Positions 1-64,000 of a DNA stretch of 64,000 nt are shown here, one piece after another. A program made the translations under genes and the position numbers. Each line of letters begins with the position of its first letter. The stretch's first letter is position 1. The stretch comes from an uncultured Gammaproteobacteria bacterium (GTDB taxonomy: Bacteria; Pseudomonadota; Gammaproteobacteria; PS1; Pseudothioglobaceae). The stretch is taken from the NCBI GenBank assembly GCA_913020715.1, contig CAJVZH010000002.1, forward strand, positions 62,001-126,000, in the 5' to 3' direction. Under the pieces are notes generated by a model that saw only the letters and a program-made list of their open reading frames with translations, was not told the DNA's origin and searched no databases.

Positions 1-1136
1 GTTTTTTGTCTGCGGGCGTCAATGTTGGTCTGCTAGGGCCAATGCCAACACCGGGTATTGCCTACTTAACTCAGGCATATGCGGCAACGGCTGGCGTCGT
101 AATTAGCGCCTCGCACAACCATTTTGAAGACAATGGCGTTAAATTCTTCTCCAAGAGCGGTCTAAAGTTAAGTGGCAAAGATCAAAAGGCTATCGAGAAG
201 AAACTGGAGGAGCCCATGGTCAGTGTTGACACGACAAATATTGGCAAGGCAGTTAGACATGACCAGGCGCTTGGACGATACATAGAATTTTGCAAGTCAA
301 CCTTCGATCGCTCGATTGACCTCTCGGGCGTGACAATGGTTGTTGATTGTGCGAACGGTGCCACTTATCATATTGCTCAGAACGTATTTGCCGAATTGGG
401 TGCTGAAGTTATTATGATCAATAATAAGCCAGACGGTTACAACATTAACCTAAATTGTGGCGCAACAGACACAAGGCATTTGCAACAAGAGGTGCTTAAG
501 CACGAAGCAGATCTTGGCATTGCTTTTGATGGCGATGGCGATCGCATGGTCATGGTCGATCACCAAGGTGAGCTGGTCGATGGCGATGAGTTGGTTTTTA
601 TTATTGCTAAGGCTTGGCATGCAAGTGGCGTACTGCCATCCGATACAGTGATTGGTACGCAAATGTCTAATTTAGGCATGCGTCATGCGCTTGCTAGTTT
701 GGACATTCAGTTTATTGAGGCGAACGTGGGCGACCGCTTTGTCATGGAGCAGATGAAATCGCACAACGCTACTTTGGGCGGCGAAGGCTCGGGGCACATT
801 ATTTGTCTTGACAAGACCACCTCTGGTGATGGCATTATTTCTGCATTGCAAGTGTTGGAAGTTGTGTGCAAGTCCGACAAGGCGCTCCATGACCTTAAAA
901 ACGAGATGATCAAATATCCTCAAGTTTTGATTAATGTTAAAACAGCGGATAAGATTGACTTAGAAAACCATGCGGAACTGAAGAAAACTATAAAGGCTGT
1001 TGAGTTGGAGCTGGGCGACGAGGGTCGTGTACTTATTCGAGCATCTGGCACCGAGTCCTTGATTCGAGTGATGGTAGAGGCGAGTGATTTAAGACTGGCC
1101 GAGGCGAGCGCTAAAAAACTAGCCGCAGTGCTTTAG
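1..1136 (+). CDS. glmM: Phosphoglucosamine mutase GlmM, 5' end cut by window edge
   Basis: Converts glucosamine-6-phosphate to glucosamine-1-phosphate for UDP-GlcNAc, the precursor of peptidoglycan and LPS; cytoplasmic. The reading frame is open to the left edge; compared with the 445-residue E. coli protein about the first 68 residues are missing, so the TTG at position 6 is an internal Leu codon and not the start. Visible are the GPMPTP segment, the phosphoserine loop (ISASHN), the metal-binding DGDGDR, the sugar-binding GEGSGH and the C-terminal phosphate loop [13 protein letters not shown]. Two normally conserved prolines are changed: SASHNP reads SASHNH (codon CAT near position 120) and SGTEP reads SGTES. 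The neighbour on the right is convergent. Family assignment is secure; full activity is inferred. Confidence 0.95.
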
Positions 1137-1142
1137 GCTGCT

Positions 1143-2387
1143 CTAGCTGAAGTTAAAAGCAATCGGCAGCACCACAACCACCATAACAGACCACAGAGAG
1201 TAGATGGGTAGAAAGCTTGCAATCGTACTTTCTATGGATTGCTGTGTGTTGCCCAAGAAATTGTTCTGAATGCATTGGTAGGTTATCCGTATTAGGTGAA
1301 TAAATATAAGTATGTTGGCGCCCGTCACCGCTACGCGGTTTGGTGTTGTGCCCAACTCGGCCCAGCGATAGAGTATGGCGCTGAGCGCTATACCGTTCAC
1401 AATAAGCGTGGAAGTTAGTAAGCCGATATGGACAACGTTCATTAGTTTCGAGTCTTTTAGCGGATTGTGCCCGATAATATAAAAGACAGACATTGCCCAA
1501 GTGACAAGCAACAGGCCGTTAAAGATTATAAGAAATTCACGATCGTTATAAGGCGTCTTTCCTTGATAAACGGTGGCCACAAGATAAGCAGCGATTGTTA
1601 TAAAGAAAAGAGGAATAAAGATGCTCGACAACGTATTGGCAAAATTACTTTTTCGGTTTAGAATGAAGTCGTAAACATAACTAGCAACTGTGGGCGCAGC
1701 CACCAAGCCAAAAATAATGACGTAATCCATATAAAACTGCGAAATATCGATACCGATCAAGTCGAATAGTCCGATGCTGATTCCGGTAAGCACCGCCCCT
1801 CCCAAGCCAATTAACACCGTCAAAATAAACGCCTCACCTAGGTAGCCAAGGTATTCAATACGTTTGGTTGTTTGTCTCCAATTGGCGCCAACAAAAGCAA
1901 TCCCAAGGAGGGAGAGCATTAGCAATGGCATATGGATTTGTGACATGACGATGGAGTCGGAGTTGGTATTCTCTGGCATTTGCCAAGAGATAAGTGTGCA
2001 AAAAGTAACACCTGCTAGTAATAGGCGATTTCTTAGGCCGCCGTTTTTGAAATCGACAAAATAAAGAAGGATTGGCGTAACAAGAATGATCGGCAAAAAT
2101 CTTGGGTAAAACCAATCCTCTGCGAGTGAAAAAATGACTGGGAATTTCGCAAAAACACCTGCTAAAAGAGCAGTAGCGATAACGAAAAACAGTTTGTTTT
2201 CTTTACGAGAGACGCTGTTATTGATGTTATGTTTAAGCCTCGCTTGCCAAGTTTTTAAGGTCTCGGATTCCGGTTTGAGTTCAATAGCCTCACTTAGTGT
2301 TACTGAAAATGCTGCCCGATCTTTTTGATAGAGTGATTCTAGTTCGGCGTGATTATCGAGAGAGTTAATGATGCTGTTGTCGCTCAT
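1143..2387 (-). CDS. Multi-pass membrane protein, possibly DUF4153 family
   Basis: A 414-residue protein with a soluble, charged N-terminal part (about residues 1-65) followed by roughly ten hydrophobic segments, ending in a short tail after ...VLPIAFNFS. The arrangement, and stretches such as the GLFDLIGID loop followed by FGLVAAPTVASYVYDF, recall DUF4153 inner-membrane proteins, but I do not see a motif that proves it. Function unknown. It is convergent with glmM (6 bases apart) and divergent from the TauE-type gene, so it is probably transcribed alone. Confidence 0.75.
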   Translation of the reverse strand: MSDNSIINSLDNHAELESLYQKDRAAFSVTLSEAIELKPESETLKTWQARLKHNINNSVSRKENKLFFVIATALLAGVFAKFPVIFSLAEDWFYPRFLPIILVTPILLYFVDFKNGGLRNRLLLAGVTFCTLISWQMPENTNSDSIVMSQIHMPLLMLSLLGIAFVGANWRQTTKRIEYLGYLGEAFILTVLIGLGGAVLTGISIGLFDLIGIDISQFYMDYVIIFGLVAAPTVASYVYDFILNRKSNFANTLSSIFIPLFFITIAAYLVATVYQGKTPYNDREFLIIFNGLLLVTWAMSVFYIIGHNPLKDSKLMNVVHIGLLTSTLIVNGIALSAILYRWAELGTTPNRVAVTGANILIFIHLIRITYQCIQNNFLGNTQQSIESTIASFLPIYSLWSVMVVVVLPIAFNFS

Positions 2388-2465
2388 ATAATACTTATTT
2401 GATTGTGTTTTGCTATCGAGTATAAACTATGCCAATGTGGCTTAAGCCAAACTTAGACTGCTGGG

Positions 2466-2489
2466 TATAATGACGATTTTTCGTTATTA
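2466..2489 (+). promoter_or_regulatory. -10 box with overlapping imperfect palindrome before tauE-type gene
   Basis: A perfect TATAAT lies at 2466-2471, 35 bases before the ATG at 2507. An imperfect inverted repeat, TAATGACGA (2468-2476) and TCGTTATTA (2481-2489) around TTTT, covers the -10 and the expected start of transcription. The -35 region is poor. The placement suits a repressor site, though the binding protein is unknown. Confidence 0.45.
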
Positions 2490-2506
2490 CGATTCTTTGA
2501 GGGTAG

Positions 2507-3244
2507 ATGGAGTTTTCAACACTACAATTTGCGTTTGTTTTATTAATCTTTTGCTGGACAGGTTTTGTTCGTACAGGTTTTGGTTTTGGGGGTGCGGCCT
2601 TAGGTTTGCCTTTTATGCTTTTGGTGGCTGGCTCGCCAATTGACTGGTTGCCAATCATCGGTCTACATCTACTGTTTTTTTCTGGGTTATCTCTTGCTAA
2701 GGCATTAAAGCAGGTTGACTGGAAATATTTTAAAAAATCACTGCGCTGGATTTTGCCCGCCAAAATAGTTGGCGTTATTGGTCTTTTAAGCCTCCCCCCA
2801 AATGTTATGACGGTGATTGTTTATTCAATCACCAGTTTCTACGCTCTAACTTGGCTACTTAATTACAGCATTAGTTCTAACAAAAACTGGCTTGATAATG
2901 TTCTGTTGGTTTTAGGTGGATATATTTCCGGCACTTCTTTGACGGGTGCGCCACTGATTGTTGCAGTCTACATGCGTAAGATTGCCAAAGAGCAGCTCAG
3001 AAACACACTGTTCGTTTTGTGGTTTTTCTTGGTTAGTATAAAAATGGGCGCTTTTGTAGCAGTTGACATTCATATTGATTGGCAATATGCCTTAATGCTA
3101 CTTCCTGCAGCTGGTGTGGGTCATTATTTTGGCTTGAAGGTGCACGCTAAATTGATGGAGAACGATCAACAATTTAAGCGCTGGCTTGGTGGCGGGCTAC
3201 TTATCGTTTGTGCGATTGGAATGACTAAACTGTATTTGGGTTAA
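2507..3244 (+). CDS. TauE/SafE family membrane protein (putative sulfite/organosulfonate exporter)
   Basis: A 245-residue protein with about seven or eight membrane segments. The N-terminal helix with GFVRTGFGFGGAALGLPFML, and the second related half beginning near GGYISGTSLTGAPLI, are the two-fold repeat typical of the TauE/SafE (DUF81) family, members of which move sulfite, sulfoacetate or related anions across the inner membrane. The ATG at 2507 has GAGGG about five bases upstream. The gene meets the convergent Lrp-type regulator end to end (stop codons adjacent at 3244/3245) and lies close to sulfite reductase, which makes a sulfur anion a reasonable but unproven substrate. Confidence 0.85.
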   Translation: MEFSTLQFAFVLLIFCWTGFVRTGFGFGGAALGLPFMLLVAGSPIDWLPIIGLHLLFFSGLSLAKALKQVDWKYFKKSLRWILPAKIVGVIGLLSLPPNVMTVIVYSITSFYALTWLLNYSISSNKNWLDNVLLVLGGYISGTSLTGAPLIVAVYMRKIAKEQLRNTLFVLWFFLVSIKMGAFVAVDIHIDWQYALMLLPAAGVGHYFGLKVHAKLMENDQQFKRWLGGGLLIVCAIGMTKLYLG

Positions 3245-3703
3245 TTATTGATTATCCAGTGGTAGCTCTGTGGTGAACTTGATTTCTTCAATGGCAAAAT
3301 TTGAAGTCACCTTGAGAAACGGCACTTGTTCGATTAAACGCTTATAAAAGCCATCATAACTGTCAATATCGCCGACAATCACCTTGAGTAGGTAGTCGAT
3401 CTCACCGCTCATGCGGTAGCACTCAAGAACCTCTGGGAAATCTTTAATTGTTTCCGCGAAAATTTTGATTTTCTCTTGATCGTGAGTGTTGATAGTTACG
3501 AACACAATGGCGGTGACATTGAGTCCTGCGCGCTTGCGATTAATCAAAGAAACCGTCTTATTAATAAAGCCCAGTTTTTTTAGTTGATTGATTCGCTTCC
3601 AGCAAGGCGTGGTTGATAAATGCACCTCCTTAGATAGCTGCTGCACGGTCATCTCGGCATTTTTTTGCAGTAAATCCAGTAGTTTTCTATCGATTGCATC
3701 CAT
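3245..3703 (-). CDS. Lrp/AsnC family transcriptional regulator
   Basis: A 152-residue protein with an N-terminal winged helix-turn-helix (MDAIDRKLLDLLQKNAEMTVQQLSKEV..STTPCWKRINQLKKLGFI, about residues 1-50) and a C-terminal RAM/AsnC effector domain (about 65-145, with the CYRMSGEIDYLLKV strand). Such proteins bind amino acids or similar small molecules and form octamers on DNA. It is divergent from cysI, with 145 bases between the start codons, and convergent with the TauE-type gene. Control of itself and of cysI or the exporter is a likely but inferred role; the intergenic direct repeats at 3736-3788 are candidate sites. Confidence 0.92.
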   Translation of the reverse strand: MDAIDRKLLDLLQKNAEMTVQQLSKEVHLSTTPCWKRINQLKKLGFINKTVSLINRKRAGLNVTAIVFVTINTHDQEKIKIFAETIKDFPEVLECYRMSGEIDYLLKVIVGDIDSYDGFYKRLIEQVPFLKVTSNFAIEEIKFTTELPLDNQ

Positions 3704-3735
3704 ATTCTATCCCGAAAAAAAGCTAATAATGAAAT

Positions 3736-3788
3736 TTTTTTCTATAATTTGCGAGTATACCAGTATATAAGTATTATTTTTTCTATAA
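3736..3788. repeat. Pair of 12-bp direct repeats between lrp-type gene and cysI
   Basis: TTTTTTCTATAA occurs at 3736-3747 and again at 3777-3788, 41 bases apart, close to four helical turns, in a very AT-rich divergent promoter region. The spacing puts both copies on the same face of the helix, as expected for a multimeric regulator of the Lrp type. A TATAAT at 3814-3819 may be the cysI -10. Direct observation for the repeat; the role is inferred. Confidence 0.5.
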
Positions 3789-3848
3789 ATGTGTAATATG
3801 TAGCATATGATACTATAATTGTTGGTATATCTTATTTGAGTGAATCTT

Positions 3849-5486
3849 ATGTACCAATACAATGCAGATGACACGGCTTTTTTAGTTGAGCGTGTTGATC
3901 AATTTGAGAAACAGTTAAAACGTTATTTAGCGGGCGATTTAGATGCGCTCAAATTCAGAAGCCTTCGTCTCAGAAATGGCCTCTACATGGAGTTGCATGC
4001 CCACATGTTGCGTGTGGCAATCCCTTACGGCATACTTAATACTGAGCAACTCAGAGCTTTGGCTGATGTGGCCGATAAGTACGACCGTGGCTTTGGTCAT
4101 TTCACGACCAGACAAAATATTCAATACAATTGGATTGAGCTGCCTGAAATTGCTAATTTATTGCGCGATCTTTCTGCAGTGGGATTACACGCTATTCAAA
4201 CTAGTGGCAAGGCAATGCGTAATATTACCGCGGACCCTTTCTCAGGCTTAACTGAAGATGAAGTGGAAGATGCGAGACCTTATTGTGAACTTGTTCGACG
4301 TTGGTTTAACATCCATCCAGAATTTTCGTGGCTGCCAAGTAAGTTTAAAATGGCCATTAATGGCGCGAAGTTAGATGAAACTGCGCTGCAAATTCACGAT
4401 CTTGGACTGAAAATCGTGAAAAACGATGCGGGCGAATTAGGCTTTGCAAGTTATGTTGGTGGCGGCCTTGGCGCTGCGCCAATGGTGGGTCCAGAAATTC
4501 ACCCATTTGTTCCGGTCGAAGATATTCTTAGTTACCTTGAGTCGGTTCTTAGGATTTACAATCTAAAAGGGCGTAGAGATAACCTTAAGCGCCTGCGTAT
4601 TAAGTTCTTGGTTCGTGAGCACGGTGCTGCAGAATTCGCAAAAATGGTCGATGAAGACTGGCAACACGGCAAAGACGATCCGGAATTAAAACTCAACATG
4701 GAAGAGCTGGCAAAATTAAAACAAGATTTTGCTCTACCTGTAAAACCACTAGATTTAGGCGACTTTAAAGACACTCTAGACATTAATTACAGTATTTGGA
4801 AAACGAACAATGTTAGGGCGCATAAGATAGCGGGTTACAGTGTAGTAAATATTTCCCTAACGCAACTTGGTACAGCCCCAGGTGATGCGACTTCTGGACA
4901 AATGAGAATGATTGCCGATTTGGCGGATAAGTACTCTAATTCAGAATTAAGAACGACAAAACGTCAAAACCTTGTATTTCCTTATGTAAGGAAAGATCAG
5001 GTGCATGCGTTGTGGCAGGATCTGGATAAAAGTGATTTGGCCAGTCCACACCACGGCACGTTGGCCCACGTTGTGGCCTGTCCAGGCGCAGATTATTGCG
5101 ATTTGGCTAAGGCAGTATCTATTCCAATCGCACAGCAAGTTCAACAGCGTTTTGATGATATGGACAAGTTATACGATATTGGCCCAATTAATATCAATAT
5201 TTCGGGCTGTGAAAATTCATGCGGCCATCACCATATTGCCGATATTGGGCTTTTGGGCCTGAAAAAGAACGAGCAAGAGTTTTATCAAATTACACTCGCC
5301 GGTGAAACACTGCAAGAAACGATTATCGGTAGGAAGCTTGGACGTTCAATTGCTGGCGCTGAAGTGGTCGATGCGATTGAAGACATTGTCAATATTTACC
5401 TAGAAAATAGAGAAGAGGGTGAAAACTTTGTTGACGCTTTTAAGCGCATTGGTATTGCCCCGTTTAAGGAGAAGGTCTATGGTTGA
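3849..5486 (+). CDS. cysI: Assimilatory nitrite/sulfite reductase hemoprotein (CysI type)
   Basis: Reduces sulfite to sulfide with six electrons using siroheme coupled to a [4Fe-4S] cluster; cytoplasmic. The 545-residue protein aligns along its length with the Pseudomonas-type CysI. The four cluster/siroheme cysteines are present as CPGADYC (C411, C417) and GCENSC (C454, C458). I chose ATG 3849, which has GAG eight bases upstream, over the in-frame GTG at 3840. No CysJ flavoprotein is seen; this subtype normally takes electrons from ferredoxin or another donor. It overlaps the DUF934 gene by 8 bases, the usual arrangement for this CysI type. Nitrite reduction is the alternative, but the context favours sulfite. 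Confidence 0.93.
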   Translation: MYQYNADDTAFLVERVDQFEKQLKRYLAGDLDALKFRSLRLRNGLYMELHAHMLRVAIPYGILNTEQLRALADVADKYDRGFGHFTTRQNIQYNWIELPEIANLLRDLSAVGLHAIQTSGKAMRNITADPFSGLTEDEVEDARPYCELVRRWFNIHPEFSWLPSKFKMAINGAKLDETALQIHDLGLKIVKNDAGELGFASYVGGGLGAAPMVGPEIHPFVPVEDILSYLESVLRIYNLKGRRDNLKRLRIKFLVREHGAAEFAKMVDEDWQHGKDDPELKLNMEELAKLKQDFALPVKPLDLGDFKDTLDINYSIWKTNNVRAHKIAGYSVVNISLTQLGTAPGDATSGQMRMIADLADKYSNSELRTTKRQNLVFPYVRKDQVHALWQDLDKSDLASPHHGTLAHVVACPGADYCDLAKAVSIPIAQQVQQRFDDMDKLYDIGPININISGCENSCGHHHIADIGLLGLKKNEQEFYQITLAGETLQETIIGRKLGRSIAGAEVVDAIEDIVNIYLENREEGENFVDAFKRIGIAPFKEKVYG

Positions 5487-5919
5487 AGATAGCGAGATTA
5501 TTAGTGTTGTCAATGAACAGGGTAAGGTTATCGAATTGCTAAGTGTGAATGAATGGGTTGCTAATGTTGATAGCGGCGTCAAGTCGGGCAAAGGCGTTGT
5601 TGTTACACCGGCAGATGATGTTGGATTATTGCAGGAGAGTCTGCATAAAATTCCATTAATTGCGTTGGATTTTGTTAGCTTTGACGATGGTCGTGGCTAT
5701 TCTCAGGCGACATTGATCCGCAAAAGGTGGAGTTATAGCGGCGAAATTCGTGGCATTAATGCGCACCTTGATCAGTTGCAATTTATGCTGAGATCGGGTG
5801 TTAATACTTACGACTTGCAAGAGCAATACCAAGGCTCTAATGAGCATGATTATACGCATGGCTTTAGTATTTGTTACCAAGTGGCAGCAAATAACGCCGA
5901 TATGAAAGAGAAGTTTTAG
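5479..5919 (+). CDS. DUF934 family protein (CysI partner)
   Basis: A 146-residue protein beginning MVEDSEIISVVNEQGK, of the DUF934 family (COG3749), whose members sit directly after the siroheme sulfite/nitrite reductase in many proteobacteria and are thought to help it, possibly in electron delivery or assembly; the molecular role is not established. Conserved features are the FDDGRGYSQATLIRKRW block and the REI RGINAHLDQLQFMLRSG-like C-terminal part. The ATG at 5479 has a strong AAGGAGAAGG ribosome site and lies inside the end of cysI, so the two are translationally coupled. Confidence 0.88.
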   Translation: MVEDSEIISVVNEQGKVIELLSVNEWVANVDSGVKSGKGVVVTPADDVGLLQESLHKIPLIALDFVSFDDGRGYSQATLIRKRWSYSGEIRGINAHLDQLQFMLRSGVNTYDLQEQYQGSNEHDYTHGFSICYQVAANNADMKEKF

Positions 5920-5946
5920 TAAGGTCACACTCTAAGAGGCATTGTA

Positions 5947-6156
5947 ATGAAAGAGAAAACTTCTAGATCGGTTTGGAAAACGATCTCTTGGCGAATTATA
6001 GCCACAATGGATACAGTGATTATTTCCTACTTAATTACCGGCAACCTTAAGATGGCGGCCTCCATTGGCTCTATCGAAGTAGTAACAAAGGTTTTTCTTT
6101 ATTATTATCACGAACGTGCCTGGAACAAAATTTCTTTTGGCAGGGGGCTAACGTAG
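5947..6156 (+). CDS. DUF2061 small membrane protein
   Basis: A 69-residue protein with the DUF2061 pattern: RSVWKTISWRIIATMDTVIISYLITG, then a second hydrophobic stretch ending KVFLYYYHERAWNKI. Two predicted membrane segments. DUF2061 genes often sit in sulfur-assimilation clusters, as here 27 bases after the DUF934 gene, but the function is unknown. AAGAGGC precedes the ATG at suitable distance. Confidence 0.88.
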   Translation: MKEKTSRSVWKTISWRIIATMDTVIISYLITGNLKMAASIGSIEVVTKVFLYYYHERAWNKISFGRGLT

Positions 6157-6195
6157 GATGGCAATGGAGAAGGTATTTAGTTTAAAATTCGCCTC

Positions 6196-6771
6196 ATGAA
6201 TGAGTATGTATTAATCCTTGTTAGCACCATATTGGTCAACAATTTTGTCTTAGTCAAGTTTTTGGGTTTGTGCCCGTTTATGGGTGTCTCCAATAAAATG
6301 GATACCGCAATCGGCATGGGCTTCGCCACCACTTTTGTCCTCACATTAGCCAGTATTACGAGCTATTTGATTAACACTTATTTGTTAATTCCATTTGAGC
6401 TCGAATACCTTAGAACCATTGCCTTCATCGTCACTATTGCAGCTGTAGTAGGCTTTACAGAGCTTGTCGTCAACAAGACCTCGCCAGTATTACATCAATC
6501 ACTCGGCGTATTTTTGCCGCTTATTACAACCAACTGTGCAGTGCTCGGCGTTGCTTTGTTAAACGTCGGTGAAAGTAATAGCTTTCTCCAGTCTGGAGTA
6601 TACGGCTTTGGTGCTGCGGTCGGTTTTTCTTTTGTGTTGGTGTTGTTTTCTGGTATTCGCGAACGGATCGAATCTGCCAATGTCCCTGAAATATTTAAGG
6701 GCGTGCCGATTGCGCTGATTACAGCGGGGCTAATGTCAATGGCCTTTATGGGCTTTATTGGTTTGGTGTAA
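6196..6771 (+). CDS. rnfA: Rnf complex membrane subunit A
   Basis: A 191-residue protein with six membrane segments and the conserved opening [20 protein letters not shown]. RnfA and its homologue RnfE form the membrane core of the ion-translocating ferredoxin:NAD+ oxidoreductase, where each half contributes cysteine ligands to an iron-sulfur centre within the membrane. First gene of a tight operon rnfABCDG, 39 bases after the DUF2061 gene. Length matches E. coli RsxA (193). Confidence 0.96.
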
Positions 6772-6780
6772 GGGTCTCTA

Positions 6781-7323
6781 ATGATTGACGCGGTTTCTAT
6801 ACTCTCTATATTGGCACTTGTCTTGGGTCTTGTGCTCGGCTATGCTGCAATTCGCTACAGGGTAGAAGGTAACCCCTTGGTCGATCAAATTGATGCCATT
6901 TTGCCGCAAACTCAATGCGGCCAGTGTGATTTCCCGGGCTGTCGCCCTTACGCTGAAGCAATTGCCAGTGGCGAGGCTGAAATAAATCAGTGCCCACCCG
7001 GCGGCCAAGACGGTGTTGACGCTTTAGCGGAACTATTGGACGTGGAAACCTTGCTCCTAAATGCAGAGCACGGTGAAACTAAGCCAAAGCGAATTGCCGT
7101 GGTTGACGAGCAAGTTTGCATCGGCTGCACACTCTGTATTCAAGCTTGTCCAGTGGATGCTTTTGTTGGCTCCTCTAAGGTGATGACGCAGGTGATTGCC
7201 GCTGAATGCACTGGCTGTGATCTGTGTTTGCCGGTTTGTCCGGTGGATTGTATTGACATGGTTGAAGTAAAGCCGACGCTGAATACTTTTGTGCCTAATG
7301 TTGGAGAGTTGGCGAGTGTCTAA
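6781..7323 (+). CDS. rnfB: Rnf complex iron-sulfur subunit B
   Basis: A 180-residue electron-transfer subunit: an N-terminal membrane anchor (about residues 5-25), a single [4Fe-4S] domain with CGQCDFPGC and a following C in NQCPPGG, and two ferredoxin-type clusters [12 protein letters not shown] and [12 protein letters not shown]. Passes electrons between ferredoxin or RnfC and the membrane subunits. Starts 9 bases after rnfA and overlaps the rnfC start by 8 bases. Confidence 0.96.
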
Positions 7324-8833
7324 GTTTACGTTTAAAGGTGGCCTTGTACTCGAAAATCCTTTTCCTGCTAAGGAGATTGACCTTATTCGTATTCCTTTAC
7401 CAGACAAGGTTGTATTGCCCATGCAGCAAAGAATTGGCGAGCAGGCCAAGCCGTGCGTTAGTGTGGGTGAACATGTGTTGACAGGTCAAGTAATTGCCAC
7501 TATTGATGACGATCGTTGTGCGCCAGTGCACGCTTCGATTTCCGGCACTGTTGTCGCAATTGACAACCAAGTAATGGCCCATCAATCGGGCCTCAAAGCT
7601 CTTTGCGTTACCATTGAGTCCGATGGTGAAGATGAATGGATAGATAACTCTGTCGCTTGTACTGAGAATTACGACTTTTGTACACCGGACACCATTTATA
7701 ACAAAATCCGCCTCTCGGGCATTGTTGGCATGGGTGGCGCGGGTTTTCCGACGCACACCAAAGTGCAATTTGCCGAAGGTTGTCACACGTTAATTGTCAA
7801 CGCTACAGAGTGTGAGCCGGGCATTATGTGCGATGACGCCCTAATGCAGGCTTATCCTACCAAGGTTATTCGAGGTGTGGAAGTGTTGCTGCATATTTGT
7901 GGCGCTGAAAAAGCCATCATCGCCATTGAGGACGATAAAAAAGAGTCCATCAAACTGCTTAAGAAGTTTTGCAAGAATGAGCGAATTACCATTGAGGCGA
8001 TACCGACTAAATACACTTCGGGCGCTGAAAAAATATTAGTAAAATCGCTGCTAGGTATTGAAATTCCATCCGGTGGGTACGCCTCCGATGTTGGCGTTCT
8101 TTGTCAAAATGTAGGAACATTGGTTGCTATCTTTGATGCTGTGGTTGAAAACAGGCCGCTTATTTCTCGTGTTGTTACGGTTACTGGAAGCGCCATCAAA
8201 GAGCCAAAAAATCTCCAAGTAAGACTGGGTGCAAGTTACGACTATGTTCTCGGTTTTGCTGACATTGACCCAGGGGAAAACGATATTCGCATGGCAGGAA
8301 TGATGATGGGTGTCGATCTTAAAGGTACAGATTACTCCATCAGCAAAAACACCAATTGTATTTTTGTTAATAAACCGATTGAAAAAGCCGCTGCACAAGA
8401 ATGTATACGTTGCGGCATGTGCAATACTGTTTGTCCGATGGAATTACTACCACAACAACTGTATTGGTATTCTAAGAGCTCGAATATTGAAAAGGCCTTG
8501 GATTATAATTTGTTGGATTGTATAGAGTGCGGCTGTTGTTCGCACGTTTGTCCGAGCAACATTCCATTGGTTGATTATTATCAGTTTGCCAAGGCGTTGA
8601 ATAGACAGCAAACCAAGGAAAAAGTACAGACAGACAACGCCAGAGAGCGTTTTGAATTTCGCGAATTTCGTCTCGAAAGAAATAAACAAGAGCGCGCGGA
8701 AATGATGGAAGCGAAGAAAAAAGCGCTAAAGGAAAAAATGGCAAAAGACAAGGTGCAAAAAGAAGCCATTGCGGCAGCTCAAGAGCGCGTGAATGCGGCC
8801 AAAACTGCAAAGGAGTTAGAAGATGCGAGATAA
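7316..8833 (+). CDS. rnfC: Rnf complex NADH-binding subunit C
   Basis: A 505-residue peripheral subunit that binds FMN and NADH. It has an N-terminal lipoyl-like domain, a Rossmann-type flavin/NADH region with [13 protein letters not shown], and two ferredoxin motifs [12 protein letters not shown] and [12 protein letters not shown]. The C-terminal 75 or so residues are a charged K/E/A-rich helix, much shorter than the long repetitive tail of E. coli RsxC (740 residues). I place the start at GTG 7316 ([14 protein letters not shown]), preceded by GGAGAG with seven bases' spacing and overlapping the rnfB stop; an upstream in-frame ATG at 7289 would add nine unlikely residues. Confidence 0.94.
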
Positions 8834-9755
8834 GGTGATGGGCACCAATCAGGTAATGCGCCAAGTGATTTACGCACTTGTCCTAGGCGTTGCTGCGCAA
8901 GTGGTTTTCTTCGGGTTTTCGGTGTTGGTTCAGATTGCATTGGCAATTGTCACAGCTCTCAGTGCAGAAGCTTTGGTGCTGCGCATGCGCGGTATACAGA
9001 TTACTCCATCCCTGTGTGATGGCTCTGCCGTTCTTACTGCTGTTTTATTAGCGATTGCTATTCCAAGCATTGCCCCGTGGTGGATTATTGTTCTGGGTGT
9101 TTTGTTTGCTATTGTTTTTGGTAAGCAATTGTTTGGCGGCCTCGGCAATAACCCGTTTAACCCCGCCATGCTTGGCTATGCTTTCTTGTTGGTTTCATAC
9201 CCACTGCAAATGACACAGTGGCCGTCTGAGTTTCAGGGTGTATTGAGTATTTTTGAGCTCTCTGCTGTGGACGCACTAACCGGTGCCACTAATCTGGATT
9301 ACACCAAAACTCAGTTGATGCTTGGGGAGAGTATCGGCGCACTAACATTCGAAAATATTAGTCAAATGTGGATTAATCTTGGCTTCTTAGTGGGCGGCAT
9401 CTATCTATTGTTGCGCCGAATTGTTTTTTGGCATATTCCACTTTCTTTAGTCCTTGGCTTGGTATTGATGTCAGGTGTTTTGTATTTGATAGATCCGAGC
9501 AGCTACTCTTCACCGGCTTTTCATTTGATTAATGGCGCCACTATGTTGGCGGCCTTTTTCATTGCTACCGACCCGGTTTCTGCCAGCACAACCCCGTTGG
9601 GTAGGTTGATTTATGGTTTTTCAATCGGTGTGATTATTATCGTTATTCGGGTATTTGGCGGCTACCCAGACGCTGTCGCTTTTGCCGTACTATTAATGAA
9701 TATTACCGTGCCATTGATTGATTATTACACACAACCGAAGGTGTTTGGAAAATGA
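8823..9755 (+). CDS. rnfD: Rnf complex flavin-bearing membrane subunit D
   Basis: A 310-residue membrane protein of the NqrB/RnfD family with about ten helices. The motif DALTGAT (near residue 155) carries the threonine that takes covalent FMN in this family. Landmarks are FGGLGNNPFNPAMLGYAFLL and the later HLINGATMLAAFFIATDPV. ATG 8823 follows AAGGAG by seven bases and lies inside the end of rnfC (11-base overlap). Confidence 0.95.
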   Translation: MRDKVMGTNQVMRQVIYALVLGVAAQVVFFGFSVLVQIALAIVTALSAEALVLRMRGIQITPSLCDGSAVLTAVLLAIAIPSIAPWWIIVLGVLFAIVFGKQLFGGLGNNPFNPAMLGYAFLLVSYPLQMTQWPSEFQGVLSIFELSAVDALTGATNLDYTKTQLMLGESIGALTFENISQMWINLGFLVGGIYLLLRRIVFWHIPLSLVLGLVLMSGVLYLIDPSSYSSPAFHLINGATMLAAFFIATDPVSASTTPLGRLIYGFSIGVIIIVIRVFGGYPDAVAFAVLLMNITVPLIDYYTQPKVFGK

Positions 9756-10345
9756 AGAATTCCACCGTATTTAAATCAGGCACTTTGATGCTTGTCTTTA
9801 CTTTGGTTTGTGTATTTTTTGTCAGTCTAGCTGAGCAAACTACCAAGGAAAAAATTGCTTTTAACGAAGAGCAATTGCTTATCAAAAGACTCAATGAAAT
9901 CGTTGCCAATTACGATAACGATATTGTTGATGATCTGTTTGAAAAAGAAGTTGACCTGCATGGTATTGATCAAACCATACGAATTTTTCCGGCAGAGAAA
10001 AATGGCGAGGTATTTGCTCATCTGATAGAGCACACTTATCCAAACGGCTATAACGGCAATATTCGATTATTGACTGGCATTGATATAGACGGAGAATTGC
10101 TTGGCGTTCGGGTGATTAGTCACAAAGAAACCCCGGGTTTGGGCGACAAAATTGAGACGCGTAAATCGGATTGGATCAAGAGTTTTTCGGGCTTGTCATT
10201 GCTAAATTTAGATAAGTCTCAGTGGAAAGTAAAGCGTGATGGCGGCAACTTTGATCAATTTACCGGCGCAACCATTACCCCTCGAGCTATCGTCAGCGCC
10301 GCTTATCAGATATTAGAGTACGTCAGAGAGTATGAAGTTAAGTGA
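9752..10345 (+). CDS. rnfG: Rnf complex flavoprotein subunit G
   Basis: A 197-residue protein with one N-terminal membrane helix (about residues 9-27) and a periplasmic FMN-binding domain. The flavinylation motif appears as FTGATITP, whose second threonine is the expected covalent FMN site; HKETPGLGDKIE is also family-typical. Overlaps rnfD by 4 bases and queA by 14. In E. coli the next gene is rsxE and then nth; here neither follows, and queA takes that place. Confidence 0.95.
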   Translation: MKNSTVFKSGTLMLVFTLVCVFFVSLAEQTTKEKIAFNEEQLLIKRLNEIVANYDNDIVDDLFEKEVDLHGIDQTIRIFPAEKNGEVFAHLIEHTYPNGYNGNIRLLTGIDIDGELLGVRVISHKETPGLGDKIETRKSDWIKSFSGLSLLNLDKSQWKVKRDGGNFDQFTGATITPRAIVSAAYQILEYVREYEVK

Positions 10346-11345
10346 TTTTGATTTCGATCTACCAAAATCGTTAATTGCCCAATTCCCCAGTGAGAAGCGC
10401 ACCGATTCAAAATTATTGGTCGCTGGCGAGGGCATTGTTGATACCACATTCGCCGAATTAGGTGAGTTTTTGCGTGCAGGTGATTTGTTGGTGCTTAACG
10501 ATACTCGCGTGATTCCAGCAAGATTGTTCGGTCAAAAAGAATCGGGCGGTAGGATCGAAATACTCATTGAGCGATTGCTTAGCGACACCCAAGCTTTGGC
10601 GATGATCAAAGCCAGTAGGGCGCCGAAAGTTGGTAGTTTTGTCGTTTTGGAAAACGGCCAACGAGCCGAAGTTGTTGACAAGTCCTCAGGCATTTATACG
10701 TTGTCCTTCTCAGGTACCGCAATTCTTGACTGTCTCAATGAGGTGGGCCATGTGCCATTGCCGCCTTATATTGAGCGCAGCGATAAAGAAGAAGATTTAA
10801 ACCGCTACCAAACGGTTTATGCGCAAAACGATGGCGCTGTGGCTGCACCAACTGCAGGCTTGCATTTTGACGAAGCATTGCTCACCCGCCTGCAAGAGCA
10901 AGGGGTTGAGCACACGTTTGTCACGTTGCATGTTGGTGCTGGCACTTTTCAGCCGGTAAAAGTTGAGAATATCAAAGATCATCATATGCACTGCGAAGTC
11001 TATCAAGTGGGCGCTGAAGCTGCTGCAAAAATTAAACAAACACGCGCTAATGGTGGAAGAATCGTGGCGGTAGGAACGACGGCAGTGCGCACTCTAGAGT
11101 CAATGGCTTTAAAGGGTGAGGTGTGCAAAACTCAGGGTGATACTGACATTTTTATTTATCCAGGCTTTGAATTTCAGTTGGTGGACGCCATGATCACCAA
11201 TTTTCATTTACCAAAATCTTCATTGTTGATGCTGGTCAGCGCTTTTATCTCTCGAGAGAAAATGTTTGAAATTTATAATCATGCTATCGAAAACCAATAC
11301 CGTTTCTTTAGTTACGGTGACGCGATGTTGTTAGAAAAACAATGA
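10332..11345 (+). CDS. queA: S-adenosylmethionine:tRNA ribosyltransferase-isomerase
   Basis: A 337-residue enzyme that transfers the ribosyl part of SAM to preQ1 in tRNA to make epoxyqueuosine. Conserved blocks include the start KLSDFDFDLPKSLIAQFP, LLVLNDTRVIPARLFG, GAVAAPTAGLHFD, LHVGAGTFQPV and NFHLPKSSLLMLVSAF. It overlaps the end of rnfG by 14 bases and the following HIT gene by 4, so it is expressed with the rnf operon. tgt, its usual neighbour, is not in the window. Confidence 0.97.
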   Translation: MKLSDFDFDLPKSLIAQFPSEKRTDSKLLVAGEGIVDTTFAELGEFLRAGDLLVLNDTRVIPARLFGQKESGGRIEILIERLLSDTQALAMIKASRAPKVGSFVVLENGQRAEVVDKSSGIYTLSFSGTAILDCLNEVGHVPLPPYIERSDKEEDLNRYQTVYAQNDGAVAAPTAGLHFDEALLTRLQEQGVEHTFVTLHVGAGTFQPVKVENIKDHHMHCEVYQVGAEAAAKIKQTRANGGRIVAVGTTAVRTLESMALKGEVCKTQGDTDIFIYPGFEFQLVDAMITNFHLPKSSLLMLVSAFISREKMFEIYNHAIENQYRFFSYGDAMLLEKQ

Positions 11346-11701
11346 TTGTTGCCTCGAACGAGTTAATACGTATAGAGGTGGAGCAGGCCGAAATACCTTG
11401 GATAAAAGTGTTCTGCCAAAGAGAGGTGAAGGAATTTTTTCAATGCAGTGTTGAGGAAAAGATCGAGATTTTTCGGGTGATTGATATTATCGAGAGACAG
11501 ATGGATGATTACTTCGCGCCCGACAAAATCAACATTGCCTCTTTTGGCAACATGCTGCCGCAAGTTCATTGGCACGTTATGGCACGGTTTGAAAACGACA
11601 GTTATTTTCCTCAACCAGTGTGGGGAGAGAAACAAAGAGAGGCCTTATTGAATCTCCCAAACTTTGATGTTTTTTACCAAAACCTGAGAGAGTTGTTTTA
11701 A
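11342..11701 (+). CDS. HIT domain protein
   Basis: A 119-residue protein with the C-terminal signature PQVHWHVMARF...PVWG, characteristic of a bacterial HIT subgroup in which the first histidine of the HxHxHxx triad is glutamine. Members hydrolyse or transfer nucleotides, often dinucleoside polyphosphates; the substrate here is unknown. ATGA overlap with queA indicates coupling. It is convergent with sucD, 6 bases away. Confidence 0.85.
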   Translation: MIVASNELIRIEVEQAEIPWIKVFCQREVKEFFQCSVEEKIEIFRVIDIIERQMDDYFAPDKINIASFGNMLPQVHWHVMARFENDSYFPQPVWGEKQREALLNLPNFDVFYQNLRELF

Positions 11702-11707
11702 TTCTCT

Positions 11708-12577
11708 TTAGCTAAGAACCTCTAGTAGGGTAGACCCCATCAATGCTGGAGACGGAGCAACGGCGATACCGCAACGCTCTAAAGTGTTGATTTTGTCTTG
11801 CGCACCACCACTGCCACCACTGATTACAGCGCCAGCGTGTCCCATGCGCTTGCCTTTTGGTGCTGTCAAGCCCGCAATGTAGGAGACAACAGGTTTAGAG
11901 ACATTGGATGAAATAAACTCGGCAGCCTCTTCTTCGGCACTGCCACCAATCTCACCTACCATGATGATTGACTTTGTCTCTTCATCGTCTTCAAAGAGTT
12001 TAAGACAATCAATAAAGTTAGTGCCGTTTACTGGATCGCCACCAATACCAATACACGTTGTTTGGCCGAGGCCTGCGAGTGTTGTTTGGTGAACGGCTTC
12101 ATAAGTGAGAGTGCCAGAGCGCGAGACAATGCCAACCGCGCCTTTTTGGTGAATGTTGCCAGGCATGATGCCAAGTTTGCACTCGCCAGGGGTGATTACG
12201 CCAGGACAATTTGGGCCAATCAATCTTGATTTTGAGCCTTTGAGTATTGCCTTAATTTTGATCATATCCTGCACAGGTATGCCTTCAGTAATACAAGTAA
12301 TGACTGGTATTTCCGCTTCAATCGCTTCCTTAATTGAGGCAAATGCAAATCTTGGGGGTACATAAATCATAGAGGCATTTGCACCGACCTCATCCATTGC
12401 GTCTCTAACCGTACTAAAAACGGGGCGATCCAGGTGCGTTTGTCCGCCTTTTCCAGGGGTAACGCCGCCAACAAATTGCGTGCCATAGGCGATAGATTGT
12501 TCTGAGTGAAATGTGCCTTGCCTTCCGGTAAAGCCTTGGCAGATTACTTTGGTGTCTTTGTTAATTAGTACGCTCAT
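11708..12577 (-). CDS. sucD: Succinyl-CoA synthetase alpha subunit
   Basis: A 289-residue subunit of the citric-acid-cycle enzyme that interconverts succinyl-CoA and succinate with ATP or GTP synthesis. Shows the N-terminal CoA-binding fold ([23 protein letters not shown]), the [21 protein letters not shown] block and the phosphohistidine in [19 protein letters not shown]. Its ATG overlaps the end of sucC by 4 bases, giving the operon sucCD. No other cycle gene adjoins. Confidence 0.97.
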
Positions 12578-13734
12578 TTCGCCATCTCCACGACTTGTTT
12601 TGCTGCTTGCGTTAAATCGGCTTCAGTCGATATATTAAAGTCGCTTTTGTTTAATATTTCCAAGCCTTCAGTGGCATTGGTACCTTCCAGCCTAATAACA
12701 ATAGGCAGTGTAAGACCAATCTTTTCGATAGCCTGAAGAATGCCCTCGGCAATAAGATCACAGCGGACAATTCCGCCAAAAATATTCACCAGTATGGCTT
12801 TTACGTCAGCACCACCTTGAATGATTTCAAATGCTTTGGCAACACGATCTGCCGTAGCCGTGCCGCCGACATCAAGAAAGTTGGCGGGGGAGCCACCGTG
12901 GTATTCGATGAGATCCATCGTAGCCATGGCAAGGCCAGCGCCATTTACCATGCAGCCAACGTTGCCGTCTAGGGAAATATAGTTCAATTGAGATTCGCTG
13001 GCATTCCTTTCTTTTTCATCCTCTTGAGACGGGTCACGTAAAGCGGCAATGGCTTCGTTGCGGTACAAAGCATTATCATCAAAGTCGATTTTGCCATCGA
13101 GTGCAATGATTTCTCCAGCGTCCGTAATAATCAATGGGTTGATTTCGATGAGGTTGCCATCGTTTTCACTAAAGATGTTGTAAAGCCCAGTGAGGGTTGT
13201 TGCGAATTGTGAATGAAGGCTCGAGTCTAATTTCAGTTGATTGGCGATTTCGTTGCACGCGATTTCTTCAAGAGTTCCCAGTGGATCAATTGCGTGTTTT
13301 ATTATTTTTTCAGGCGTATTAGCAGCCACCTCTTCGATGTCCATGCCACCTTCAGTTGAAGCGAGTACGGTAATGCTTGATGTTGCACGATCGACGAGTA
13401 GGCCTAAGTAAAGCTCCTTTTGGATATCTTGACCCGCTTCGATAATCACTTGATTTATCGGCAGACCCTTTGCATCTGTCTGTGGCGTAATCAGCCTTCC
13501 ACCTAATAATTTTTCACTAGCGCTTATCGTGTCCTCAATGTTAAAACAGACAATAACACCGCCCCCTTTGCCCCTACCGCCGGCATGAACTTGCGCCTTC
13601 ACAACCCAAACTGAGCCGCCAAGTTTTTGACAGGCGTCTTTTGTTTCGTTTGCACTAGAAATAACAACGAATTCTGGCACTTGGATGTCATTTTCTGAGA
13701 ATAGCTGTTTTGCTTGGTATTCGTGGATGTGCAT
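12574..13734 (-). CDS. sucC: Succinyl-CoA synthetase beta subunit
   Basis: A 386-residue ATP-grasp subunit; begins [17 protein letters not shown] and contains the glycine-rich [17 protein letters not shown], the EINPLIITD metal site and the C-terminal [18 protein letters not shown] and [16 protein letters not shown] blocks that bind the nucleotide and contact the alpha subunit. Length equals the family norm (388). Divergent from efp. Confidence 0.97.
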
Positions 13735-13776
13735 AAAATTGGTTAAAAATAAAGGTTAAAATGTGAGCTTGCGTAT

Positions 13777-13805
13777 TTTACACAAAGATACAATATAGTT
13801 ATAAT
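13777..13805 (+). promoter_or_regulatory. Promoter of efp
   Basis: TTTACA (13777-13782), 17-base spacer, TATAAT (13800-13805). It gives a leader of about 40 bases containing the AGGAG site before the efp ATG at 13852. Confidence 0.7.
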
Positions 13806-13829
13806 AAATAGTGGTTGAATTGACTTCAA
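13801..13829 (-). promoter_or_regulatory. Possible promoter of sucCD
   Basis: On the minus strand TTGAAG (13829-13824), 17-base spacer, TATTAT (13806-13801), about 65 bases ahead of sucC. It overlaps the efp promoter on the opposite strand, so the two may compete for polymerase. Moderate match only. Confidence 0.4.
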
Positions 13830-13851
13830 CATCAATAAACTCAGGAGAAAA

Positions 13852-14415
13852 ATGGCACATTACGGTACAAGCCAGTTTAAAAATGGCCTCAAATTAATGC
13901 TGGAGGGCAATCCTTGTTCAATCGTTAACAATGAAATTGTTAAGCCAGGAAAAGGACAGGCCTTTAACCGCGTTAAATTTAAAGATCTAATCACTGGCAA
14001 AACCCTTGAAAAGACTTTTAAATCTGGCGAGTCTTTAGAGGGCGCTGATGTGATGGAATTGAATATGCAATATCTGTATAACGATGGCGAATCGTGGCAT
14101 TTTATGGATCCGGACTCTTACGATCAGTACGCACTTGATGAAACGGCGATGTCTGGTGCTATTAATTACCTTGTTGAGCAAGATAGCTGTGTGGTTACTC
14201 TATGGAATAACAATCCGATTTCAGTCACCCCTCCAAATCATGTGGTATTGGAAGTTGTCGATACTGACCCAGGTTTAAAAGGCGATACTGCGGGCACAGG
14301 CGGCAAGCCAGCAACAATGAATACCGGCGTTGTTGTGCAAGTGCCGTTGTTTATTGCTATTGGCGAGAAAGTAAAGGTAGACACGCGAACCAACGAATAC
14401 GCAGGTCGCGCTTAA
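13852..14415 (+). CDS. efp: Translation elongation factor P
   Basis: A 187-residue factor that rescues ribosomes stalled on proline runs. Three OB-type domains; the modifiable lysine K34 lies in VKPGKGQAF, the context for beta-lysylation by EpmA, whose gene follows. Begins [19 protein letters not shown]; an AGGAG site precedes the ATG. Confidence 0.97.
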
Positions 14416-14529
14416 TTACGTCCTAAAATCCTAATTTTTATTGTCAAATATTGCTCGCATAGGAGCACTAGGCTTCGCATTATTTTCCGCAATAATTAAA
14501 ATTTTAACTAGTAATGTAAAGACATGGTC

Positions 14530-14559
14530 TTGCACTTAAAACAGTCTGTCATTTATGAT
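14530..14559 (+). promoter_or_regulatory. Possible promoter of epmA
   Basis: TTGCAC (14530-14535), 18-base spacer, TATGAT (14554-14559) in the 165-base gap after efp; start of transcription would be about 15 bases before the epmA ATG. The rest of the gap shows only a TTAAAATTTTAA palindrome near 14497. Confidence 0.4.
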
Positions 14560-14580
14560 GCCACTCTAGAAATTTAAAGT

Positions 14581-15471
14581 ATGGCGATATCCTTAAAAAA
14601 ATCCCTCAGGACAAGATCTGTGCTGATCAAAACGATTCGCGATTTTTTTTACGATCGCGACGTCACAGAGGTAACAACGCCTGCTTTGGTTTCATCGCCA
14701 ATTACTGATGTTCATATTGACAGTATCGGTGTTCGCGTGAATGAAGGCCTTGGTAAGGCCGATGCATTGTATCTTCACACCTCTCCAGAAATTGAAATGA
14801 AGCGACTACTGGCAAAAGGCAGTGGTGATATTTTTCAGATTTGCTCGGTATATCGAGACAATGAGTACGGTGAGCGTAATTTCAACGAATTTGGCATGTT
14901 GGAATATTATCGACTTGATTTTGATATGCACCAGCTTATGAGTGAAGTTGGTGAATTGGTTAATGCACTAGGTGACTCCAGACCCGTGATCAAGATGTCA
15001 TACAGTGAGGCCTTTACTCGCTACGTAGGTATTGATATTTTACAAACAGACCTTGATACCCTCAAGATCTTTGCAGGGTCACACGGGCTGAGTGATGATT
15101 TTCACTGGATTGAAGATCTGCAGATGCTGCTTTTTGTGCATTTCGTGGAGCCAAAGTTGCGCCAACATCCGATTTGTTTTATCTATGACTTTCCATCACA
15201 GCAAGCTGCCCTTGCTCAAGTGGAGAATAGAGTGGCGCATCGATTTGAGTTGTATCTTGACGGCGTTGAAGTTGCTAATGGCTATCAAGAGTTGCAAAGT
15301 GCCGAGGATTATCGTGAGCGTTTTCAGCTCGAGCTTAATAAACGCCAAGCACTTGAAAAGCCATTAATGGCGCTTGACGAACAGTTTTTAGCTGATTTGT
15401 CGGCACCGTTGCCGTTTTGCTCTGGTGTGGCTATTGGAATTGAGAGATTATTGTTAAAAATGTGTCTATAA
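14581..15471 (+). CDS. epmA: EF-P lysyltransferase EpmA
   Basis: A 296-residue paralogue of class II lysyl-tRNA synthetase lacking the anticodon-binding domain, which attaches (R)-beta-lysine to K34 of EF-P. Motif 2 is visible as ISQ-like FQICSVYRDNEYGERNFNEFGMLEYYRLDFD and motif 3 as FCSGVAIGIERLLLKM. Begins MAISLKKSLRTRSVLIKTIRDFF. Placement just after efp supports the role. The partner EpmB (lysine 2,3-aminomutase) is not in this window. Confidence 0.93.
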   Translation: MAISLKKSLRTRSVLIKTIRDFFYDRDVTEVTTPALVSSPITDVHIDSIGVRVNEGLGKADALYLHTSPEIEMKRLLAKGSGDIFQICSVYRDNEYGERNFNEFGMLEYYRLDFDMHQLMSEVGELVNALGDSRPVIKMSYSEAFTRYVGIDILQTDLDTLKIFAGSHGLSDDFHWIEDLQMLLFVHFVEPKLRQHPICFIYDFPSQQAALAQVENRVAHRFELYLDGVEVANGYQELQSAEDYRERFQLELNKRQALEKPLMALDEQFLADLSAPLPFCSGVAIGIERLLLKMCL

Positions 15472-15508
15472 TCGGTACTGATGCCATTTTTGCACGTTAC
15501 TTCATAAT

Positions 15509-18112
15509 ATGTTGAGACTGATTACACTTCTTATTACTCTCATCGGATTCAGTGCTTTGGCCGCTGAAAATCTAGATAATTCCAATTCAAACAACTCTGC
15601 CACAACTCTACAGCAACAGCTAGAGCAATTTGCTCGTGAAGGTGACGCAAGATCTCAATTTAGTTTGGCCAATATGTACCACAATGGTATCAACGTTGAG
15701 CAAGACTACGCGCTGGCTTTTTATTGGTATTCACGGGTTGCTGAGAAGGGCCATGCAAGCGCACAGTTTAATGTTGCCAACGGTTATTATCATGGTGTTG
15801 GTGTCGAGAAAGATCTTTCTAGTGCCTTTGCATGGTATCAAAAAGCGGCAGACCAAGGATTTGTTGAGGCACAATTTAGTCTCGGTGTTATGTATCGTAA
15901 TGGCGAAGGCACGTCAGCTAACGACGTTCAAGCCTTTGAGTGGTATAAGAAAGCAGCCGATTCAGGTCACGCAACTGCGCAGCTTATTGTTGCAAAAATG
16001 TACGACACTGGCACAGGAACTGCAGTCAACAAAGGTCTTGCAAAGAACTTATACGAAATTTCAGCCAGCCAGTACGGTGCTGATTCTCAGTTTGAATTGG
16101 CTGAATTTTATCTGCGCGAAGGTGAGAGCGCTTCTGCAGTTGAATATTACCAATTGTCTGCAGAGCAAGGTCACGCAGGTGCACAAGCAATGTTGGGCGA
16201 AATGTATTACCAAGGAAAGCTTATTGGCCAAGACGACGCTTTAGCACTGCAGTTCTCTGAGTTGGCTGCTCAGCAAAATAATGTTGATGCTCAATTTTTA
16301 GTAGGGCAAATATATCGCGCTAGTACGCAAATAGATAGAGACAGCGGCAAAACACTGTATTGGTTTGGTCGTGCAGCTGAAGGCGGACAGGTCAAGGCCC
16401 AATATCAGTTGGCAACGATGTACTTGAAAGGCGATGGTGTTGCAACAGATCTACAAAGAGCGGTTGCCCTTTATCAAATGGCAGCCACCCAGGGGCATAC
16501 TCGAGCGCAATATTCTTTAGCGCTTCGATATTTGTTGGGCTCAGGAGTTAATAAAGACGCCTCTGCAGCTGTTCATTGGTTTGAGAAGGCAGCTAGGCAG
16601 GGCCACGCTGAGGCTCAGTATTCACTGGGAATGAGATATCAATTAGGCTCGGGGGTTGAGAAGAATATTGAAACCAGTATGACGTGGTACCAAAAATCAG
16701 CCGAACAGGGCAACTTAGACGCAGAGTATCGATTGGCTAAATTGCTTTTGGATGGTCATGGAGTCAATAACAATCCGCAAAAGGCCATTGCCATGCTGTT
16801 GGATTTAGCCGCACAAGAGAATCAGGTTGCGCAGTACGCGCTTTATGTCATTTATCAACAGGGGAATGTGGTTGAGCAGGACGACACGATTGCTAGGCTT
16901 TATTTACAAAGAGCAGCGGAAGGCGGTTACGATGCTGCCCAGTACAGCTTGGGTAAACAGTATTTTGACGAGGGTAATATTGACGACGCCTTGATTTGGC
17001 TAGAAAAATCTATTGCTCAGAAAAACGCCGCCGCACAGGCGTTACTTGAGAGTATCAAGCAAAATCCGGATGCCTCTTTGAACGCCAGCAAAGCTGAAAG
17101 AAAGCCTGTCATTATAGAGATCGAAAAAAGTGTTGAAAAGGCAGCCAAAGCTGAAGCAAAGCCAGTTAAAGAAGTGGCAAAGGTTGTTGTTTCAGAGCCA
17201 GTCGAACTTGAGCTAACAACTGAGGTGGTGGCAGTGGCAATAACAGAGTCAGTGAAAAAAGTTGAAATTAAAAACACCGAAAAAGCCAGCAGCACTGTCA
17301 GCAGCAAGGCTTCTAATAGTGTTGAACCAAGCGCCATTGAGATTGCAATCATAGAATCAAAAATTAAGCCAGAACAAACGCAAGGTAAGATGCTGCCAAG
17401 TTCGTTCACTAAGTCAGCCAAGAAAGTGTCACAAGCCTTTAAGATGGACGCCATCACTTCGCAACCGAGCATTGAGGTGGAGCCCTTGAAAATAGAGCCG
17501 ACGAGTGGAAATGAAACTGTTAAAGCCAAGACCAGTATTCAATCAAACGAGAAAATATTAAAGCAAACGGGTGAAGTTTCAAAGCAATTAAAGCCAATAA
17601 TTACTAGCGCCAAGATTGGTACAGGGGTTTCACAGATTATCTCTCTACAGAAAAACGAGTTAATCGTTGAGTCGACCAAAGCTGATGTTGGCGGATTGGA
17701 AGTTGCGCCAAACACAACGCTTGAAGTTAGTGGTGCAGATACCAAGGTTGAGGTTGGCGAGGATACAGGTTCGGATCTGGGCGTGATAGCGCAATCATTA
17801 AGCCTTAATCAACAGGTCTTTAACCAAATGCAGTCCTTGGGTATTACCGATCATAAAGGCGAGGTGGCTGATATCAGTGGACTCAGTGCAGCATCGAGCG
17901 GTAATGATCTGCAAGTATTCTTATCGATGTCTAGGGCTGCTGAAGAGGGCTCTGTTGAATCTCAAAACACGCTAGCGATGATGTATTTACAGGGCATTGG
18001 TACAGAGGTAAATTTTGACATGGCTTATTATTGGGCGAGCGAATCTGCACGTTCTGGCAACGAAGAAGGTAAGGCGATTCTCAGATACATTCTTTCCCAG
18101 TCGTCTCAGTAG
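15509..18112 (+). CDS. Secreted or periplasmic Sel1-repeat protein with long low-complexity linker
   Basis: An 867-residue protein. An N-terminal signal peptide (MLRLITLLITLIGFSALAAEN) is followed by about thirteen consecutive Sel1 (TPR-like, ~36-residue) repeats up to roughly residue 515, recognisable by AQ(Y/F)xLGxxYxxGxGVxxD...AxxWYxKAAxQG. A long K/E/A/S/T-rich stretch (about 520-790) follows, then one isolated Sel1 repeat near the C-terminus (SVESQNTLAMMYLQGIGTEV...). Sel1 arrays are protein-interaction scaffolds in envelope and signalling functions; the partner is unknown. Its stop codon overlaps the GTG start of the next gene. Confidence 0.88.
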   Translation: MLRLITLLITLIGFSALAAENLDNSNSNNSATTLQQQLEQFAREGDARSQFSLANMYHNGINVEQDYALAFYWYSRVAEKGHASAQFNVANGYYHGVGVEKDLSSAFAWYQKAADQGFVEAQFSLGVMYRNGEGTSANDVQAFEWYKKAADSGHATAQLIVAKMYDTGTGTAVNKGLAKNLYEISASQYGADSQFELAEFYLREGESASAVEYYQLSAEQGHAGAQAMLGEMYYQGKLIGQDDALALQFSELAAQQNNVDAQFLVGQIYRASTQIDRDSGKTLYWFGRAAEGGQVKAQYQLATMYLKGDGVATDLQRAVALYQMAATQGHTRAQYSLALRYLLGSGVNKDASAAVHWFEKAARQGHAEAQYSLGMRYQLGSGVEKNIETSMTWYQKSAEQGNLDAEYRLAKLLLDGHGVNNNPQKAIAMLLDLAAQENQVAQYALYVIYQQGNVVEQDDTIARLYLQRAAEGGYDAAQYSLGKQYFDEGNIDDALIWLEKSIAQKNAAAQALLESIKQNPDASLNASKAERKPVIIEIEKSVEKAAKAEAKPVKEVAKVVVSEPVELELTTEVVAVAITESVKKVEIKNTEKASSTVSSKASNSVEPSAIEIAIIESKIKPEQTQGKMLPSSFTKSAKKVSQAFKMDAITSQPSIEVEPLKIEPTSGNETVKAKTSIQSNEKILKQTGEVSKQLKPIITSAKIGTGVSQIISLQKNELIVESTKADVGGLEVAPNTTLEVSGADTKVEVGEDTGSDLGVIAQSLSLNQQVFNQMQSLGITDHKGEVADISGLSAASSGNDLQVFLSMSRAAEEGSVESQNTLAMMYLQGIGTEVNFDMAYYWASESARSGNEEGKAILRYILSQSSQ

Positions 18113-18561
18113 TGAGTAAAAAAACAAAACCTTTTTGGCAAACTAAAACCTTAGATGAGATGACACCCAACGAGTGGGAGTCTCTTTGCGATGGTTGTGG
18201 GCGTTGTTGTTTGCACAAGTTAGAAGATGAAGACAACAACGAAATCCATTTCACCGATGTCGCTTGTCACTATCTTGACGAAGAGACATGCTCTTGCCCT
18301 CATTATGAGGATCGACAAGCCTACGTCCCAGATTGCTTGACAATCAAACCGGATTGGGGCAAAAAGTTTAATTGGCTACCCTCAACGTGCGCATATCGGT
18401 TACTATATGAAGGCAAAGATCTACACAGCTGGCACCCTTTGCTTAGTGGCGATAAAAATAGTGTGCACTTGGCTGGTATTTCGGTGCGGGGACGCACCTA
18501 CAGAGACAACGAAGTTAGCGAAGATCAATTATTTGAACACGTCATTACTTGGGTGGATTAA
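18112..18561 (+). CDS. UPF0260 (YcgN-like) cysteine-cluster protein
   Basis: A 149-residue protein of the UPF0260/YkgJ-like family, with the cysteine pattern LCDGCGRCCLHKLED, then DVACHYLDEETCSCPHYEDR and VPDCL, likely binding zinc or an iron-sulfur cluster; the biological role is not known. The GTG at 18112 shares its G with the preceding TAG stop and is followed at once, stop to start, by the DUF2914 gene. Confidence 0.9.
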   Translation: MSKKTKPFWQTKTLDEMTPNEWESLCDGCGRCCLHKLEDEDNNEIHFTDVACHYLDEETCSCPHYEDRQAYVPDCLTIKPDWGKKFNWLPSTCAYRLLYEGKDLHSWHPLLSGDKNSVHLAGISVRGRTYRDNEVSEDQLFEHVITWVD

Positions 18562-18972
18562 ATGAAAAAAATCGCAATCGCAATTCTTGGATTCTTTCTC
18601 ACATTTTCAGTTTTGGCGCACGAATGGCCGCATGAAAACATTTCTGAAGCGGTATTCTCTCTTAATGTCGAAGACAGAGTGCCGATTGATATTATCGAAG
18701 AACTCGACAACTCTTTAGGTAAAATCTACTTCTTCACCAACATCCGCAATTTAAAAGGCGAGCACCTTACCCATCGTTGGATTTATGACGGCAAGGTGAT
18801 GGCTGATGTGCGTTTTGAAATTAGAGGTCCGCGTTGGCGTGTTTGGTCTTCTAAAAATCTTTGGCATACATGGATTGGTGAGTGGAGAGTGCAAGTGCTT
18901 CTTGACGATGCTACTGTGCTTTTCGAGAAAACATTTAACTATAAAAATCAAGAAATAACAGAAAATGAATAA
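18562..18972 (+). CDS. DUF2914 domain exported protein
   Basis: A 136-residue protein with a signal peptide ([21 protein letters not shown]). The DUF2914 core is shown by [21 protein letters not shown] followed by [11 protein letters not shown] and TGEWRV-like [10 protein letters not shown]. Function unknown; members are periplasmic beta proteins. The ATG directly follows the TAA of the UPF0260 gene, and the last 8 bases overlap the argG start. Confidence 0.85.
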
Positions 18973-20161
18973 AGTTGTATTGGCCTATTCAGGCGGTTTA
19001 GACACCAGTATTATTGCAAAGTGGTTAACAGAAACTTACGGTTGTGAGGTTGTAACATTTACGGCCGACATCGGTCAGGGCGAGGAAGTTGAGCCAGCGC
19101 GTGCGAAAGCCGTAGCCATGGGCATTAAAGAAATCTACATTGAAGATCTGCGTGAAGAATTTGCGCGCGATTTTGTTTTTCCAATGTTTAGGGCGAATGC
19201 CATTTACGAGGGTGAGTATCTTCTAGGCACATCAATTGCACGTCCACTCATTTCTAAGAGATTGGTAGAGATTGCTGCCGAAGTCGGTGCCGATGCTATT
19301 TCACACGGCGCTACTGGTAAGGGTAACGACCAAGTGCGCTTCGAGCTCAATGCTTATGCACTGAATGCTGATATCAAAGTGATAGCCCCTTGGCGCGAAT
19401 GGGATTTATCTTCACGATCAAGCTTAATGGACTATGCTGAGAAGCACAATATTCCAATTGATTACCAAAAACAATCAAAGAAGTCGCCATATTCTATGGA
19501 CGCCAATTTATTGCATATCTCTTACGAAGGTGATATTCTCGAAGACCCGTGGGTCGAAGCCGAAGACGATATGTGGCGCTGGTCGGTATCGCCAGAGAAT
19601 GCACCTGATGCACCAGAATATATCGAAATCACTTACGAAAAAGGCGATATTGTCGCTATTAATGGTGAAACCATGTCTCCAGCAACGGTGATGGAAGATC
19701 TTAATCGTCGAGCAGGGTCGCACGGTATTGGCCGCCTAGATTTGGTTGAGAACCGTTTTGTTGGTATGAAGTCACGCGGTTGTTATGAAACGCCAGCGGG
19801 CACAGTCATGCTCAGAGCGCACCGCGCAATTGAGTCGATTACGCTTGACCGCGAAGCAGCGCACCTCAAAGATGAGCTCATGCCGAAATACGCGAAATTG
19901 ATTTATAACGGTTTTTGGTTTGCACCAGAACGTGAGATGATGCAGGCGGCGATTGACGCCTCGCAAGAAAATGTTAGTGGTATTGTGCGTGTGAAGCTGT
20001 ACAAGGGTAACGTATCAATTGTAGGTCGCAAATCTGACAATTCACTTTTTAGCGAAAAAATCGCCACCTTTGAAGACGATGAGGGTGCGTACGATCAAAA
20101 AGACGCCGAGGGCTTTATTAAGCTAAATGCACTGCGTTTGAGGCTTAAAGCGCTACAATAA
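18965..20161 (+). CDS. argG: Argininosuccinate synthase
   Basis: A 398-residue enzyme joining citrulline and aspartate with ATP in arginine synthesis. The pyrophosphatase P-loop reads [18 protein letters not shown]; later blocks include [15 protein letters not shown] and [15 protein letters not shown]. Short-form (about 400-residue) type. Overlaps the preceding DUF2914 gene by 8 bases, which suggests cotranscription. A hairpin lies 50 bases downstream. Confidence 0.97.
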
Positions 20162-20206
20162 ATACAAAAATCGCAATTTCCGATTATTGCTCAAAACAAC
20201 ACCAGT

Positions 20207-20240
20207 TTGTAAAAACAAGCCCGAATAACTCGGGCTTGTT
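20207..20240 (-). terminator. Rho-independent terminator after cysN-cysH fusion
   Basis: Perfect 11-bp stem (20214-20224 with 20230-20240, arms AACAAGCCCGA / TCGGGCTTGTT) around ATAAC. On the minus strand the stem is followed by TTTTTAC, so it ends the cysD-cysN/H transcript; as a stable hairpin it may also stop argG transcription from the other side. Confidence 0.8.
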
Positions 20241-20256
20241 GAGTGATAAAATTTTC

Positions 20257-22212
20257 CTATTTAGTTAATGTGTGCAAGCCACATTCCCTGCCAGAATCAA
20301 CCTTGGTTGGGTCGAAGTAACGAGTCTCATCAGGCAGACCATGCTTTTCAAGATAAGCCTGCATATCTTTGAGTGTCCAGTCCAGTAGTGGTGACACTTT
20401 GATAACATTGTTTGGACCAAGGGTAACAGTACTCATCTCTTGACGGAAGGCTGTTTGTTCTCGTCTAACCGCTGTCAACCATACGCTTGCATTGATTTCT
20501 TTCATGCCGCGTAAGAATGGCTCAATCTTAAATTGATAAGTAAATGCTTCGTGGGTAGGATCATCAACTATGGGAATACCCCCCATAACAGCGTCGCGTC
20601 TAGCGGCACTTACAGTCGGGGTGTACACCTTAAGGTTAAGGTTAAGGTGTGTTGTTACTGCGTCTGCAAATTTATACGTTTGCGACATGTTGTAGCCGGA
20701 GTCCACCCAAAGCACTTCTGTTTCTGGCGCTATCTGACTAACCATGCTCAATAGTACAGCCTCCTGAGGGCCAAAATTTGTTGTTACAACAGCCTTGCCA
20801 TCTAACTCCAACGCCCATTTCACTATGTTCTCCGCACTAGCGCCCTTTAAGTCCTTGTTGGCCACTTCAAGGTTAGGCCCTGAATGATTGTGGTCAATCA
20901 AGTCTGCCTGCTGTGCACTGATCATACCTGCAGCGACAGTGGCATTTGTGATTCTATCGATGAGGATAAACGCACCTAAACCCTGGTTGTTTTTGAATTT
21001 CTCAACAGGCAACAGAGCATCTAGTTGAATATCCGCAAGGGCAATTTCATTTAGGCCTAACCCATCTGCATCAACCGTTGCCATAGTGTTTACATCGATG
21101 CGATGGTGGAGTAGCTCAACACGTGCATTGATGCTTCGAGGTCCCAGTCTGAGTTCGTAGTCGTGGCCTAACTGTAGAGGCTTTTGATCCATCCACACGA
21201 GGTGAGATCTAAGTTTCTGTTGGTTTTTTACTGATAAATTTTTATCTTTATGAACCAGTAAATCACCTCTAGAAATATCCACCTCATTCGTCAGTGTAAG
21301 CGTGATGGCCATCCCGCTATAAGCACGTGTTAGATCACCATCATGCGAGATAACACGATCAACAGTTGTATTTACTCCACTTGGTAGAACGGTTATTGGA
21401 TCACCTGGAGCAACACTTCCTTGGTTAAGAGTACCACTATAGCCTCGGAAATCGGCGTTGGGTCTATTAACATATTGGACAGGCAATTGAAACCCTCCTT
21501 TTATTTCTTTTGTTTCTATCTCGACTTCTTCAAGAAATGGCAAAAGCGCCTTACCTGCGTACCAGGGCATTTTTTCAGAGTAATTAACAACGTTGTCACC
21601 CTTGAGTGCTGAGATGGGTATAAATTTTATCTTTGTTAAATTAAGATCTTTTGCAAAACGCAGGTAATCACTCTTGATTGAGTCGTATATATCCTTACTG
21701 TAGTCGACCAAGTCCATTTTATTAACAGCTACAACAACTTGCTTTAGACCTAATAACGACACCAAAAAAGAATGACGTTTTGTTTGCGTTGTTAAACCTT
21801 TTCTAGCATCAATTAAGATAATTGCCAAATCTGAGTTGGAGGCGCCGGTCACCATATTTCGAGTGTATTGCTCATGACCCGGTGTGTCGGCAACAATAAA
21901 CTTGCGCTTAGATGTTGAAAAGTATCGGTAAGCAACATCTATAGTGATGCCTTGTTCGCGTTCTGCTTCTAAGCCATCCACCAGAAGTGCCAGATTAAAT
22001 TCCTCGCCATCTGAGGAATTTTTGGTGTTGTTTTTGATGGCTGCCAGTTGATCTTCATAGACCAATTTGGAGTCATGCAGAAGGCGCCCGATTAGTGTAG
22101 ATTTGCCATCATCCACACTTCCCGAGGTCAGTAGTTTCAGTAATGTTTTGTTTTCATGCGTATCTAGATACGCATGAATGTCTTGCTTTATTAGTTCGTC
22201 AGTGTGGCTCAT
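20257..22212 (-). CDS. cysN: Fusion of sulfate adenylyltransferase large subunit (CysN) and a CysH-like (P)APS reductase domain
   Basis: A 651-residue protein. Residues about 1-430 are CysN, the GTPase subunit of ATP sulfurylase: G1 GSVDDGKST, G3 DTPGHEQY, G4 NKMDL, and the closing FILIDRITNATVAAGMI. Instead of the APS kinase (CysC) often fused to CysN, residues about 441-651 match CysH: VTTNFGPQEAVLL (phosphosulfate-binding loop), KIEPFLRGM, RREQTAFR and the catalytic Cys644 in RECGLHT. The CC and CxxC pairs that hold the [4Fe-4S] cluster of APS reductases are absent, and the loop before ECGLH is about 20 residues shorter than in E. coli CysH. So the sequence resembles cluster-free PAPS reductases although no kinase is seen nearby. 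Overlaps cysD by one base. Confidence 0.93.
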   Translation of the reverse strand: MSHTDELIKQDIHAYLDTHENKTLLKLLTSGSVDDGKSTLIGRLLHDSKLVYEDQLAAIKNNTKNSSDGEEFNLALLVDGLEAEREQGITIDVAYRYFSTSKRKFIVADTPGHEQYTRNMVTGASNSDLAIILIDARKGLTTQTKRHSFLVSLLGLKQVVVAVNKMDLVDYSKDIYDSIKSDYLRFAKDLNLTKIKFIPISALKGDNVVNYSEKMPWYAGKALLPFLEEVEIETKEIKGGFQLPVQYVNRPNADFRGYSGTLNQGSVAPGDPITVLPSGVNTTVDRVISHDGDLTRAYSGMAITLTLTNEVDISRGDLLVHKDKNLSVKNQQKLRSHLVWMDQKPLQLGHDYELRLGPRSINARVELLHHRIDVNTMATVDADGLGLNEIALADIQLDALLPVEKFKNNQGLGAFILIDRITNATVAAGMISAQQADLIDHNHSGPNLEVANKDLKGASAENIVKWALELDGKAVVTTNFGPQEAVLLSMVSQIAPETEVLWVDSGYNMSQTYKFADAVTTHLNLNLKVYTPTVSAARRDAVMGGIPIVDDPTHEAFTYQFKIEPFLRGMKEINASVWLTAVRREQTAFRQEMSTVTLGPNNVIKVSPLLDWTLKDMQAYLEKHGLPDETRYFDPTKVDSGRECGLHTLTK

Positions 22213-23129
22213 TAAAAGTACCCCTGTGCTTTTTTTGCTTCCATGGATCCGGCCTGATCAGAATCGATTAGCCGACCTTGTCTTTCGGATGTTTTTGTTA
22301 GAAGCATTTCTTGAATAATATCGGTTAGAGTTGTCGCTTTGGACTCAATTGCGCCCGTTAATGGGTAACAGCCAAGAGTTCGGAAACGCACCCATTCTTC
22401 TGCAGGGGTTTCACCAGACTCAAGTTTCATGCGCTCATCATCGACCATGATTTTGACGCCGTCACGCTCAACTACCGGTCTTGGGGCTGCGTAATACAGG
22501 GGTACGATTTCAATTTTTTCGAGGTAAATATACTGCCAAATATCTAGCTCTGTCCAATTGGAAATTGGGAATACTCGAATACTCTCACCCTTTTTAATGC
22601 GTGCGTTGTATAGATTCCAAAGTTCAGGTCTTTGGTTTTTTGGGTCCCAGCGGTGTTGCTCAGAGCGAAATGAAAATATGCGCTCCTTTGCACGTGATGC
22701 CTCTTCATCGCGTCTTGCGCCGCCAAAGGCGGCATCAAAGCCGTGTTGATCCAGCGCCTGCTTAAGACCTTGCGTCTTCATCACGTCGGTATGAACTTTT
22801 GACCCGTGGGTGAATGGACTAATATTCATCGCCACGCCTTCGGGGTTAATGTGAGTAATTAGATCCATGCCGGATTCTTTTGCCACTTTATTTCGGAATT
22901 CGATCATTTCACGAAATTTCCAAGTGGTGTCCACATGCAATAATGGAAACGGCGGTATTGCAGGAAAGAATGCTTTCTTTGCTAAGTGCAGCATGACAGA
23001 TGAGTCTTTACCAATAGAATACAGCATTGCAGGGTTATTAAATTCAGCGGCCACTTCTCTAAAGATATGGATGCTTTCTGCCTCAAGTTGTCGTAAATGG
23101 CTCAGTTTATGTTCTGATAATAGGCTCAT
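22212..23129 (-). CDS. cysD: Sulfate adenylyltransferase small subunit
   Basis: A 305-residue subunit that adenylates sulfate to APS, in complex with CysN. Contains the ATP-pyrophosphatase loop as [35 protein letters not shown] and [13 protein letters not shown]. First gene of the operon; its stop codon shares one base with the start of the fused cysN. A TATAAT on the minus strand at 23191-23186 with a poor -35 and very AT-rich upstream DNA is in line with an activator-dependent (CysB-like) promoter, though no site can be proven. Confidence 0.96.
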
Positions 23130-23185
23130 TTCTTAATTCCTTGCTGTTAGCGTTGTGTGAAGCCTGGATAGCTTCAAAATTGGGA

Positions 23186-23191
23186 ATTATA
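23186..23191 (-). promoter_or_regulatory. Candidate -10 box for cysD
   Basis: TATAAT on the minus strand about 56 bases before the cysD start. The -35 position has no good TTGACA match, while 23200-23290 is almost pure A/T, as in activator-dependent cys promoters. The rest of the 219-base gap shows no gene. Confidence 0.4.
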
Positions 23192-23334
23192 GTATTTTTT
23201 TCTAAATATCTTTAATATTTGTAAAATAAAATAATATTATTTACATATATTCCATATATTTAGAAATAATTTCTATTTATTGAGTAAACCACGGAAAAGA
23301 GATTGGGATATTTAGCTGCAATTAACATTCAGAC

Positions 23335-23340
23335 TATAAT
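23335..23340 (+). promoter_or_regulatory. -10 box just upstream of azlC start
   Basis: TATAAT ends only 8 bases before the azlC ATG (23349). Transcription starting at the usual distance would give a leaderless or nearly leaderless message, and there is no Shine-Dalgarno sequence before the ATG. Confidence 0.5.
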
Positions 23341-23348
23341 AGCCGCTA

Positions 23349-24029
23349 ATGATTCAAGCCGCACTTAAAACCACCCTTCCGATATTTTTTGGCTACCTGC
23401 CATTAGGTATTGCCTTTGGTTTATTGTTTCAAGAGCTGGGCTATCCTTGGTATTTTGCAACCTTGATGGCTGTTTGCATTTACGCTGGTGCTGCTCAATT
23501 TATGGCTGTAGGTTTACTTGCTGCGGGCGCTGGGTTTGTTGAGATTGCAATCGCCACCTTCTTCCTGAATTCGCGCCACATTTTTTATGGCTTGGCACTG
23601 CTTGACAGCTTTGGACGCTGGGGTCTTCGAAAGTTGTACTTAATTTTTGGTTTGACAGACGAAGTCTATTCGTTGATGACGACGATTGAGGTGCCAAAGC
23701 ACTTCGAGCGGTCTACGTTTTATTTTTGGATGGCGCTTTTTAGTCAAAGCTATTGGATACTTGGCTGTACTTTGGGCGCGTGGGCCGGCACTCATCTCGC
23801 CTTTAATACTGAAGGAATGGAGTTTGCTGCCACAGCCTTGTTTACGGTATTGTTGATTGAGCAGTGGAGTAAAGTAAAAAAACCTCTGCCTTTTGTTGTG
23901 GCACTTGTCGCCTGTGTTATTGCATTGGTTGTTTTTACTGAGCACATGTTAATACTGGCCATCTCTCTTTCGCTGTTAATGATGCTATCGTTGAGATTGA
24001 CCAGCCAAAAGGTGCGCGATGAATATTGA
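23349..24029 (+). CDS. azlC: Branched-chain amino acid exporter large subunit AzlC
   Basis: A 226-residue membrane protein with the AzlC pattern: FFGYLPLGIAFGLLFQELG, YAGAAQFMAVGLLAAGAG, FFLNSRHIFYGL and FGLTDEVYSLM. With AzlD it forms a small exporter of branched-chain amino acids or analogues. Overlaps azlD by 11 bases. See the -10 box at 23335 for the unusual start context. Confidence 0.92.
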   Translation: MIQAALKTTLPIFFGYLPLGIAFGLLFQELGYPWYFATLMAVCIYAGAAQFMAVGLLAAGAGFVEIAIATFFLNSRHIFYGLALLDSFGRWGLRKLYLIFGLTDEVYSLMTTIEVPKHFERSTFYFWMALFSQSYWILGCTLGAWAGTHLAFNTEGMEFAATALFTVLLIEQWSKVKKPLPFVVALVACVIALVVFTEHMLILAISLSLLMMLSLRLTSQKVRDEY

Positions 24030-24333
24030 GTATTTGCTAATGGTAATAGTCATTATGTCGGCAGCAACTTTTGCAACAAGACTGCCTCCATTTTTGTTGT
24101 TTAGTGGGCGTGAACAACATCCACTATTGCAGTTTCTTTCAAAATACACACCACCAATGGTGATGAGTATTTTGGTTGTCTATATGCTTAAATCTGTCGA
24201 TTACCTTTCTGCAGAAGGGTTGTATGCCGTCATTGCATTAGTTGTCACTGTTGGTTTGCACCTATGGCGGCGTAATGCACTGATGAGTATTGTGGCTGGA
24301 ACTGCTGTTTTTATGGTTTGTATCCAGTGGTGA
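24019..24333 (+). CDS. azlD: Branched-chain amino acid exporter small subunit AzlD
   Basis: A 104-residue protein with three to four membrane segments and the AzlD hallmarks ATFATRLPPFLLF and LSKYTPPMVMSILVVYML. Coupled to azlC by an 11-base overlap. Confidence 0.9.
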   Translation: MNIEYLLMVIVIMSAATFATRLPPFLLFSGREQHPLLQFLSKYTPPMVMSILVVYMLKSVDYLSAEGLYAVIALVVTVGLHLWRRNALMSIVAGTAVFMVCIQW

Positions 24334-24377
24334 TCTGGCTGGGTCCAAATAAGGTTTGTGTTGGCTTATTAATGACA

Positions 24378-24408
24378 ACTCATATGGATGAGTGAATTCA
24401 TATATAAT
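24378..24408 (+). promoter_or_regulatory. -10 box and small inverted repeat before the SulP gene
   Basis: TATAAT at 24403-24408, 13 bases before the ATG at 24422; the inverted repeat ACTCAT-ATGG-ATGAGT (24378-24393) sits where the -35 element would be, the position of an operator. The AAGGTG that could serve as ribosome site lies across the predicted start of transcription. Confidence 0.4.
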
Positions 24409-24421
24409 TTAAGGTGCATTA

Positions 24422-26215
24422 ATGTTTGCACCCTCAATGAATAGAATAGCAAAACTCTTTCCCTTTTTGGTTTGGTTTAGATTGGTTACCAAGGACACTT
24501 TGCGTGCTGATTTTTATGCCGGTCTAACAGGTGCAATCATCGTACTACCACAGGGCGTAGCTTTTGCAACGATTGCTGGTATGCCACCGGAATATGGCCT
24601 TTATACAGCAATGGTTGTACCTATTATTGCAGCCTTGTTTGGCTCGTCTCATCATCTTGTTTCTGGCCCGACAACAGCAATCTCAATCGTTGTTTTTTCG
24701 GCGGTTAGCCAGCACGCGGTGATTGGTAGTGAGGAGTTTGTGGCGATGGCATTGACCTTAACTTTTTTGGCGGGTGTTTATCAACTCGCATTTGGTTTGG
24801 CGAAGTTTGGTATGTTGGTGAACTTTGTTTCACACAATGTGGTGATTGGTTTTACCGCCGGCGCAGCCTTGTTAATTGCCACGAGTCAAATACCTCATAT
24901 GCTGGGCGTTGAGGTTTTTAGGGGTTTGAGTTTTTATGATACTTGGAGTGCGATTTTCGATAGTATTGGCGGGTTAAGAGATGGGCCGAGAGAGGGGATA
25001 GCTGCTCTTAAATCTTGGGATTCGATTCTTGTTCTTACTGTGGGCTTAAGTACACTTTTTAGCGCTATTTTGGTTAAGTTTTATAAGCCGAGATATCCCA
25101 ATTTATTAATAGGAATGTTTGTTGGTGGTATTGTTGCTGTTCTTTTGAGCGGGCAAACTAGCGCCATTAAAACTGTTGGTGAAATTCCAGCTTTGTTGCC
25201 ACCTTTTTCCATGCCAAACTTTTCACTAAACACCTTGAGATCATTGGCGCCAGAAGCATTTGCTATTGCACTTTTGGGGTTAATTGAGGCAGTTTCAATC
25301 AGTCGCTCGGTGGCGACAAAGTCGTATCAGCGAATCAAGCCAAGTCAAGAATTTGTTGGCCAAGGCTTGTCAAATATTGTTGGTAGCTTTTTCTCAAGCT
25401 ACGCATCCTCTGGCTCGTTCACTCGTACGGGTGTTAACTATGAGGCGGGCGCGAAAACCCCGCTTTCTGCTATATTTGCGGCAATGATATTGGTGCTTAT
25501 TGTGCTTTTGGTTGCGCCATTGATGAAGTATTTACCACTGGCCGCAATGGCCGGCGTTATTTTATTGGTGGCTTATAATTTGATTGACTTTAAGCACATC
25601 AAAAAAACATTTAAATTTTCCAAGTCAGAAGCCTCGATTTTCCTCGTCACCTTTCTCTCGACTTTATTATTGGAGTTGGAGTTTGCAATTTACTTGGGTG
25701 TACTACTCTCGCTGATGTTATTTATTGCCAAAACAGCAGCACCTGAAGTCCACACTTTAGCTTTTGAGAATTACCCAGATCAGGACGATCGTAAGTTAAG
25801 ATCCATACGAAGCACTCCTTTAGCTCAATGCCCTCAGTTGAAAATAATCCGAATTGATATGTCTATATATTTTGGCTCGATTAATCACATTCAAAAACAA
25901 ATCAACCAAATTGTTGATAATCAAAGAATTTACCATGTTCTTATCGTTGCAAATGCGGTCAACTTTATCGACCTGGCTGGCGTTGAAGGCTTGTTGGCTG
26001 AGAATCGACGCCTAAAAGAATTGGGTGGTGGCTTATACTTCGTTTCCGTAAAGGCTACGGTTGAGGATTTTTTGAGAAAAGTGCATTTTGTCGAGCAAAT
26101 TGGTGAAGATCATTTCTTTGAATCTAAGGGCGTGGCTATCAATAATATCTACAGCAAGCTCGACATGGCCAAATGCGAAAAATGTCGCGCACTGGTCTTC
26201 AAAGAATGCAACTAA
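24422..26215 (+). CDS. SulP family anion transporter with STAS domain
   Basis: A 597-residue protein: a SulP membrane domain (about residues 20-430; DFYAGLTGAIIVLPQGVAFATIAGMPPEYGLY and the FFSSYASSGSFTRTGVNYEAGAKTPLS segment) and a cytoplasmic STAS domain (about 470-580). SulP carriers move sulfate, bicarbonate or other anions; sulfate is attractive given cysDN upstream. The end carries an extra KCEKCRALVFKEC, a CxxC plus third Cys, not part of the STAS fold. ATG 24422 is chosen; ATG 24437 is an alternative. Confidence 0.9.
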   Translation: MFAPSMNRIAKLFPFLVWFRLVTKDTLRADFYAGLTGAIIVLPQGVAFATIAGMPPEYGLYTAMVVPIIAALFGSSHHLVSGPTTAISIVVFSAVSQHAVIGSEEFVAMALTLTFLAGVYQLAFGLAKFGMLVNFVSHNVVIGFTAGAALLIATSQIPHMLGVEVFRGLSFYDTWSAIFDSIGGLRDGPREGIAALKSWDSILVLTVGLSTLFSAILVKFYKPRYPNLLIGMFVGGIVAVLLSGQTSAIKTVGEIPALLPPFSMPNFSLNTLRSLAPEAFAIALLGLIEAVSISRSVATKSYQRIKPSQEFVGQGLSNIVGSFFSSYASSGSFTRTGVNYEAGAKTPLSAIFAAMILVLIVLLVAPLMKYLPLAAMAGVILLVAYNLIDFKHIKKTFKFSKSEASIFLVTFLSTLLLELEFAIYLGVLLSLMLFIAKTAAPEVHTLAFENYPDQDDRKLRSIRSTPLAQCPQLKIIRIDMSIYFGSINHIQKQINQIVDNQRIYHVLIVANAVNFIDLAGVEGLLAENRRLKELGGGLYFVSVKATVEDFLRKVHFVEQIGEDHFFESKGVAINNIYSKLDMAKCEKCRALVFKECN

Positions 26216-26232
26216 GCTGCCCTATTATCTAA

Positions 26233-26898
26233 TTAACGATAGTAGGTAGTAAACGAGCTTACCCCTTCCCTAAGTGTGCGATAGCTGTTGACTAACGCCT
26301 CGGTATCTTCATAGCCAAGCGCCATACCGCAGAGCAGTATTTTATCGTGACCGAAATCCAACTCCGGTTTGATAATATGTTGATAGTCGGCAAGGGCTGC
26401 CTGTGGGCAAGTACTAAGACCCAAATCAAGCGCCCCCAACATAACGGATTGAATAAACATGCCGCAATCCATAAAGCTGCCAGATTGCATGCCCGAGTCC
26501 ATAAAAAATAGCAGCATTATTGGCGCATCAAAAGCACGGTAATTGGCTGCCCATTGATCCATCTGGCGCTCTTTGTCCTCGCGCTTAATATTCAGTGTTG
26601 AATACATTAGTAAGCCGCATTCTTTGCGTCTTGTTTTGTAGGGCTCTTTCCACTCAACTGGATAGTATTGGTAGTCTCGCTTACCCTTATCTCCCGAGCG
26701 AAAAGCTGCCTCTATTTTTGTTTGTAGATTTTTCTTGCTCTCGCCACTAACCACGACAACACTCCAAGGCTGGGTGTTTACCCCGGATGGCGCGTATCTT
26801 GCAGCATCGAGTAGGGTGTTGATCTGTTCTTCCGAAACGAGCTTGTCGAGAAAAGCTCGTATTGATTTGCGTTGTTCTAGGGCTTTAAGGACTTGCAT
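26233..26898 (-). CDS. Nitroreductase family FMN-dependent oxidoreductase
   Basis: A 221-residue protein of the nitroreductase superfamily, recognisable by the N-terminal ALEQRKSIRAFLDKLVSEEQI, the FMN-binding AARYAPSGVNTQPW and the later LGALDLGLSTCPQAAL. Members reduce nitroaromatics, quinones or enones with NAD(P)H; substrate unknown. Convergent with the SulP gene, 17 bases apart. Confidence 0.9.
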   Translation of the reverse strand: MQVLKALEQRKSIRAFLDKLVSEEQINTLLDAARYAPSGVNTQPWSVVVVSGESKKNLQTKIEAAFRSGDKGKRDYQYYPVEWKEPYKTRRKECGLLMYSTLNIKREDKERQMDQWAANYRAFDAPIMLLFFMDSGMQSGSFMDCGMFIQSVMLGALDLGLSTCPQAALADYQHIIKPELDFGHDKILLCGMALGYEDTEALVNSYRTLREGVSSFTTYYR

Positions 26899-26963
26899 AG
26901 GAAAATCTCTTGTGAAAGTGTATTGATTTTAATATGATTAATTAGAGGCTAAATACCTTTTTC

Positions 26964-26980
26964 GAGAATCGTAGATTCTC
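26964..26980. repeat. Short hairpin upstream of nitroreductase gene
   Basis: GAGAATC-GTA-GATTCTC, a perfect 7-bp inverted repeat about 70 bases before the nitroreductase start. No T-run follows on either strand, so it is not a standard terminator; it could be an operator or chance. Confidence 0.3.
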
Positions 26981-27036
26981 TCTGTTAGGTCTTTGTGCCC
27001 TAAGGAAAAATTCTTGGATTTTTTGATACTAAAAAA

Positions 27037-27110
27037 TGGAGGCCGGAACCAGAGTCGAACTGGTCTATAAGGCTTTGCAGGCCCCTGCATAACCGCTTTG
27101 CTATCCGGCC
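27037..27110 (-). tRNA. tRNA-Cys (GCA)
   Basis: 74 bases including an encoded CCA. Acceptor stem GGCCGGA/TCCGGCC, discriminator U (required for CysRS), anticodon loop CTGCAAA with GCA, T-arm GGTTCGA-type ACCAGTTCGACTCTGGT. It follows tRNA-Gly and pgsA on the minus strand, as cysT does in E. coli (pgsA-glyW-cysT-leuZ), but no tRNA-Leu follows here. A T-run comes directly after the CCA. Confidence 0.96.
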
Positions 27111-27125
27111 AGTAACTTCGTGAAA

Positions 27126-27149
27126 CAAAAAAGCCTGTTGAGACAGGCT
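27126..27149 (-). terminator. Intrinsic terminator between tRNA-Gly and tRNA-Cys
   Basis: Minus-strand stem AGCCTGT-CTCA-ACAGGCT (27149-27132) followed by TTTTTTG. It stands in the 56-base gap between the two tRNA genes and would stop transcripts coming from tRNA-Gly before tRNA-Cys. Confidence 0.7.
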
Positions 27150-27166
27150 AATTGTATCACTTAGTT

Positions 27167-27242
27167 TGGAGCGGGAAACGAGATTCGAACTCGCGACATT
27201 CACGTTGGCAACGTGATGCTCTACCAGCTGAGCTATTCCCGC
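27167..27242 (-). tRNA. tRNA-Gly (GCC)
   Basis: 76 bases with encoded CCA. Acceptor GCGGGAA/TTCCCGC, D-arm TAGCTCAGCTGGTAGAGCA, anticodon loop TTGCCAA with GCC, T-arm GCGAGTTCGAATCTCGT. Lies 28 bases after pgsA, matching the E. coli pgsA-glyW order. Confidence 0.97.
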
Positions 27243-27270
27243 ATAGATGTGAAATTATAGTGTGTTTTTC

Positions 27271-27855
27271 CTAGCTGTCAAATGTTTTTAGCCCTGCAAT
27301 CAAATAATTAAATCCAGACCACAAAGTAAGTGCGGTCGCTGCAAATAAAAGCGCTAAACCGGCATTCAAAATCTCATCCTGTGAGAACATGAATAACGGC
27401 TGGTGATAGAGCAAAAACAAAATAGCAAGCATTTGCATCAATGTTTTGGTTTTGCCAATCCAGGATACTGCAATATGCGCTCTTTTACCAACTTCAGCCA
27501 TCCACTCTCTAAGTGCGGAGACCAATATCTCCCTGGAAATAATAATGACGGATGGTATGGTGACGAACCATGTGGCGTAATAGTCGGTCAACAGGATAAG
27601 GGAGGCACACACCATGAGCTTATCGGCAACTGGGTCAAGAAAAGCACCCAGCTCTGATATTTGGTTGAGTCGCCTTGCAAGTAGGCCATCAAAGAAATCT
27701 GTAAGGCTGATGAGTATAAAGATTGCCACCAAAGAGTTATTGATCCAAGGCAGGGGTTCGCCCTCTAAATAATTGGGTTGCAAATAGAACAGCATCATAA
27801 AGACTGGAATTAATCCAATTCTTGAGAGGGTGAGTATGTTGGGAAGTGTCATCAT
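27271..27855 (-). CDS. pgsA: CDP-diacylglycerol-glycerol-3-phosphate 3-phosphatidyltransferase
   Basis: A 194-residue inner-membrane enzyme making phosphatidylglycerol phosphate from CDP-diacylglycerol and glycerol-3-phosphate. The CDP-alcohol phosphotransferase motif is complete: DFFDGLLARRLNQ followed by GAFLDPVADKLM. Begins M(M)TLPNILTLSRI; either of two adjacent ATGs may be used. Flanked by tRNA-Arg and tRNA-Gly on the same strand. Confidence 0.95.
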   Translation of the reverse strand: MMTLPNILTLSRIGLIPVFMMLFYLQPNYLEGEPLPWINNSLVAIFILISLTDFFDGLLARRLNQISELGAFLDPVADKLMVCASLILLTDYYATWFVTIPSVIIISREILVSALREWMAEVGKRAHIAVSWIGKTKTLMQMLAILFLLYHQPLFMFSQDEILNAGLALLFAATALTLWSGFNYLIAGLKTFDS

Positions 27856-27906
27856 CAGATGGTCATTCTATCAAAATAGGATTGAGCCGTAGAATAAACT
27901 TAGTTT

Positions 27907-27983
27907 TGGTGCGCTCGACAGGACTTGAACCTGTAACCGCTCGGTTCGTAGCCGAGTACTCTATCCAGTTGAGCCACGAGCGC
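27907..27983 (-). tRNA. tRNA-Arg (ACG)
   Basis: 77 bases with encoded CCA. Acceptor GCGCTCG/CGAGCGC, anticodon stem CTCGG/CCGAG with loop CTACGAA (anticodon ACG, to be edited to ICG by TadA), T-arm ACAGGTTCAAGTCCTGT. Located between murF and pgsA. The 192 bases between it and murF (27984-28175) hold no gene; a GTATGAGTCATAC palindrome lies at 28032-28044. Confidence 0.96.
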
Positions 27984-28175
27984 ATATTTGTCTCCCAAAA
28001 GTCAAAGCTACTTCGCTATTTCTCCTCGGTCGTATGAGTCATACTGTTTTCGGAAAATTACCTTGTATCTTTACTCTTTTTGCCAAAAATCTATATCTGA
28101 ATATCGCAATAATGCGAATGCATTGTTGAAACACAAATATAAAGCGGGTAATTATCGCCATCTTTCAAACAAAGG

Positions 28176-29498
28176 TCAAGTAGAGTTTGTTGTTTTTGCA
28201 AAAAGATTTACCAATTTGTCCAACTGCATCGAGCGAGAGCCTTTGATTAGTATTGTTGCATCTTGGTGATGCTTGCATAAGTGTTTATATAGGGATTCGA
28301 TATCGTCACATTGATTCCCTTGGTAATGCTTAGCATCATCTCCAATTGTGTACATCTCTGTAACAGGGCTTGCCCTTAGATAGTCACCTATCTCTTGATG
28401 AAGTGCGCTTGACTCACTGCCTAATTCAGCCATTGAACCAAGAACGGCAATCGTCTCGCCAGCGTTTGCAGAAAGGGTATCGATGGCCGCCTTCATCGAG
28501 TGCGGGTTGGCGTTATAGCTGTCGTCTAGAATGGTGAAGCCATGGCAGTGCAATAGGTTCAATCGGCCTTTTTCCGGGACTGTTGATTCAAGCCCTTGTT
28601 TTATGTGTTTGATGTCAATACCAAGTTGTACAGCACATGCCGTGGCAGCGAGCGCGTTTTCCACTTGATGTTTGCCAATCATATTCAAAGTCACAGCCGT
28701 CGCCTCATTGTTGCAACGAAGGGTAAATTGCAATAGATCTTTTTGTTCGACAATGTCGGTAGCAAAGACAGTAGTATTTTCTCCGAATAACACGCACTTT
28801 CGATTGCCGGCAATTTTCTTCCAAGTGGATTTGTGCGCTGAGTTGGCATTAATAAATGCCATTCCTGATGTCGGCAGTGCGCCCAGAATTTCCCCTTTGG
28901 CTTTGACAAGGTTGTCAATAGAGCCAAACTCACCTAAGTGGGCATTATTTGCATTGGTAATAATCGAAAATCCTGGCTTGGCAATGTGACAGAGTAAGGA
29001 TATTTCGTTAACATGATTCGCGCCCATTTCAATAACGCAGTACTTATGCTCTTTTTTTATGTTGAGTAGGGTTTTTGGCACGCCCAAATGATTGTTTAAG
29101 TTGCCTTGTGTGCAAAGAGTCGGCGCTTCAATGGATAAGATGTTTGCTAGCATATTTTTTGTACTGGTTTTGCCGTTGCTACCAGTGATTGCAATGACGA
29201 TTGGCGAGAACGATTGGCGATGCCAGCTGGCGATTGCTCTATAGGCTTTTTCGGTATTGACAACGGTGATTGTTGGCAGGCTTGTTGTGATTTCTTTGTG
29301 TGCAATAATGGCTTTCGCGCCAGAATCTTCAGCGTGCTGGATAAAATCATGACCATCAAATGAACTACCCTCTAGCGCAATGAATAGTTTGCCTTTTCCA
29401 TCTTCTCTAGTGTCGGTATACACCCCTTCAAATTCGACATCAGCGGCTGAAATCCCTCCAGTAATGTCAGCAATTGTCTGGGTGTTAGACGAGAGCAT
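28176..29498 (-). CDS. murF: UDP-MurNAc-tripeptide:D-Ala-D-Ala ligase
   Basis: Adds D-Ala-D-Ala to complete the peptidoglycan pentapeptide. 440 residues from the ATG at 29498 (MLSSNTQTIADITGG), which lies in the last 14 bases of murE; a longer reading from 29576 would add 26 residues coded inside murE and is unlikely. Mur ligase features: VYTDTRED, P-loop AITGSNGKTSTKNML, ITNANNAHLGEFGS and DDSYNANPHSM. Normally followed by mraY in the dcw cluster; here tRNA-Arg and pgsA follow instead. Confidence 0.95.
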   Translation of the reverse strand: MLSSNTQTIADITGGISAADVEFEGVYTDTREDGKGKLFIALEGSSFDGHDFIQHAEDSGAKAIIAHKEITTSLPTITVVNTEKAYRAIASWHRQSFSPIVIAITGSNGKTSTKNMLANILSIEAPTLCTQGNLNNHLGVPKTLLNIKKEHKYCVIEMGANHVNEISLLCHIAKPGFSIITNANNAHLGEFGSIDNLVKAKGEILGALPTSGMAFINANSAHKSTWKKIAGNRKCVLFGENTTVFATDIVEQKDLLQFTLRCNNEATAVTLNMIGKHQVENALAATACAVQLGIDIKHIKQGLESTVPEKGRLNLLHCHGFTILDDSYNANPHSMKAAIDTLSANAGETIAVLGSMAELGSESSALHQEIGDYLRASPVTEMYTIGDDAKHYQGNQCDDIESLYKHLCKHHQDATILIKGSRSMQLDKLVNLFAKTTNST

Positions 29499-30873
29499 TT
29501 TGAGCAACCTCGATGTCGCTAAAAGGTAGGATTTTCGTGCCAATCGTTTGTGTGGTCTCGTGACCTTTACCGGCAATCAGCAAGCATTCATCCTCATTCA
29601 AAGTAGTGATGGCTGTTTGAATGGCGAGCTCTCTATCCAAGATAATGTCAGCTTCAAAACCTTCTTTTAAGCCGCTTTGAATCTCATCAATAATTGTTTG
29701 AGGGTCCTCATTTCTTGGGTTGTCACTTGTCAAAATAACGCTGTCAGCCAGTTCGCTGGAAATTTTGCCCATCTTGGCTCTTTTGTCGGTATCTCTATTG
29801 CCGCCACAGCCGAAAAGCACTCTTAATTTGAACTCTGGAAAATGTTCGCGAAGAGTGCTCATTGCGTTAGCAAGTGCGTCTGGGGTATGAGCGTAATCAA
29901 TCCAAATGTTATGATCCGTGATTTTTTGCATTCTACCCAGTGGCGCTGTAATTCTTGTTAGCTGCGGCATGATATCGTCGTCGCTATACCCTAGCTCTCT
30001 CAAGCTGGTGAGGGCTGCAAGTGCATTTGAAATATTAAAACGACCCAGTAATGGTAACTCAAAAATAAACTGATTGAGCCTGCAGAGAAAGCCTTGTTCG
30101 TTTTTATTACAGTATTGGAAGTCATCAATAGAAAAAGAGACTTGTTTTTTATCGGGCGCTATATTTAAGAAATAATCGTGATTTTCATCATCTCGATTAA
30201 CAATCACGCATTGCGTATTTTCATCTGAAAATAACTTGCCTTTGGCCTTTCGATAGCCTTCCATGGTCTTATGATAGTCGAGATGATCTTGCGTTAAATT
30301 AGTAAAAATGGCTTGTTCAAATGCTAATCCCGCCACTCTTTTTTGAATTAAAGCGTGTGAGGAGACCTCTATTACAGCAACTCTTACGCCTTCTTGATAA
30401 TATCGCTCAAGTGTTCGATATAGCGTTAGCGTGTCCGGTGTTGTGTTGGCGTTTTTTTCCTCAGAGCCGCTAATGCCGAGTGTGCCAATGACGCCCGTTT
30501 TAACATTGAGAGCTTCGAGAAGTTGCGAGATAAATAGGCTGACCGATGTTTTGCCGTTGGTGCCGGTGACTCCGATTAATTTAACCAATTGCGCTTGCTG
30601 GTAAAATCTTTGTGCGAGTGTCGCCACATGCAAACTCAGGTGATCAATCCGAATACACGGTACGGCACATTCAATATCGCGACCTTCACTCAAAATAACT
30701 ACGCAGCCTTTATCAATGGCTTGTTCTGAGTAGTCACCACCATGGCTATTTTCACCTTGAAGGGCAACAAATACATCCCCTTCTGTGAGGTTATTGCTAT
30801 TGAGCGAAAGCCCGCTAATATTTATCGAAATTTCGGTATCTTGAATGCCGAGTAGTAATGCTTTTATATCCAT
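29485..30873 (-). CDS. murE: UDP-MurNAc-L-Ala-D-Glu:meso-diaminopimelate ligase
   Basis: A 462-residue Mur ligase, somewhat shorter than E. coli MurE (495). P-loop GVTGTNGKTSVSLF, carbamylated-lysine region MEGYRKAKGKLF, and the DNPRNEDP motif diagnostic for meso-diaminopimelate as substrate. Adds the third amino acid of the stem peptide. No Shine-Dalgarno sequence is visible before ATG 30873; the leader is A-rich. ftsI, its usual upstream neighbour, is absent: a kdsD remnant lies there. Confidence 0.95.
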   Translation of the reverse strand: MDIKALLLGIQDTEISINISGLSLNSNNLTEGDVFVALQGENSHGGDYSEQAIDKGCVVILSEGRDIECAVPCIRIDHLSLHVATLAQRFYQQAQLVKLIGVTGTNGKTSVSLFISQLLEALNVKTGVIGTLGISGSEEKNANTTPDTLTLYRTLERYYQEGVRVAVIEVSSHALIQKRVAGLAFEQAIFTNLTQDHLDYHKTMEGYRKAKGKLFSDENTQCVIVNRDDENHDYFLNIAPDKKQVSFSIDDFQYCNKNEQGFLCRLNQFIFELPLLGRFNISNALAALTSLRELGYSDDDIMPQLTRITAPLGRMQKITDHNIWIDYAHTPDALANAMSTLREHFPEFKLRVLFGCGGNRDTDKRAKMGKISSELADSVILTSDNPRNEDPQTIIDEIQSGLKEGFEADIILDRELAIQTAITTLNEDECLLIAGKGHETTQTIGTKILPFSDIEVAQNALV

Positions 30874-30918
30874 TTTTTTGTTTATTTATTTAATCTAGGT
30901 TTAATATTTCGGGCAATA

Positions 30919-31307
30919 TTAAACGATTTTTGCCTGCATTAATGTGTGCATATTGATTGCACCAACAATCACAACGGGCAGGGAGTTTAGGTTGTGTTCA
31001 TCCATCATCTCAACAGCCGCTATTGCTGGCATCTCAGACTCAATAGCTTTGCATGGTTTGGTCATGACGTCGCTAAACCGGGGTGTACAAAAAATGCAGG
31101 GGTGCCAGTAGACGCTAATCTTGCAACAATCTTTCGGGCGGTTTGGCCTGACTTTCTCGTACCTATTAAAACCACTTTACCTTGACAGTCTTGTAGGAGG
31201 GTGGAAGCATCAATAAAGTTTTGGTCAGCCCTATCCTTAAGTTTTAAAATAGAGTCAGTCTCTGACTGAATGACGGTTTTTGCTATTTCAACTAACGCTT
31301 TTGTCAC
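30919..31307 (-). pseudogene. kdsD: kdsD remnant (arabinose-5-phosphate isomerase with internal deletion and frameshift)
   Basis: From ATG 31307 the frame encodes MTKALVEIAKTV... and the SIS start GKVVLIGTRKSGQTARKIVARL.ASTGTPAFFVHPG, matching the N-terminal quarter of KdsD/KpsF, then stops at 31062. In a second minus-strand frame ending at 30919 the DNA encodes SDVMTKPCKAIESE, then PAIAAVEMMDEHNLNSLPVV and INMHTLMQAKIV, matching the last CBS domain of KdsD. The middle, roughly 190 residues (rest of SIS and first CBS), is gone and the two pieces are out of frame. The join is near 31066-31078. The intact enzyme makes arabinose-5-phosphate for KDO; this copy cannot. An AT-only 8-bp inverted repeat (30901-30922) covers the end. 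Confidence 0.88.
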
Positions 31308-31340
31308 GACGTGTTTTATGCTGGTTTCTAATAAGGGGAT

Positions 31341-31346
31341 TATAAT
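31341..31346 (+). promoter_or_regulatory. -10 box for phosphatase gene
   Basis: TATAAT 36 bases before ATG 31383; the -35 element is weak. Gives a leader of about 30 bases that includes AAGAAGGG. Confidence 0.35.
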
Positions 31347-31382
31347 GTGTTGAAGTCAAGTCAAAGAAGGGTAATTAGTGGG

Positions 31383-31850
31383 ATGAAAACCAAAGTGCTG
31401 TTTGTTTGTATGGGTAATATTTGTCGCTCGCCGACTGCTGAAGGGGCCTTTCGTCAACTAGTGAAGGATAACGGTTGCAGTAAAATGTTTGAAATAGACT
31501 CTGCTGGAACACACGCCTATCATGTTGGCAATCCGCCAGATAGGCGCTCCCAACAGGCTGCTAAATTTGAGGGCGTTGATTTGTCCAACCAGAGAGCCCG
31601 ACAAGTGCATGAGAGTGATTTTTATTATTACGATAAGATTTTGGCAATGGATATCGATAATTATCATAACCTCAGGTCTGAGTGCCCAGATGAGAGTCAA
31701 TCTGAGATCGAGTTATTGCTTGATTATTTACCCGAAAATAAAACAAGAAGCGTGCCAGACCCTTATTATGAAGGCAGATTCGACGAAGTCTTCGAAATGA
31801 TTCATCAGGCTTGTGAATTTTTACTGCAGGATTTAATAAAAAAAGCCTAA
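31383..31850 (+). CDS. Low-molecular-weight protein tyrosine phosphatase
   Basis: A 155-residue phosphatase with the N-terminal active loop VCMGNICRSPTAEG (CX5R with the catalytic Cys and Arg) and the general-acid aspartate in VPDPYYEG. I start at ATG 31383 (MKTKVLFVCMGN); a TTG at 31347 in frame would add twelve residues with no family match. Stands alone between the kdsD remnant and the str operon. Substrate unknown. Confidence 0.93.
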   Translation: MKTKVLFVCMGNICRSPTAEGAFRQLVKDNGCSKMFEIDSAGTHAYHVGNPPDRRSQQAAKFEGVDLSNQRARQVHESDFYYYDKILAMDIDNYHNLRSECPDESQSEIELLLDYLPENKTRSVPDPYYEGRFDEVFEMIHQACEFLLQDLIKKA

Positions 31851-31856
31851 TATCAG

Positions 31857-31886
31857 TTGACATAAATACCCACAGCAAAGTATAAT
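31857..31886 (+). promoter_or_regulatory. Strong sigma-70 promoter of the str operon
   Basis: Consensus TTGACA (31857-31862), 18-base spacer, consensus TATAAT (31881-31886), starting 6 bases after the phosphatase stop. Leader of about 60 bases before rpsL. Confidence 0.85.
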
Positions 31887-31952
31887 TCTTCGCTTTATTG
31901 TCTCCGTCAAAAGAGCAATTGATTAGAAAAAATACTCTGGAGTAGAAACTTT

Positions 31953-32327
31953 ATGTCAACGATTAACCAACTGGTACGTGACCCACGTAAGAAAAAGATT
32001 GTTAAAAGTGGTGTACCTGCATTAGACAGTTGTCCACAAAAACGTGGCGTTTGTACGCGTGTGTACACAACAACACCTAAGAAACCTAACTCAGCGCTAC
32101 GTAAAGTTGCTCGTGTTAGATTAACAAATTCAGCAGAAGTGACTACCTATATCGGTGGTGAAGGGCACAACCTTCAAGAGCACTCTGTAATCCTTATTCG
32201 TGGTGGTCGTGTTAAAGACTTACCTGGTGTGCGTTATCACACAGTTCGCGGCGCTCTTGATACAACAGGCGTTGACGGCAGAATGCAAGGTCGTTCAAAG
32301 TACGGCACTAAAAAACCTAAGAAATAA
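31953..32327 (+). CDS. rpsL: 30S ribosomal protein S12
   Basis: 124 residues, same length as in E. coli. Decoding-centre protein. K43 in [12 protein letters not shown] and the [16 protein letters not shown] loop (site of aspartate methylthiolation in relatives) are both in the wild-type, streptomycin-sensitive form. First gene of the str operon rpsL-rpsG-fusA-tuf. Confidence 0.98.
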
Positions 32328-32333
32328 TCATAA

Positions 32334-32813
<480 letters not shown>

Positions 32814-32827
32814 ATTAGGAAGCAATC

Positions 32828-34930
32828 ATGGCAAGAACCACCCCAATTAATCGTTACCGTAATGTCGGTATCATGGCGCACATTGATGCGGGCAAGACAA
32901 CAACTACTGAGCGTATTCTTTTGTATACGGGTCGTACTCACAAAATTGGTGAAGTACACGACGGTGGTGCAACCATGGACTGGATGGAGCAAGAGCAAGA
33001 GCGCGGTATTACTATTACCTCAGCGGCGACAACTTGTTTCTGGAATGGTATGGATTCTCAGTTTGAAGATCACCGTGTTAATATTATTGACACACCAGGA
33101 CACGTAGATTTTACTATTGAAGTAGAGCGTTCACTAAAAGTATTGGACGGCGCTTGTGCAGTGTTTTGTGCGGTTGGCGGTGTTGAGCCTCAGTCTGAAA
33201 CAGTTTGGAGACAAGCTAACAAATACAACGTTCCAAGAATTGGCTTCGTTAACAAGATGGACCGCGCTGGTGCAGACTTCTTACGTGTTTGTGAGCAAGT
33301 TAAAAATCGTTTAGGAGCCAATCCAGTGCCAATGCAAATTGCTATTGGTGCAGAAGAGGGTTTTGAAGGTGTTGTCGATCTTATTCGTATGAAGGCAATC
33401 TTCTGGAACGAGGACGATCAAGGCGCAACTTATGAAGTTAGAGATATTCCTGCAGAATTGCAAGATCTAGCTGATGAGAAGCGTGAGTTCATGATTGAGT
33501 CTGCCGCTGAAGCTTCAGAGGAGTTAATGGAGAAGTACCTTGAAGAGGGCGAATTAACAGACGACGAAATCAAAGAAGGCATTCGTACGCAAACGATTGA
33601 CAATCAAATCATTCCTATGTTTTGTGGTTCAGCCTTTAAAAACAAAGGTGTGCAAGCAGTACTTGACGCTATGGTTATGTACATGCCGTCACCACTAGAT
33701 GTGGATCCTATCACGGGTATTTTAGATGACGCTGCAGAAACTGTAGCCCCTAGAAATCCAACGGATGAAGAGCCGTTTGCAGCACTTGCATTTAAAATTG
33801 CAACAGACCCGTTCGTGGGTAACTTAACCTTCTTTAGGGTTTACTCAGGTGTATTGAAATCAGGCGACTTCGTCTACAATTCATCAAAAGGCAAGAAAGA
33901 ACGTATCGGCCGTATCGTGCAAATGCACTCAAACGATCGTGAAGAAATTAAAGAAGTTCGTGCTGGCGATATCGCTGCCGCAATTGGCCTGAAAGACGTA
34001 ACAACAGGTGATACATTGTGTGACATGAAGGACAAAATCATTCTTGAGAGAATGGAATTCCCTGAGCCGGTTATTGCCGTTGCAGTTGAGCCAAAAACGA
34101 AAGCAGACCAAGAAAAAATGGGTATTGCGTTAGGTAAATTGGCGCACGAAGATCCATCATTCAGAGTGTCAACTGATGAAGAGTCAGGCCAGACAATTAT
34201 TGCTGGTATGGGCGAGCTTCACCTAGACATTATTGTTGATCGCATGAAGCGTGAATTTGACGTTGAATGTGATGTTGGCGCACCGCAAGTTGCCTACCGC
34301 GAGTCAATTACAACTGCCATTGAGCATCAACACAAGTTTGCCAAGCAATCGGGTGGTCGGGGTCAATACGGCCATGTTTACTTAAGAATCGAACCGCAAG
34401 AGCCGGGCGCTGGTTACGAGTTTTTTGATGAAATTAAAGGCGGTGTTATTCCTAAGGAGTACATTCCTGCCATTGATAAAGGTATTCAAGAGCAAATGAG
34501 AAACGGTGTTATTGCTGGCTTCCCGCTAGTAGATATGCGCGTTACTGTTTATGACGGCTCTTACCATGATGTTGACTCGAATGAAATGGCATTTAAGATT
34601 GCTGCTTCGATGTGTGTTCGTGAAGGCGTCAAATTGGCCAACCCTCAGTTGCTTGAGCCAATGATGAATGTTGAGGTCTCAACACCTGAAGACTACATGG
34701 GTGACGTGATGGGTGACATTAACCGTCGTCGTGGTATTGTTGGGGCGATGGAAGATACACCAGCCGGTAAGCAAGTTAAGGCAGAAGTGCCACTTGCAGA
34801 GATGTTTGGTTACGCGACAGATCTACGCTCAATGACGCAGGGTCGTGCGAGCTACTCAATGGAATTTGGCAAGTATGCTGCAGCACCAAGAAACGTTGCT
34901 GATGCTGTTGTTGAAAAATTAAATAAATAA
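32828..34930 (+). CDS. fusA: Elongation factor G
   Basis: A 700-residue translocase GTPase. G motifs [23 protein letters not shown] and NKMDR; the five-domain length is normal (E. coli 704). Switch-I region [18 protein letters not shown] intact. Only one copy in the window. Confidence 0.98.
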
Positions 34931-34940
34931 GGGGTTTAAA

Positions 34941-36131
34941 ATGTCAAAAGAAAAATTCGAAAGAACCAAACCACACGTCAATGTGGGCACAATTGGTCAC
35001 GTTGACCACGGTAAAACAACGTTAACTGCTGCAATCACTAAAGTGATGGCTGAAGCTAACGGTAGTGAAGCAACAGATTTTGCTGATATTGATAAAGCTC
35101 CTGAAGAAAGAGAACGTGGTATTACGATCTCAACAGCACACGTAGAATACGAATCAGAAGTTCGTCACTACGCACACGTTGACTGTCCAGGACACGCCGA
35201 CTACGTTAAGAACATGATTACAGGTGCGGCCCAAATGGACGGCGCTATCATCGTTATTGCTGCAACAGACGGCCCAATGGCTCAAACACGTGAGCACATT
35301 CTTTTATCTAAGCAAGTAGGTGTTCCATACATCGTTGTTTACATGAATAAAGCTGACATGGTTGACGACGAAGAATTGGTTGAACTCGTTGAAATGGAAA
35401 TCCGTGAACTTCTAGACGAATACGACTTCCCAGGTGATGACACGCCAGTTATCTTTGGTTCTGCACTTAAAGCATTAGAAGGCGACACATCTGAAATCGG
35501 TGTTCCTTCAGTGATGAAGCTAGTTGAAGCATTGGATACATACATTCCAGAGCCTGTTCGTGATACTGATAAGACATTCATTATGCCAATTGAGGACGTG
35601 TTCTCAATCTCTGGTCGTGGTACTGTTGTTACAGGCCGTATCGAAGCTGGCGTTGTAAACGTTGGTGACGAGCTAGAAATCGTTGGTATTAAAGACACAC
35701 AAAAAACAACGTGTACGGGTGTTGAGATGTTCCGTAAGTTGCTAGACTCTGGTGAGGCTGGTGACAACGTGGGTGTACTACTTCGTGGTACGAAGCGTGA
35801 AGACGTTGAGCGTGGTCAAGTATTGGCTAAGCCAGGTTCTATCAACCCACACACAAAATTCGAAGCTGAAGTCTATATCTTAAGTAAAGATGAAGGCGGA
35901 CGTCATACACCATTCTTCAATAACTACCGTCCACAGTTCTACTTCAGAACAACAGACGTAACAGGTGCTTGTGAGCTTCCTGCAGGTATTGAGATGGTTA
36001 TGCCAGGCGATAACGTGAAGATGTCAGTAGAGCTACTTGCACCGATCGCTATGGAAGAAGGTTTAAGATTCGCAATCAGAGAAGGCGGCCGTACAGTGGG
36101 TGCGGGTGTTGTATCTAAGATTACGCAGTAA
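34941..36131 (+). CDS. tuf: Elongation factor Tu
   Basis: 396 residues. Delivers aminoacyl-tRNA to the ribosome. G motifs [27 protein letters not shown] and NKADMVDD. Last gene of the str operon; a clear terminator follows 15 bases after the stop, separating it from rpsJ. Confidence 0.98.
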
Positions 36132-36146
36132 TTAGTTAGGTGAGAG

Positions 36147-36178
36147 CCGTCGATATCTTGTATAATCGACGGTTTTTT
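36147..36178 (+). terminator. Rho-independent terminator after tuf
   Basis: Stem CCGTCGAT (36147-36154) with ATCGACGG (36165-36172), loop of ten, then TTTTTT. It may be a full terminator or an attenuator ahead of the S10 operon, since rpsJ begins only 33 bases later. The loop contains TATAAT (36161-36166), without a good -35. Confidence 0.85.
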
Positions 36179-36210
36179 CGTTCCAGAAGTCATAAAAGGC
36201 AAACAGGCAA

Positions 36211-36522
36211 ATGAGCAATCAAAATATCAGAATTAAATTAAAGGCATTCGATCATCGATTAATCGACAAATCGGCCATAGAGATTGTAGAAACAGCTAAG
36301 CGCACAGGCGCTAGCGTCAGAGGACCAATTCCTTTGCCTACAAAAAAAGAACGTTATACGGTATTGACTTCTCCGCATGTAAACAAAGATGCGAGAGACC
36401 AATACGAATTAAGAACTTACGTTAGATTGATGGACGTTATTAGTCCAACTGACAAAACAGTTGATGCATTGATGAAATTAGATCTTGCAGCTGGTGTTGA
36501 CGTCAAAATCAAACTGAACTAA
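36211..36522 (+). CDS. rpsJ: 30S ribosomal protein S10 (NusE)
   Basis: 103 residues. Also NusE in transcription antitermination. Begins [33 protein letters not shown] block intact. First gene of the S10 operon. The short leader after the tuf terminator leaves little room for the long L4-responsive leader known in E. coli. Confidence 0.98.
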
Positions 36523-36545
36523 AGAAATAAGACAGGATTAAGAAA

Positions 36546-37283
36546 ATGGTAATTGGATTGGTAGGACAAAAAATAGGAATGACACGCATCATGACGGATG
36601 ACGGACGTGCATCTGCAGTCAGTGTTATTAAAATTGAGCCTAATCGTGTAGTACAAACGAAAACTACCGATACTGATGGTTACAGCGCTGTCCAGGTTAC
36701 AACTGGCGCCAAAGTAAACAAAAAAGGCGAAGCTAAAGTGCGTCGTGTGACTAGTGCCATTAAGGGTCATTACGCGAAAGCTTCTCAAGAAATTGGCTTA
36801 GGCCTTTGGGAAACGAGAGTTGACGAAGCCGAGCTTGAAGGTTTGACTAGTATTGACGTATCAATGTTTGGCGAAGGCCATTACGTTGACGTTACCGGTC
36901 AATCGAAAGGTAAAGGTTTTCAGGGTGGCGTAAAGCGTCACAACTTTAGCATGCAAGATGCCACTCACGGTAACTCAATTTCTCACCGTGCGATTGGTTC
37001 AACTGGTCAGTGTCAAGATCCAGGTCGTGTATTTAAAGGTAAGAAAATGGCGGGCCAAATGGGTAACGCCCAAGTAACTGAAGAATGCCTAGAAGTGATC
37101 AGAGTTGATTTTGATCGTAACGTGCTACTTGTTAAAGGTGCCATTCCAGGTTCTAACAAGGGCTTTGTTAAAGTACGTTTGTCGGCAAAGAAGAACAGAG
37201 TAAACGCAGAAATTTCTAAGCAACTGTCTGAAGCTAAAAGTGCTGGCGAAGTTGCAAGTGAAGAAGCGGAAGCAGAAGCTTAA
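36546..37283 (+). CDS. rplC: 50S ribosomal protein L3, with C-terminal extension
   Basis: 245 residues against 209 in E. coli. The conserved core runs from [16 protein letters not shown] through [20 protein letters not shown] and [14 protein letters not shown] to [10 protein letters not shown]. It then continues with about 30 extra residues that end in an acidic, alanine-rich tail ([18 protein letters not shown]). Whether the tail projects from the ribosome is unknown. Confidence 0.97.
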
Positions 37284-37309
37284 ATAGAGAATCAAACAAA
37301 GGTTTTGAG

Positions 37310-37924
37310 ATGAAAGTAAAAGTATTAAACTTAAAAACAAATAAGTCAACTTCAAATGAAGTGTCTGATGCTGTTTTTGGCCGTGAGTACAACGAGTCAT
37401 TGGTGCATCAAATTACAACGGCTTATATGTCGGGTGGTCGTCAAGGCTCTAAAGCACAAAAGAACCGTAGTGCAGTTAGCGGTGGCGGTAAAAAGCCATG
37501 GAAGCAAAAAGGCACAGGCCGTGCTCGTGCAGGTACATCTCGTGGTCCTATCTGGACTGGCGGTGGCGTAACCTTTGCAGCGCAACCTCGTGACTACTCT
37601 AAGAAAGTAAATAAGAAAATGTATAAGGGCGCAATTAGCTGTATTTTTTCTGAACTTTTACGCACAGAACGTTTGAAAGTTGTTTCAGAGTTCGATATTA
37701 CTGAAGCCAAAACGAAAAACATCACAGCTTTAATGACATCTCTTGGCGTTAAAGACGCATTGTTGATGACAGACGAGCTGGACGAGAACTTATATTTATC
37801 TTCTCGTAACTTATACCACGTTGGTGTTTGTGATACACAAAGTATTGATCCAGTTAGTTTGATCGGTTATGAGAACGTTGTTATCACTGAAGCAGCATTA
37901 AAGAAAGTTGAGGCAATGCTATGA
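37310..37924 (+). CDS. rplD: 50S ribosomal protein L4
   Basis: 204 residues. The extended loop [20 protein letters not shown] and [19 protein letters not shown], which lines the exit tunnel (macrolide site), is present. In E. coli L4 also represses the S10 operon. Its stop overlaps the rplW start (ATGA). Confidence 0.98.
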
Positions 37925-38211
37925 ATCAAGAAAAAGTATTAAAAGTGTTATTAGGGCCAGTTGTTTCAGAGAAAACGACAATGGGTTCTATCAATAACCA
38001 ATACGTATTCAGAGTAACACCTGATAGTAACAAAAGAGAAATTCGCACAGCAGTTGAAACATTGTTTGGCGTAAAGGTCGAAGCGATAACAACTTTGAAC
38101 GTTAAAGGCAAGAAGAAAATGTTCAAAGGTAAGTCGGGTCGTCGCGTTAATTGGAAAAAAGCAGTAGTCAAAGTGGCCGAAGGTCAGATGATTGACGTAA
38201 GTGCTTCATAG
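37921..38211 (+). CDS. rplW: 50S ribosomal protein L23
   Basis: 96 residues. Lies at the tunnel exit and docks trigger factor and SRP. Begins [40 protein letters not shown] loop present. Four-base overlap with rplD. Confidence 0.97.
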
Positions 38212-38220
38212 AGAATTATT

Positions 38221-39045
38221 ATGGCAGTAGTTATTAAAAGAAAACCAACCTCACCCGGCAGACGATTTGTTGTCAGTGTTGTTGACAAAGATTTGCATAA
38301 AGGCAAGCCTTTCGCAGCTTTAACAGAAAGCAAAAACAGAATTAATGGTCGTAACAACCGTGGAAAAATTACCGTTAGACACCGAGGTGGTGGCCATAAA
38401 CAAAGATATCGTGTTATCGACTTTAAACGTAATAAAGATGATATTCCTGCGAAAGTTGAGCGTTTAGAATACGATCCAAACCGTAGTGCAAACATTGCAC
38501 TTGTGCTTTATGCCGATGGTGAAAGACGTTATATTATTGCGCCAAAAGGCTTGAATGCTGGCGATGAAATCATTTCTGGTAACTCAGTAGCTATTCAAAA
38601 AGGTAACACGTTGCCATTGAGCAACATTCCTTTAGGTAGTGTTATTCACTGTGTTGAATTAAAGCCTAAGAAAGGTGCGCAGATAGCAAGAAGTGCAGGT
38701 ACATCAGTACAACTAATTGCCAAAGAGGGTACTTACGTAACACTCAGACTGCGTTCTGGTGAAGTTCGTAAAGTATTGGCTGAGTGTCGTGCAACGATGG
38801 GTGAAGTTTCAAAATCTGAGCACAGCTTAAGAAAATTAGGTAAAGCCGGCGCCACGCGTTGGAGAGGTGTTAGACCAACAGTTCGTGGTGTTGTGATGAA
38901 TCCAGTTGATCACCCACATGGTGGTGGTGAAGGCAAGACTAGTGGTGGTAGACATCCGGTTTCTCCTTGGGGTACACCAACTAAAGGTTACAAAACTCGT
39001 AGTAATAAGCGTACCGATAAGTTAATCGTACGTCGTAGAAAATAA
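38221..39045 (+). CDS. rplB: 50S ribosomal protein L2
   Basis: 274 residues. Near the peptidyl-transferase centre; the essential His region [20 protein letters not shown] is intact. Begins [20 protein letters not shown]. In S10 operon order between rplW and rpsS. Confidence 0.98.
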
Positions 39046-39054
39046 AGGTAAATT

Positions 39055-39324
39055 ATGGCTAGATCACTAAGAAAAGGACCATTTGTAGACGAGCATTTAA
39101 TCCAAAAGGTATTAAAAGCTCAAGACGCGAATGATAAGAAACCAATTAAAACTTGGTCACGTCGCTCTGTCATTGTTCCAGAAATGATTGGGTTAACTAT
39201 TGCCATTCATAATGGACGTGCACATGTGCCCGTTTCGATTAATGAAAATATGATTGGTCATAAATTAGGCGAATTCGCCGTAACACGTACATTTAAAGGT
39301 CACTCTGGTGACCGTAAATCGTAA
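39055..39324 (+). CDS. rpsS: 30S ribosomal protein S19
   Basis: 89 residues. Small-subunit head protein partnering S13. Begins [38 protein letters not shown] near the end is conserved. Confidence 0.98.
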
Positions 39325-39334
39325 TTAGGTTTTG

Positions 39335-39670
39335 ATGATGAAAGAAGTTAAAGCAATTCATAAGTACGCAAAAATTTCTCCTTTTAAGGCGAGATTGATT
39401 GCAGATCAAATTCGTAATAAGCCCGTTGATGAGGCTTTGAACATCTTGTCATTTAGCAACAAGAAGGCGGCTGTCTTAGTAAAGAAAATTCTAAGCTCTG
39501 CCATTTCTAATGCTGAACATAATGATGGTTTAGACATTGATGAATTAAAAGTAAGTAGTGTTTTCGTAAATGCAGGTTCTACGATGAAGAGAATTCGTCC
39601 TAGAGCTAAAGGTAGAGCGAATCGTATTTTAAAAAGAACTAGCCACATTACAGTTGGCGTAAGCGAGTAA
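39335..39670 (+). CDS. rplV: 50S ribosomal protein L22
   Basis: About 111 residues. Tunnel-lining protein; its beta-hairpin [21 protein letters not shown] is present. Start is ambiguous: in-frame TTG 39332, ATG 39335 and ATG 39338 stand in a row, with AGG at 39327-39329; either ATG has acceptable spacing, and 39338 gives 110 residues as in E. coli. Confidence 0.95.
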
Positions 39671-39675
39671 TCAGT

Positions 39676-40368
39676 ATGGGTCAAAAAGTAAATCCAAAAG
39701 GTATTAGATTAGGAATCGTAAAAGATTGGGATTCTAAGTGGTATGCAAATAGCACAGATTATCCTAAGTTTCTATTATCTGACATTGAAGTTAGAGACTT
39801 CCTGTTTAAAGAGTTAGCCTCAGCATCCGTTAGTCGTATCGCAATCGAGCGTTTATCAAACACAGCTAAGGTGATCATTCACACAGCGCGTCCAGGTATC
39901 GTTATCGGTAAAAAAGGTGCGGACATTGAGCGTTTAAAAGCGATTGTCTCTGCCAAGATGGGCATTCCTGTACATATTAGTATTGAAGAAATTAAAAAAC
40001 CTGAACTTGACGCACGTCTTGTTGCAGAAAACATTGCACAACAGCTTGAAAAGCGTGTGATGTACCGTCGCGCTGTTAAGCGTGTATTAGGTAACGCAAC
40101 TCGTATCGGCGCACTCGGCATTAAGGTTATGGTAAGTGGTCGTTTGAATGGTGCAGAAATCGCCCGTTCAGAATGGTACCGTGAAGGCCGTGTTCCATTA
40201 CACACTTTCCGTGCTGATGTCGATTACTCTTCATACCGCGCTAATACGCAATACGGTGTTATTGGTATTAAGGTGTGGATTTTCAAAGGTGAAATTCTTG
40301 ACCACAAAAAAGGCACAATCGAAGAAGTGTCAAAGCGTGGTGCAGGCAAACAATTAGGCAAGAAGTAA
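39676..40368 (+). CDS. rpsC: 30S ribosomal protein S3
   Basis: 230 residues. KH-domain protein at the mRNA entry channel, with the KH loop [13 protein letters not shown]. Begins [20 protein letters not shown]. Starts 5 bases after rplV. Confidence 0.98.
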
Positions 40369-40380
40369 AGGAATTTAGAG

Positions 40381-40791
40381 ATGTTACAACCTAAACGTAC
40401 AAAATTTAGAAAGGCTATGAAGGGTCGCAATCGCGGCTTGGCAACTGGCTGCAATGTGAGCTTTGGTGAGATCGGCTTACAAGCAACTGGCAGATGTCGT
40501 ATGACTGCTAGGCAAATTGAAGCTGCTCGTCGTGCAATGACACGACACGTTAAGCGACAAGGAAAAATTTGGATTCGTGTCTTCCCAGACAAGCCAATTA
40601 CTAAAAAACCATTAGAAGTTCGAATGGGTAAAGGTAAAGGTTCTGTTGAGTACTGGGTTGCACAAATTAAGCCTGGTCAAATGTTATTTGAAATGCAAGG
40701 TGTTGATGAAAATGTTGCAAGAGAGGCTTTTCAGCTGGCTGCATCAAAACTTCCAGTAAGCACAACAATCATTAAACGGACGGTAATGTAA
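40381..40791 (+). CDS. rplP: 50S ribosomal protein L16
   Basis: 136 residues, as in E. coli. Begins [19 protein letters not shown]. The arginine hydroxylated by YcfD in relatives lies in [19 protein letters not shown]. Stop shares a base with the rpmC start. Confidence 0.98.
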
Positions 40792-40979
40792 TGGATGTTA
40801 AAGAATTAAGAGAGCAAGACGTTACTCAGTTAAACGAGACGTTGATGGCATTATTAAAAGAGCACTTTGAATTGCGTATGCAGCATCGTTCTCAGCAGTT
40901 AACTGATGCGACAAAGCTTGGCAAAACAAAAAGATCCATTGCCCAAATTAAAACAATTATTAACGAGAAGCAATCATGA
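40791..40979 (+). CDS. rpmC: 50S ribosomal protein L29
   Basis: 62 residues, helical hairpin beside L23 at the tunnel exit. [19 protein letters not shown] start; [12 protein letters not shown] near the end. Overlaps rpsQ by 4 bases. Confidence 0.97.
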
Positions 40980-41245
40980 GCGAGTCTAATTCTGTAGAAA
41001 GAGTACTAACAGGCACAGTAGTAAGTGCTGGCCGTGATAAGACAATTGCTGTCTTGGTTGAGCGTAAAGTGCGTCACCCAATTTATAAAAAATACATCAA
41101 GCGCAGCACTAAAGTGCACGCACATGATGAAAAGAATGAGTGCGGTTTAGGTGATGTTGTACGCGTTGCTGAATCAAAGCCATTTTCAAAGACCAAAAAT
41201 TGGGCTTTGTTAGAAATTGTTGAAAAATCAGTAAGTATTGATTAA
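40976..41245 (+). CDS. rpsQ: 30S ribosomal protein S17
   Basis: 89 residues, OB-fold 16S rRNA binder. [20 protein letters not shown] and [19 protein letters not shown] conserved. Last gene of the classical S10 operon; 25 bases separate it from rplN, with no terminator, so S10 and spc operons are probably one transcript. Confidence 0.98.
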
Positions 41246-41270
41246 TTAATCGAATTGTAGAGAGAAGAAA

Positions 41271-41639
41271 ATGATTCAAATGCAAACAAGAGTTCATGTT
41301 GCGGATAACAGCGGTGGTGTTAAAGCAATGTGTATCAAAGTTTTAGGTGGCTCTAAGCGTCGCTACGCCAATATTGGTGATGTTATTAAGGTGAGTATTA
41401 AAGAAGCTTCACCACGTGGCAAAGTTAAAAAAGGTGATGTTTACGACGCGGTTGTTGTTCGTACGGCACACGGTGTTCGTCGTCCAGACGGCTCTAAGAT
41501 CCGTTTTGATAACAATGCTATTGTCTTGCTTAACTCAAAGCTTGAGCCAATCGGCACACGTATTTTTGGCCCGGTTACTCGTGAGCTTAGAAGCTCGCAG
41601 TTTATGAAAATTGTTTCACTTGCTCCAGAGGTGCTGTAA
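41271..41639 (+). CDS. rplN: 50S ribosomal protein L14
   Basis: 122 residues. Subunit-interface protein. [27 protein letters not shown] start and the C-terminal [19 protein letters not shown]. First gene of the spc group; stop overlaps the rplX ATG by one base. Confidence 0.98.
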
Positions 41640-41950
41640 TGAACAAGATTAAACAAAATGATGAAGTGATTATTATTGCTGGTAAGGATAAAGGCTCTAT
41701 TGGCACAGTTACTAAAGTCCTTGAATCTAAAGTAATTGTTGAGGGTTTAAACCTTGCTAAAAAACATGTACGTCCTAACCCACAAGCCGGCATAACTGGT
41801 GGTATTGAGCCTAAAGAAATGCCTTTAAGTATTTCTAATGTAGCAATCTACAACTCAGAAACACAAAAAGCGGATCGTGTTGGTGTTAGAACCAATGCAG
41901 ATGGCGTTAAAGAAAGATTTTTCAAGTCAAGCGGTGAAGCGCTAGCTTAA
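41639..41950 (+). CDS. rplX: 50S ribosomal protein L24
   Basis: 103 residues. Early assembly protein with KOW motif ([20 protein letters not shown]) and the [12 protein letters not shown] segment. Confidence 0.97.
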
Positions 41951-41972
41951 TTTATTAAAAGATAGGTGAGAA

Positions 41973-42518
41973 GTGTCTAGATTACAAGAACAATACAAAA
42001 ACGAAATTTTGCCAAAATTACAGGCTGACCTTGGGGTAACAAATCCTATGTCTGTCCCTAAGATTGAAAAAATTACCATTAATATGGGTCTCGGCTCAGC
42101 TTTAGGTGACAAGAAAGTACTTGAAAGCGCAATCGAAGAATTAGGTTTAATTTCTTCGCAAAAGCCAATGACTTGTCTTGCGCGTAAATCAGTGGCGAGC
42201 TTCAAACTTAGAGAAGGTAACGCAATTGGTTGTAAAGTAACTTTGCGTAAAGAAAGAATGTACGAATTCCTTGACCGGTTAGTGAATATTGCTATTCCGC
42301 GTATTAGGGACTTCCGTGGTTTAAACGAGAAATCATTTGATGGTCGTGGTAACTACAACATGGGTCTTACAGAGCAAATTGTATTCCCAGAAATTGATTT
42401 CGAAAAAGTAACAAGAGTGCGTGGTATGGATATTGCTATCACTACGACTGCACAAAGTGATGATGATGCTAAGAAACTATTAGCGATGTTTAATTTCCCA
42501 TTCAAGGATAAAGGATAA
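41973..42518 (+). CDS. rplE: 50S ribosomal protein L5
   Basis: 181 residues from a GTG start ([16 protein letters not shown]) preceded by AGGTGAGAA. Binds 5S rRNA and contacts P-site t[18 protein letters not shown] and the C-terminal MFNFPFK are conserved. Confidence 0.98.
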
Positions 42519-42522
42519 CACG

Positions 42523-42828
42523 ATGGCTAAAAAGTCTATGATACATAGAGACGTTAAACGCTCAAAATTGGTAGCTAAATACCAAGAAAAGCGTGCGGCG
42601 TTAAAGAAAATTATTAAGAGTATTCACTCTTCAGATGAAGAGCGTTTTCAAGCAGTGATTAAACTACAAACACTGCCAAGAGACTCTTCACCGTCTCGTC
42701 AGCGTAGTCGCTGCGGACTGTCTGGTCGACCGCACGGTTTCTATCGTAAATTTGGTTTGGCCAAAAATCAATTGAGAGACCGCACCATGAATGGTGAAGT
42801 CCCTGGTTTATCTAAAGCAAGTTGGTAG
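42523..42828 (+). CDS. rpsN: 30S ribosomal protein S14
   Basis: 101 residues, the zinc-free long form as in E. coli (no CxxC pair). Conserved C-terminal [21 protein letters not shown]. Four bases after rplE. Confidence 0.98.
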
Positions 42829-42838
42829 GAGAAATAAT

Positions 42839-43237
42839 ATGAGTATGTCTGATCCAATTTCTGATATGTTGACACGCATTCGCAATGCGCATGCAGTAAA
42901 GAAAGCAACAGTATCTATGCCAGCTGCAAAATTAAAGTCTGCCATTGCAACTGTATTGCAAGATGAAGGTTACATTTCTTCATTTGCCGTAGAAGGTGAT
43001 ACTGCAGCAACTAAAACATTAACGCTTACTTTAAAGTATTTTGATGATAAGCCTGTTATTGATTCTTTAGCTAGAATTTCTAAACCAAGTCTACGTGTGT
43101 ATGTCGGTAAAAATGATATTCCAAGCGTTATGAATGGCCTGGGTATCGTTATTATTTCAACACCAAACGGCGTTATGACTGGCCAATCGGCTAAAGCTCA
43201 GAGCGTTGGTGGCGAAGTATTGTGCAGTATTTGTTAA
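42839..43237 (+). CDS. rpsH: 30S ribosomal protein S8
   Basis: 132 residues from ATG 42839 ([17 protein letters not shown]), preceded by AGGAG; a longer reading from 42791 lies inside rpsN and is rejected. In E. coli S8 represses the spc operon by binding the rplE leader. C-terminal GGEVLCSIC is conserved. Confidence 0.97.
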
Positions 43238-43250
43238 TAGGGAGATAAGT

Positions 43251-43796
43251 ATGTCAAGAGTCGCAAAATCACCTATCACAATACCTTCGGGCGTTGAAGT
43301 GTCACAAAATGCTGACGTTTTAACCGTTAAAGGCAAGTTAGGCGAAATGAGCATGAGTGTTCATTCAAGTGTTGTTATTAGTAATAGTGATAATGTATTA
43401 ACTTTTGCCACGGCAGAAGTGAGTAAAAAAGAAACTAAAGGCGCATGGGCTCAAGCAGGTACTGCAAGAGCAAACACTGCGAACTTAATTCAGGGCGTTT
43501 CGCAAGGCTGGGAAAAGAAACTATCACTGATCGGTGTTGGTTACCGTGCAAAAGCAGCAGGTAAAGTTTTAAATCTTACTTTGGGCTTTTCACATCCAGT
43601 TAACTACACGTTGCCTGAAGGTATTACTGCTGAGACACCTTCACAAACTGAAGTGATTGTTAAAGGTATCGATAAGCAAAAAGTTGGACAAGCTGCTGCA
43701 GAAATCAGAGCGTTCCGTCCGCCGGAGCCTTATAAAGGCAAAGGTGTTCGCTACACTGACGAGCAAGTTGTTCGTAAAGACGCTAAGAAGAAATAA
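43251..43796 (+). CDS. rplF: 50S ribosomal protein L6
   Basis: 181 residues from ATG 43251 ([17 protein letters not shown]) after GGGAG; upstream in-frame GTG 43206 falls inside rpsH and is not used. Contains the duplicated L6 fold and the [11 protein letters not shown] signature near the C-terminus. Confidence 0.97.
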
Positions 43797-43814
43797 TTGA
43801 TTAAGGGTATTTAG

Positions 43815-44162
43815 ATGAAACTTTCTAAAAAACAAGCTCGCTTAAGAAGAGCAACTAAATTTAGAGCAAAACATGCCGAGAAAGGTGTAGAGCGTTTATG
43901 CATTTACAAATCTTCACAGCATATCTACGCGCAGATTATTAGTGGCTGCGGCACGAAGACTTTGGCTTCTGCTTCCTCCATTACTGCTAAGATGAAAAAT
44001 GGCGGCAATGTTGAAGCGGCTACTAAAATTGGCAATTTAATTGCAAAGGCAGCTTTGAAAGCTAAGGTTTCTAAAGTTGCATTTGATCGTTCAGGTTTTA
44101 AATATCATGGTCGCGTTAAAGCCCTTGCTGATGCAGCAAGAGATGGCGGACTTGATTTTTAA
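43815..44162 (+). CDS. rplR: 50S ribosomal protein L18
   Basis: 115 residues. 5S rRNA binder with a basic N-terminus ([18 protein letters not shown]) and the [20 protein letters not shown] signature. Confidence 0.98.
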
Positions 44163-44189
44163 TAAATAGTATTTATACAGGTTAATACA

Positions 44190-44708
44190 ATGGCTGAAAA
44201 TAATAGAAAAAATTATAACGAAGAAAGTGAATTCATTGAAAAATTGGTGAACATTCGTCGTGTTGTTAAAGTAGTAAAGGGCGGTCGAATCTTCGGTTTT
44301 TCTGCTTTAGTTGTTGTTGGTGACGGTAACGGTAAAATTGGTTACGGTACGGGCAAAGCACGTGAAGTGCCTGCCGCAATCCAAAAAGCAATGGACAAAG
44401 CAAGAAAGACTATGAAGTCTGTTCCTCTAGTGAACGGCACACTTCATTACCCAATTACTTCATGTGTTGGTGCTGCTAAAGTTTACATGCAGCCAGCTTC
44501 TGATGGTACAGGTGTGATTGCTGGTGGCCCAATGCGTAGTGTTTTAGAAGCTGTGGGTGTACACAACATCTTGGCTAAATGCAATGGCACACGTAATCCA
44601 ATTAGTGTTGTGAGAGCAACGATTGAAGGTCTTACTAGTATGTCATCACCTGCAACTGTTGCTGCTAAGCGCGGCAAAACTGTAGAACAAATTACTGGGG
44701 AAGCGTAA
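44190..44708 (+). CDS. rpsE: 30S ribosomal protein S5
   Basis: 172 residues. Double-stranded RNA-binding N-terminal domain ([20 protein letters not shown]) and the [18 protein letters not shown] loop near the decoding site; spectinomycin loop region unremarkable. Its stop overlaps the rpmD ATG. Confidence 0.98.
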
Positions 44709-45001
44709 TGGCTGAAGAAAAAGTAGAGAAAAAAGCAGCACCTAAGAAAGCTGCTGTCGCTAAAAAAGCACCCGCTAAAGCTGCCGCAGCTAAGAAGGCC
44801 CCCGCTAAAAAAGCAGCACCTAAGAAAGCAACAGTACGTGTAACTTTAGTAAAAGGCTTTCATGGTCGCCTTCCTAGACACCGTGCAACAGTGACTGGTC
44901 TTGGCTTAAAGCGTATCAATCACACAGTAGAATTGGAAGACACAGCGTGCGTAAGAGGCATGATTAACAAAGTGTCTTACTTGTTAAAAGTAGAGGATTA
45001 A
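44708..45001 (+). CDS. rpmD: 50S ribosomal protein L30 with Lys/Ala/Pro-rich N-terminal extension
   Basis: 97 residues; the L30 core occupies about 42-97 ([43 protein letters not shown]). Before it lie some 40 residues made almost only of K, A and P in AKKAPAK / APKKA units, like histone H1 or alpha-beta tails. E. coli L30 has 59 residues. No in-frame ATG, GTG or TTG near the core offers a shorter start, and the ATG at 44708 is coupled to the rpsE stop, so the tail appears real. Confidence 0.95.
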
Positions 45002-45004
45002 AGA

Positions 45005-45439
45005 ATGAACCTTAATACATTAAAGCCTGCAGAAGGCGAGAAAACCTCAAGAAAACGTGTTGGTCGCGGCATCGGTTCTGGCATGGGCAAAACTTGTGGT
45101 CGTGGCCACAAAGGTCAGAAGTCTCGTTCTGGTGGTATTACTAAAATTGGTTTTGAGGGTGGTCAGATGCCTCTACAGAGAAGATTGCCTAAAGTGGGCT
45201 TCTCTTCACGCGTTTCAAGAATCACTTCGCAAGTTACTTTGTCACAATTAGACAAACTTAGCGAAACAGATATCAATATTGATGTTTTGAAAGAGCACAA
45301 CTTAGTAACTAAGAACATCCTAAGAGTTAAAGTGATGTTATCTGGCGAAATCAATCGCGCAATTAATCTAAGCGGTATCAGAGCAACTAAAGGCGCGACA
45401 GCGGCCATTGAAGCAGCTAAAGGAACTATTAGCGAGTAA
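45005..45439 (+). CDS. rplO: 50S ribosomal protein L15
   Basis: 144 residues, as in E. coli. Glycine/arginine-rich N-terminal half ([20 protein letters not shown]) and [17 protein letters not shown]. Three bases after rpmD. Confidence 0.98.
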
Positions 45440-45443
45440 TGAA

Positions 45444-46745
45444 ATGAGCCAATCCCGATTAGGACTTAGTGAAGATTTAATAAAACGCATCCTCTATTTA
45501 TTGGGTGCGTTAATCGTTTTCAGACTTGGAACACATATTGTGATTCCATTTATCTCGCAAGACGCATTAGCCTCACTAGTTGAAGATAACAGAACAGGTA
45601 TCCTGGGCATGATGAACATGTTTTCAGGCGGTGCCTTAGAGCGCCTATCGATCTTCACCTTGGGCATCATGCCGTATATCTCTTCATCCATCATCATGAA
45701 CTTGATGACTTCTGTTGTCCCGCATTTTGAGCAACTGAAGAAAGAAGGCGATCGTGGTCGTCGTAAGATTACGCAGTACACTCGTATGGGTACGGTCTTA
45801 TTAGCAGTATTCCAGTCTTATGGTATTTCTATTGCTCTGCAATCTCAATCGGGCGGTGGTTTTGACTTGGTCACCAACCCAGGCCTAACATTTAGCTTTG
45901 TTACCGTTGTGACATTGACAACAGGCACACTATTTTTGATGTGGCTTGGAGAACAAATTAGTGAAAAAGGCATTGGTAACGGTATCTCGATGATTATTTT
46001 CGCAGGTATTGTTTCAGGCTTGCCAGCTTCGTTTGGCAATACGTTGGGCATGCTGGGCACGGGTGAATTAACTGTTTTCGCAGTCGTCGTTATTCTATTA
46101 ATGGCGGTTCTAGTGATGGCTTTCGTGGTCTTTATGGAGCGCGGTCAACGTCGTATTACTGTCAATTACGCCAAGCGACAGCAAGGCCGTAAAATGACGG
46201 GCGGACAAAGCTCTTACTTGCCATTGAAAATCAATATGGCGGGTGTAATTCCACCCATTTTTGCCTCAAGTATTATTCTTTTCCCATCAACATTAGGTAG
46301 CTGGTTTTCACAAACTGATGGCTTGGGTTGGTTGGCAAACGTTACCGCAGCTATCTCGCCAGGACAGCCTCTGTATATTGCTTTTTATGGTACTGCGATT
46401 GTATTCTTTACGTTCTTCTACACGGCATTGACATTTGATGCCAAAGATACAGCTGACAACCTACGCAAATCTGGCGGCTTCATTCCAGGCATTCGTCCAG
46501 GTCAACAATCTGCAGAATATATTGACAGTGTAACGTCAAGACTGACAGCGGTTGGTGCGGTCTATATTACCGCCGTTTGTTTATTGCCAGAATTTCTAAT
46601 TTTGTACTGGAGTGTGCCTTTCTACTTTGGCGGCACCAGTCTTTTAATCATCGTTGTTGTGGTGATGGATTTTATCGCGCAGGCGCAATCTCATATGATG
46701 TCAAATCAATATGAAGGCCTTATGCGCAAAGCGAACTTAAAGTAA
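45444..46745 (+). CDS. secY: Protein translocase subunit SecY
   Basis: 433 residues, ten membrane helices, forming the channel for protein export with SecE and SecG. Start at ATG 45444 ([21 protein letters not shown]), four bases after rplO; an in-frame upstream reading from 45408 lies inside rplO. Landmarks [27 protein letters not shown] and the SecA-contact loop [13 protein letters not shown]. Confidence 0.97.
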
Positions 46746-46754
46746 GGAAACACT

Positions 46755-46868
46755 ATGAAAGTAAGAGCATCAGTTAAAAAAATGTGTAAAGATTGTAAAA
46801 TTATCAAGCGTCACGGCGTTGTTCGTGTGATTTGTAAAGAGCCTCGTCACAAACAGAGACAAGGATAA
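46755..46868 (+). CDS. rpmJ: 50S ribosomal protein L36
   Basis: A 37-residue protein, [20 protein letters not shown] and ending RHKQRQG. The zinc ligands C11, C14, C27 and H32/33 are kept (CKDC...VICKEPRH), so this is the zinc-binding form. AAGGAA precedes the ATG; 9 bases after secY. Confidence 0.96.
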
Positions 46869-46873
46869 TTACA

Positions 46874-46902
46874 TTGACAACGATTGATCAACAACGTAAA
46901 AT
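46874..46902 (+). promoter_or_regulatory. Promoter of the alpha operon
   Basis: TTGACA (46874-46879), 17-base spacer, TAAAAT (46897-46902), beginning 5 bases after rpmJ. It gives rpsM its own transcript with a leader of about 70 bases. Confidence 0.75.
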
Positions 46903-46927
46903 TGCACGTTTTTTTCAGTTTAATAAT

Positions 46928-46949
46928 TTGAGTGAAATGAATCACTCAA
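46928..46949 (+). promoter_or_regulatory. Hairpin in the rpsM leader
   Basis: Perfect 8-bp stem TTGAGTGA-AATGAA-TCACTCAA, 32 bases before the rpsM ATG. In E. coli, S4 represses the alpha operon by binding a pseudoknot in this leader; this hairpin is the obvious candidate for such a structure here, but the pseudoknot is not demonstrated. Confidence 0.45.
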
Positions 46950-46981
46950 TAATTGTATTTAAAGGGATATAGGTAGAGTTT

Positions 46982-47335
46982 ATGGCACGTATTGCGGGAA
47001 TCAACATTCCAACACATAAGCATATTGTAATTGGCCTTCAGTCAATTTTCGGTATTGGCGAAACAAGATCAAAACAAATTTGTGACACACTTAAGTTGGA
47101 TCCAACTACTAAAGTTTCTGCATTGACAGAAGGTGAGTTGGAAGAGATTCGTGCTGTGATTGCACAATTTCAGGTTGAAGGTGACTTGCGTCGTGAAGTA
47201 GCAATGAACATCAAGCGTCTGAGAGACTTAGGTTGCTACCGCGGTATTCGCCACAGAAAATCACTGCCTTTACGCGGTCAAAGAACTAAAACCAACGCTA
47301 GAACTCGTAAGGGTCCTCGTCGTTTAATTAAATAA
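46982..47335 (+). CDS. rpsM: 30S ribosomal protein S13
   Basis: 117 residues. Head protein contacting P-site t[22 protein letters not shown] start; C-terminal [17 protein letters not shown]. First gene of the alpha operon, 113 bases after rpmJ. GGTAGAG ribosome site. Confidence 0.98.
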
Positions 47336-47350
47336 TTAGGACAGATAGTT

Positions 47351-47737
47351 ATGGCTAAGGCACAAACACCAAAAAAGAAGTCTAAGAAGATTGTTAGTGA
47401 CGGTATCGCGCATATTCACGCGACGTTTAACAACACAATTGTGATGATCACTGATCGTCACGGCAATGCACTTTGTTGGGCAACTTCAGGCGGCTCAGGT
47501 TTTAGAGGTTCAAGAAAATCAACGCCTTTCGCTGCGCAAGTTGCTGCTGGAAGTTGTGGTGAGAAGGCTCAAGCAATGGGCATGAAAAACCTTGAAGTTC
47601 GTGTTAAAGGTCCTGGTCCAGGTAGAGACTCAGCGATTCGTGGCTTGAACGCACAGGGTTTGAAAATTCAATCAATTACAGATGTGACGCCAATTCCACA
47701 CAATGGCTGTCGTCCTTCTAAGAAACGTAGAGTTTAA
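47351..47737 (+). CDS. rpsK: 30S ribosomal protein S11
   Basis: 128 residues. Platform protein; [19 protein letters not shown] and [16 protein letters not shown] are conserved. The NG in PHNGCR is the site that forms isoaspartate in E. coli. Confidence 0.98.
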
Positions 47738-47746
47738 GGATAAATT

Positions 47747-48373
47747 ATGGCAAGATATACGGGTCCTACATGTAAGCTAGCACGTCGTGAAGGCGTTGAC
47801 TTAGAGCTTAAGAGTGGCGTTAGATCGCTTGATTCAAAGTGTAAATTAACACAACTTCCTGGCATGCACGGTGCAACTGCACGTCGTCAGAAAGGCACTG
47901 AGTATGGTTTGCAATTACGTGAAAAACAAAAAGTTAGACGTATTTACGGCATCCTTGAGAAGCAGTTCCGTCTTTACTATCAAAAAGCAAGCTCAAAGAA
48001 AGGCTCAACAGGCGAAAACCTATTGTCATTCCTTGAATGTCGTCTTGATAACGTTGTGTACCGTATGGGTTTCGCTGCTACACGCGCCGAAGCAAGACAA
48101 TTGGTTTCGCACAAGTCAATTAAGGTTAACGGTAAATTAGTGAACATTCCTTCATATCAAGTTAGCGCTAATGACGAGATTTCAATTAGAGAAAAAGCCA
48201 AAAAACAAAGTCGCATCCAACTAGCCGTTGAGCTGTCAGAGCAGCATGGTGCCGTTGAATGGGTTGATGTTGACAACAAAGCGTTAAAAGGTGTTTTCAA
48301 GAATGTTCCGGCACGTGATGATCTTTCATCTGATATTGCAGAGCATTTGATCGTCGAATTGTATTCTAAATAG
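47747..48373 (+). CDS. rpsD: 30S ribosomal protein S4
   Basis: 208 residues. Primary 16S binder with an S4 domain ([23 protein letters not shown]). No zinc cysteines at the N-terminus. Likely autoregulator of this operon by analogy with E. coli. Confidence 0.98.
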
Positions 48374-48382
48374 GAATTAAGT

Positions 48383-49363
48383 ATGCAAGGTAGTCCAAAA
48401 GATTTTTTAAAGCCAAAATTAATCGATTCAACTGAATTGAACAAAAATGAATATCGTGTTGTTCTTGAGCCGCTTGAGCGTGGTTTTGGACACACACTAG
48501 GCAACGCCCTTAGGAGAACTTTATTGTCTTCTATGGTGGGTTCAGCCGTTACTGAAGTTGCCATTGATGGCGTTATGCACGAATTCTCTTCAATCGAAGG
48601 CGTGCAGGAAGACGTCCTTGATATTCTACTTAACCTGAAAGAGGCTGCAGTATCGCTTAACGCGACTGAAAGTGCGACGGTTGTTATTGAGAAGTCTGGC
48701 CCATGCGAAGTGACTGTTGCTGACATTGAATCTAACGCTACAGATGTTAGTGTTTTCAACCCTGAGAAAGTGATTGCCACGGTGAATGACGGTGGAAAAA
48801 TTAGAATGACTTTGCAGATTGGTACAGGCACGGGCTACGACGTTGCTGTTGCTCGTGATATCGAGGCAGAAACAATCGGCAGCATGCAACTTGATGCAAG
48901 TTTTTCGCCAATTAAACGTGTAAGCTTTAACGTTGAATCAGCGCGAGTTGAGCAAAAAGTAAACTTGGACAGATTAAACATCACAATCGAGACTAACGGT
49001 TCTGTAGGTGCAGAAGAAGCAGTAAAACGTGCTGCGACTATCTTGCAAGACCAGCTATCTTCATTTGTTGAGCTTGAGCCTGTTGAAGAAGAAGAACCAC
49101 AACCTACTTCTGACGACTTCCCGCCTATGTACTTATCAGCGGTAGACGAGTTAGAGTTAACTGTGCGTTCAGCAAACTGCTTGAAAGCTGAGCAAATTTA
49201 CTACATCGGTGACTTGATCCAAAAATCTGAGCCAGATTTATTAAGAACACCAAACTTAGGTCGTAAATCACTTAACGAAATTAAAGAAGTATTAACTGAA
49301 AAAGGATTGGAGCTCGGTACACAAATCGAGAACTGGCCACCAGTTGATCTTATGAGTGAATAA
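48383..49363 (+). CDS. rpoA: RNA polymerase alpha subunit
   Basis: 326 residues. N-terminal dimerisation domain ([24 protein letters not shown]) and C-terminal domain (about 245-326; [37 protein letters not shown]) that contacts UP elements and activators. Acidic linker [16 protein letters not shown]. Confidence 0.98.
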
Positions 49364-49386
49364 GACACAAGAAATAGGATAAAGAA

Positions 49387-49785
49387 ATGAGACATAGAAA
49401 GTCAGGTAGACAACTAAATCGTAATTCATCGCACCGTAAGGCGATGTTCAAGAACATGGCGAACTCGCTGTTCTTGCATGAAACCATTAGAACAACATTG
49501 CCTAAGGCGAAAGAGCTTCGTCGTGTGGTTGAGCCATTAATCACTAAAGCAAAGAGCGACAGTGTTGCAAATCGTCGTAATGCATTCGCTAAATTGCGTG
49601 ATGCTGCCATGGTTGCAAAGTTATTTACTCAGCTTGGTCCATTTTATAAAGACCGTCCTGGTGGTTACATCCGTATCCTTAAGGCAGGTTTCCGTACGGG
49701 CGATAAAGCTCCTATGGCCATAGTACAATTGGTTGATTTTGACAGTGGCGAAGAGGCCTCTGTTGAAGCAACAACAGAATCATAA
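49387..49785 (+). CDS. rplQ: 50S ribosomal protein L17
   Basis: 132 residues. [21 protein letters not shown] start; ends with a short acidic tail ([13 protein letters not shown]). Usually the last alpha-operon gene; here rpsU follows 12 bases later. Confidence 0.98.
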
Positions 49786-49797
49786 AGGAACGATCGT

Positions 49798-50013
49798 ATG
49801 CCAGCAATTAAAGTAAGAGAGAACGAACCATTCGATATCGCACTACGTCGCTTCCGTCGCTCATGCGACAAAGCCGGTGTTATCACTGACGTTAGAAAGA
49901 AAGAATTTTACGAAAAGCCTACATGGGTTAACAAGCGCATGAAAGCTGCTGCAGTTAAAAGAACGCACAAAGAAATGGCTAAGAACCGCGTACACCGTAA
50001 AAGAATGTACTAA
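49798..50013 (+). CDS. rpsU: 30S ribosomal protein S21
   Basis: 71 residues, as in E. coli: [20 protein letters not shown] and VHRKRMY at the end. Needed for initiation near the anti-Shine-Dalgarno region. In most gammaproteobacteria rpsU heads the rpsU-dnaG-rpoD operon; here it is attached to the alpha operon, with AAGGA before the ATG. Confidence 0.97.
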
Positions 50014-50057
50014 ACAAAGGAGCGGATAATGCTCATGCAGCGTTAACTAACCCTTCC

Positions 50058-50083
50058 ATAAGCCCTGTTTAATCGGGGCTTAT
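50058..50083 (+). terminator. Hairpin after rpsU (end of ribosomal super-cluster)
   Basis: Stem ATAAGCCC / GGGCTTAT with a loop of ten, followed by a broken T-rich stretch (TCATAATTT), so a weak intrinsic terminator. Between rpsU and the stem, AAGGAG precedes a five-codon frame, MLMQR (50029-50046), of doubtful meaning. Confidence 0.55.
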
Positions 50084-50112
50084 TCATAATTTAACCACCA
50101 ATAATATACATT

Positions 50113-50559
50113 ATGTCTGAGCTAAAACAACGGATTACTGACGATATGAAATCAGCAATGAAGGCGAAAGACAAGCAAGCCCTCAAGGCCGTTCGAATGA
50201 TTCTTGGGGCGGTCAAACAAAGAGAGATTGATGATCGCATCGAGCTAGATGATGCACAAGTGTTAACCGTTATTCAAAAAATGGTCAAACAACGCAAAGA
50301 CTCAATAACACAGTTTAAAGAGGGTGGTCGCACTGACCTTGTTGAAGTTGAAGAAGCTGAGCTTGCGATTATAAACAACTACATGCCAGAGCAGTTGAGT
50401 GACACTGAAGTTGCCAGTGCTGTCGACAAAGCTATAGCCGATTCTGGCGCCGATTCGATGAAAGACATGGGTAAGCTGATGGGTGTGCTTAAAGGTCAAC
50501 TAGACGGCAAAGCAGACATGGGTGTTGTCTCTCAATTAATTAAGGCCAAACTGTCCTAA
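50113..50559 (+). CDS. yqeY: GatB/YqeY domain protein
   Basis: 148 residues, matching the stand-alone YqeY family, related to the tRNA-binding tail domain of GatB; precise role unknown. Begins MSELKQRITDDMKSAMKAKDKQALKAVRMI; ends GQLDGKADMGVVSQLIKAKL. In many genomes it sits between rpsU and dnaG; the rpsU-yqeY pairing is kept here although dnaG is not. Confidence 0.92.
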   Translation: MSELKQRITDDMKSAMKAKDKQALKAVRMILGAVKQREIDDRIELDDAQVLTVIQKMVKQRKDSITQFKEGGRTDLVEVEEAELAIINNYMPEQLSDTEVASAVDKAIADSGADSMKDMGKLMGVLKGQLDGKADMGVVSQLIKAKLS

Positions 50560-50572
50560 TCTGTTAATCTTG

Positions 50573-50594
50573 TTTTGACTGTTTCCAGTCAAAA
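50573..50594. repeat. Inverted repeat between yqeY and amidase remnant
   Basis: TTTTGACTG-TTTC-CAGTCAAAA, a perfect 9-bp inverted repeat in the 29-base convergent gap. The T and A runs are on the wrong sides for an efficient intrinsic terminator on either strand, though the hairpin may still help end both transcripts. Confidence 0.5.
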
Positions 50595-50873
50595 TTTCCT
50601 AGAAGGTGAATTGCCGAAAGGCAAGAGAGGCTGCCCTGGGGTGTCTATTAGATCCTTCATAAGCCAGGGAACACCACCGAAAACACCTTTGGGAAGGGGT
50701 TCTTTAGCGCGCTCCAAAGCTTGTTCGAAGCCCCGATTCGTTAGCGCATTGAGTTGAGGCTCGTTCACCTCAATTCGAGTAATGGTCTGGGTAACTAATT
50801 CGACGGTCGATAGCTCACCTTTGCGAAGCAAGATTGCCAGTTGACAAGCATCTAATTGCTCCAAATCACTCAT
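50589..50873 (-). pseudogene. Truncated amidase (amidase-signature family) remnant
   Basis: The 94-codon frame encodes the N-terminal part of an amidase-signature enzyme: helical MSDLEQLDACQLAILLRKGE, then LPKGVFGGVPWLMKDLIDTPG with the first catalytic Lys. It leaves the family at about residue 83 and ends in PLLPFGNSPSRKF. The GGSSGGS segment with both catalytic serines, and some 350-400 residues, are missing, so it cannot be active. It lies 6 bases after the TRAP operon on the same strand, so the intact gene was probably once part of that operon. Confidence 0.8.
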
Positions 50874-50879
50874 GGGTGC

Positions 50880-52232
50880 TTATTCCATTATCAGTGAGTC
50901 TGGATTTTCTTGCTGCCATATCAAGAAATCGTCTAAGTCCATCATTATTGAAGTCGGATCTTGCATTAACTGCTCCCCTGCTAACATTAAGGAGAGTTCT
51001 GGGACAAAAGAGATAATCATCAGTACGACCAACATCATGCCTACAAAGGGCACAACCGATCGAGCGACATCTGTGAATTTTTCTTTGAGTGCGGTCATTG
51101 CAACAACCAGATTAAATCCGACTGGTGGGGTCAATAGGCCGATTTCAAGGTTGATAACCATGATGATGCCCAGATGAATTGGGTCGATACCATAAATACG
51201 AGCAAGTGGCAGAACGATCGGCGCCAAAATTAGGATGGCGGCGTTAATATCCATTAAGGTGCCAACTATAAGTAAGACGGCATTTAAACCTAAGATGAAA
51301 TATACTTTAGAGTCAATATTCGCCTTCATCCAGTCGCTTAACAATTGCGGCGCCTGCTCAAGAACAAGCAAGTCGTTAAGGCACATGGCAATAGCAATAA
51401 TTGGCGCCAGAGTACCTACCAACTGGCTGGTCTCTATCACCATTTTTTTCAACTGTGGAAGCTTCATCTCTCTATAGACTAAAAGCTCAATAACTAAGGC
51501 GTAGCATAGGGCGATTGCTGCCGACTCGGTTGCGGTAAAGTGGCCTGAGTAAATACCCCCTAAAAGAATAACAGGCATTAATAATGACCAAATTCCGTCT
51601 TTTAAGGCTATAAAAAATTCCCTAGGCTTGAAAGGGTATCTAGGTAGCTTACGATTCTTAACCAGTGAGTAGCCTAGCAATGCTGCGGTTAGTAGTAGTC
51701 CTGGGATGAGGCCTGCTAAGAATAAATCGGTAATCGATGTTTGCGTGCTGATGCCGTAGATAATTAATGGGATGGACGGCGGAATAATGACACCCAGTGT
51801 GCCGGCACTGGTAATTGCACCGAGTGAGTATTGTTGGCTATAGCCTTCTTTTCTAAGTGCCGGGTAGAGGATGGTGCCAACCGCTAAAAGCGTCACCATT
51901 GATGAGCCAGAAATTGCAGCAAAAAATGCGCAAGATAAAATACATGCTGCACCAAGGCCGCCTGGCCAAGCACAAGTTGCGGCACGCATGACGTTAATGA
52001 GGCGAGAGGACATTGCGCCATTGGTCATTATCGAGCCACAAAGGATAAACAGAGGTATTGAGAGCAGCACTTCATTGTTGAGTGCTCGCCACATGTGTTC
52101 GGTCATGAAATACAGGCGTTCTTCGCTGTACACCAAGATGATTGTGGAGACTAGAACAACAAGAATGGTGATAATGTTTTGTCGTAGTACTAATAATAGC
52201 AGTACCAAGCCCAGTAGATACAGCGAAGTCAT
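50880..52232 (-). CDS. TRAP transporter large permease subunit (DctM type)
   Basis: 450 residues, about twelve membrane segments. Family blocks: LLSIPLFILCGSIM, ISGSSMVTLLAVGTILYPAL, SAGTLGVIIPPSIPLIIYG and GLLTPPVGFNLVV. With DctQ and DctP it forms a sodium-driven uptake system for an organic acid or similar solute. It ends in a soluble tail of about 35 residues (LMQDPTSIMMDLDDFLIWQQ...) longer than usual. Overlaps the DctQ gene by 4 bases. Confidence 0.93.
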   Translation of the reverse strand: MTSLYLLGLVLLLLVLRQNIITILVVLVSTIILVYSEERLYFMTEHMWRALNNEVLLSIPLFILCGSIMTNGAMSSRLINVMRAATCAWPGGLGAACILSCAFFAAISGSSMVTLLAVGTILYPALRKEGYSQQYSLGAITSAGTLGVIIPPSIPLIIYGISTQTSITDLFLAGLIPGLLLTAALLGYSLVKNRKLPRYPFKPREFFIALKDGIWSLLMPVILLGGIYSGHFTATESAAIALCYALVIELLVYREMKLPQLKKMVIETSQLVGTLAPIIAIAMCLNDLLVLEQAPQLLSDWMKANIDSKVYFILGLNAVLLIVGTLMDINAAILILAPIVLPLARIYGIDPIHLGIIMVINLEIGLLTPPVGFNLVVAMTALKEKFTDVARSVVPFVGMMLVVLMIISFVPELSLMLAGEQLMQDPTSIMMDLDDFLIWQQENPDSLIME

Positions 52233-52771
52233 ACAGCACCTCCGGCCTCAACAGGCTTTAAATCGGGTCGTATAAAAAATACGGTGTAGCGAAATGCGGT
52301 AGAGAAAAAACCGTAAGCCATGACCCACCTAACAGTATATTCCGGTACACCGACGGTGGCTATTTTCCAGCCAGACTCGTTTGACCACATTGGCGCTCTA
52401 ATATGCATTGCGTACCAATTCGGGTGGCTGAAGTTGTTTTGTAGCATTTGAAAGGCCACGACGGCCATAAATAAAAATAAAACGGCGGCCAATAAGTCGC
52501 CAAAACGCTCAATAAAAAGGCGCCATGAAGCAGGCGCCCAGTTATCGGCAAATCTCGGTCGCAGGTGTTTGTTTTGTCCAGCTGCCAAGCCCATACCAAT
52601 ATAGGCGACAGCAATAACCAAATACACTGCTATTCTTTGAATGCCGAAAATAGATTCGTTAAAAAACTCTCTGGCTGCCACATCGATAACAATCGCTAGG
52701 GCAACAAGAATGTAGCATGTTGAGGCGACAAACGCCTCAATGTTAAACAAGCGTTGCATGAAAGCAGCCAT
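52229..52771 (-). CDS. TRAP transporter small permease subunit (DctQ type)
   Basis: 180 residues with four membrane segments (around 15-35, 42-60, 85-105 and 140-160) and the ARE-F-NESIFGIQRIAVYLVI region of DctQ proteins. Partner of the large permease; coupled to it by a 4-base overlap and 20 bases after the binding-protein gene. Confidence 0.88.
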   Translation of the reverse strand: MAAFMQRLFNIEAFVASTCYILVALAIVIDVAAREFFNESIFGIQRIAVYLVIAVAYIGMGLAAGQNKHLRPRFADNWAPASWRLFIERFGDLLAAVLFLFMAVVAFQMLQNNFSHPNWYAMHIRAPMWSNESGWKIATVGVPEYTVRWVMAYGFFSTAFRYTVFFIRPDLKPVEAGGAV

Positions 52772-52791
52772 AAGAGTTTCTTATTTAGTGG

Positions 52792-53820
52792 TTATTGAAA
52801 CGTTAATGAAGCACGACATTGATCACGCGCCGCAAGAACTTCTGGCCATAGAGTCGCTGCGTCGCCACCCATTTCTTCAACCATTGGAGTGTACATATCT
52901 TGTACCGCAGTTCTGAATGCACCATGTTGTGCGTCAGTCAACTTATGCACTTGAATGCCTGCTGCTTTGGCCTGACCTAGCAAGTAAGCCGCCATGCCGC
53001 GAACACCAGCACGTAGGTTTTGCTGTGGTTGCAATGAGTTCATAATTGCTGCTTGGTTGTCTGCACTTAAGCTATTCCACAAGTCAAGATTTATCAGAAT
53101 TGCACCCGCATCATGTGAATCACGCGTTAGAGTGAAATGCGGAGCAAGCTTCATAAAGCCCATAGCTACGTACGGGATAGTTTGCATAGAGGCGCCTTGA
53201 ATCAAACCGGTTTGTAGTGCGGACGGCATTTCCATAAATGGAATATAAATACCATCATTACCTAAGGCTTTCCAGTAGTTTCGACCCGCTGGTGAAATAG
53301 AAGTACGCATCTTAAGAGCCCGTGCATCGTCTGGAGTCAATACTTTTGATTGAGTCATTAGGTGTGTATAGCCAACCTCATTCCATTGGATTAACTTCAG
53401 ATTTGCTTTTTCTACCAAGGGTGAGAAAGTGTCAATCAAATAGTTATCGTAAGTACAGTCGACTTCTGCATAAGAATCAAATAGATACGGTGCAGTAGCC
53501 AAAGCCATTTCCGGCACAAGGGCAGAAAGACCCGCTGTTGAGAATGCGCCAATATCAATCGTGCCTTCTGACAATTCTCTTAGAGTGGCAACTTCAGTTC
53601 CTAATTGACCACCGTTGTACATAGTGATGTCAATAGCGCCGCCTGTGTTTTCAAACAAGGCATCACGGAATGCTTGACCGTGGCTTACCCAAGGCGTTCC
53701 CGGTGGTGCAACTGATGCGTAGCGCCATTGGTGCTCTGCTCCGTCAGCCTGTACAGCACTTGCAGCCAATAAGCCTGCACTTACTAAGGCAGTTGTAAAA
53801 ATTGTAGTAATCTTCTTCAT
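52792..53820 (-). CDS. TRAP transporter solute-binding protein (DctP type)
   Basis: 342 residues with a signal peptide (MKKITTIFTTALVSAGLLAASAVQA). Periplasmic receptor: WRYASVAPPGTPWVSHGQAF, ELSEGTIDIGAFSTAGLSALVPEM, and the ALKMRTSISP segment containing the Arg that normally salt-bridges a carboxylate ligand. Ligand not predictable. GGAGAG lies 6 bases before the ATG, directly behind an A-rich tandem repeat in the leader. Confidence 0.93.
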   Translation of the reverse strand: MKKITTIFTTALVSAGLLAASAVQADGAEHQWRYASVAPPGTPWVSHGQAFRDALFENTGGAIDITMYNGGQLGTEVATLRELSEGTIDIGAFSTAGLSALVPEMALATAPYLFDSYAEVDCTYDNYLIDTFSPLVEKANLKLIQWNEVGYTHLMTQSKVLTPDDARALKMRTSISPAGRNYWKALGNDGIYIPFMEMPSALQTGLIQGASMQTIPYVAMGFMKLAPHFTLTRDSHDAGAILINLDLWNSLSADNQAAIMNSLQPQQNLRAGVRGMAAYLLGQAKAAGIQVHKLTDAQHGAFRTAVQDMYTPMVEEMGGDAATLWPEVLAARDQCRASLTFQ

Positions 53821-53832
53821 TTTTAACTCTCC

Positions 53833-53858
53833 TTTTATTGTTTTTATTGTTTTTATTG
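53833..53858. repeat. Tandem repeat in the dctP-type leader
   Basis: Three near-identical units TTTT(T)ATTG at 53833-53840, 53841-53849 and 53850-53858, continuing into a poly-T stretch. On the coding (minus) strand this reads CAATAAAAA three times, immediately 5' of the GGAGAG ribosome site. Confidence 0.7.
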
Positions 53859-53926
53859 TTTTTTTCTTGTATTTCCTTTTTTATTATATTACTTTTTCAC
53901 CACTCATTAGAACTAGCTTTCTAATT

Positions 53927-55507
53927 CTAGTTGCATATTGAGCTGTCTCCAGTTTGCCACGTTTGAGTATCCCAGCTGTGGTCGTTGCCAGAAATAGCGT
54001 GATCGACCAGTTTGTGCTTGGCTATCTTTCGCGTTGGGGTGCGAGGTAACTCGCGAATAAATTCCACATACCGAGGCACCTTAAAATCCGCCAATTTTTC
54101 TTGGCAGTGTTTTAAGATTGTTTGCGCTATGTCTTTAGTTTCTTGTTGCTCGTTATTTAAGATAATAAAGGCTTTCGCTTCTTCCTTACGAAGTTCGTCA
54201 GGAACACCGACAACGGCTGCTTCATATACTGCAGGGTGTTGCGTTAGTATTGATTCTACTTCGCGAGCAGAGATATTTTCACCTGAGCGTTTAATTATTT
54301 CTTTTAAGCGGCCGGCAATATAAAGGTAGCCATCTTCATCGATATGGGCAAGGTCACCACTGCGGAACCAGCCATCGACAAAAGCCTCTTGATTTGTATC
54401 TTCTCGCTTGTAATAGCCCAATAACATGTGCGGACGCTTTATGCACAACTCACCGCGCTTGTTGGCGCCTAGTTGTTGCATGTTCTCATCCATAATGCAA
54501 ATTTCAATATCGCTATTAATCACCTTGCCACAACTGCCGCCATAACGATCGAGATCGGCATTGATTGGCATGGCGGTAACACCACCCACTTCTGTCATGC
54601 CGAAAGCGTCACGTCCAATGTTGCCGAATAGTCGGCGTAATTTTTCTATATTGTGCTTCTGATATAAGAAGGTGCTAACAAGTCGAAGCTTCCAAGGGTA
54701 GCTCTGCTTTTCGTCAAGGCCGGATAAGAATGGCTCGGGTAAAGCTGTGTAGTGAATTTGATAACGCTCAAGCCAACTGCCAAAGTGTGTCAAGCTCATT
54801 TTATTGGCAATATAAGCCGTCGCACCCAGCTCCATTGACATGATGAATTGCCATTGGCCATCCATGTAGTAAAAGGGCTGCCAAACCAATAAATTTTTTA
54901 AAATTTTGTTCTTTGTTAGTTCGGCACCAACTTGTCCTAAATGCAGCCAATATTGTTGTGTCAGCATACAGCCTTTCGGAAAACTTGTGGTGCCCGAGGT
55001 GTATTGAATGCTAAATAATTTTTTTTCATTCATTGGACGGCTGGGCGCTTCTTTGCCTTTGGCTAACGCCATCATTTGCTGCCAGTGATGATGATCCGGC
55101 GCTGGGGAGCCGTGAACAATGGTGTGTTTGAGTGGTAATTTAGAGAGATTAATCTCATCGAGTAAGGGTAGATATTGGCTATCAATAATGAGATATTCGG
55201 CCTCACTGTTCTCAAGGATATAAGCTAATTCTTCTGCTTTGTATGATTGATTGACAGGCGTAAGTACTGATCCTAATCGAGCCAATGCAAACCAGCTGAT
55301 TAAATTTGTGGGACAGCTCGGCAGCATTGCAGCAACATGGGTGCCTGTACCAACACCTAGATCGTTGAGTCCAGCGCTTGCTATCAGTACTTTTTCGCCC
55401 AGCTCTTTGTAGCTCAGTTGAGTGTCCTCTTGAAACCAATGACCCAGTTTGTGATCACCATAACGCTCTACACACCGCCAAAGGAACTTATCAAGAGGGT
55501 TTGACAT
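53927..55507 (-). CDS. AMP-forming acyl-CoA ligase
   Basis: 526 residues of the acyl-adenylate family (fatty acid/CaiC-like). Activates a carboxylic acid to its CoA ester. Motifs: P-loop IQYTSGTTSFPKGCMLTQ, FGMTEVGG, GWFRSGDLAHIDEDGYLYI followed by GRLKEIIKRSGENIS, and the C-terminal catalytic lysine in PTRKIAKHKL. Overlaps the enoyl-CoA hydratase by one base, together forming an activation-hydration pair. The substrate is unknown; the crotonobetaine, medium-chain or methylthio-acid types are all possible. Confidence 0.92.
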   Translation of the reverse strand: MSNPLDKFLWRCVERYGDHKLGHWFQEDTQLSYKELGEKVLIASAGLNDLGVGTGTHVAAMLPSCPTNLISWFALARLGSVLTPVNQSYKAEELAYILENSEAEYLIIDSQYLPLLDEINLSKLPLKHTIVHGSPAPDHHHWQQMMALAKGKEAPSRPMNEKKLFSIQYTSGTTSFPKGCMLTQQYWLHLGQVGAELTKNKILKNLLVWQPFYYMDGQWQFIMSMELGATAYIANKMSLTHFGSWLERYQIHYTALPEPFLSGLDEKQSYPWKLRLVSTFLYQKHNIEKLRRLFGNIGRDAFGMTEVGGVTAMPINADLDRYGGSCGKVINSDIEICIMDENMQQLGANKRGELCIKRPHMLLGYYKREDTNQEAFVDGWFRSGDLAHIDEDGYLYIAGRLKEIIKRSGENISAREVESILTQHPAVYEAAVVGVPDELRKEEAKAFIILNNEQQETKDIAQTILKHCQEKLADFKVPRYVEFIRELPRTPTRKIAKHKLVDHAISGNDHSWDTQTWQTGDSSICN

Positions 55508-56289
55508 TATTTTGATTCTCTTTCACTTAATGCTGGTTGGGAGCTGTAAGCAAACCGTTGCAGTCGATAAACTTGTTCAGCGTAGTTCATTGCATCCTCT
55601 CGTGAGAGGTTGCGTGTTTTTTGAAAAACCTCCAGCTCGATTTGCAAAGCTTGTGCAGGATGGCGTGCAATTTGGTTGGCCAGTTCTTCAGCCCGTTGTA
55701 GTAGCTGATCTGAGTCAACAATTTCATTAATAAGGTGATTAGTTAAGGCATAATTGGCATCGACTAACTCACCTGTAAGCACCATGTACATTGCCGCAGT
55801 CTGCGGGATTTGATGTGCCATTTGCAGTGCACCTGCGGCACCGCCCATGCCAAAGGTAATTTCAGGAAAACCAAATTGAGCCTCGGTAGAGGCAATGCGC
55901 AAATCAGCCATTAATAATACGTATGCCAATCCCTGGCCAATACAAGCGCTTTGTATGGCGGCAATAATGGGCTTGGTGCGTTTAAGTTTTAGCGCTTCTC
56001 GCTCATAGCCTGGGTATCCCAGCTCATCTAAGTCTTCACTATTGGAGAAATGACGCTCGAGTAATTGCTCGGAGCTGTAATTTGGCCTTGGGGATTTAAT
56101 ATCGTCACCTGCACAAAAAGCTCTTTCGCCCGTGCTGCGCAAAATACCAACCTTTAATTCTGTGCTGGCATAGAATTCGCGCAAAGCCTCATAGAATTGC
56201 TTGTGCATAATCGGCGTAAATACATTGACCGGTGGGTTGTCAATGATGAAGTGGCAAACAGCACCTTGTTTGATAACTTTAATGCTCAT
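55507..56289 (-). CDS. Enoyl-CoA hydratase/isomerase family protein
   Basis: 260 residues, crotonase fold: RAFCAGDDIKSP (oxyanion hole region), ACIGQGLAYVLLMADLRIA and FGFPEITFGMGGAAGALQM. The catalytic Glu164 of rat hydratase is matched by FPEIT, but the position of Glu144 appears to be Tyr (GLAYVLL instead of GCELAMM). This departs from standard hydratases and may mean another crotonase reaction. First gene of the operon with the acyl-CoA ligase; divergent from the TetR gene. Confidence 0.9.
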   Translation of the reverse strand: MSIKVIKQGAVCHFIIDNPPVNVFTPIMHKQFYEALREFYASTELKVGILRSTGERAFCAGDDIKSPRPNYSSEQLLERHFSNSEDLDELGYPGYEREALKLKRTKPIIAAIQSACIGQGLAYVLLMADLRIASTEAQFGFPEITFGMGGAAGALQMAHQIPQTAAMYMVLTGELVDANYALTNHLINEIVDSDQLLQRAEELANQIARHPAQALQIELEVFQKTRNLSREDAMNYAEQVYRLQRFAYSSQPALSERESK

Positions 56290-56323
56290 TCGTTAAATTT
56301 TTATAAATCCCTGTGTGTTCATT

Positions 56324-56332
56324 TGTTATAAT
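56324..56332 (+). promoter_or_regulatory. Extended -10 promoter for TetR-type gene
   Basis: TGTTATAAT, an extended -10 element, in the 94-base divergent gap; the -35 is poor. A short repeat AATTAGAATTAGAA follows directly and could be an operator. Confidence 0.4.
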
Positions 56333-56383
56333 TAGAATTAGAACCCATATTTTGTTTTGCAATTGTAACGAGGTAATTAGCAA

Positions 56384-57028
56384 ATGTCAAAAAATATCTT
56401 AACTTCCACCAAGAAGAGAGCCTCTGCGCCACAAAAGCGCAGTTTGGATTCTCAGCGAAAATTATTATCAGCAGCCGAAGAGTTGTTTGCAGAAAAAGGC
56501 TTTCAACGAACAACAGTCGCAAACATTATTGAGCGTTCGAGTTGTTCAGTGGGTTCTTTTTATCACCAGTTCACTGACAAGCTTGGGATTTTTGAGGTGC
56601 TGTTCCAACATTATGTAGACGACACTTACTCTGCTGTTGATAAGTTTACTTATTCAAGAAAAACTGCCCCACATGTAAGTCAGGCGCTACATCAAATCGG
56701 CATGTTGGCTGTGGGGCAATTAAAAAGTCATGTAGGAGCGCGACTTGCTGCTGAAGAAATGATGTTTGATCGTCCAGACCTTAGAGCGGCCACTTTGGGG
56801 TTGACAGATAGATATATTGAAAAAATGTCCTCTGTTGTGACCATTTATCCCGATCAAATTGGACATAACAAGCCTATTAGAGCATTAGAGAATACAATTC
56901 AAATGATGGCCATGGTGCTAACGTCTCAAAGCTTACGACCTACTCATCACCTTCCTTTTGGCGATGAGGAGCTAGTCGCATTGCTTGTCCAGGTTGCTTG
57001 CGGTATTTTGCATGTTAAGGATGAGTAA
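56384..57028 (+). CDS. TetR family transcriptional regulator
   Basis: 214 residues. The N-terminal helix-turn-helix (about residues 23-70) reads LLSAAEELFAEKGFQRTTVANIIERSS.CSVGSFYHQFTDKLGIFE, a textbook TetR domain; the C-terminal ligand domain is not recognisable. Divergent from the hydratase-ligase operon, so a repressor of that operon responding to an acyl-CoA is a fair guess. Overlaps the serine hydrolase gene. Confidence 0.92.
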   Translation: MSKNILTSTKKRASAPQKRSLDSQRKLLSAAEELFAEKGFQRTTVANIIERSSCSVGSFYHQFTDKLGIFEVLFQHYVDDTYSAVDKFTYSRKTAPHVSQALHQIGMLAVGQLKSHVGARLAAEEMMFDRPDLRAATLGLTDRYIEKMSSVVTIYPDQIGHNKPIRALENTIQMMAMVLTSQSLRPTHHLPFGDEELVALLVQVACGILHVKDE

Positions 57029-58205
57029 ATCTAAACGTAATTGGATGCAGGGTTTTCCGCCTAAGAAAGAAGCCATTATTCAATTTTCAGATGGAAGTTT
57101 TTATTCTTGGCCGCAACTTAAATGGAGTGTTAACAACATTCAACAATTGGTCCCAACCAAGACTGTTTGGCGGGGTGCAAGCGCTGCCAGGCCAACAATT
57201 GAACGCCATGTGGCTTTGGAAGAATTAAACATTATCAGCGAGACTGATGAACAATTCCCATGGCACGAAGTGTTGCGAGCAACAGAAACGGATGCTCTGG
57301 CTATTATGCATGCAGGCGATTTGGTTTATGAGAGTTATCATGATTATGCTTCCCCACGTCAGAGTCATCTGATTATGTCTTGTGCTAAATCCATAGTTGG
57401 CTTGTTGTTGGAAATAATGATCGCCAATGCTGAACTTGACGATGCAATTTTGGTGGCAGAAATTTTGCCTGAGTTGAGAGAATCGGCTTGGGCTAATGCC
57501 ACTCTAAGAGATGTACTGGACATGCAAGTTGGTATGGATTTTGATGAAAATTATCTCAACCCAGACTCAGAGGTTTGGCGGTATCTTCGCTGTGGTGGAA
57601 TGTTGCCACAAGTCCAAGACCAAGCAGAGTGTTTGACCGATTACCTTCCCACAGTCAAAAAACAAGGCAAGCATGGCCGGGTATTTGCTTATCGAGAGCC
57701 AAATATCAATGTTGCCAGTTGGATTTTGCGCAGAGTGAGTAATCAGCACTTAAATGATTTATTAAGCGAGCAAGTGTGGCAACATCTCGGTGTTGAGAGC
57801 GACGGCCTGTACATGGTAGATCCTTCAGGCTCCGAAACAACGATGACACTTACCTTGCGAAGTTTTCTTCGATTTGGAGAGTGGATTAGAACAGGCGGTG
57901 ACGGCCGACTAAATCCATCAATTAGTGATAAGTTATTTGCCGGTGGCGATGTGGATAAGTTTGCTCAAGCGAAAATACCGACAATGCAAGGTTGGTCGTA
58001 TAAGTCATTGTGGTGGATAAGGCACATGTCTCACGGTAATGCTATTTGCGCTCGTGGCGCTCATGGGCAATTACTCTATATTGATGCCGAAAAGCAATTG
58101 GTTGTCGGCTGGTATTCAAGTACCGAACAAGCGCCAAGTTATCTACACGATCATTGGCGAATGCCACTTATCGATGCAGTAACCGACGCACTTTATGACG
58201 TTTAG
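57021..58205 (+). CDS. Serine hydrolase of the beta-lactamase class C / NylB-like family
   Basis: 394 residues if started at ATG 57021 (MSKSKRNWMQGFPP); ATGs at 57012 and 57042 are alternatives and none has a clear ribosome site. The SxxK motif appears as MSCAKSIVGLL and the Tyr-containing motif as FAYREPNINVASWIL, as in 6-aminohexanoate-dimer hydrolase and related esterases. No signal peptide, so cytoplasmic. Substrate unknown; could release an acid for the adjacent ligase. Starts within the last 8 bases of the TetR gene; its end overlaps the convergent AraC-type gene by 4 bases. Confidence 0.87.
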   Translation: MSKSKRNWMQGFPPKKEAIIQFSDGSFYSWPQLKWSVNNIQQLVPTKTVWRGASAARPTIERHVALEELNIISETDEQFPWHEVLRATETDALAIMHAGDLVYESYHDYASPRQSHLIMSCAKSIVGLLLEIMIANAELDDAILVAEILPELRESAWANATLRDVLDMQVGMDFDENYLNPDSEVWRYLRCGGMLPQVQDQAECLTDYLPTVKKQGKHGRVFAYREPNINVASWILRRVSNQHLNDLLSEQVWQHLGVESDGLYMVDPSGSETTMTLTLRSFLRFGEWIRTGGDGRLNPSISDKLFAGGDVDKFAQAKIPTMQGWSYKSLWWIRHMSHGNAICARGAHGQLLYIDAEKQLVVGWYSSTEQAPSYLHDHWRMPLIDAVTDALYDV

Positions 58206-59206
58206 CGTATTTTTCGCGCGACTTCCTGTTTGTATGCTTTTGGCGTTTGCTTGGCTTGATTAATAAACCAGCGTATAAAGGCAGATGGTTCCGTATAACC
58301 CAGTGAATACGCAACTCTTTTTGCAGAATAATTATCAGCCAGCATTGATTTTGCTTTTTTGAGCTTAAAGTTGTTTAGACATTGGCGAAAAGTTGTTTGG
58401 TGTTTGGTCAGCGCTCTTCGCAGAGTGTTAACACTTAGACCTAGGAGATTGGACACTTCATTAATATTGATATTGCTGTATTCGTTTTCATAGCTATTAA
58501 AAACGCCCTCAAGCCTTTTAACAATATTACCTTCGCCAGTTTGTTGGGCAATTTTTTCTTTTGCCATTATTTCGAGTAAGCTTATCAATTTTGGATTGGC
58601 GGTTGGGTTCTGCTTCATAGACGCTTTATTCGAAAGAATAATTGACGTGTGATTGTCTTCAAAGGTAATAGGGCAATGAAATAACGAGCGAATGACACTG
58701 GTCTGTTGCTTGGTTTTTGTTTTTGTTGTCAGTTTTTTAATCGGGTGGTGCATCGATTGGATAAAAGTAGCAAAGATAGACAGACAAAGGTTTTCGTATA
58801 AATTTGGATGCTCCACAAGCGCGTCTGCAACAAAGTGTATCTCTACGACGTTTGTTTTTTGAGTTAGGCTGATATTGATGCCGTCTAGTTCAAGATTGAT
58901 GTAGGATTGAACCAGCTTAAAGCTCTCAATTAGGTTGGGAGAGTATAGGGAAATCATCCCTAATATCTCAGAATAATTTGGCCGTATTTGCGCCATGCGT
59001 GCGTAATTGATAGCCACTAAGTCATTCTCAAAAACATCTTCCGCCTCGATAAAAAAACTCAAGAATAAATCAAGTGGAAGCGTCAGGTTATGATTGGCCA
59101 GAATGGCTGGAGAGATGCTAATTCTTTGGCAGATTTCATTGACCTCATCGGGGTAGAGGTATTGCAAGCGAGAGATTGATCGCCAAACAGTGCTGTGAAC
59201 ATTCAT
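58202..59206 (-). CDS. AraC family transcriptional regulator with N-terminal ligand domain
   Basis: 334 residues. N-terminal domain (about 1-190) of the type found in OruR/ArgR-like AraC proteins; C-terminal double helix-turn-helix (about 235-330) with INEVSNLLGLSVNTLRRALTK and AKRVAYSLGYTEPSAFIRWFINQ followed by TPKAYKQ. Divergent from fadH. The repeated GTGTTAATTAT half-sites 25-56 bases ahead of its start, also present before fadE, are its probable binding sites, making it the likely activator of fadH and fadE. Confidence 0.93.
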   Translation of the reverse strand: MNVHSTVWRSISRLQYLYPDEVNEICQRISISPAILANHNLTLPLDLFLSFFIEAEDVFENDLVAINYARMAQIRPNYSEILGMISLYSPNLIESFKLVQSYINLELDGINISLTQKTNVVEIHFVADALVEHPNLYENLCLSIFATFIQSMHHPIKKLTTKTKTKQQTSVIRSLFHCPITFEDNHTSIILSNKASMKQNPTANPKLISLLEIMAKEKIAQQTGEGNIVKRLEGVFNSYENEYSNININEVSNLLGLSVNTLRRALTKHQTTFRQCLNNFKLKKAKSMLADNYSAKRVAYSLGYTEPSAFIRWFINQAKQTPKAYKQEVARKIR

Positions 59207-59224
59207 GAGTTAGAGGTCTCTATA

Positions 59225-59286
59225 AATAAAGTGTTAATTATTAGTTATATTGTGTTAATTATATACCGCCCGTGAAAAGCTATAAT
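59225..59286 (+). promoter_or_regulatory. fadH promoter with two direct-repeat half-sites (probable AraC-type operator)
   Basis: GTGTTAATTAT at 59231-59241 and again, identical, at 59252-59262, start-to-start distance 21 bases (two helical turns). TATAAT follows at 59281-59286. The second half-site covers the -35 position, which otherwise lacks TTGACA, the layout of a class II activator site. The same layout stands before fadE (61848-61909). Confidence 0.75.
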
Positions 59287-59346
59287 TTTTTTCATAAACA
59301 ATGAGAATACCTTTCACGCGTTTACAAGAATTAACCAGGAGATAAA

Positions 59347-61389
59347 ATGGCCACTGCAGGTGACAAGCTGTACCCAAATTTACTTAAACCCCTTAAGGTG
59401 GGCAATATTACTTTAAAGAACCGAGTTCTTATGGGATCTATGCATACTGGCATGGAAGAGGAATCTGACGGGTTCAAGAATATGGCGGCTTATTTTGCAG
59501 CCAGAGCTCGTGGCGGTGTTGGTCTTATTGTTACTGGTGGGTTTGCGCCCAATAGGGCAGGATGGGCCATGCCTTTCTCTGAAAAATTGTCCACCAAAAA
59601 AGAAGCCAAAAAGCATCAAAAAATTACTGAAGCAGTGCATGCTGAAGGCGGACTTATTTGTATGCAAATCCTTCATACAGGACGCTACGGCTATCACCCT
59701 TTTGTCGTCTCTTCTTCGGCGATTAAATCACCCATTACACCGTTTAAACCAAGGGCGCTGTCAAGTCGTGGTGTACTCAAGTCCATTAAAGATTATGTGC
59801 ACTGTGCCAGTATGGCAAAAGAAGCGGGTTACGACGGTGTTGAAGTCATGGGCTCGGAAGGCTACTTCATCCACCAGTTTATTTCAGAGCATGTTAACCA
59901 ACGAAGCGATGAATGGGGTGGTTCGTTTGAGAATCGTATTCGTATGGCGTTGGAAATTGTACGCCAGACGCGTGCAGTTGTTGGCCCTGACTTCATACTT
60001 ATTTTCCGACTTTCGATGCTTGATTTGCTTGAAAAAGGCAGTACATGGGAAGAGGTGGTGCAGTTAGCAAAAGCTCTTGAAGAAGCTGGCGTGAGTATTA
60101 TTAATACCGGTATTGGTTGGCACGAGGCAAGAATTCCGACGATTGCAACAATGGTGCCGAGAGCGTGTTTTACTTGGGTCACAGCCAAGTTACGCAGTGA
60201 AGTTTCGGTGCCGTTAATTACCAGTAATCGTATCAATACGCCCGAGGTGGCTGAGGCAGTATTGGCGCGTGGCGATGCAGACATGATCTCAATGGCTCGT
60301 CCTTTCTTGGCTGACCCTGAGTTTGTAAATAAGGCGGTTGAAGGTAGAGGTGATGAAATCAATACTTGCATTGGCTGCAATCAAGCCTGCTTAGATCACG
60401 TTTTTAGCCGTAAGCGCAGCAGTTGTTTGGTTAACCCACAGGCTTGTCACGAGCTTGATTTGATTTATGAGAAAAAAATGCAAACAAAACGTGTAGCGGT
60501 TATTGGTGCGGGCCCAGCGGGCTTGGCTTGCGCAACGGTTGCCGCTGAATGCGGTCATCAGGTGACTTTGTTTGAGACCTCGAATGAAATAGGCGGGCAA
60601 TTCAACATTGCCAAACAAATACCAGGCAAGGAAGAATTTTTTGAGACTATTCGCTATTTTTCTAGACGTTTAGAGGTGCTCAATGTTGGTGTTAATCTAG
60701 GAAAGAGGGTGGATCTAGAAACCATTCAAGCCGGTAATTTTGACGAAGTTGTTATCGCCACTGGCGTACTCCCAAGAGAGCCTGGAATTCCTGGGCAAGA
60801 GCACGCAAAAGTTCTTACTTACCTTGACGTCTTGAGAGACAAAAAAGAAGTGGGCGGGCGCGTAGCGGTCATCGGTGCAGGCGGCATTGGTTTTGATGTT
60901 TGTGAATTTTTATCTCACGATGGCGATGAGTCAAGCGTTGACGTCAAGGCATTTTTAAGCAAATGGGGAATAGACCCAGAAAATGAGGTAAGGGGTGGTG
61001 TTGTAGGTATTAAGGCTAACACACTAAAACCAGTGAGAGAAATTACCCTGTTGCAGCGTAAAACAACCCGATTGGGCGCTGGGCTTGGAAAAACCACCGG
61101 ATGGATCCATCGCGCAAGCTTAAAAACAAAAAAAATTGCTATGGTGTCGGGCGCTCAATACAACAAAATTGACGATAAAGGTCTTCATTACACACTTGAT
61201 GGCGAAAGCCATGTTTTAGCGGTCGATACAATAGTGCTTTGTACCGGGCAAGTGCCGTTGCGGGATTTGCACGCCGAATTGGAAAATAATGGCATTTCTT
61301 CGCATTTGATTGGTGGTGCTGATGTTGCTGCCGAGCTTGATGCAAAAAGGGCAATTAATCAGGGGTCGCGACTCGCAGCGTCGCTTTAA
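59347..61389 (+). CDS. fadH: 2,4-dienoyl-CoA reductase (NADPH)
   Basis: 680 residues, close to E. coli FadH (672). Reduces 2,4-dienoyl-CoA to 3-enoyl-CoA in degradation of polyunsaturated fatty acids. Old-yellow-enzyme barrel (about 1-340) with VMGSEGYFIHQFIS (catalytic Tyr) and TGIGWHEARIPTIATMVPR (catalytic His); [4Fe-4S] cysteines in CIGCNQACLDHVF and SSCLVNPQACHE; then two Rossmann motifs VAVIGAGPAGLACA (FAD) and VAVIGAGGIGFDVCEFL (NADPH). AGGAG precedes the ATG. Followed 20 bases later by the SnoaL-like gene. Confidence 0.94.
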   Translation: MATAGDKLYPNLLKPLKVGNITLKNRVLMGSMHTGMEEESDGFKNMAAYFAARARGGVGLIVTGGFAPNRAGWAMPFSEKLSTKKEAKKHQKITEAVHAEGGLICMQILHTGRYGYHPFVVSSSAIKSPITPFKPRALSSRGVLKSIKDYVHCASMAKEAGYDGVEVMGSEGYFIHQFISEHVNQRSDEWGGSFENRIRMALEIVRQTRAVVGPDFILIFRLSMLDLLEKGSTWEEVVQLAKALEEAGVSIINTGIGWHEARIPTIATMVPRACFTWVTAKLRSEVSVPLITSNRINTPEVAEAVLARGDADMISMARPFLADPEFVNKAVEGRGDEINTCIGCNQACLDHVFSRKRSSCLVNPQACHELDLIYEKKMQTKRVAVIGAGPAGLACATVAAECGHQVTLFETSNEIGGQFNIAKQIPGKEEFFETIRYFSRRLEVLNVGVNLGKRVDLETIQAGNFDEVVIATGVLPREPGIPGQEHAKVLTYLDVLRDKKEVGGRVAVIGAGGIGFDVCEFLSHDGDESSVDVKAFLSKWGIDPENEVRGGVVGIKANTLKPVREITLLQRKTTRLGAGLGKTTGWIHRASLKTKKIAMVSGAQYNKIDDKGLHYTLDGESHVLAVDTIVLCTGQVPLRDLHAELENNGISSHLIGGADVAAELDAKRAINQGSRLAASL

Positions 61390-61409
61390 CTTTACTTAAG
61401 AGGTTTAAT

Positions 61410-61796
61410 ATGAAAATGAATACAATTGAAAAGTGGCACCGCGTAGCCGAAACGGCAGATATGAAGGCGCTTGGGGAGTTACTGTCGGATGATGCTGTAT
61501 TTCACTCACCAGTGATGCACACACCTCAAGTAGGTAAAGCGTTGGTGCAACAATATTTGGGGGCGGCATTTCTTTTATTTGGTCAATATTCCTTTAAATA
61601 TACTCGCGAGATAATCAGTGGACATGAAGCAGTGCTGGAATTCGAGGTCGAAATGGATGGCTTGTACGTTAACGGTGTTGACATTATCACTTCGAATGAC
61701 GAGGGTCAAATTACTGATTTTAAAGTTATGTTGCGACCGCTTAAAGGTATTCATTTAATTCAAGAGAAGATGTTGGCGCAACTCAAAGGTTCGTGA
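61410..61796 (+). CDS. SnoaL-like / NTF2-fold protein
   Basis: 128 residues with the NTF2-like pattern: N-terminal helix (IEKWHRVAETADMKALGELL), DDAVFHSPVMHTPQVGKALV, YTREIISGHEAVLEFEVEM and GVDIITSNDEGQITDFKVMLRPLKG. Cone-shaped fold used by small isomerases, hydrolases and binding proteins; function not assignable. Probably cotranscribed with fadH. AAGAGG before the ATG. Confidence 0.85.
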   Translation: MKMNTIEKWHRVAETADMKALGELLSDDAVFHSPVMHTPQVGKALVQQYLGAAFLLFGQYSFKYTREIISGHEAVLEFEVEMDGLYVNGVDIITSNDEGQITDFKVMLRPLKGIHLIQEKMLAQLKGS

Positions 61797-61847
61797 TTTT
61801 TTAAGACCCGAGCGTCTTAGTGGTAGTCTTTTATTAGATTTTATATT

Positions 61848-61909
61848 AATAAAGTGTTAACTTTTTTTAATATTATGTTAATTATAGTTTGGGGATGGAT
61901 GACTATAAT
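61848..61909 (+). promoter_or_regulatory. fadE promoter with two direct-repeat half-sites (probable AraC-type operator)
   Basis: Half-sites GTGTTAACTTT (61854-61864) and ATGTTAATTAT (61875-61885), 21 bases apart, then TATAAT at 61904-61909. Starting from AATAAAG (61848), every element has exactly the same spacing as before fadH, whereas the bases between half-site two and the -10 differ. The remainder of the 158-base gap shows no gene. Confidence 0.75.
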
Positions 61910-61954
61910 TTTATTAGAACTTATTCAACTAACTTATTTTAAGGGCAGATTGTA

Positions 61955-64000
61955 ATGACTGAATATTTTGATTACTTAATTCAAAACCCATGCTTAACGT
62001 TACTTGCTGTTTTTGCGTTGACCTTATTGTTACTTGCCAAAACGCAAGCTAAGCTGGCATATCTGTGGCTTTTAAACGCAATCTTTGTTGTGCCACTTGC
62101 TTTAGAAACAGAGCTGTTAAGTTTGCAGATATTGATGGGTGTTGAATTGTTTCTTGGCATCTTTATTGTTTCTGGCATTAGAAAAATATTGTTTACCAAG
62201 CCGTTGTTTGGGTTAATGCGTAAAGCGTTGCCGCCAATTGGTGAAACTGAAAGAATAGCGTTAGAGGCTGGCGATGTTTGGTGGGATGCGGAGCTTTTTC
62301 AAGGCAACCCTAATTGGAGTGAGTTATCAAACCTTAAAGCCGTCGAACTAACAGAAGAAGAGCAAAGCTTTGTTGATAACGAAGTGAAAACATTGTGCTC
62401 TATGGTTAACTCATACGAGCTTTCAACGGAGAACGACTTACCGAAAGAGGTTTGGCAATATATTGCCGACAATGGTTTTTGGGCCATCAATATTGCTAAA
62501 AAATATGGTGGTAAGGGCTTCTCTCACTATGCTCACGCGATGATTGTTGGAAAAGTTTCTTCTATTGCCGGAGTTTTGGGTATTTCAGTAATGGTGCCAA
62601 ACTCACTTGGGCCAGGTGAGTTGCTGCAAAAATATGGCACGAATGCACAAAAGGACCGGTACCTACCTCGCTTATCTGCAGGTAAAGAAATTCCATGCTT
62701 TGCTTTAACCTCAACAGTTGCTGGCTCGGATGCTGGTTCGTTAGTTGATAGCGGTGTTGTATGTTATGGTGAATTTGAAGGAAAGGAAGTTTTGGGAATG
62801 AGGCTTAATTGGGAGAAGCGTTATATTACGCTTGCCCCTGTAGCAACCGTTATTGGCCTTGCTTTTAAAGCTTATGACCCAGACAATTTATTGGCTAAAG
62901 ATCACCCACTTGCTGGACAAACAGATCTTGGTATTACTTGCGCACTGATTCCACGAGATACTGAAGGTGTTAGTATTGGCACTAGACACAAACCTATTGG
63001 CGAGCCGTTTCAAAACGGCCCAATATTTGGTAAAGATGTATTTATTCCAATGGATTGGCTTATCGGTGGCGATCAAATGATTGGCCACGGCTGGAGGATG
63101 TTAATGGAGTGTTTGAGTGTTGGTCGTGGTATTTCTTTGCCGGTCTCCGGCGCGGCAGCGACTCAAGCGATGTTGCTTACCACCAGTGCTTATACACAAA
63201 CAAGAGAACAATTTGGTTTACCGATTGCCAATTTAGAGGGCATTCAGGAAAAACTAGCTACGCTTGCAATCAACGCTTATCGGGCGACTGCCAATATTAA
63301 TCTCTCCACTTGGGCGCTTGACGCAGGTTACAGGCCGTCAATTATCTCGGCAATTGTTAAGTATCGTAATACTTCACTGATGCAGCAATCAGCCATCGAC
63401 GCGATGGATGTTCATGGCGGTCGAGCGGTGATGCAGGGGTCTAGAAACTATGTTGCCAATGTTTATGCTTCGGCACCTGTTGCTATTACTGTTGAAGGTG
63501 CTAATATTCTAACCAGAAGTCTTATGGTGTTTGGTCAAGGTCTTATTCGCTGTCACGCGACCATGCTCGATGAACTGGATGCGCTTTATGACAAGAGTGG
63601 CAAAGGTGTTGCTATTTTTGATAAGGCCTTAACAAAGCATGTTAGCTCTTTTTTGCATAACTTTGCAAGAGCAGTTTTATTTTCATGGACACGTGGGCGG
63701 TGTGCAAAATCGTATGGCGACTCCACCACTAAAACTTACTATCGTAATTTGTCAGTTTTGTCTGCTAAGTTTGCTACGATGAGTGACATTTCTTTGTTTG
63801 TTCTTACCGGTTCGTTAAAGCGAAAGGAGATGGTTTCAGGGCGTTTTGCCGATGCAATTGCATCGATGTATGAAATGAGTGCCTGCTTAAAGCTATATGA
63901 AGAGAGGTTTAAAAACAATAAAAAGGTAAGCCAAGTTTTGCGCTTATCGCTATTGCGATTGGCCGCAGAGGCTGATACCGCAATGAGGGAAAACTTAGAT
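61955..64000 (+). CDS. fadE: Acyl-CoA dehydrogenase FadE, 3' end cut by window edge
   Basis: Open to the right edge: 682 codons of a protein that has 814 residues in E. coli. Catalyses the first, FAD-dependent step of beta-oxidation. Two N-terminal membrane segments (about 12-75), then the FadE core: WWDAELFQGNPNW, VPNSLGPGELLQKYGT, ALTSTVAGSDAGS, NWEKRYITLAPVATVIGLAFK, LMECLSVGRGISLP, AMDVHGGRAVMQG and the catalytic glutamate region ITVEGANILTRSLMVFGQG. ATG 61955 with AAGGG upstream. Controlled, by inference, by the AraC-type operator just before it. Confidence 0.95.
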   Translation, partial: MTEYFDYLIQNPCLTLLAVFALTLLLLAKTQAKLAYLWLLNAIFVVPLALETELLSLQILMGVELFLGIFIVSGIRKILFTKPLFGLMRKALPPIGETERIALEAGDVWWDAELFQGNPNWSELSNLKAVELTEEEQSFVDNEVKTLCSMVNSYELSTENDLPKEVWQYIADNGFWAINIAKKYGGKGFSHYAHAMIVGKVSSIAGVLGISVMVPNSLGPGELLQKYGTNAQKDRYLPRLSAGKEIPCFALTSTVAGSDAGSLVDSGVVCYGEFEGKEVLGMRLNWEKRYITLAPVATVIGLAFKAYDPDNLLAKDHPLAGQTDLGITCALIPRDTEGVSIGTRHKPIGEPFQNGPIFGKDVFIPMDWLIGGDQMIGHGWRMLMECLSVGRGISLPVSGAAATQAMLLTTSAYTQTREQFGLPIANLEGIQEKLATLAINAYRATANINLSTWALDAGYRPSIISAIVKYRNTSLMQQSAIDAMDVHGGRAVMQGSRNYVANVYASAPVAITVEGANILTRSLMVFGQGLIRCHATMLDELDALYDKSGKGVAIFDKALTKHVSSFLHNFARAVLFSWTRGRCAKSYGDSTTKTYYRNLSVLSAKFATMSDISLFVLTGSLKRKEMVSGRFADAIASMYEMSACLKLYEERFKNNKKVSQVLRLSLLRLAAEADTAMRENLD

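Follow-up and report, generated by a model that had tools for sequence, protein, structure and literature searches.

A cysN–cysH fusion gene next to cysD

The window (the whole stretch of 64,000 nucleotides that we analysed) contains on its minus strand one uninterrupted frame of 651 codons (20257..22212), in which a full CysN is followed by a CysH-type reductase; the plus strand across the same interval is full of stops. The first-pass annotation had described this frame and its two halves without naming a strand, and both the frame and the architecture were borne out by Pfam and NCBIfam domains. The CysN half takes up about the first 431 residues (Pfam and two NCBIfam models) and includes the GTPase domain (residues 24–209, 21586..22143, minus strand; PF00009 GTP_EFTU, 146 bits) and the C-terminal beta-barrel domain (residues 335–431, 20920..21210, minus strand; PF22594 GTP-eEF1A_C, 83 bits). 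It is followed by a short variable linker with gapped, poorly conserved columns among the aligned fusions (about residues 432–450, 20863..20919, minus strand; borders estimated) and by a PAPS/APS-reductase-type domain (residues 474–628, 20329..20793, minus strand; PF01507 PAPS_reduct, 102 bits, profile positions 2–156 of 175). According to the alignment and the spacing of motifs, the C-terminal loop LPDETRYFDPTKVDSGR (residues 626–642, 20287..20337, minus strand) is shortened and contains neither CxxC nor the GDxxT segment. The protein ends in RECGLHTLTK, in agreement with the RECGLH reported earlier; the ECGLH motif (residues 643–647, 20272..20286, minus strand) is invariant in two alignments and holds Cys644, the expected catalytic residue judging from the family.

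The fusion passes the curated cut-offs of two CysN models (TIGR02034, 600.4 vs 336.1 bits; NF003478, 644.7 vs 590 bits) and misses that of the CysNC model NF004035 (661 vs 715 bits, with the profile match ending at position 449 of 632). Pfam finds in it no APS kinase domain (PF01583) and no PF01747, and the ATP sulfurylase part consists of the CysN domains.

The gene for the small subunit of sulfate adenylyltransferase, cysD (22212..23129, minus strand; TIGR02039, 515 bits vs a cut-off of 397), overlaps the start of the fusion by one base (TAATG). A SulP-type sulfate permease with a STAS domain is encoded at 24422..26215 on the plus strand (PF00916, 322 bits; PF01740, 53 bits). Further away on the plus strand lie a sulfite/nitrite reductase hemoprotein, probably an assimilatory sulfite reductase (3840..5486; PF01077 and PF03460, two stretches each), whose assignment to sulfite rests on context because it misses the NCBIfam equivalog cut-offs, and a DUF934 gene that overlaps its end (5419..5919; PF06073, 81 bits; the true start is probably later than listed). 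A TauE-type permease lies with these two genes within 2507–5919. The order cysI-DUF934-cysH with a cysH of the type found in the fusion is seen at L127/L206, L133 and L176, which suggests that DUF934 probably belongs to the pathway.

Recurrence of the fusion in other genomes

The window comes from a draft genome in 26 contigs (94.7% complete), so that a sequencing or assembly artefact joining two neighbouring genes had to be considered, as the first-pass annotation had noted. We found the same architecture in 11 other genomes, with an unbroken frame in 10 of them; in the eleventh (L076), the frame is broken only by runs of N in the CysN part and the fusion is seen in one frame over its C-terminal part only. 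Because the unbroken frame recurs in this way, we reject the artefact, which now seems next to impossible. Three of the other genomes are from Ca. Thioglobus (72–78% identity over all 651 residues), and a collection scan gave eight further MAGs titled Oceanospirillaceae (one of them ASP10-02a, which excerpts of PMC10199937 place in Nitrincolaceae), Pseudomonadales or Gammaproteobacteria. In all 21 pairwise comparisons of seven fusions, the nonsynonymous differences amount to 0.07–0.29 per site vs 0.59–0.97 synonymous differences in both halves, with synonymous sites near saturation; both halves of the fusion are under purifying selection.

We also searched collections of phages and plasmids. 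The phage collection contains three matching records, the best only 35% identical, and a phage origin was rejected. Among the plasmid matches listed (20 of 573 records) there is no single-chain fusion. In 8 of the 573 records one place covers at least 80% of the query; two Shinella rows among the matches listed have 94% coverage, each made of two joined pieces and not of one chain.

A clade of short-loop reductases

To place the reductase half, we built a profile from ten short-loop domains and searched it in 369 genomes of the class, where 55 matches were found at E 1e-25 (a threshold that leaves most Fe-S reductases of the class uncounted). Of these, 24 (own genome included, G269 weakly) reach at least position 200 of 205 and form the short-loop group, and 31 stop at position 180–182 and form the long-loop group. 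Only in our genome is the reductase found in a fusion-sized frame among the 55 matches in the 369 genomes. The distance from the core to ECGLH is 21 residues in 20 of 37 short-loop sequences where the pattern matched vs 43 residues in 26 of the 31 long-loop sequences (the other five are unmatched by the pattern), i.e. the short-loop type has a deletion of 22 residues in the C-terminal loop, close to the approximately 20 residues estimated earlier. The Fe-S cysteines are absent from the reductase part of the fusion, as had been claimed (both CC and CxxC are missing), and none of the 37 short-loop sequences contains CC or CxxC. One of the 31 long-loop sequences (G267) is of the Fe-S type; it has CC, although the CC pattern missed it. 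Across 11 aligned fusions there is no variation at the C-terminal Cys or at many core positions, and ECGLQ, ECGLM or ECGLL replaces ECGLH in 6 of the 37 short-loop sequences, all standalone.

The P-loop of the fusion reads VTTNFGPQ, which corresponds to the FGxQ of PAPS reductases. Its glutamine is found in 12/12 fused, 32/33 long-loop and 3/25 standalone short-loop sequences; according to published engineering of these enzymes, the role of the P-loop in specificity is reportedly only modest. Models of PAPS reductases outscore models of APS reductases on the reductase domain, yet all cut-offs are missed (TIGR02057, 140.3 vs 254.2 bits, and NF002537, 140.6 vs 154 bits, for PAPS reductase; TIGR02055, 63.1 vs 235.3 bits, for Fe-S APS reductase). 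APR-B has Y/FxxxxK and GDxxxT/S at the two cysteine positions (PMC2275785); the FTYQFK of the fusion matches the former, but the GDxxxT/S segment is deleted. An AlphaFold model of residues 447–651 has a pLDDT of 86.9, and in this predicted structure the domain is closest to the PAPS reductases of Vibrio and E. coli, with yeast PAPS reductase, moss APR-B and bacterial APS reductases as the next predicted neighbours. The model of the whole fusion (pLDDT 56.5) is too poor for judging domain packing.

In the CysH tree, the short-loop sequences form one clade (100/98) with the long-loop sequences outside; the program warned that the joining of G269 with the latter may be a long-branch effect, and G388, G265 and G087 are also long branches. 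Within the clade, the 12 fused sequences and the standalone G018 group together (99/98), and G018 nests among the fused Thioglobus sequences (97/68), which suggests that it lost its CysN half. The tree leaves out L138, whose frame is interrupted, and L082, which was unused. L138 is a megaplasmid of Halomonas sp. PA16-9 with a short-loop-like cysH in an interrupted frame (approximately 6956–7465). In a CysN tree of 23 sequences (L076 was excluded for the runs of N in its CysN part), the 11 fused CysN parts form one clade (100/99), which is nearer to plain CysN than to the CysNC of the same genomes. The simplest account would be that the genes fused once and that the product was then transferred between distant lineages. 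The reductase type itself also exists outside the fusion: it belongs to a wider gammaproteobacterial clade and is usually standalone.

APS kinase, ATP sulfurylase and CysQ in the genomes

PF01507 has two matches in our genome, CysD and the fusion, so that the whole-genome search for a second cysH returned none at 94.7% completeness. We found no Sat there either, and CysD plus the fusion make up the only ATP sulfurylase found, which fits the two-gene module (cysD, cysN-H) proposed from the window. The earlier statement that the window has no CysC extends to the genome: the sole PF01583 match is weak (21 bits, or 25.8 bits together with the neighbouring matches of its frame). It sits in a 332-aa frame that by eye looks like an FtsY/SRP-type GTPase, and it was rejected as a hidden APS kinase.

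The reductase type is present in 5 of 29 Thioglobus genomes, four with the fusion (G000, which is our own genome, G001, G017 and G026) and one with the standalone gene (G018), all drafts of 89–99% completeness. In all five, PF01583 matches are only weak (about 21 bits, frames of 319–336 aa). Strong APS-kinase matches are found in 0/5 of these genomes vs 15/24 Thioglobus genomes without the reductase (one of the 15, in G009, is interrupted by a stop), and kinase and reductase never occur together. In our genome and these relatives, this distribution lends no support to a separate CysC acting between the two halves, which the first-pass annotation had offered as an alternative; the five kinase-less genomes may trace to a single loss of cysC. 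We note that other Thioglobus members without the reductase have APS-kinase frames of 337–352 residues that resemble a truncated CysNC, and that L036 (1015–2025, plus strand) likewise has an APS kinase behind a stretch like the CysN C-terminal barrel, without a GTPase domain.

Outside the genus, APS kinases were counted at E 1e-10. Among 23 sampled genomes with a standalone short-loop reductase, 19 have CysC (Leucothrix arctica, which has this reductase type, also has CysC) and four have no kinase, including the single-contig G259 and G307. The eight fused Oceanospirillaceae genomes have a full kinase match in four cases (frames of 646–658 residues, confirmed as CysN-CysC in three), a partial one in two and none in two. 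In total, 11 genomes have a short-loop reductase and no kinase match (G000, G001, G017, G026, G018, G259, G307, G390, G265, G408 and G409), and CysD or Sat is present in 11/11; one of them, G265, has a second, Fe-S-type reductase operon besides the short-loop reductase. In the long-loop (mostly PAPS-type) control, 4 of 31 genomes lack a kinase and CysD or Sat is present in 0/4, so that these four have no recognisable pathway. The two clades cannot be told apart by CysC alone (19/23 short-loop vs 27/31 long-loop genomes); they can once the presence of ATP sulfurylase among kinase-less genomes is added. A cysC is found no more than 10 kb from cysH in 0/23 short-loop vs 11/31 long-loop genomes, and CysQ passes its cut-off in 10/23 vs 29/31 genomes, where both comparisons (Fisher) ignore shared ancestry and linkage is bounded by contig ends.

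CysQ clears the PAP produced by PAPS reductases. Homologues above the cut-off are found in our genome (244.5 bits), in the three other fused Thioglobus genomes and in 7/8 fused Oceanospirillaceae genomes. CysQ was tried as a yes/no test of the substrate and failed in Thioglobus, because a homologue is present there regardless. The CysQ-type phosphatase of our genome (G000:C1:221883-222611) scores just above the cut-off; as stated, this genome yielded no APS kinase.

The gene neighborhoods differ among the genomes. The single contig of G259 has the order cysI-DUF934-cysH-cysD-cysN without a kinase; in G307, cysD-cysN lies elsewhere on the contig from the short-loop cysH, also without a kinase. 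Three fused Oceanospirillaceae genomes (L179-L181) keep a separate cysD-cysNC-cysQ operon, which in the two with frames listed adjoins kynurenine genes (by eye), and G408 has a similar region with cysQ but without cysD-cysNC, and keeps cysD-cysNH. Genomes with both CysNC and CysNH suggest that separate sulfurylases serve the PAPS and the reduction branches. In G018 the standalone reductase adjoins sat and aprA; sat is also encoded behind the fusion in G026 and in G017, where the contig end truncates it. The CysD of the cysD-cysNC-cysQ operon lies in a frame of about 505 residues in L179 (5980–7491, plus strand) and L180 (9798–11312, minus strand), which extends at its N-terminal end about 200 residues beyond an ordinary CysD. 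In G173, a 683-residue frame (L199:610-2658, minus strand) couples an APS reductase of the Fe-S type, with both CC and CxxC, to an NAD-dependent epimerase domain. By eye this domain looks like UDP-sulfoquinovose synthase, as though the sulfite were destined for sulfolipids.

Comparison with known systems

CysNC (NodQ type) is similar in that CysN has a C-terminal pathway enzyme and CysD as its partner, and the CysNC model matches residues 1–452 of the fusion; its added enzyme is APS kinase, whereas here it is a reductase. The PAPS reductases CysH of E. coli and Vibrio (1sur, 2o8v, 6vpu) have the same fold, no Fe-S cysteines and the ECGLH tail, with 36–39% identity over about 180–209 columns. 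They differ from the reductase described here, which has the 22-residue loop deletion, falls into the separate clade (100/98) and belongs to a type found in 11 genomes with ATP sulfurylase but no kinase match.

The nearest precedents are eukaryotic. In APR-ATPS fusions, ATP sulfurylase and a sulfonucleotide reductase are likewise joined in one chain, but the reductase is N-terminal to the ATPS domain, whereas here it is C-terminal and follows the GTPase subunit CysN. The ATPS domain of the eukaryotic proteins is Sat-type, not CysDN. These fusions are reported from Heterocapsa, Amphidinium, Chromera and Capsaspora (PMC2275785, PMC4220642, both in excerpt); channelling of APS in them was proposed in the excerpted PMC2275785, and assigning a function to the fusion was called premature in the excerpted PMC4220642. 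APR-B of Physcomitrella (PDB 4bwv) is PAPS-reductase-like and has no Fe-S cysteines, as here, and this cluster-free enzyme is reported to reduce APS (PMC2275785, excerpt). According to the legend of Figure 4 in PMC2275785 (excerpt), sequences that have no cysteine pairs retain GDxxxT/S in the loop, but in the fusion this position is deleted, and the identity to 4bwv is 22% over 191 columns.

Among the literature matches listed, from a search with most subscription literature outside its scope, there is no published account of a bacterial CysN-CysH fusion or of one in Thioglobus, and the excerpts of PMC10322725 and PMC6286981 contain no bacterial precedent. The first-pass annotation knew of no described enzyme with this architecture. 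This holds for a bacterial CysN-CysH in the literature searched, and does not hold for the joining of a sulfurylase to a reductase, which is known from dinoflagellates and some other protists.

A putative two-gene route from sulfate to sulfite

We think it probable that CysD and CysN-CysH form a two-gene sulfate-to-sulfite module in which APS is reduced directly, without an Fe-S cluster or APS kinase, and that the fusion arose once. CysD would make APS from sulfate and ATP, and the GTPase half of the fusion would pull APS formation forward, which is known for CysDN and assumed here. The tethered short-loop reductase half, free of Fe-S cysteines, would then convert APS to sulfite and AMP. Judging from the family, it would act via Cys644 at its C-terminal end and receive electrons from thioredoxin or a comparable donor, and APS kinase would take no part. 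The fusion would have originated in a single event that joined a plain CysN to a reductase of the already existing gammaproteobacterial short-loop clade, and would later have moved between Thioglobus and Oceanospirillaceae/ASP10-02a. We infer APS as the substrate because no APS kinase was found. Physical channelling of APS within the fusion is speculative. The equilibrium of APS formation is unfavourable (PMC2275785, excerpt) and the reaction is product-inhibited (PMC4220642, excerpt), and thus a reductase next to the sulfurylase that consumes APS at once would drive it onward.

Several observations count against APS as the substrate: the PAPS-type P-loop of the fused clade, the CysQ homologues, CysC in 19/23 standalone genomes, in Leucothrix arctica and in four of the eight fused Oceanospirillaceae genomes, PAPS reductases as the nearest structures, the higher scores with PAPS-reductase models (all below cut-off), and the second reductase of G265. 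The P-loop, the nearest structures, the CysQ homologues and the presence of CysC in most short-loop genomes elsewhere also favor an ordinary cluster-free PAPS reductase in the fusion, with PAPS made by an APS kinase that was missed or is of an unknown family and PAP cleared by CysQ. We consider this rather unlikely, since there is no strong kinase match in the five reductase-bearing Thioglobus genomes at 89–99% completeness, the single-contig G259 and G307 have CysD, CysN and the short-loop reductase as their only one, and no kinase, G408 has neither a kinase match nor cysD-cysNC yet keeps cysD-cysNH, and cysC is within 10 kb of a short-loop cysH in none of 23 genomes.

The missing 22 residues of the loop, together with a PF01507 match that ends at position 156 of 175, might also mean that the fused CysH reduces nothing and instead has a structural or regulatory role, sensing APS on behalf of CysDN. 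This is improbable given the invariant C-terminal Cys and core residues in the 11 aligned fusions, the low nonsynonymous change (synonymous sites being near saturation), the equally short loop of standalone enzymes encoded beside cysI, cysD and cysN, and the fact that this is the only reductase found in our genome. We give still less credence to a complex that runs backwards in these sulfur-oxidising bacteria, from sulfite through APS to sulfate and ATP. It could draw on the G018 reductase adjoining sat and aprA of the oxidative pathway, and on G000 and G001 having no Sat match; but the window also encodes the SulP permease and the sulfite-type reductase with DUF934, i.e. an assimilation set, the fusion is also found in Oceanospirillaceae MAGs, and thioredoxin-type reductases are effectively one-way.

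For the direct reduction of APS by CysD and the fusion, a broader version can be put forward that in our view has about an even chance of being right: an undescribed gammaproteobacterial clade of loop-deleted, Fe-S-free reductases would use APS, and in two marine lineages one of them would have joined CysN to form a two-gene sulfate-to-sulfite machine, with APS handed over within the complex and the C-terminus of CysN acting as the docking site for either the kinase (CysNC) or the reductive (CysNH) branch. The fusion and its standalone relatives form a natural set for testing the determinants of specificity, and the same set is suited to asking whether the joining of sulfurylase and reductase overcomes the unfavourable equilibrium of APS formation. 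If the module works as proposed, some marine bacteria would need just two genes to turn sulfate into sulfite, and their genomes yielded no gene for the step that usually lies between. The Fe-S cysteines are the usual guide to the substrate of a sulfonucleotide reductase, APS or PAPS; if the clade uses APS without a cluster, this rule would fail in bacteria as it does in mosses, APS kinase would be unneeded, and pathway predictions for marine lineages would change.
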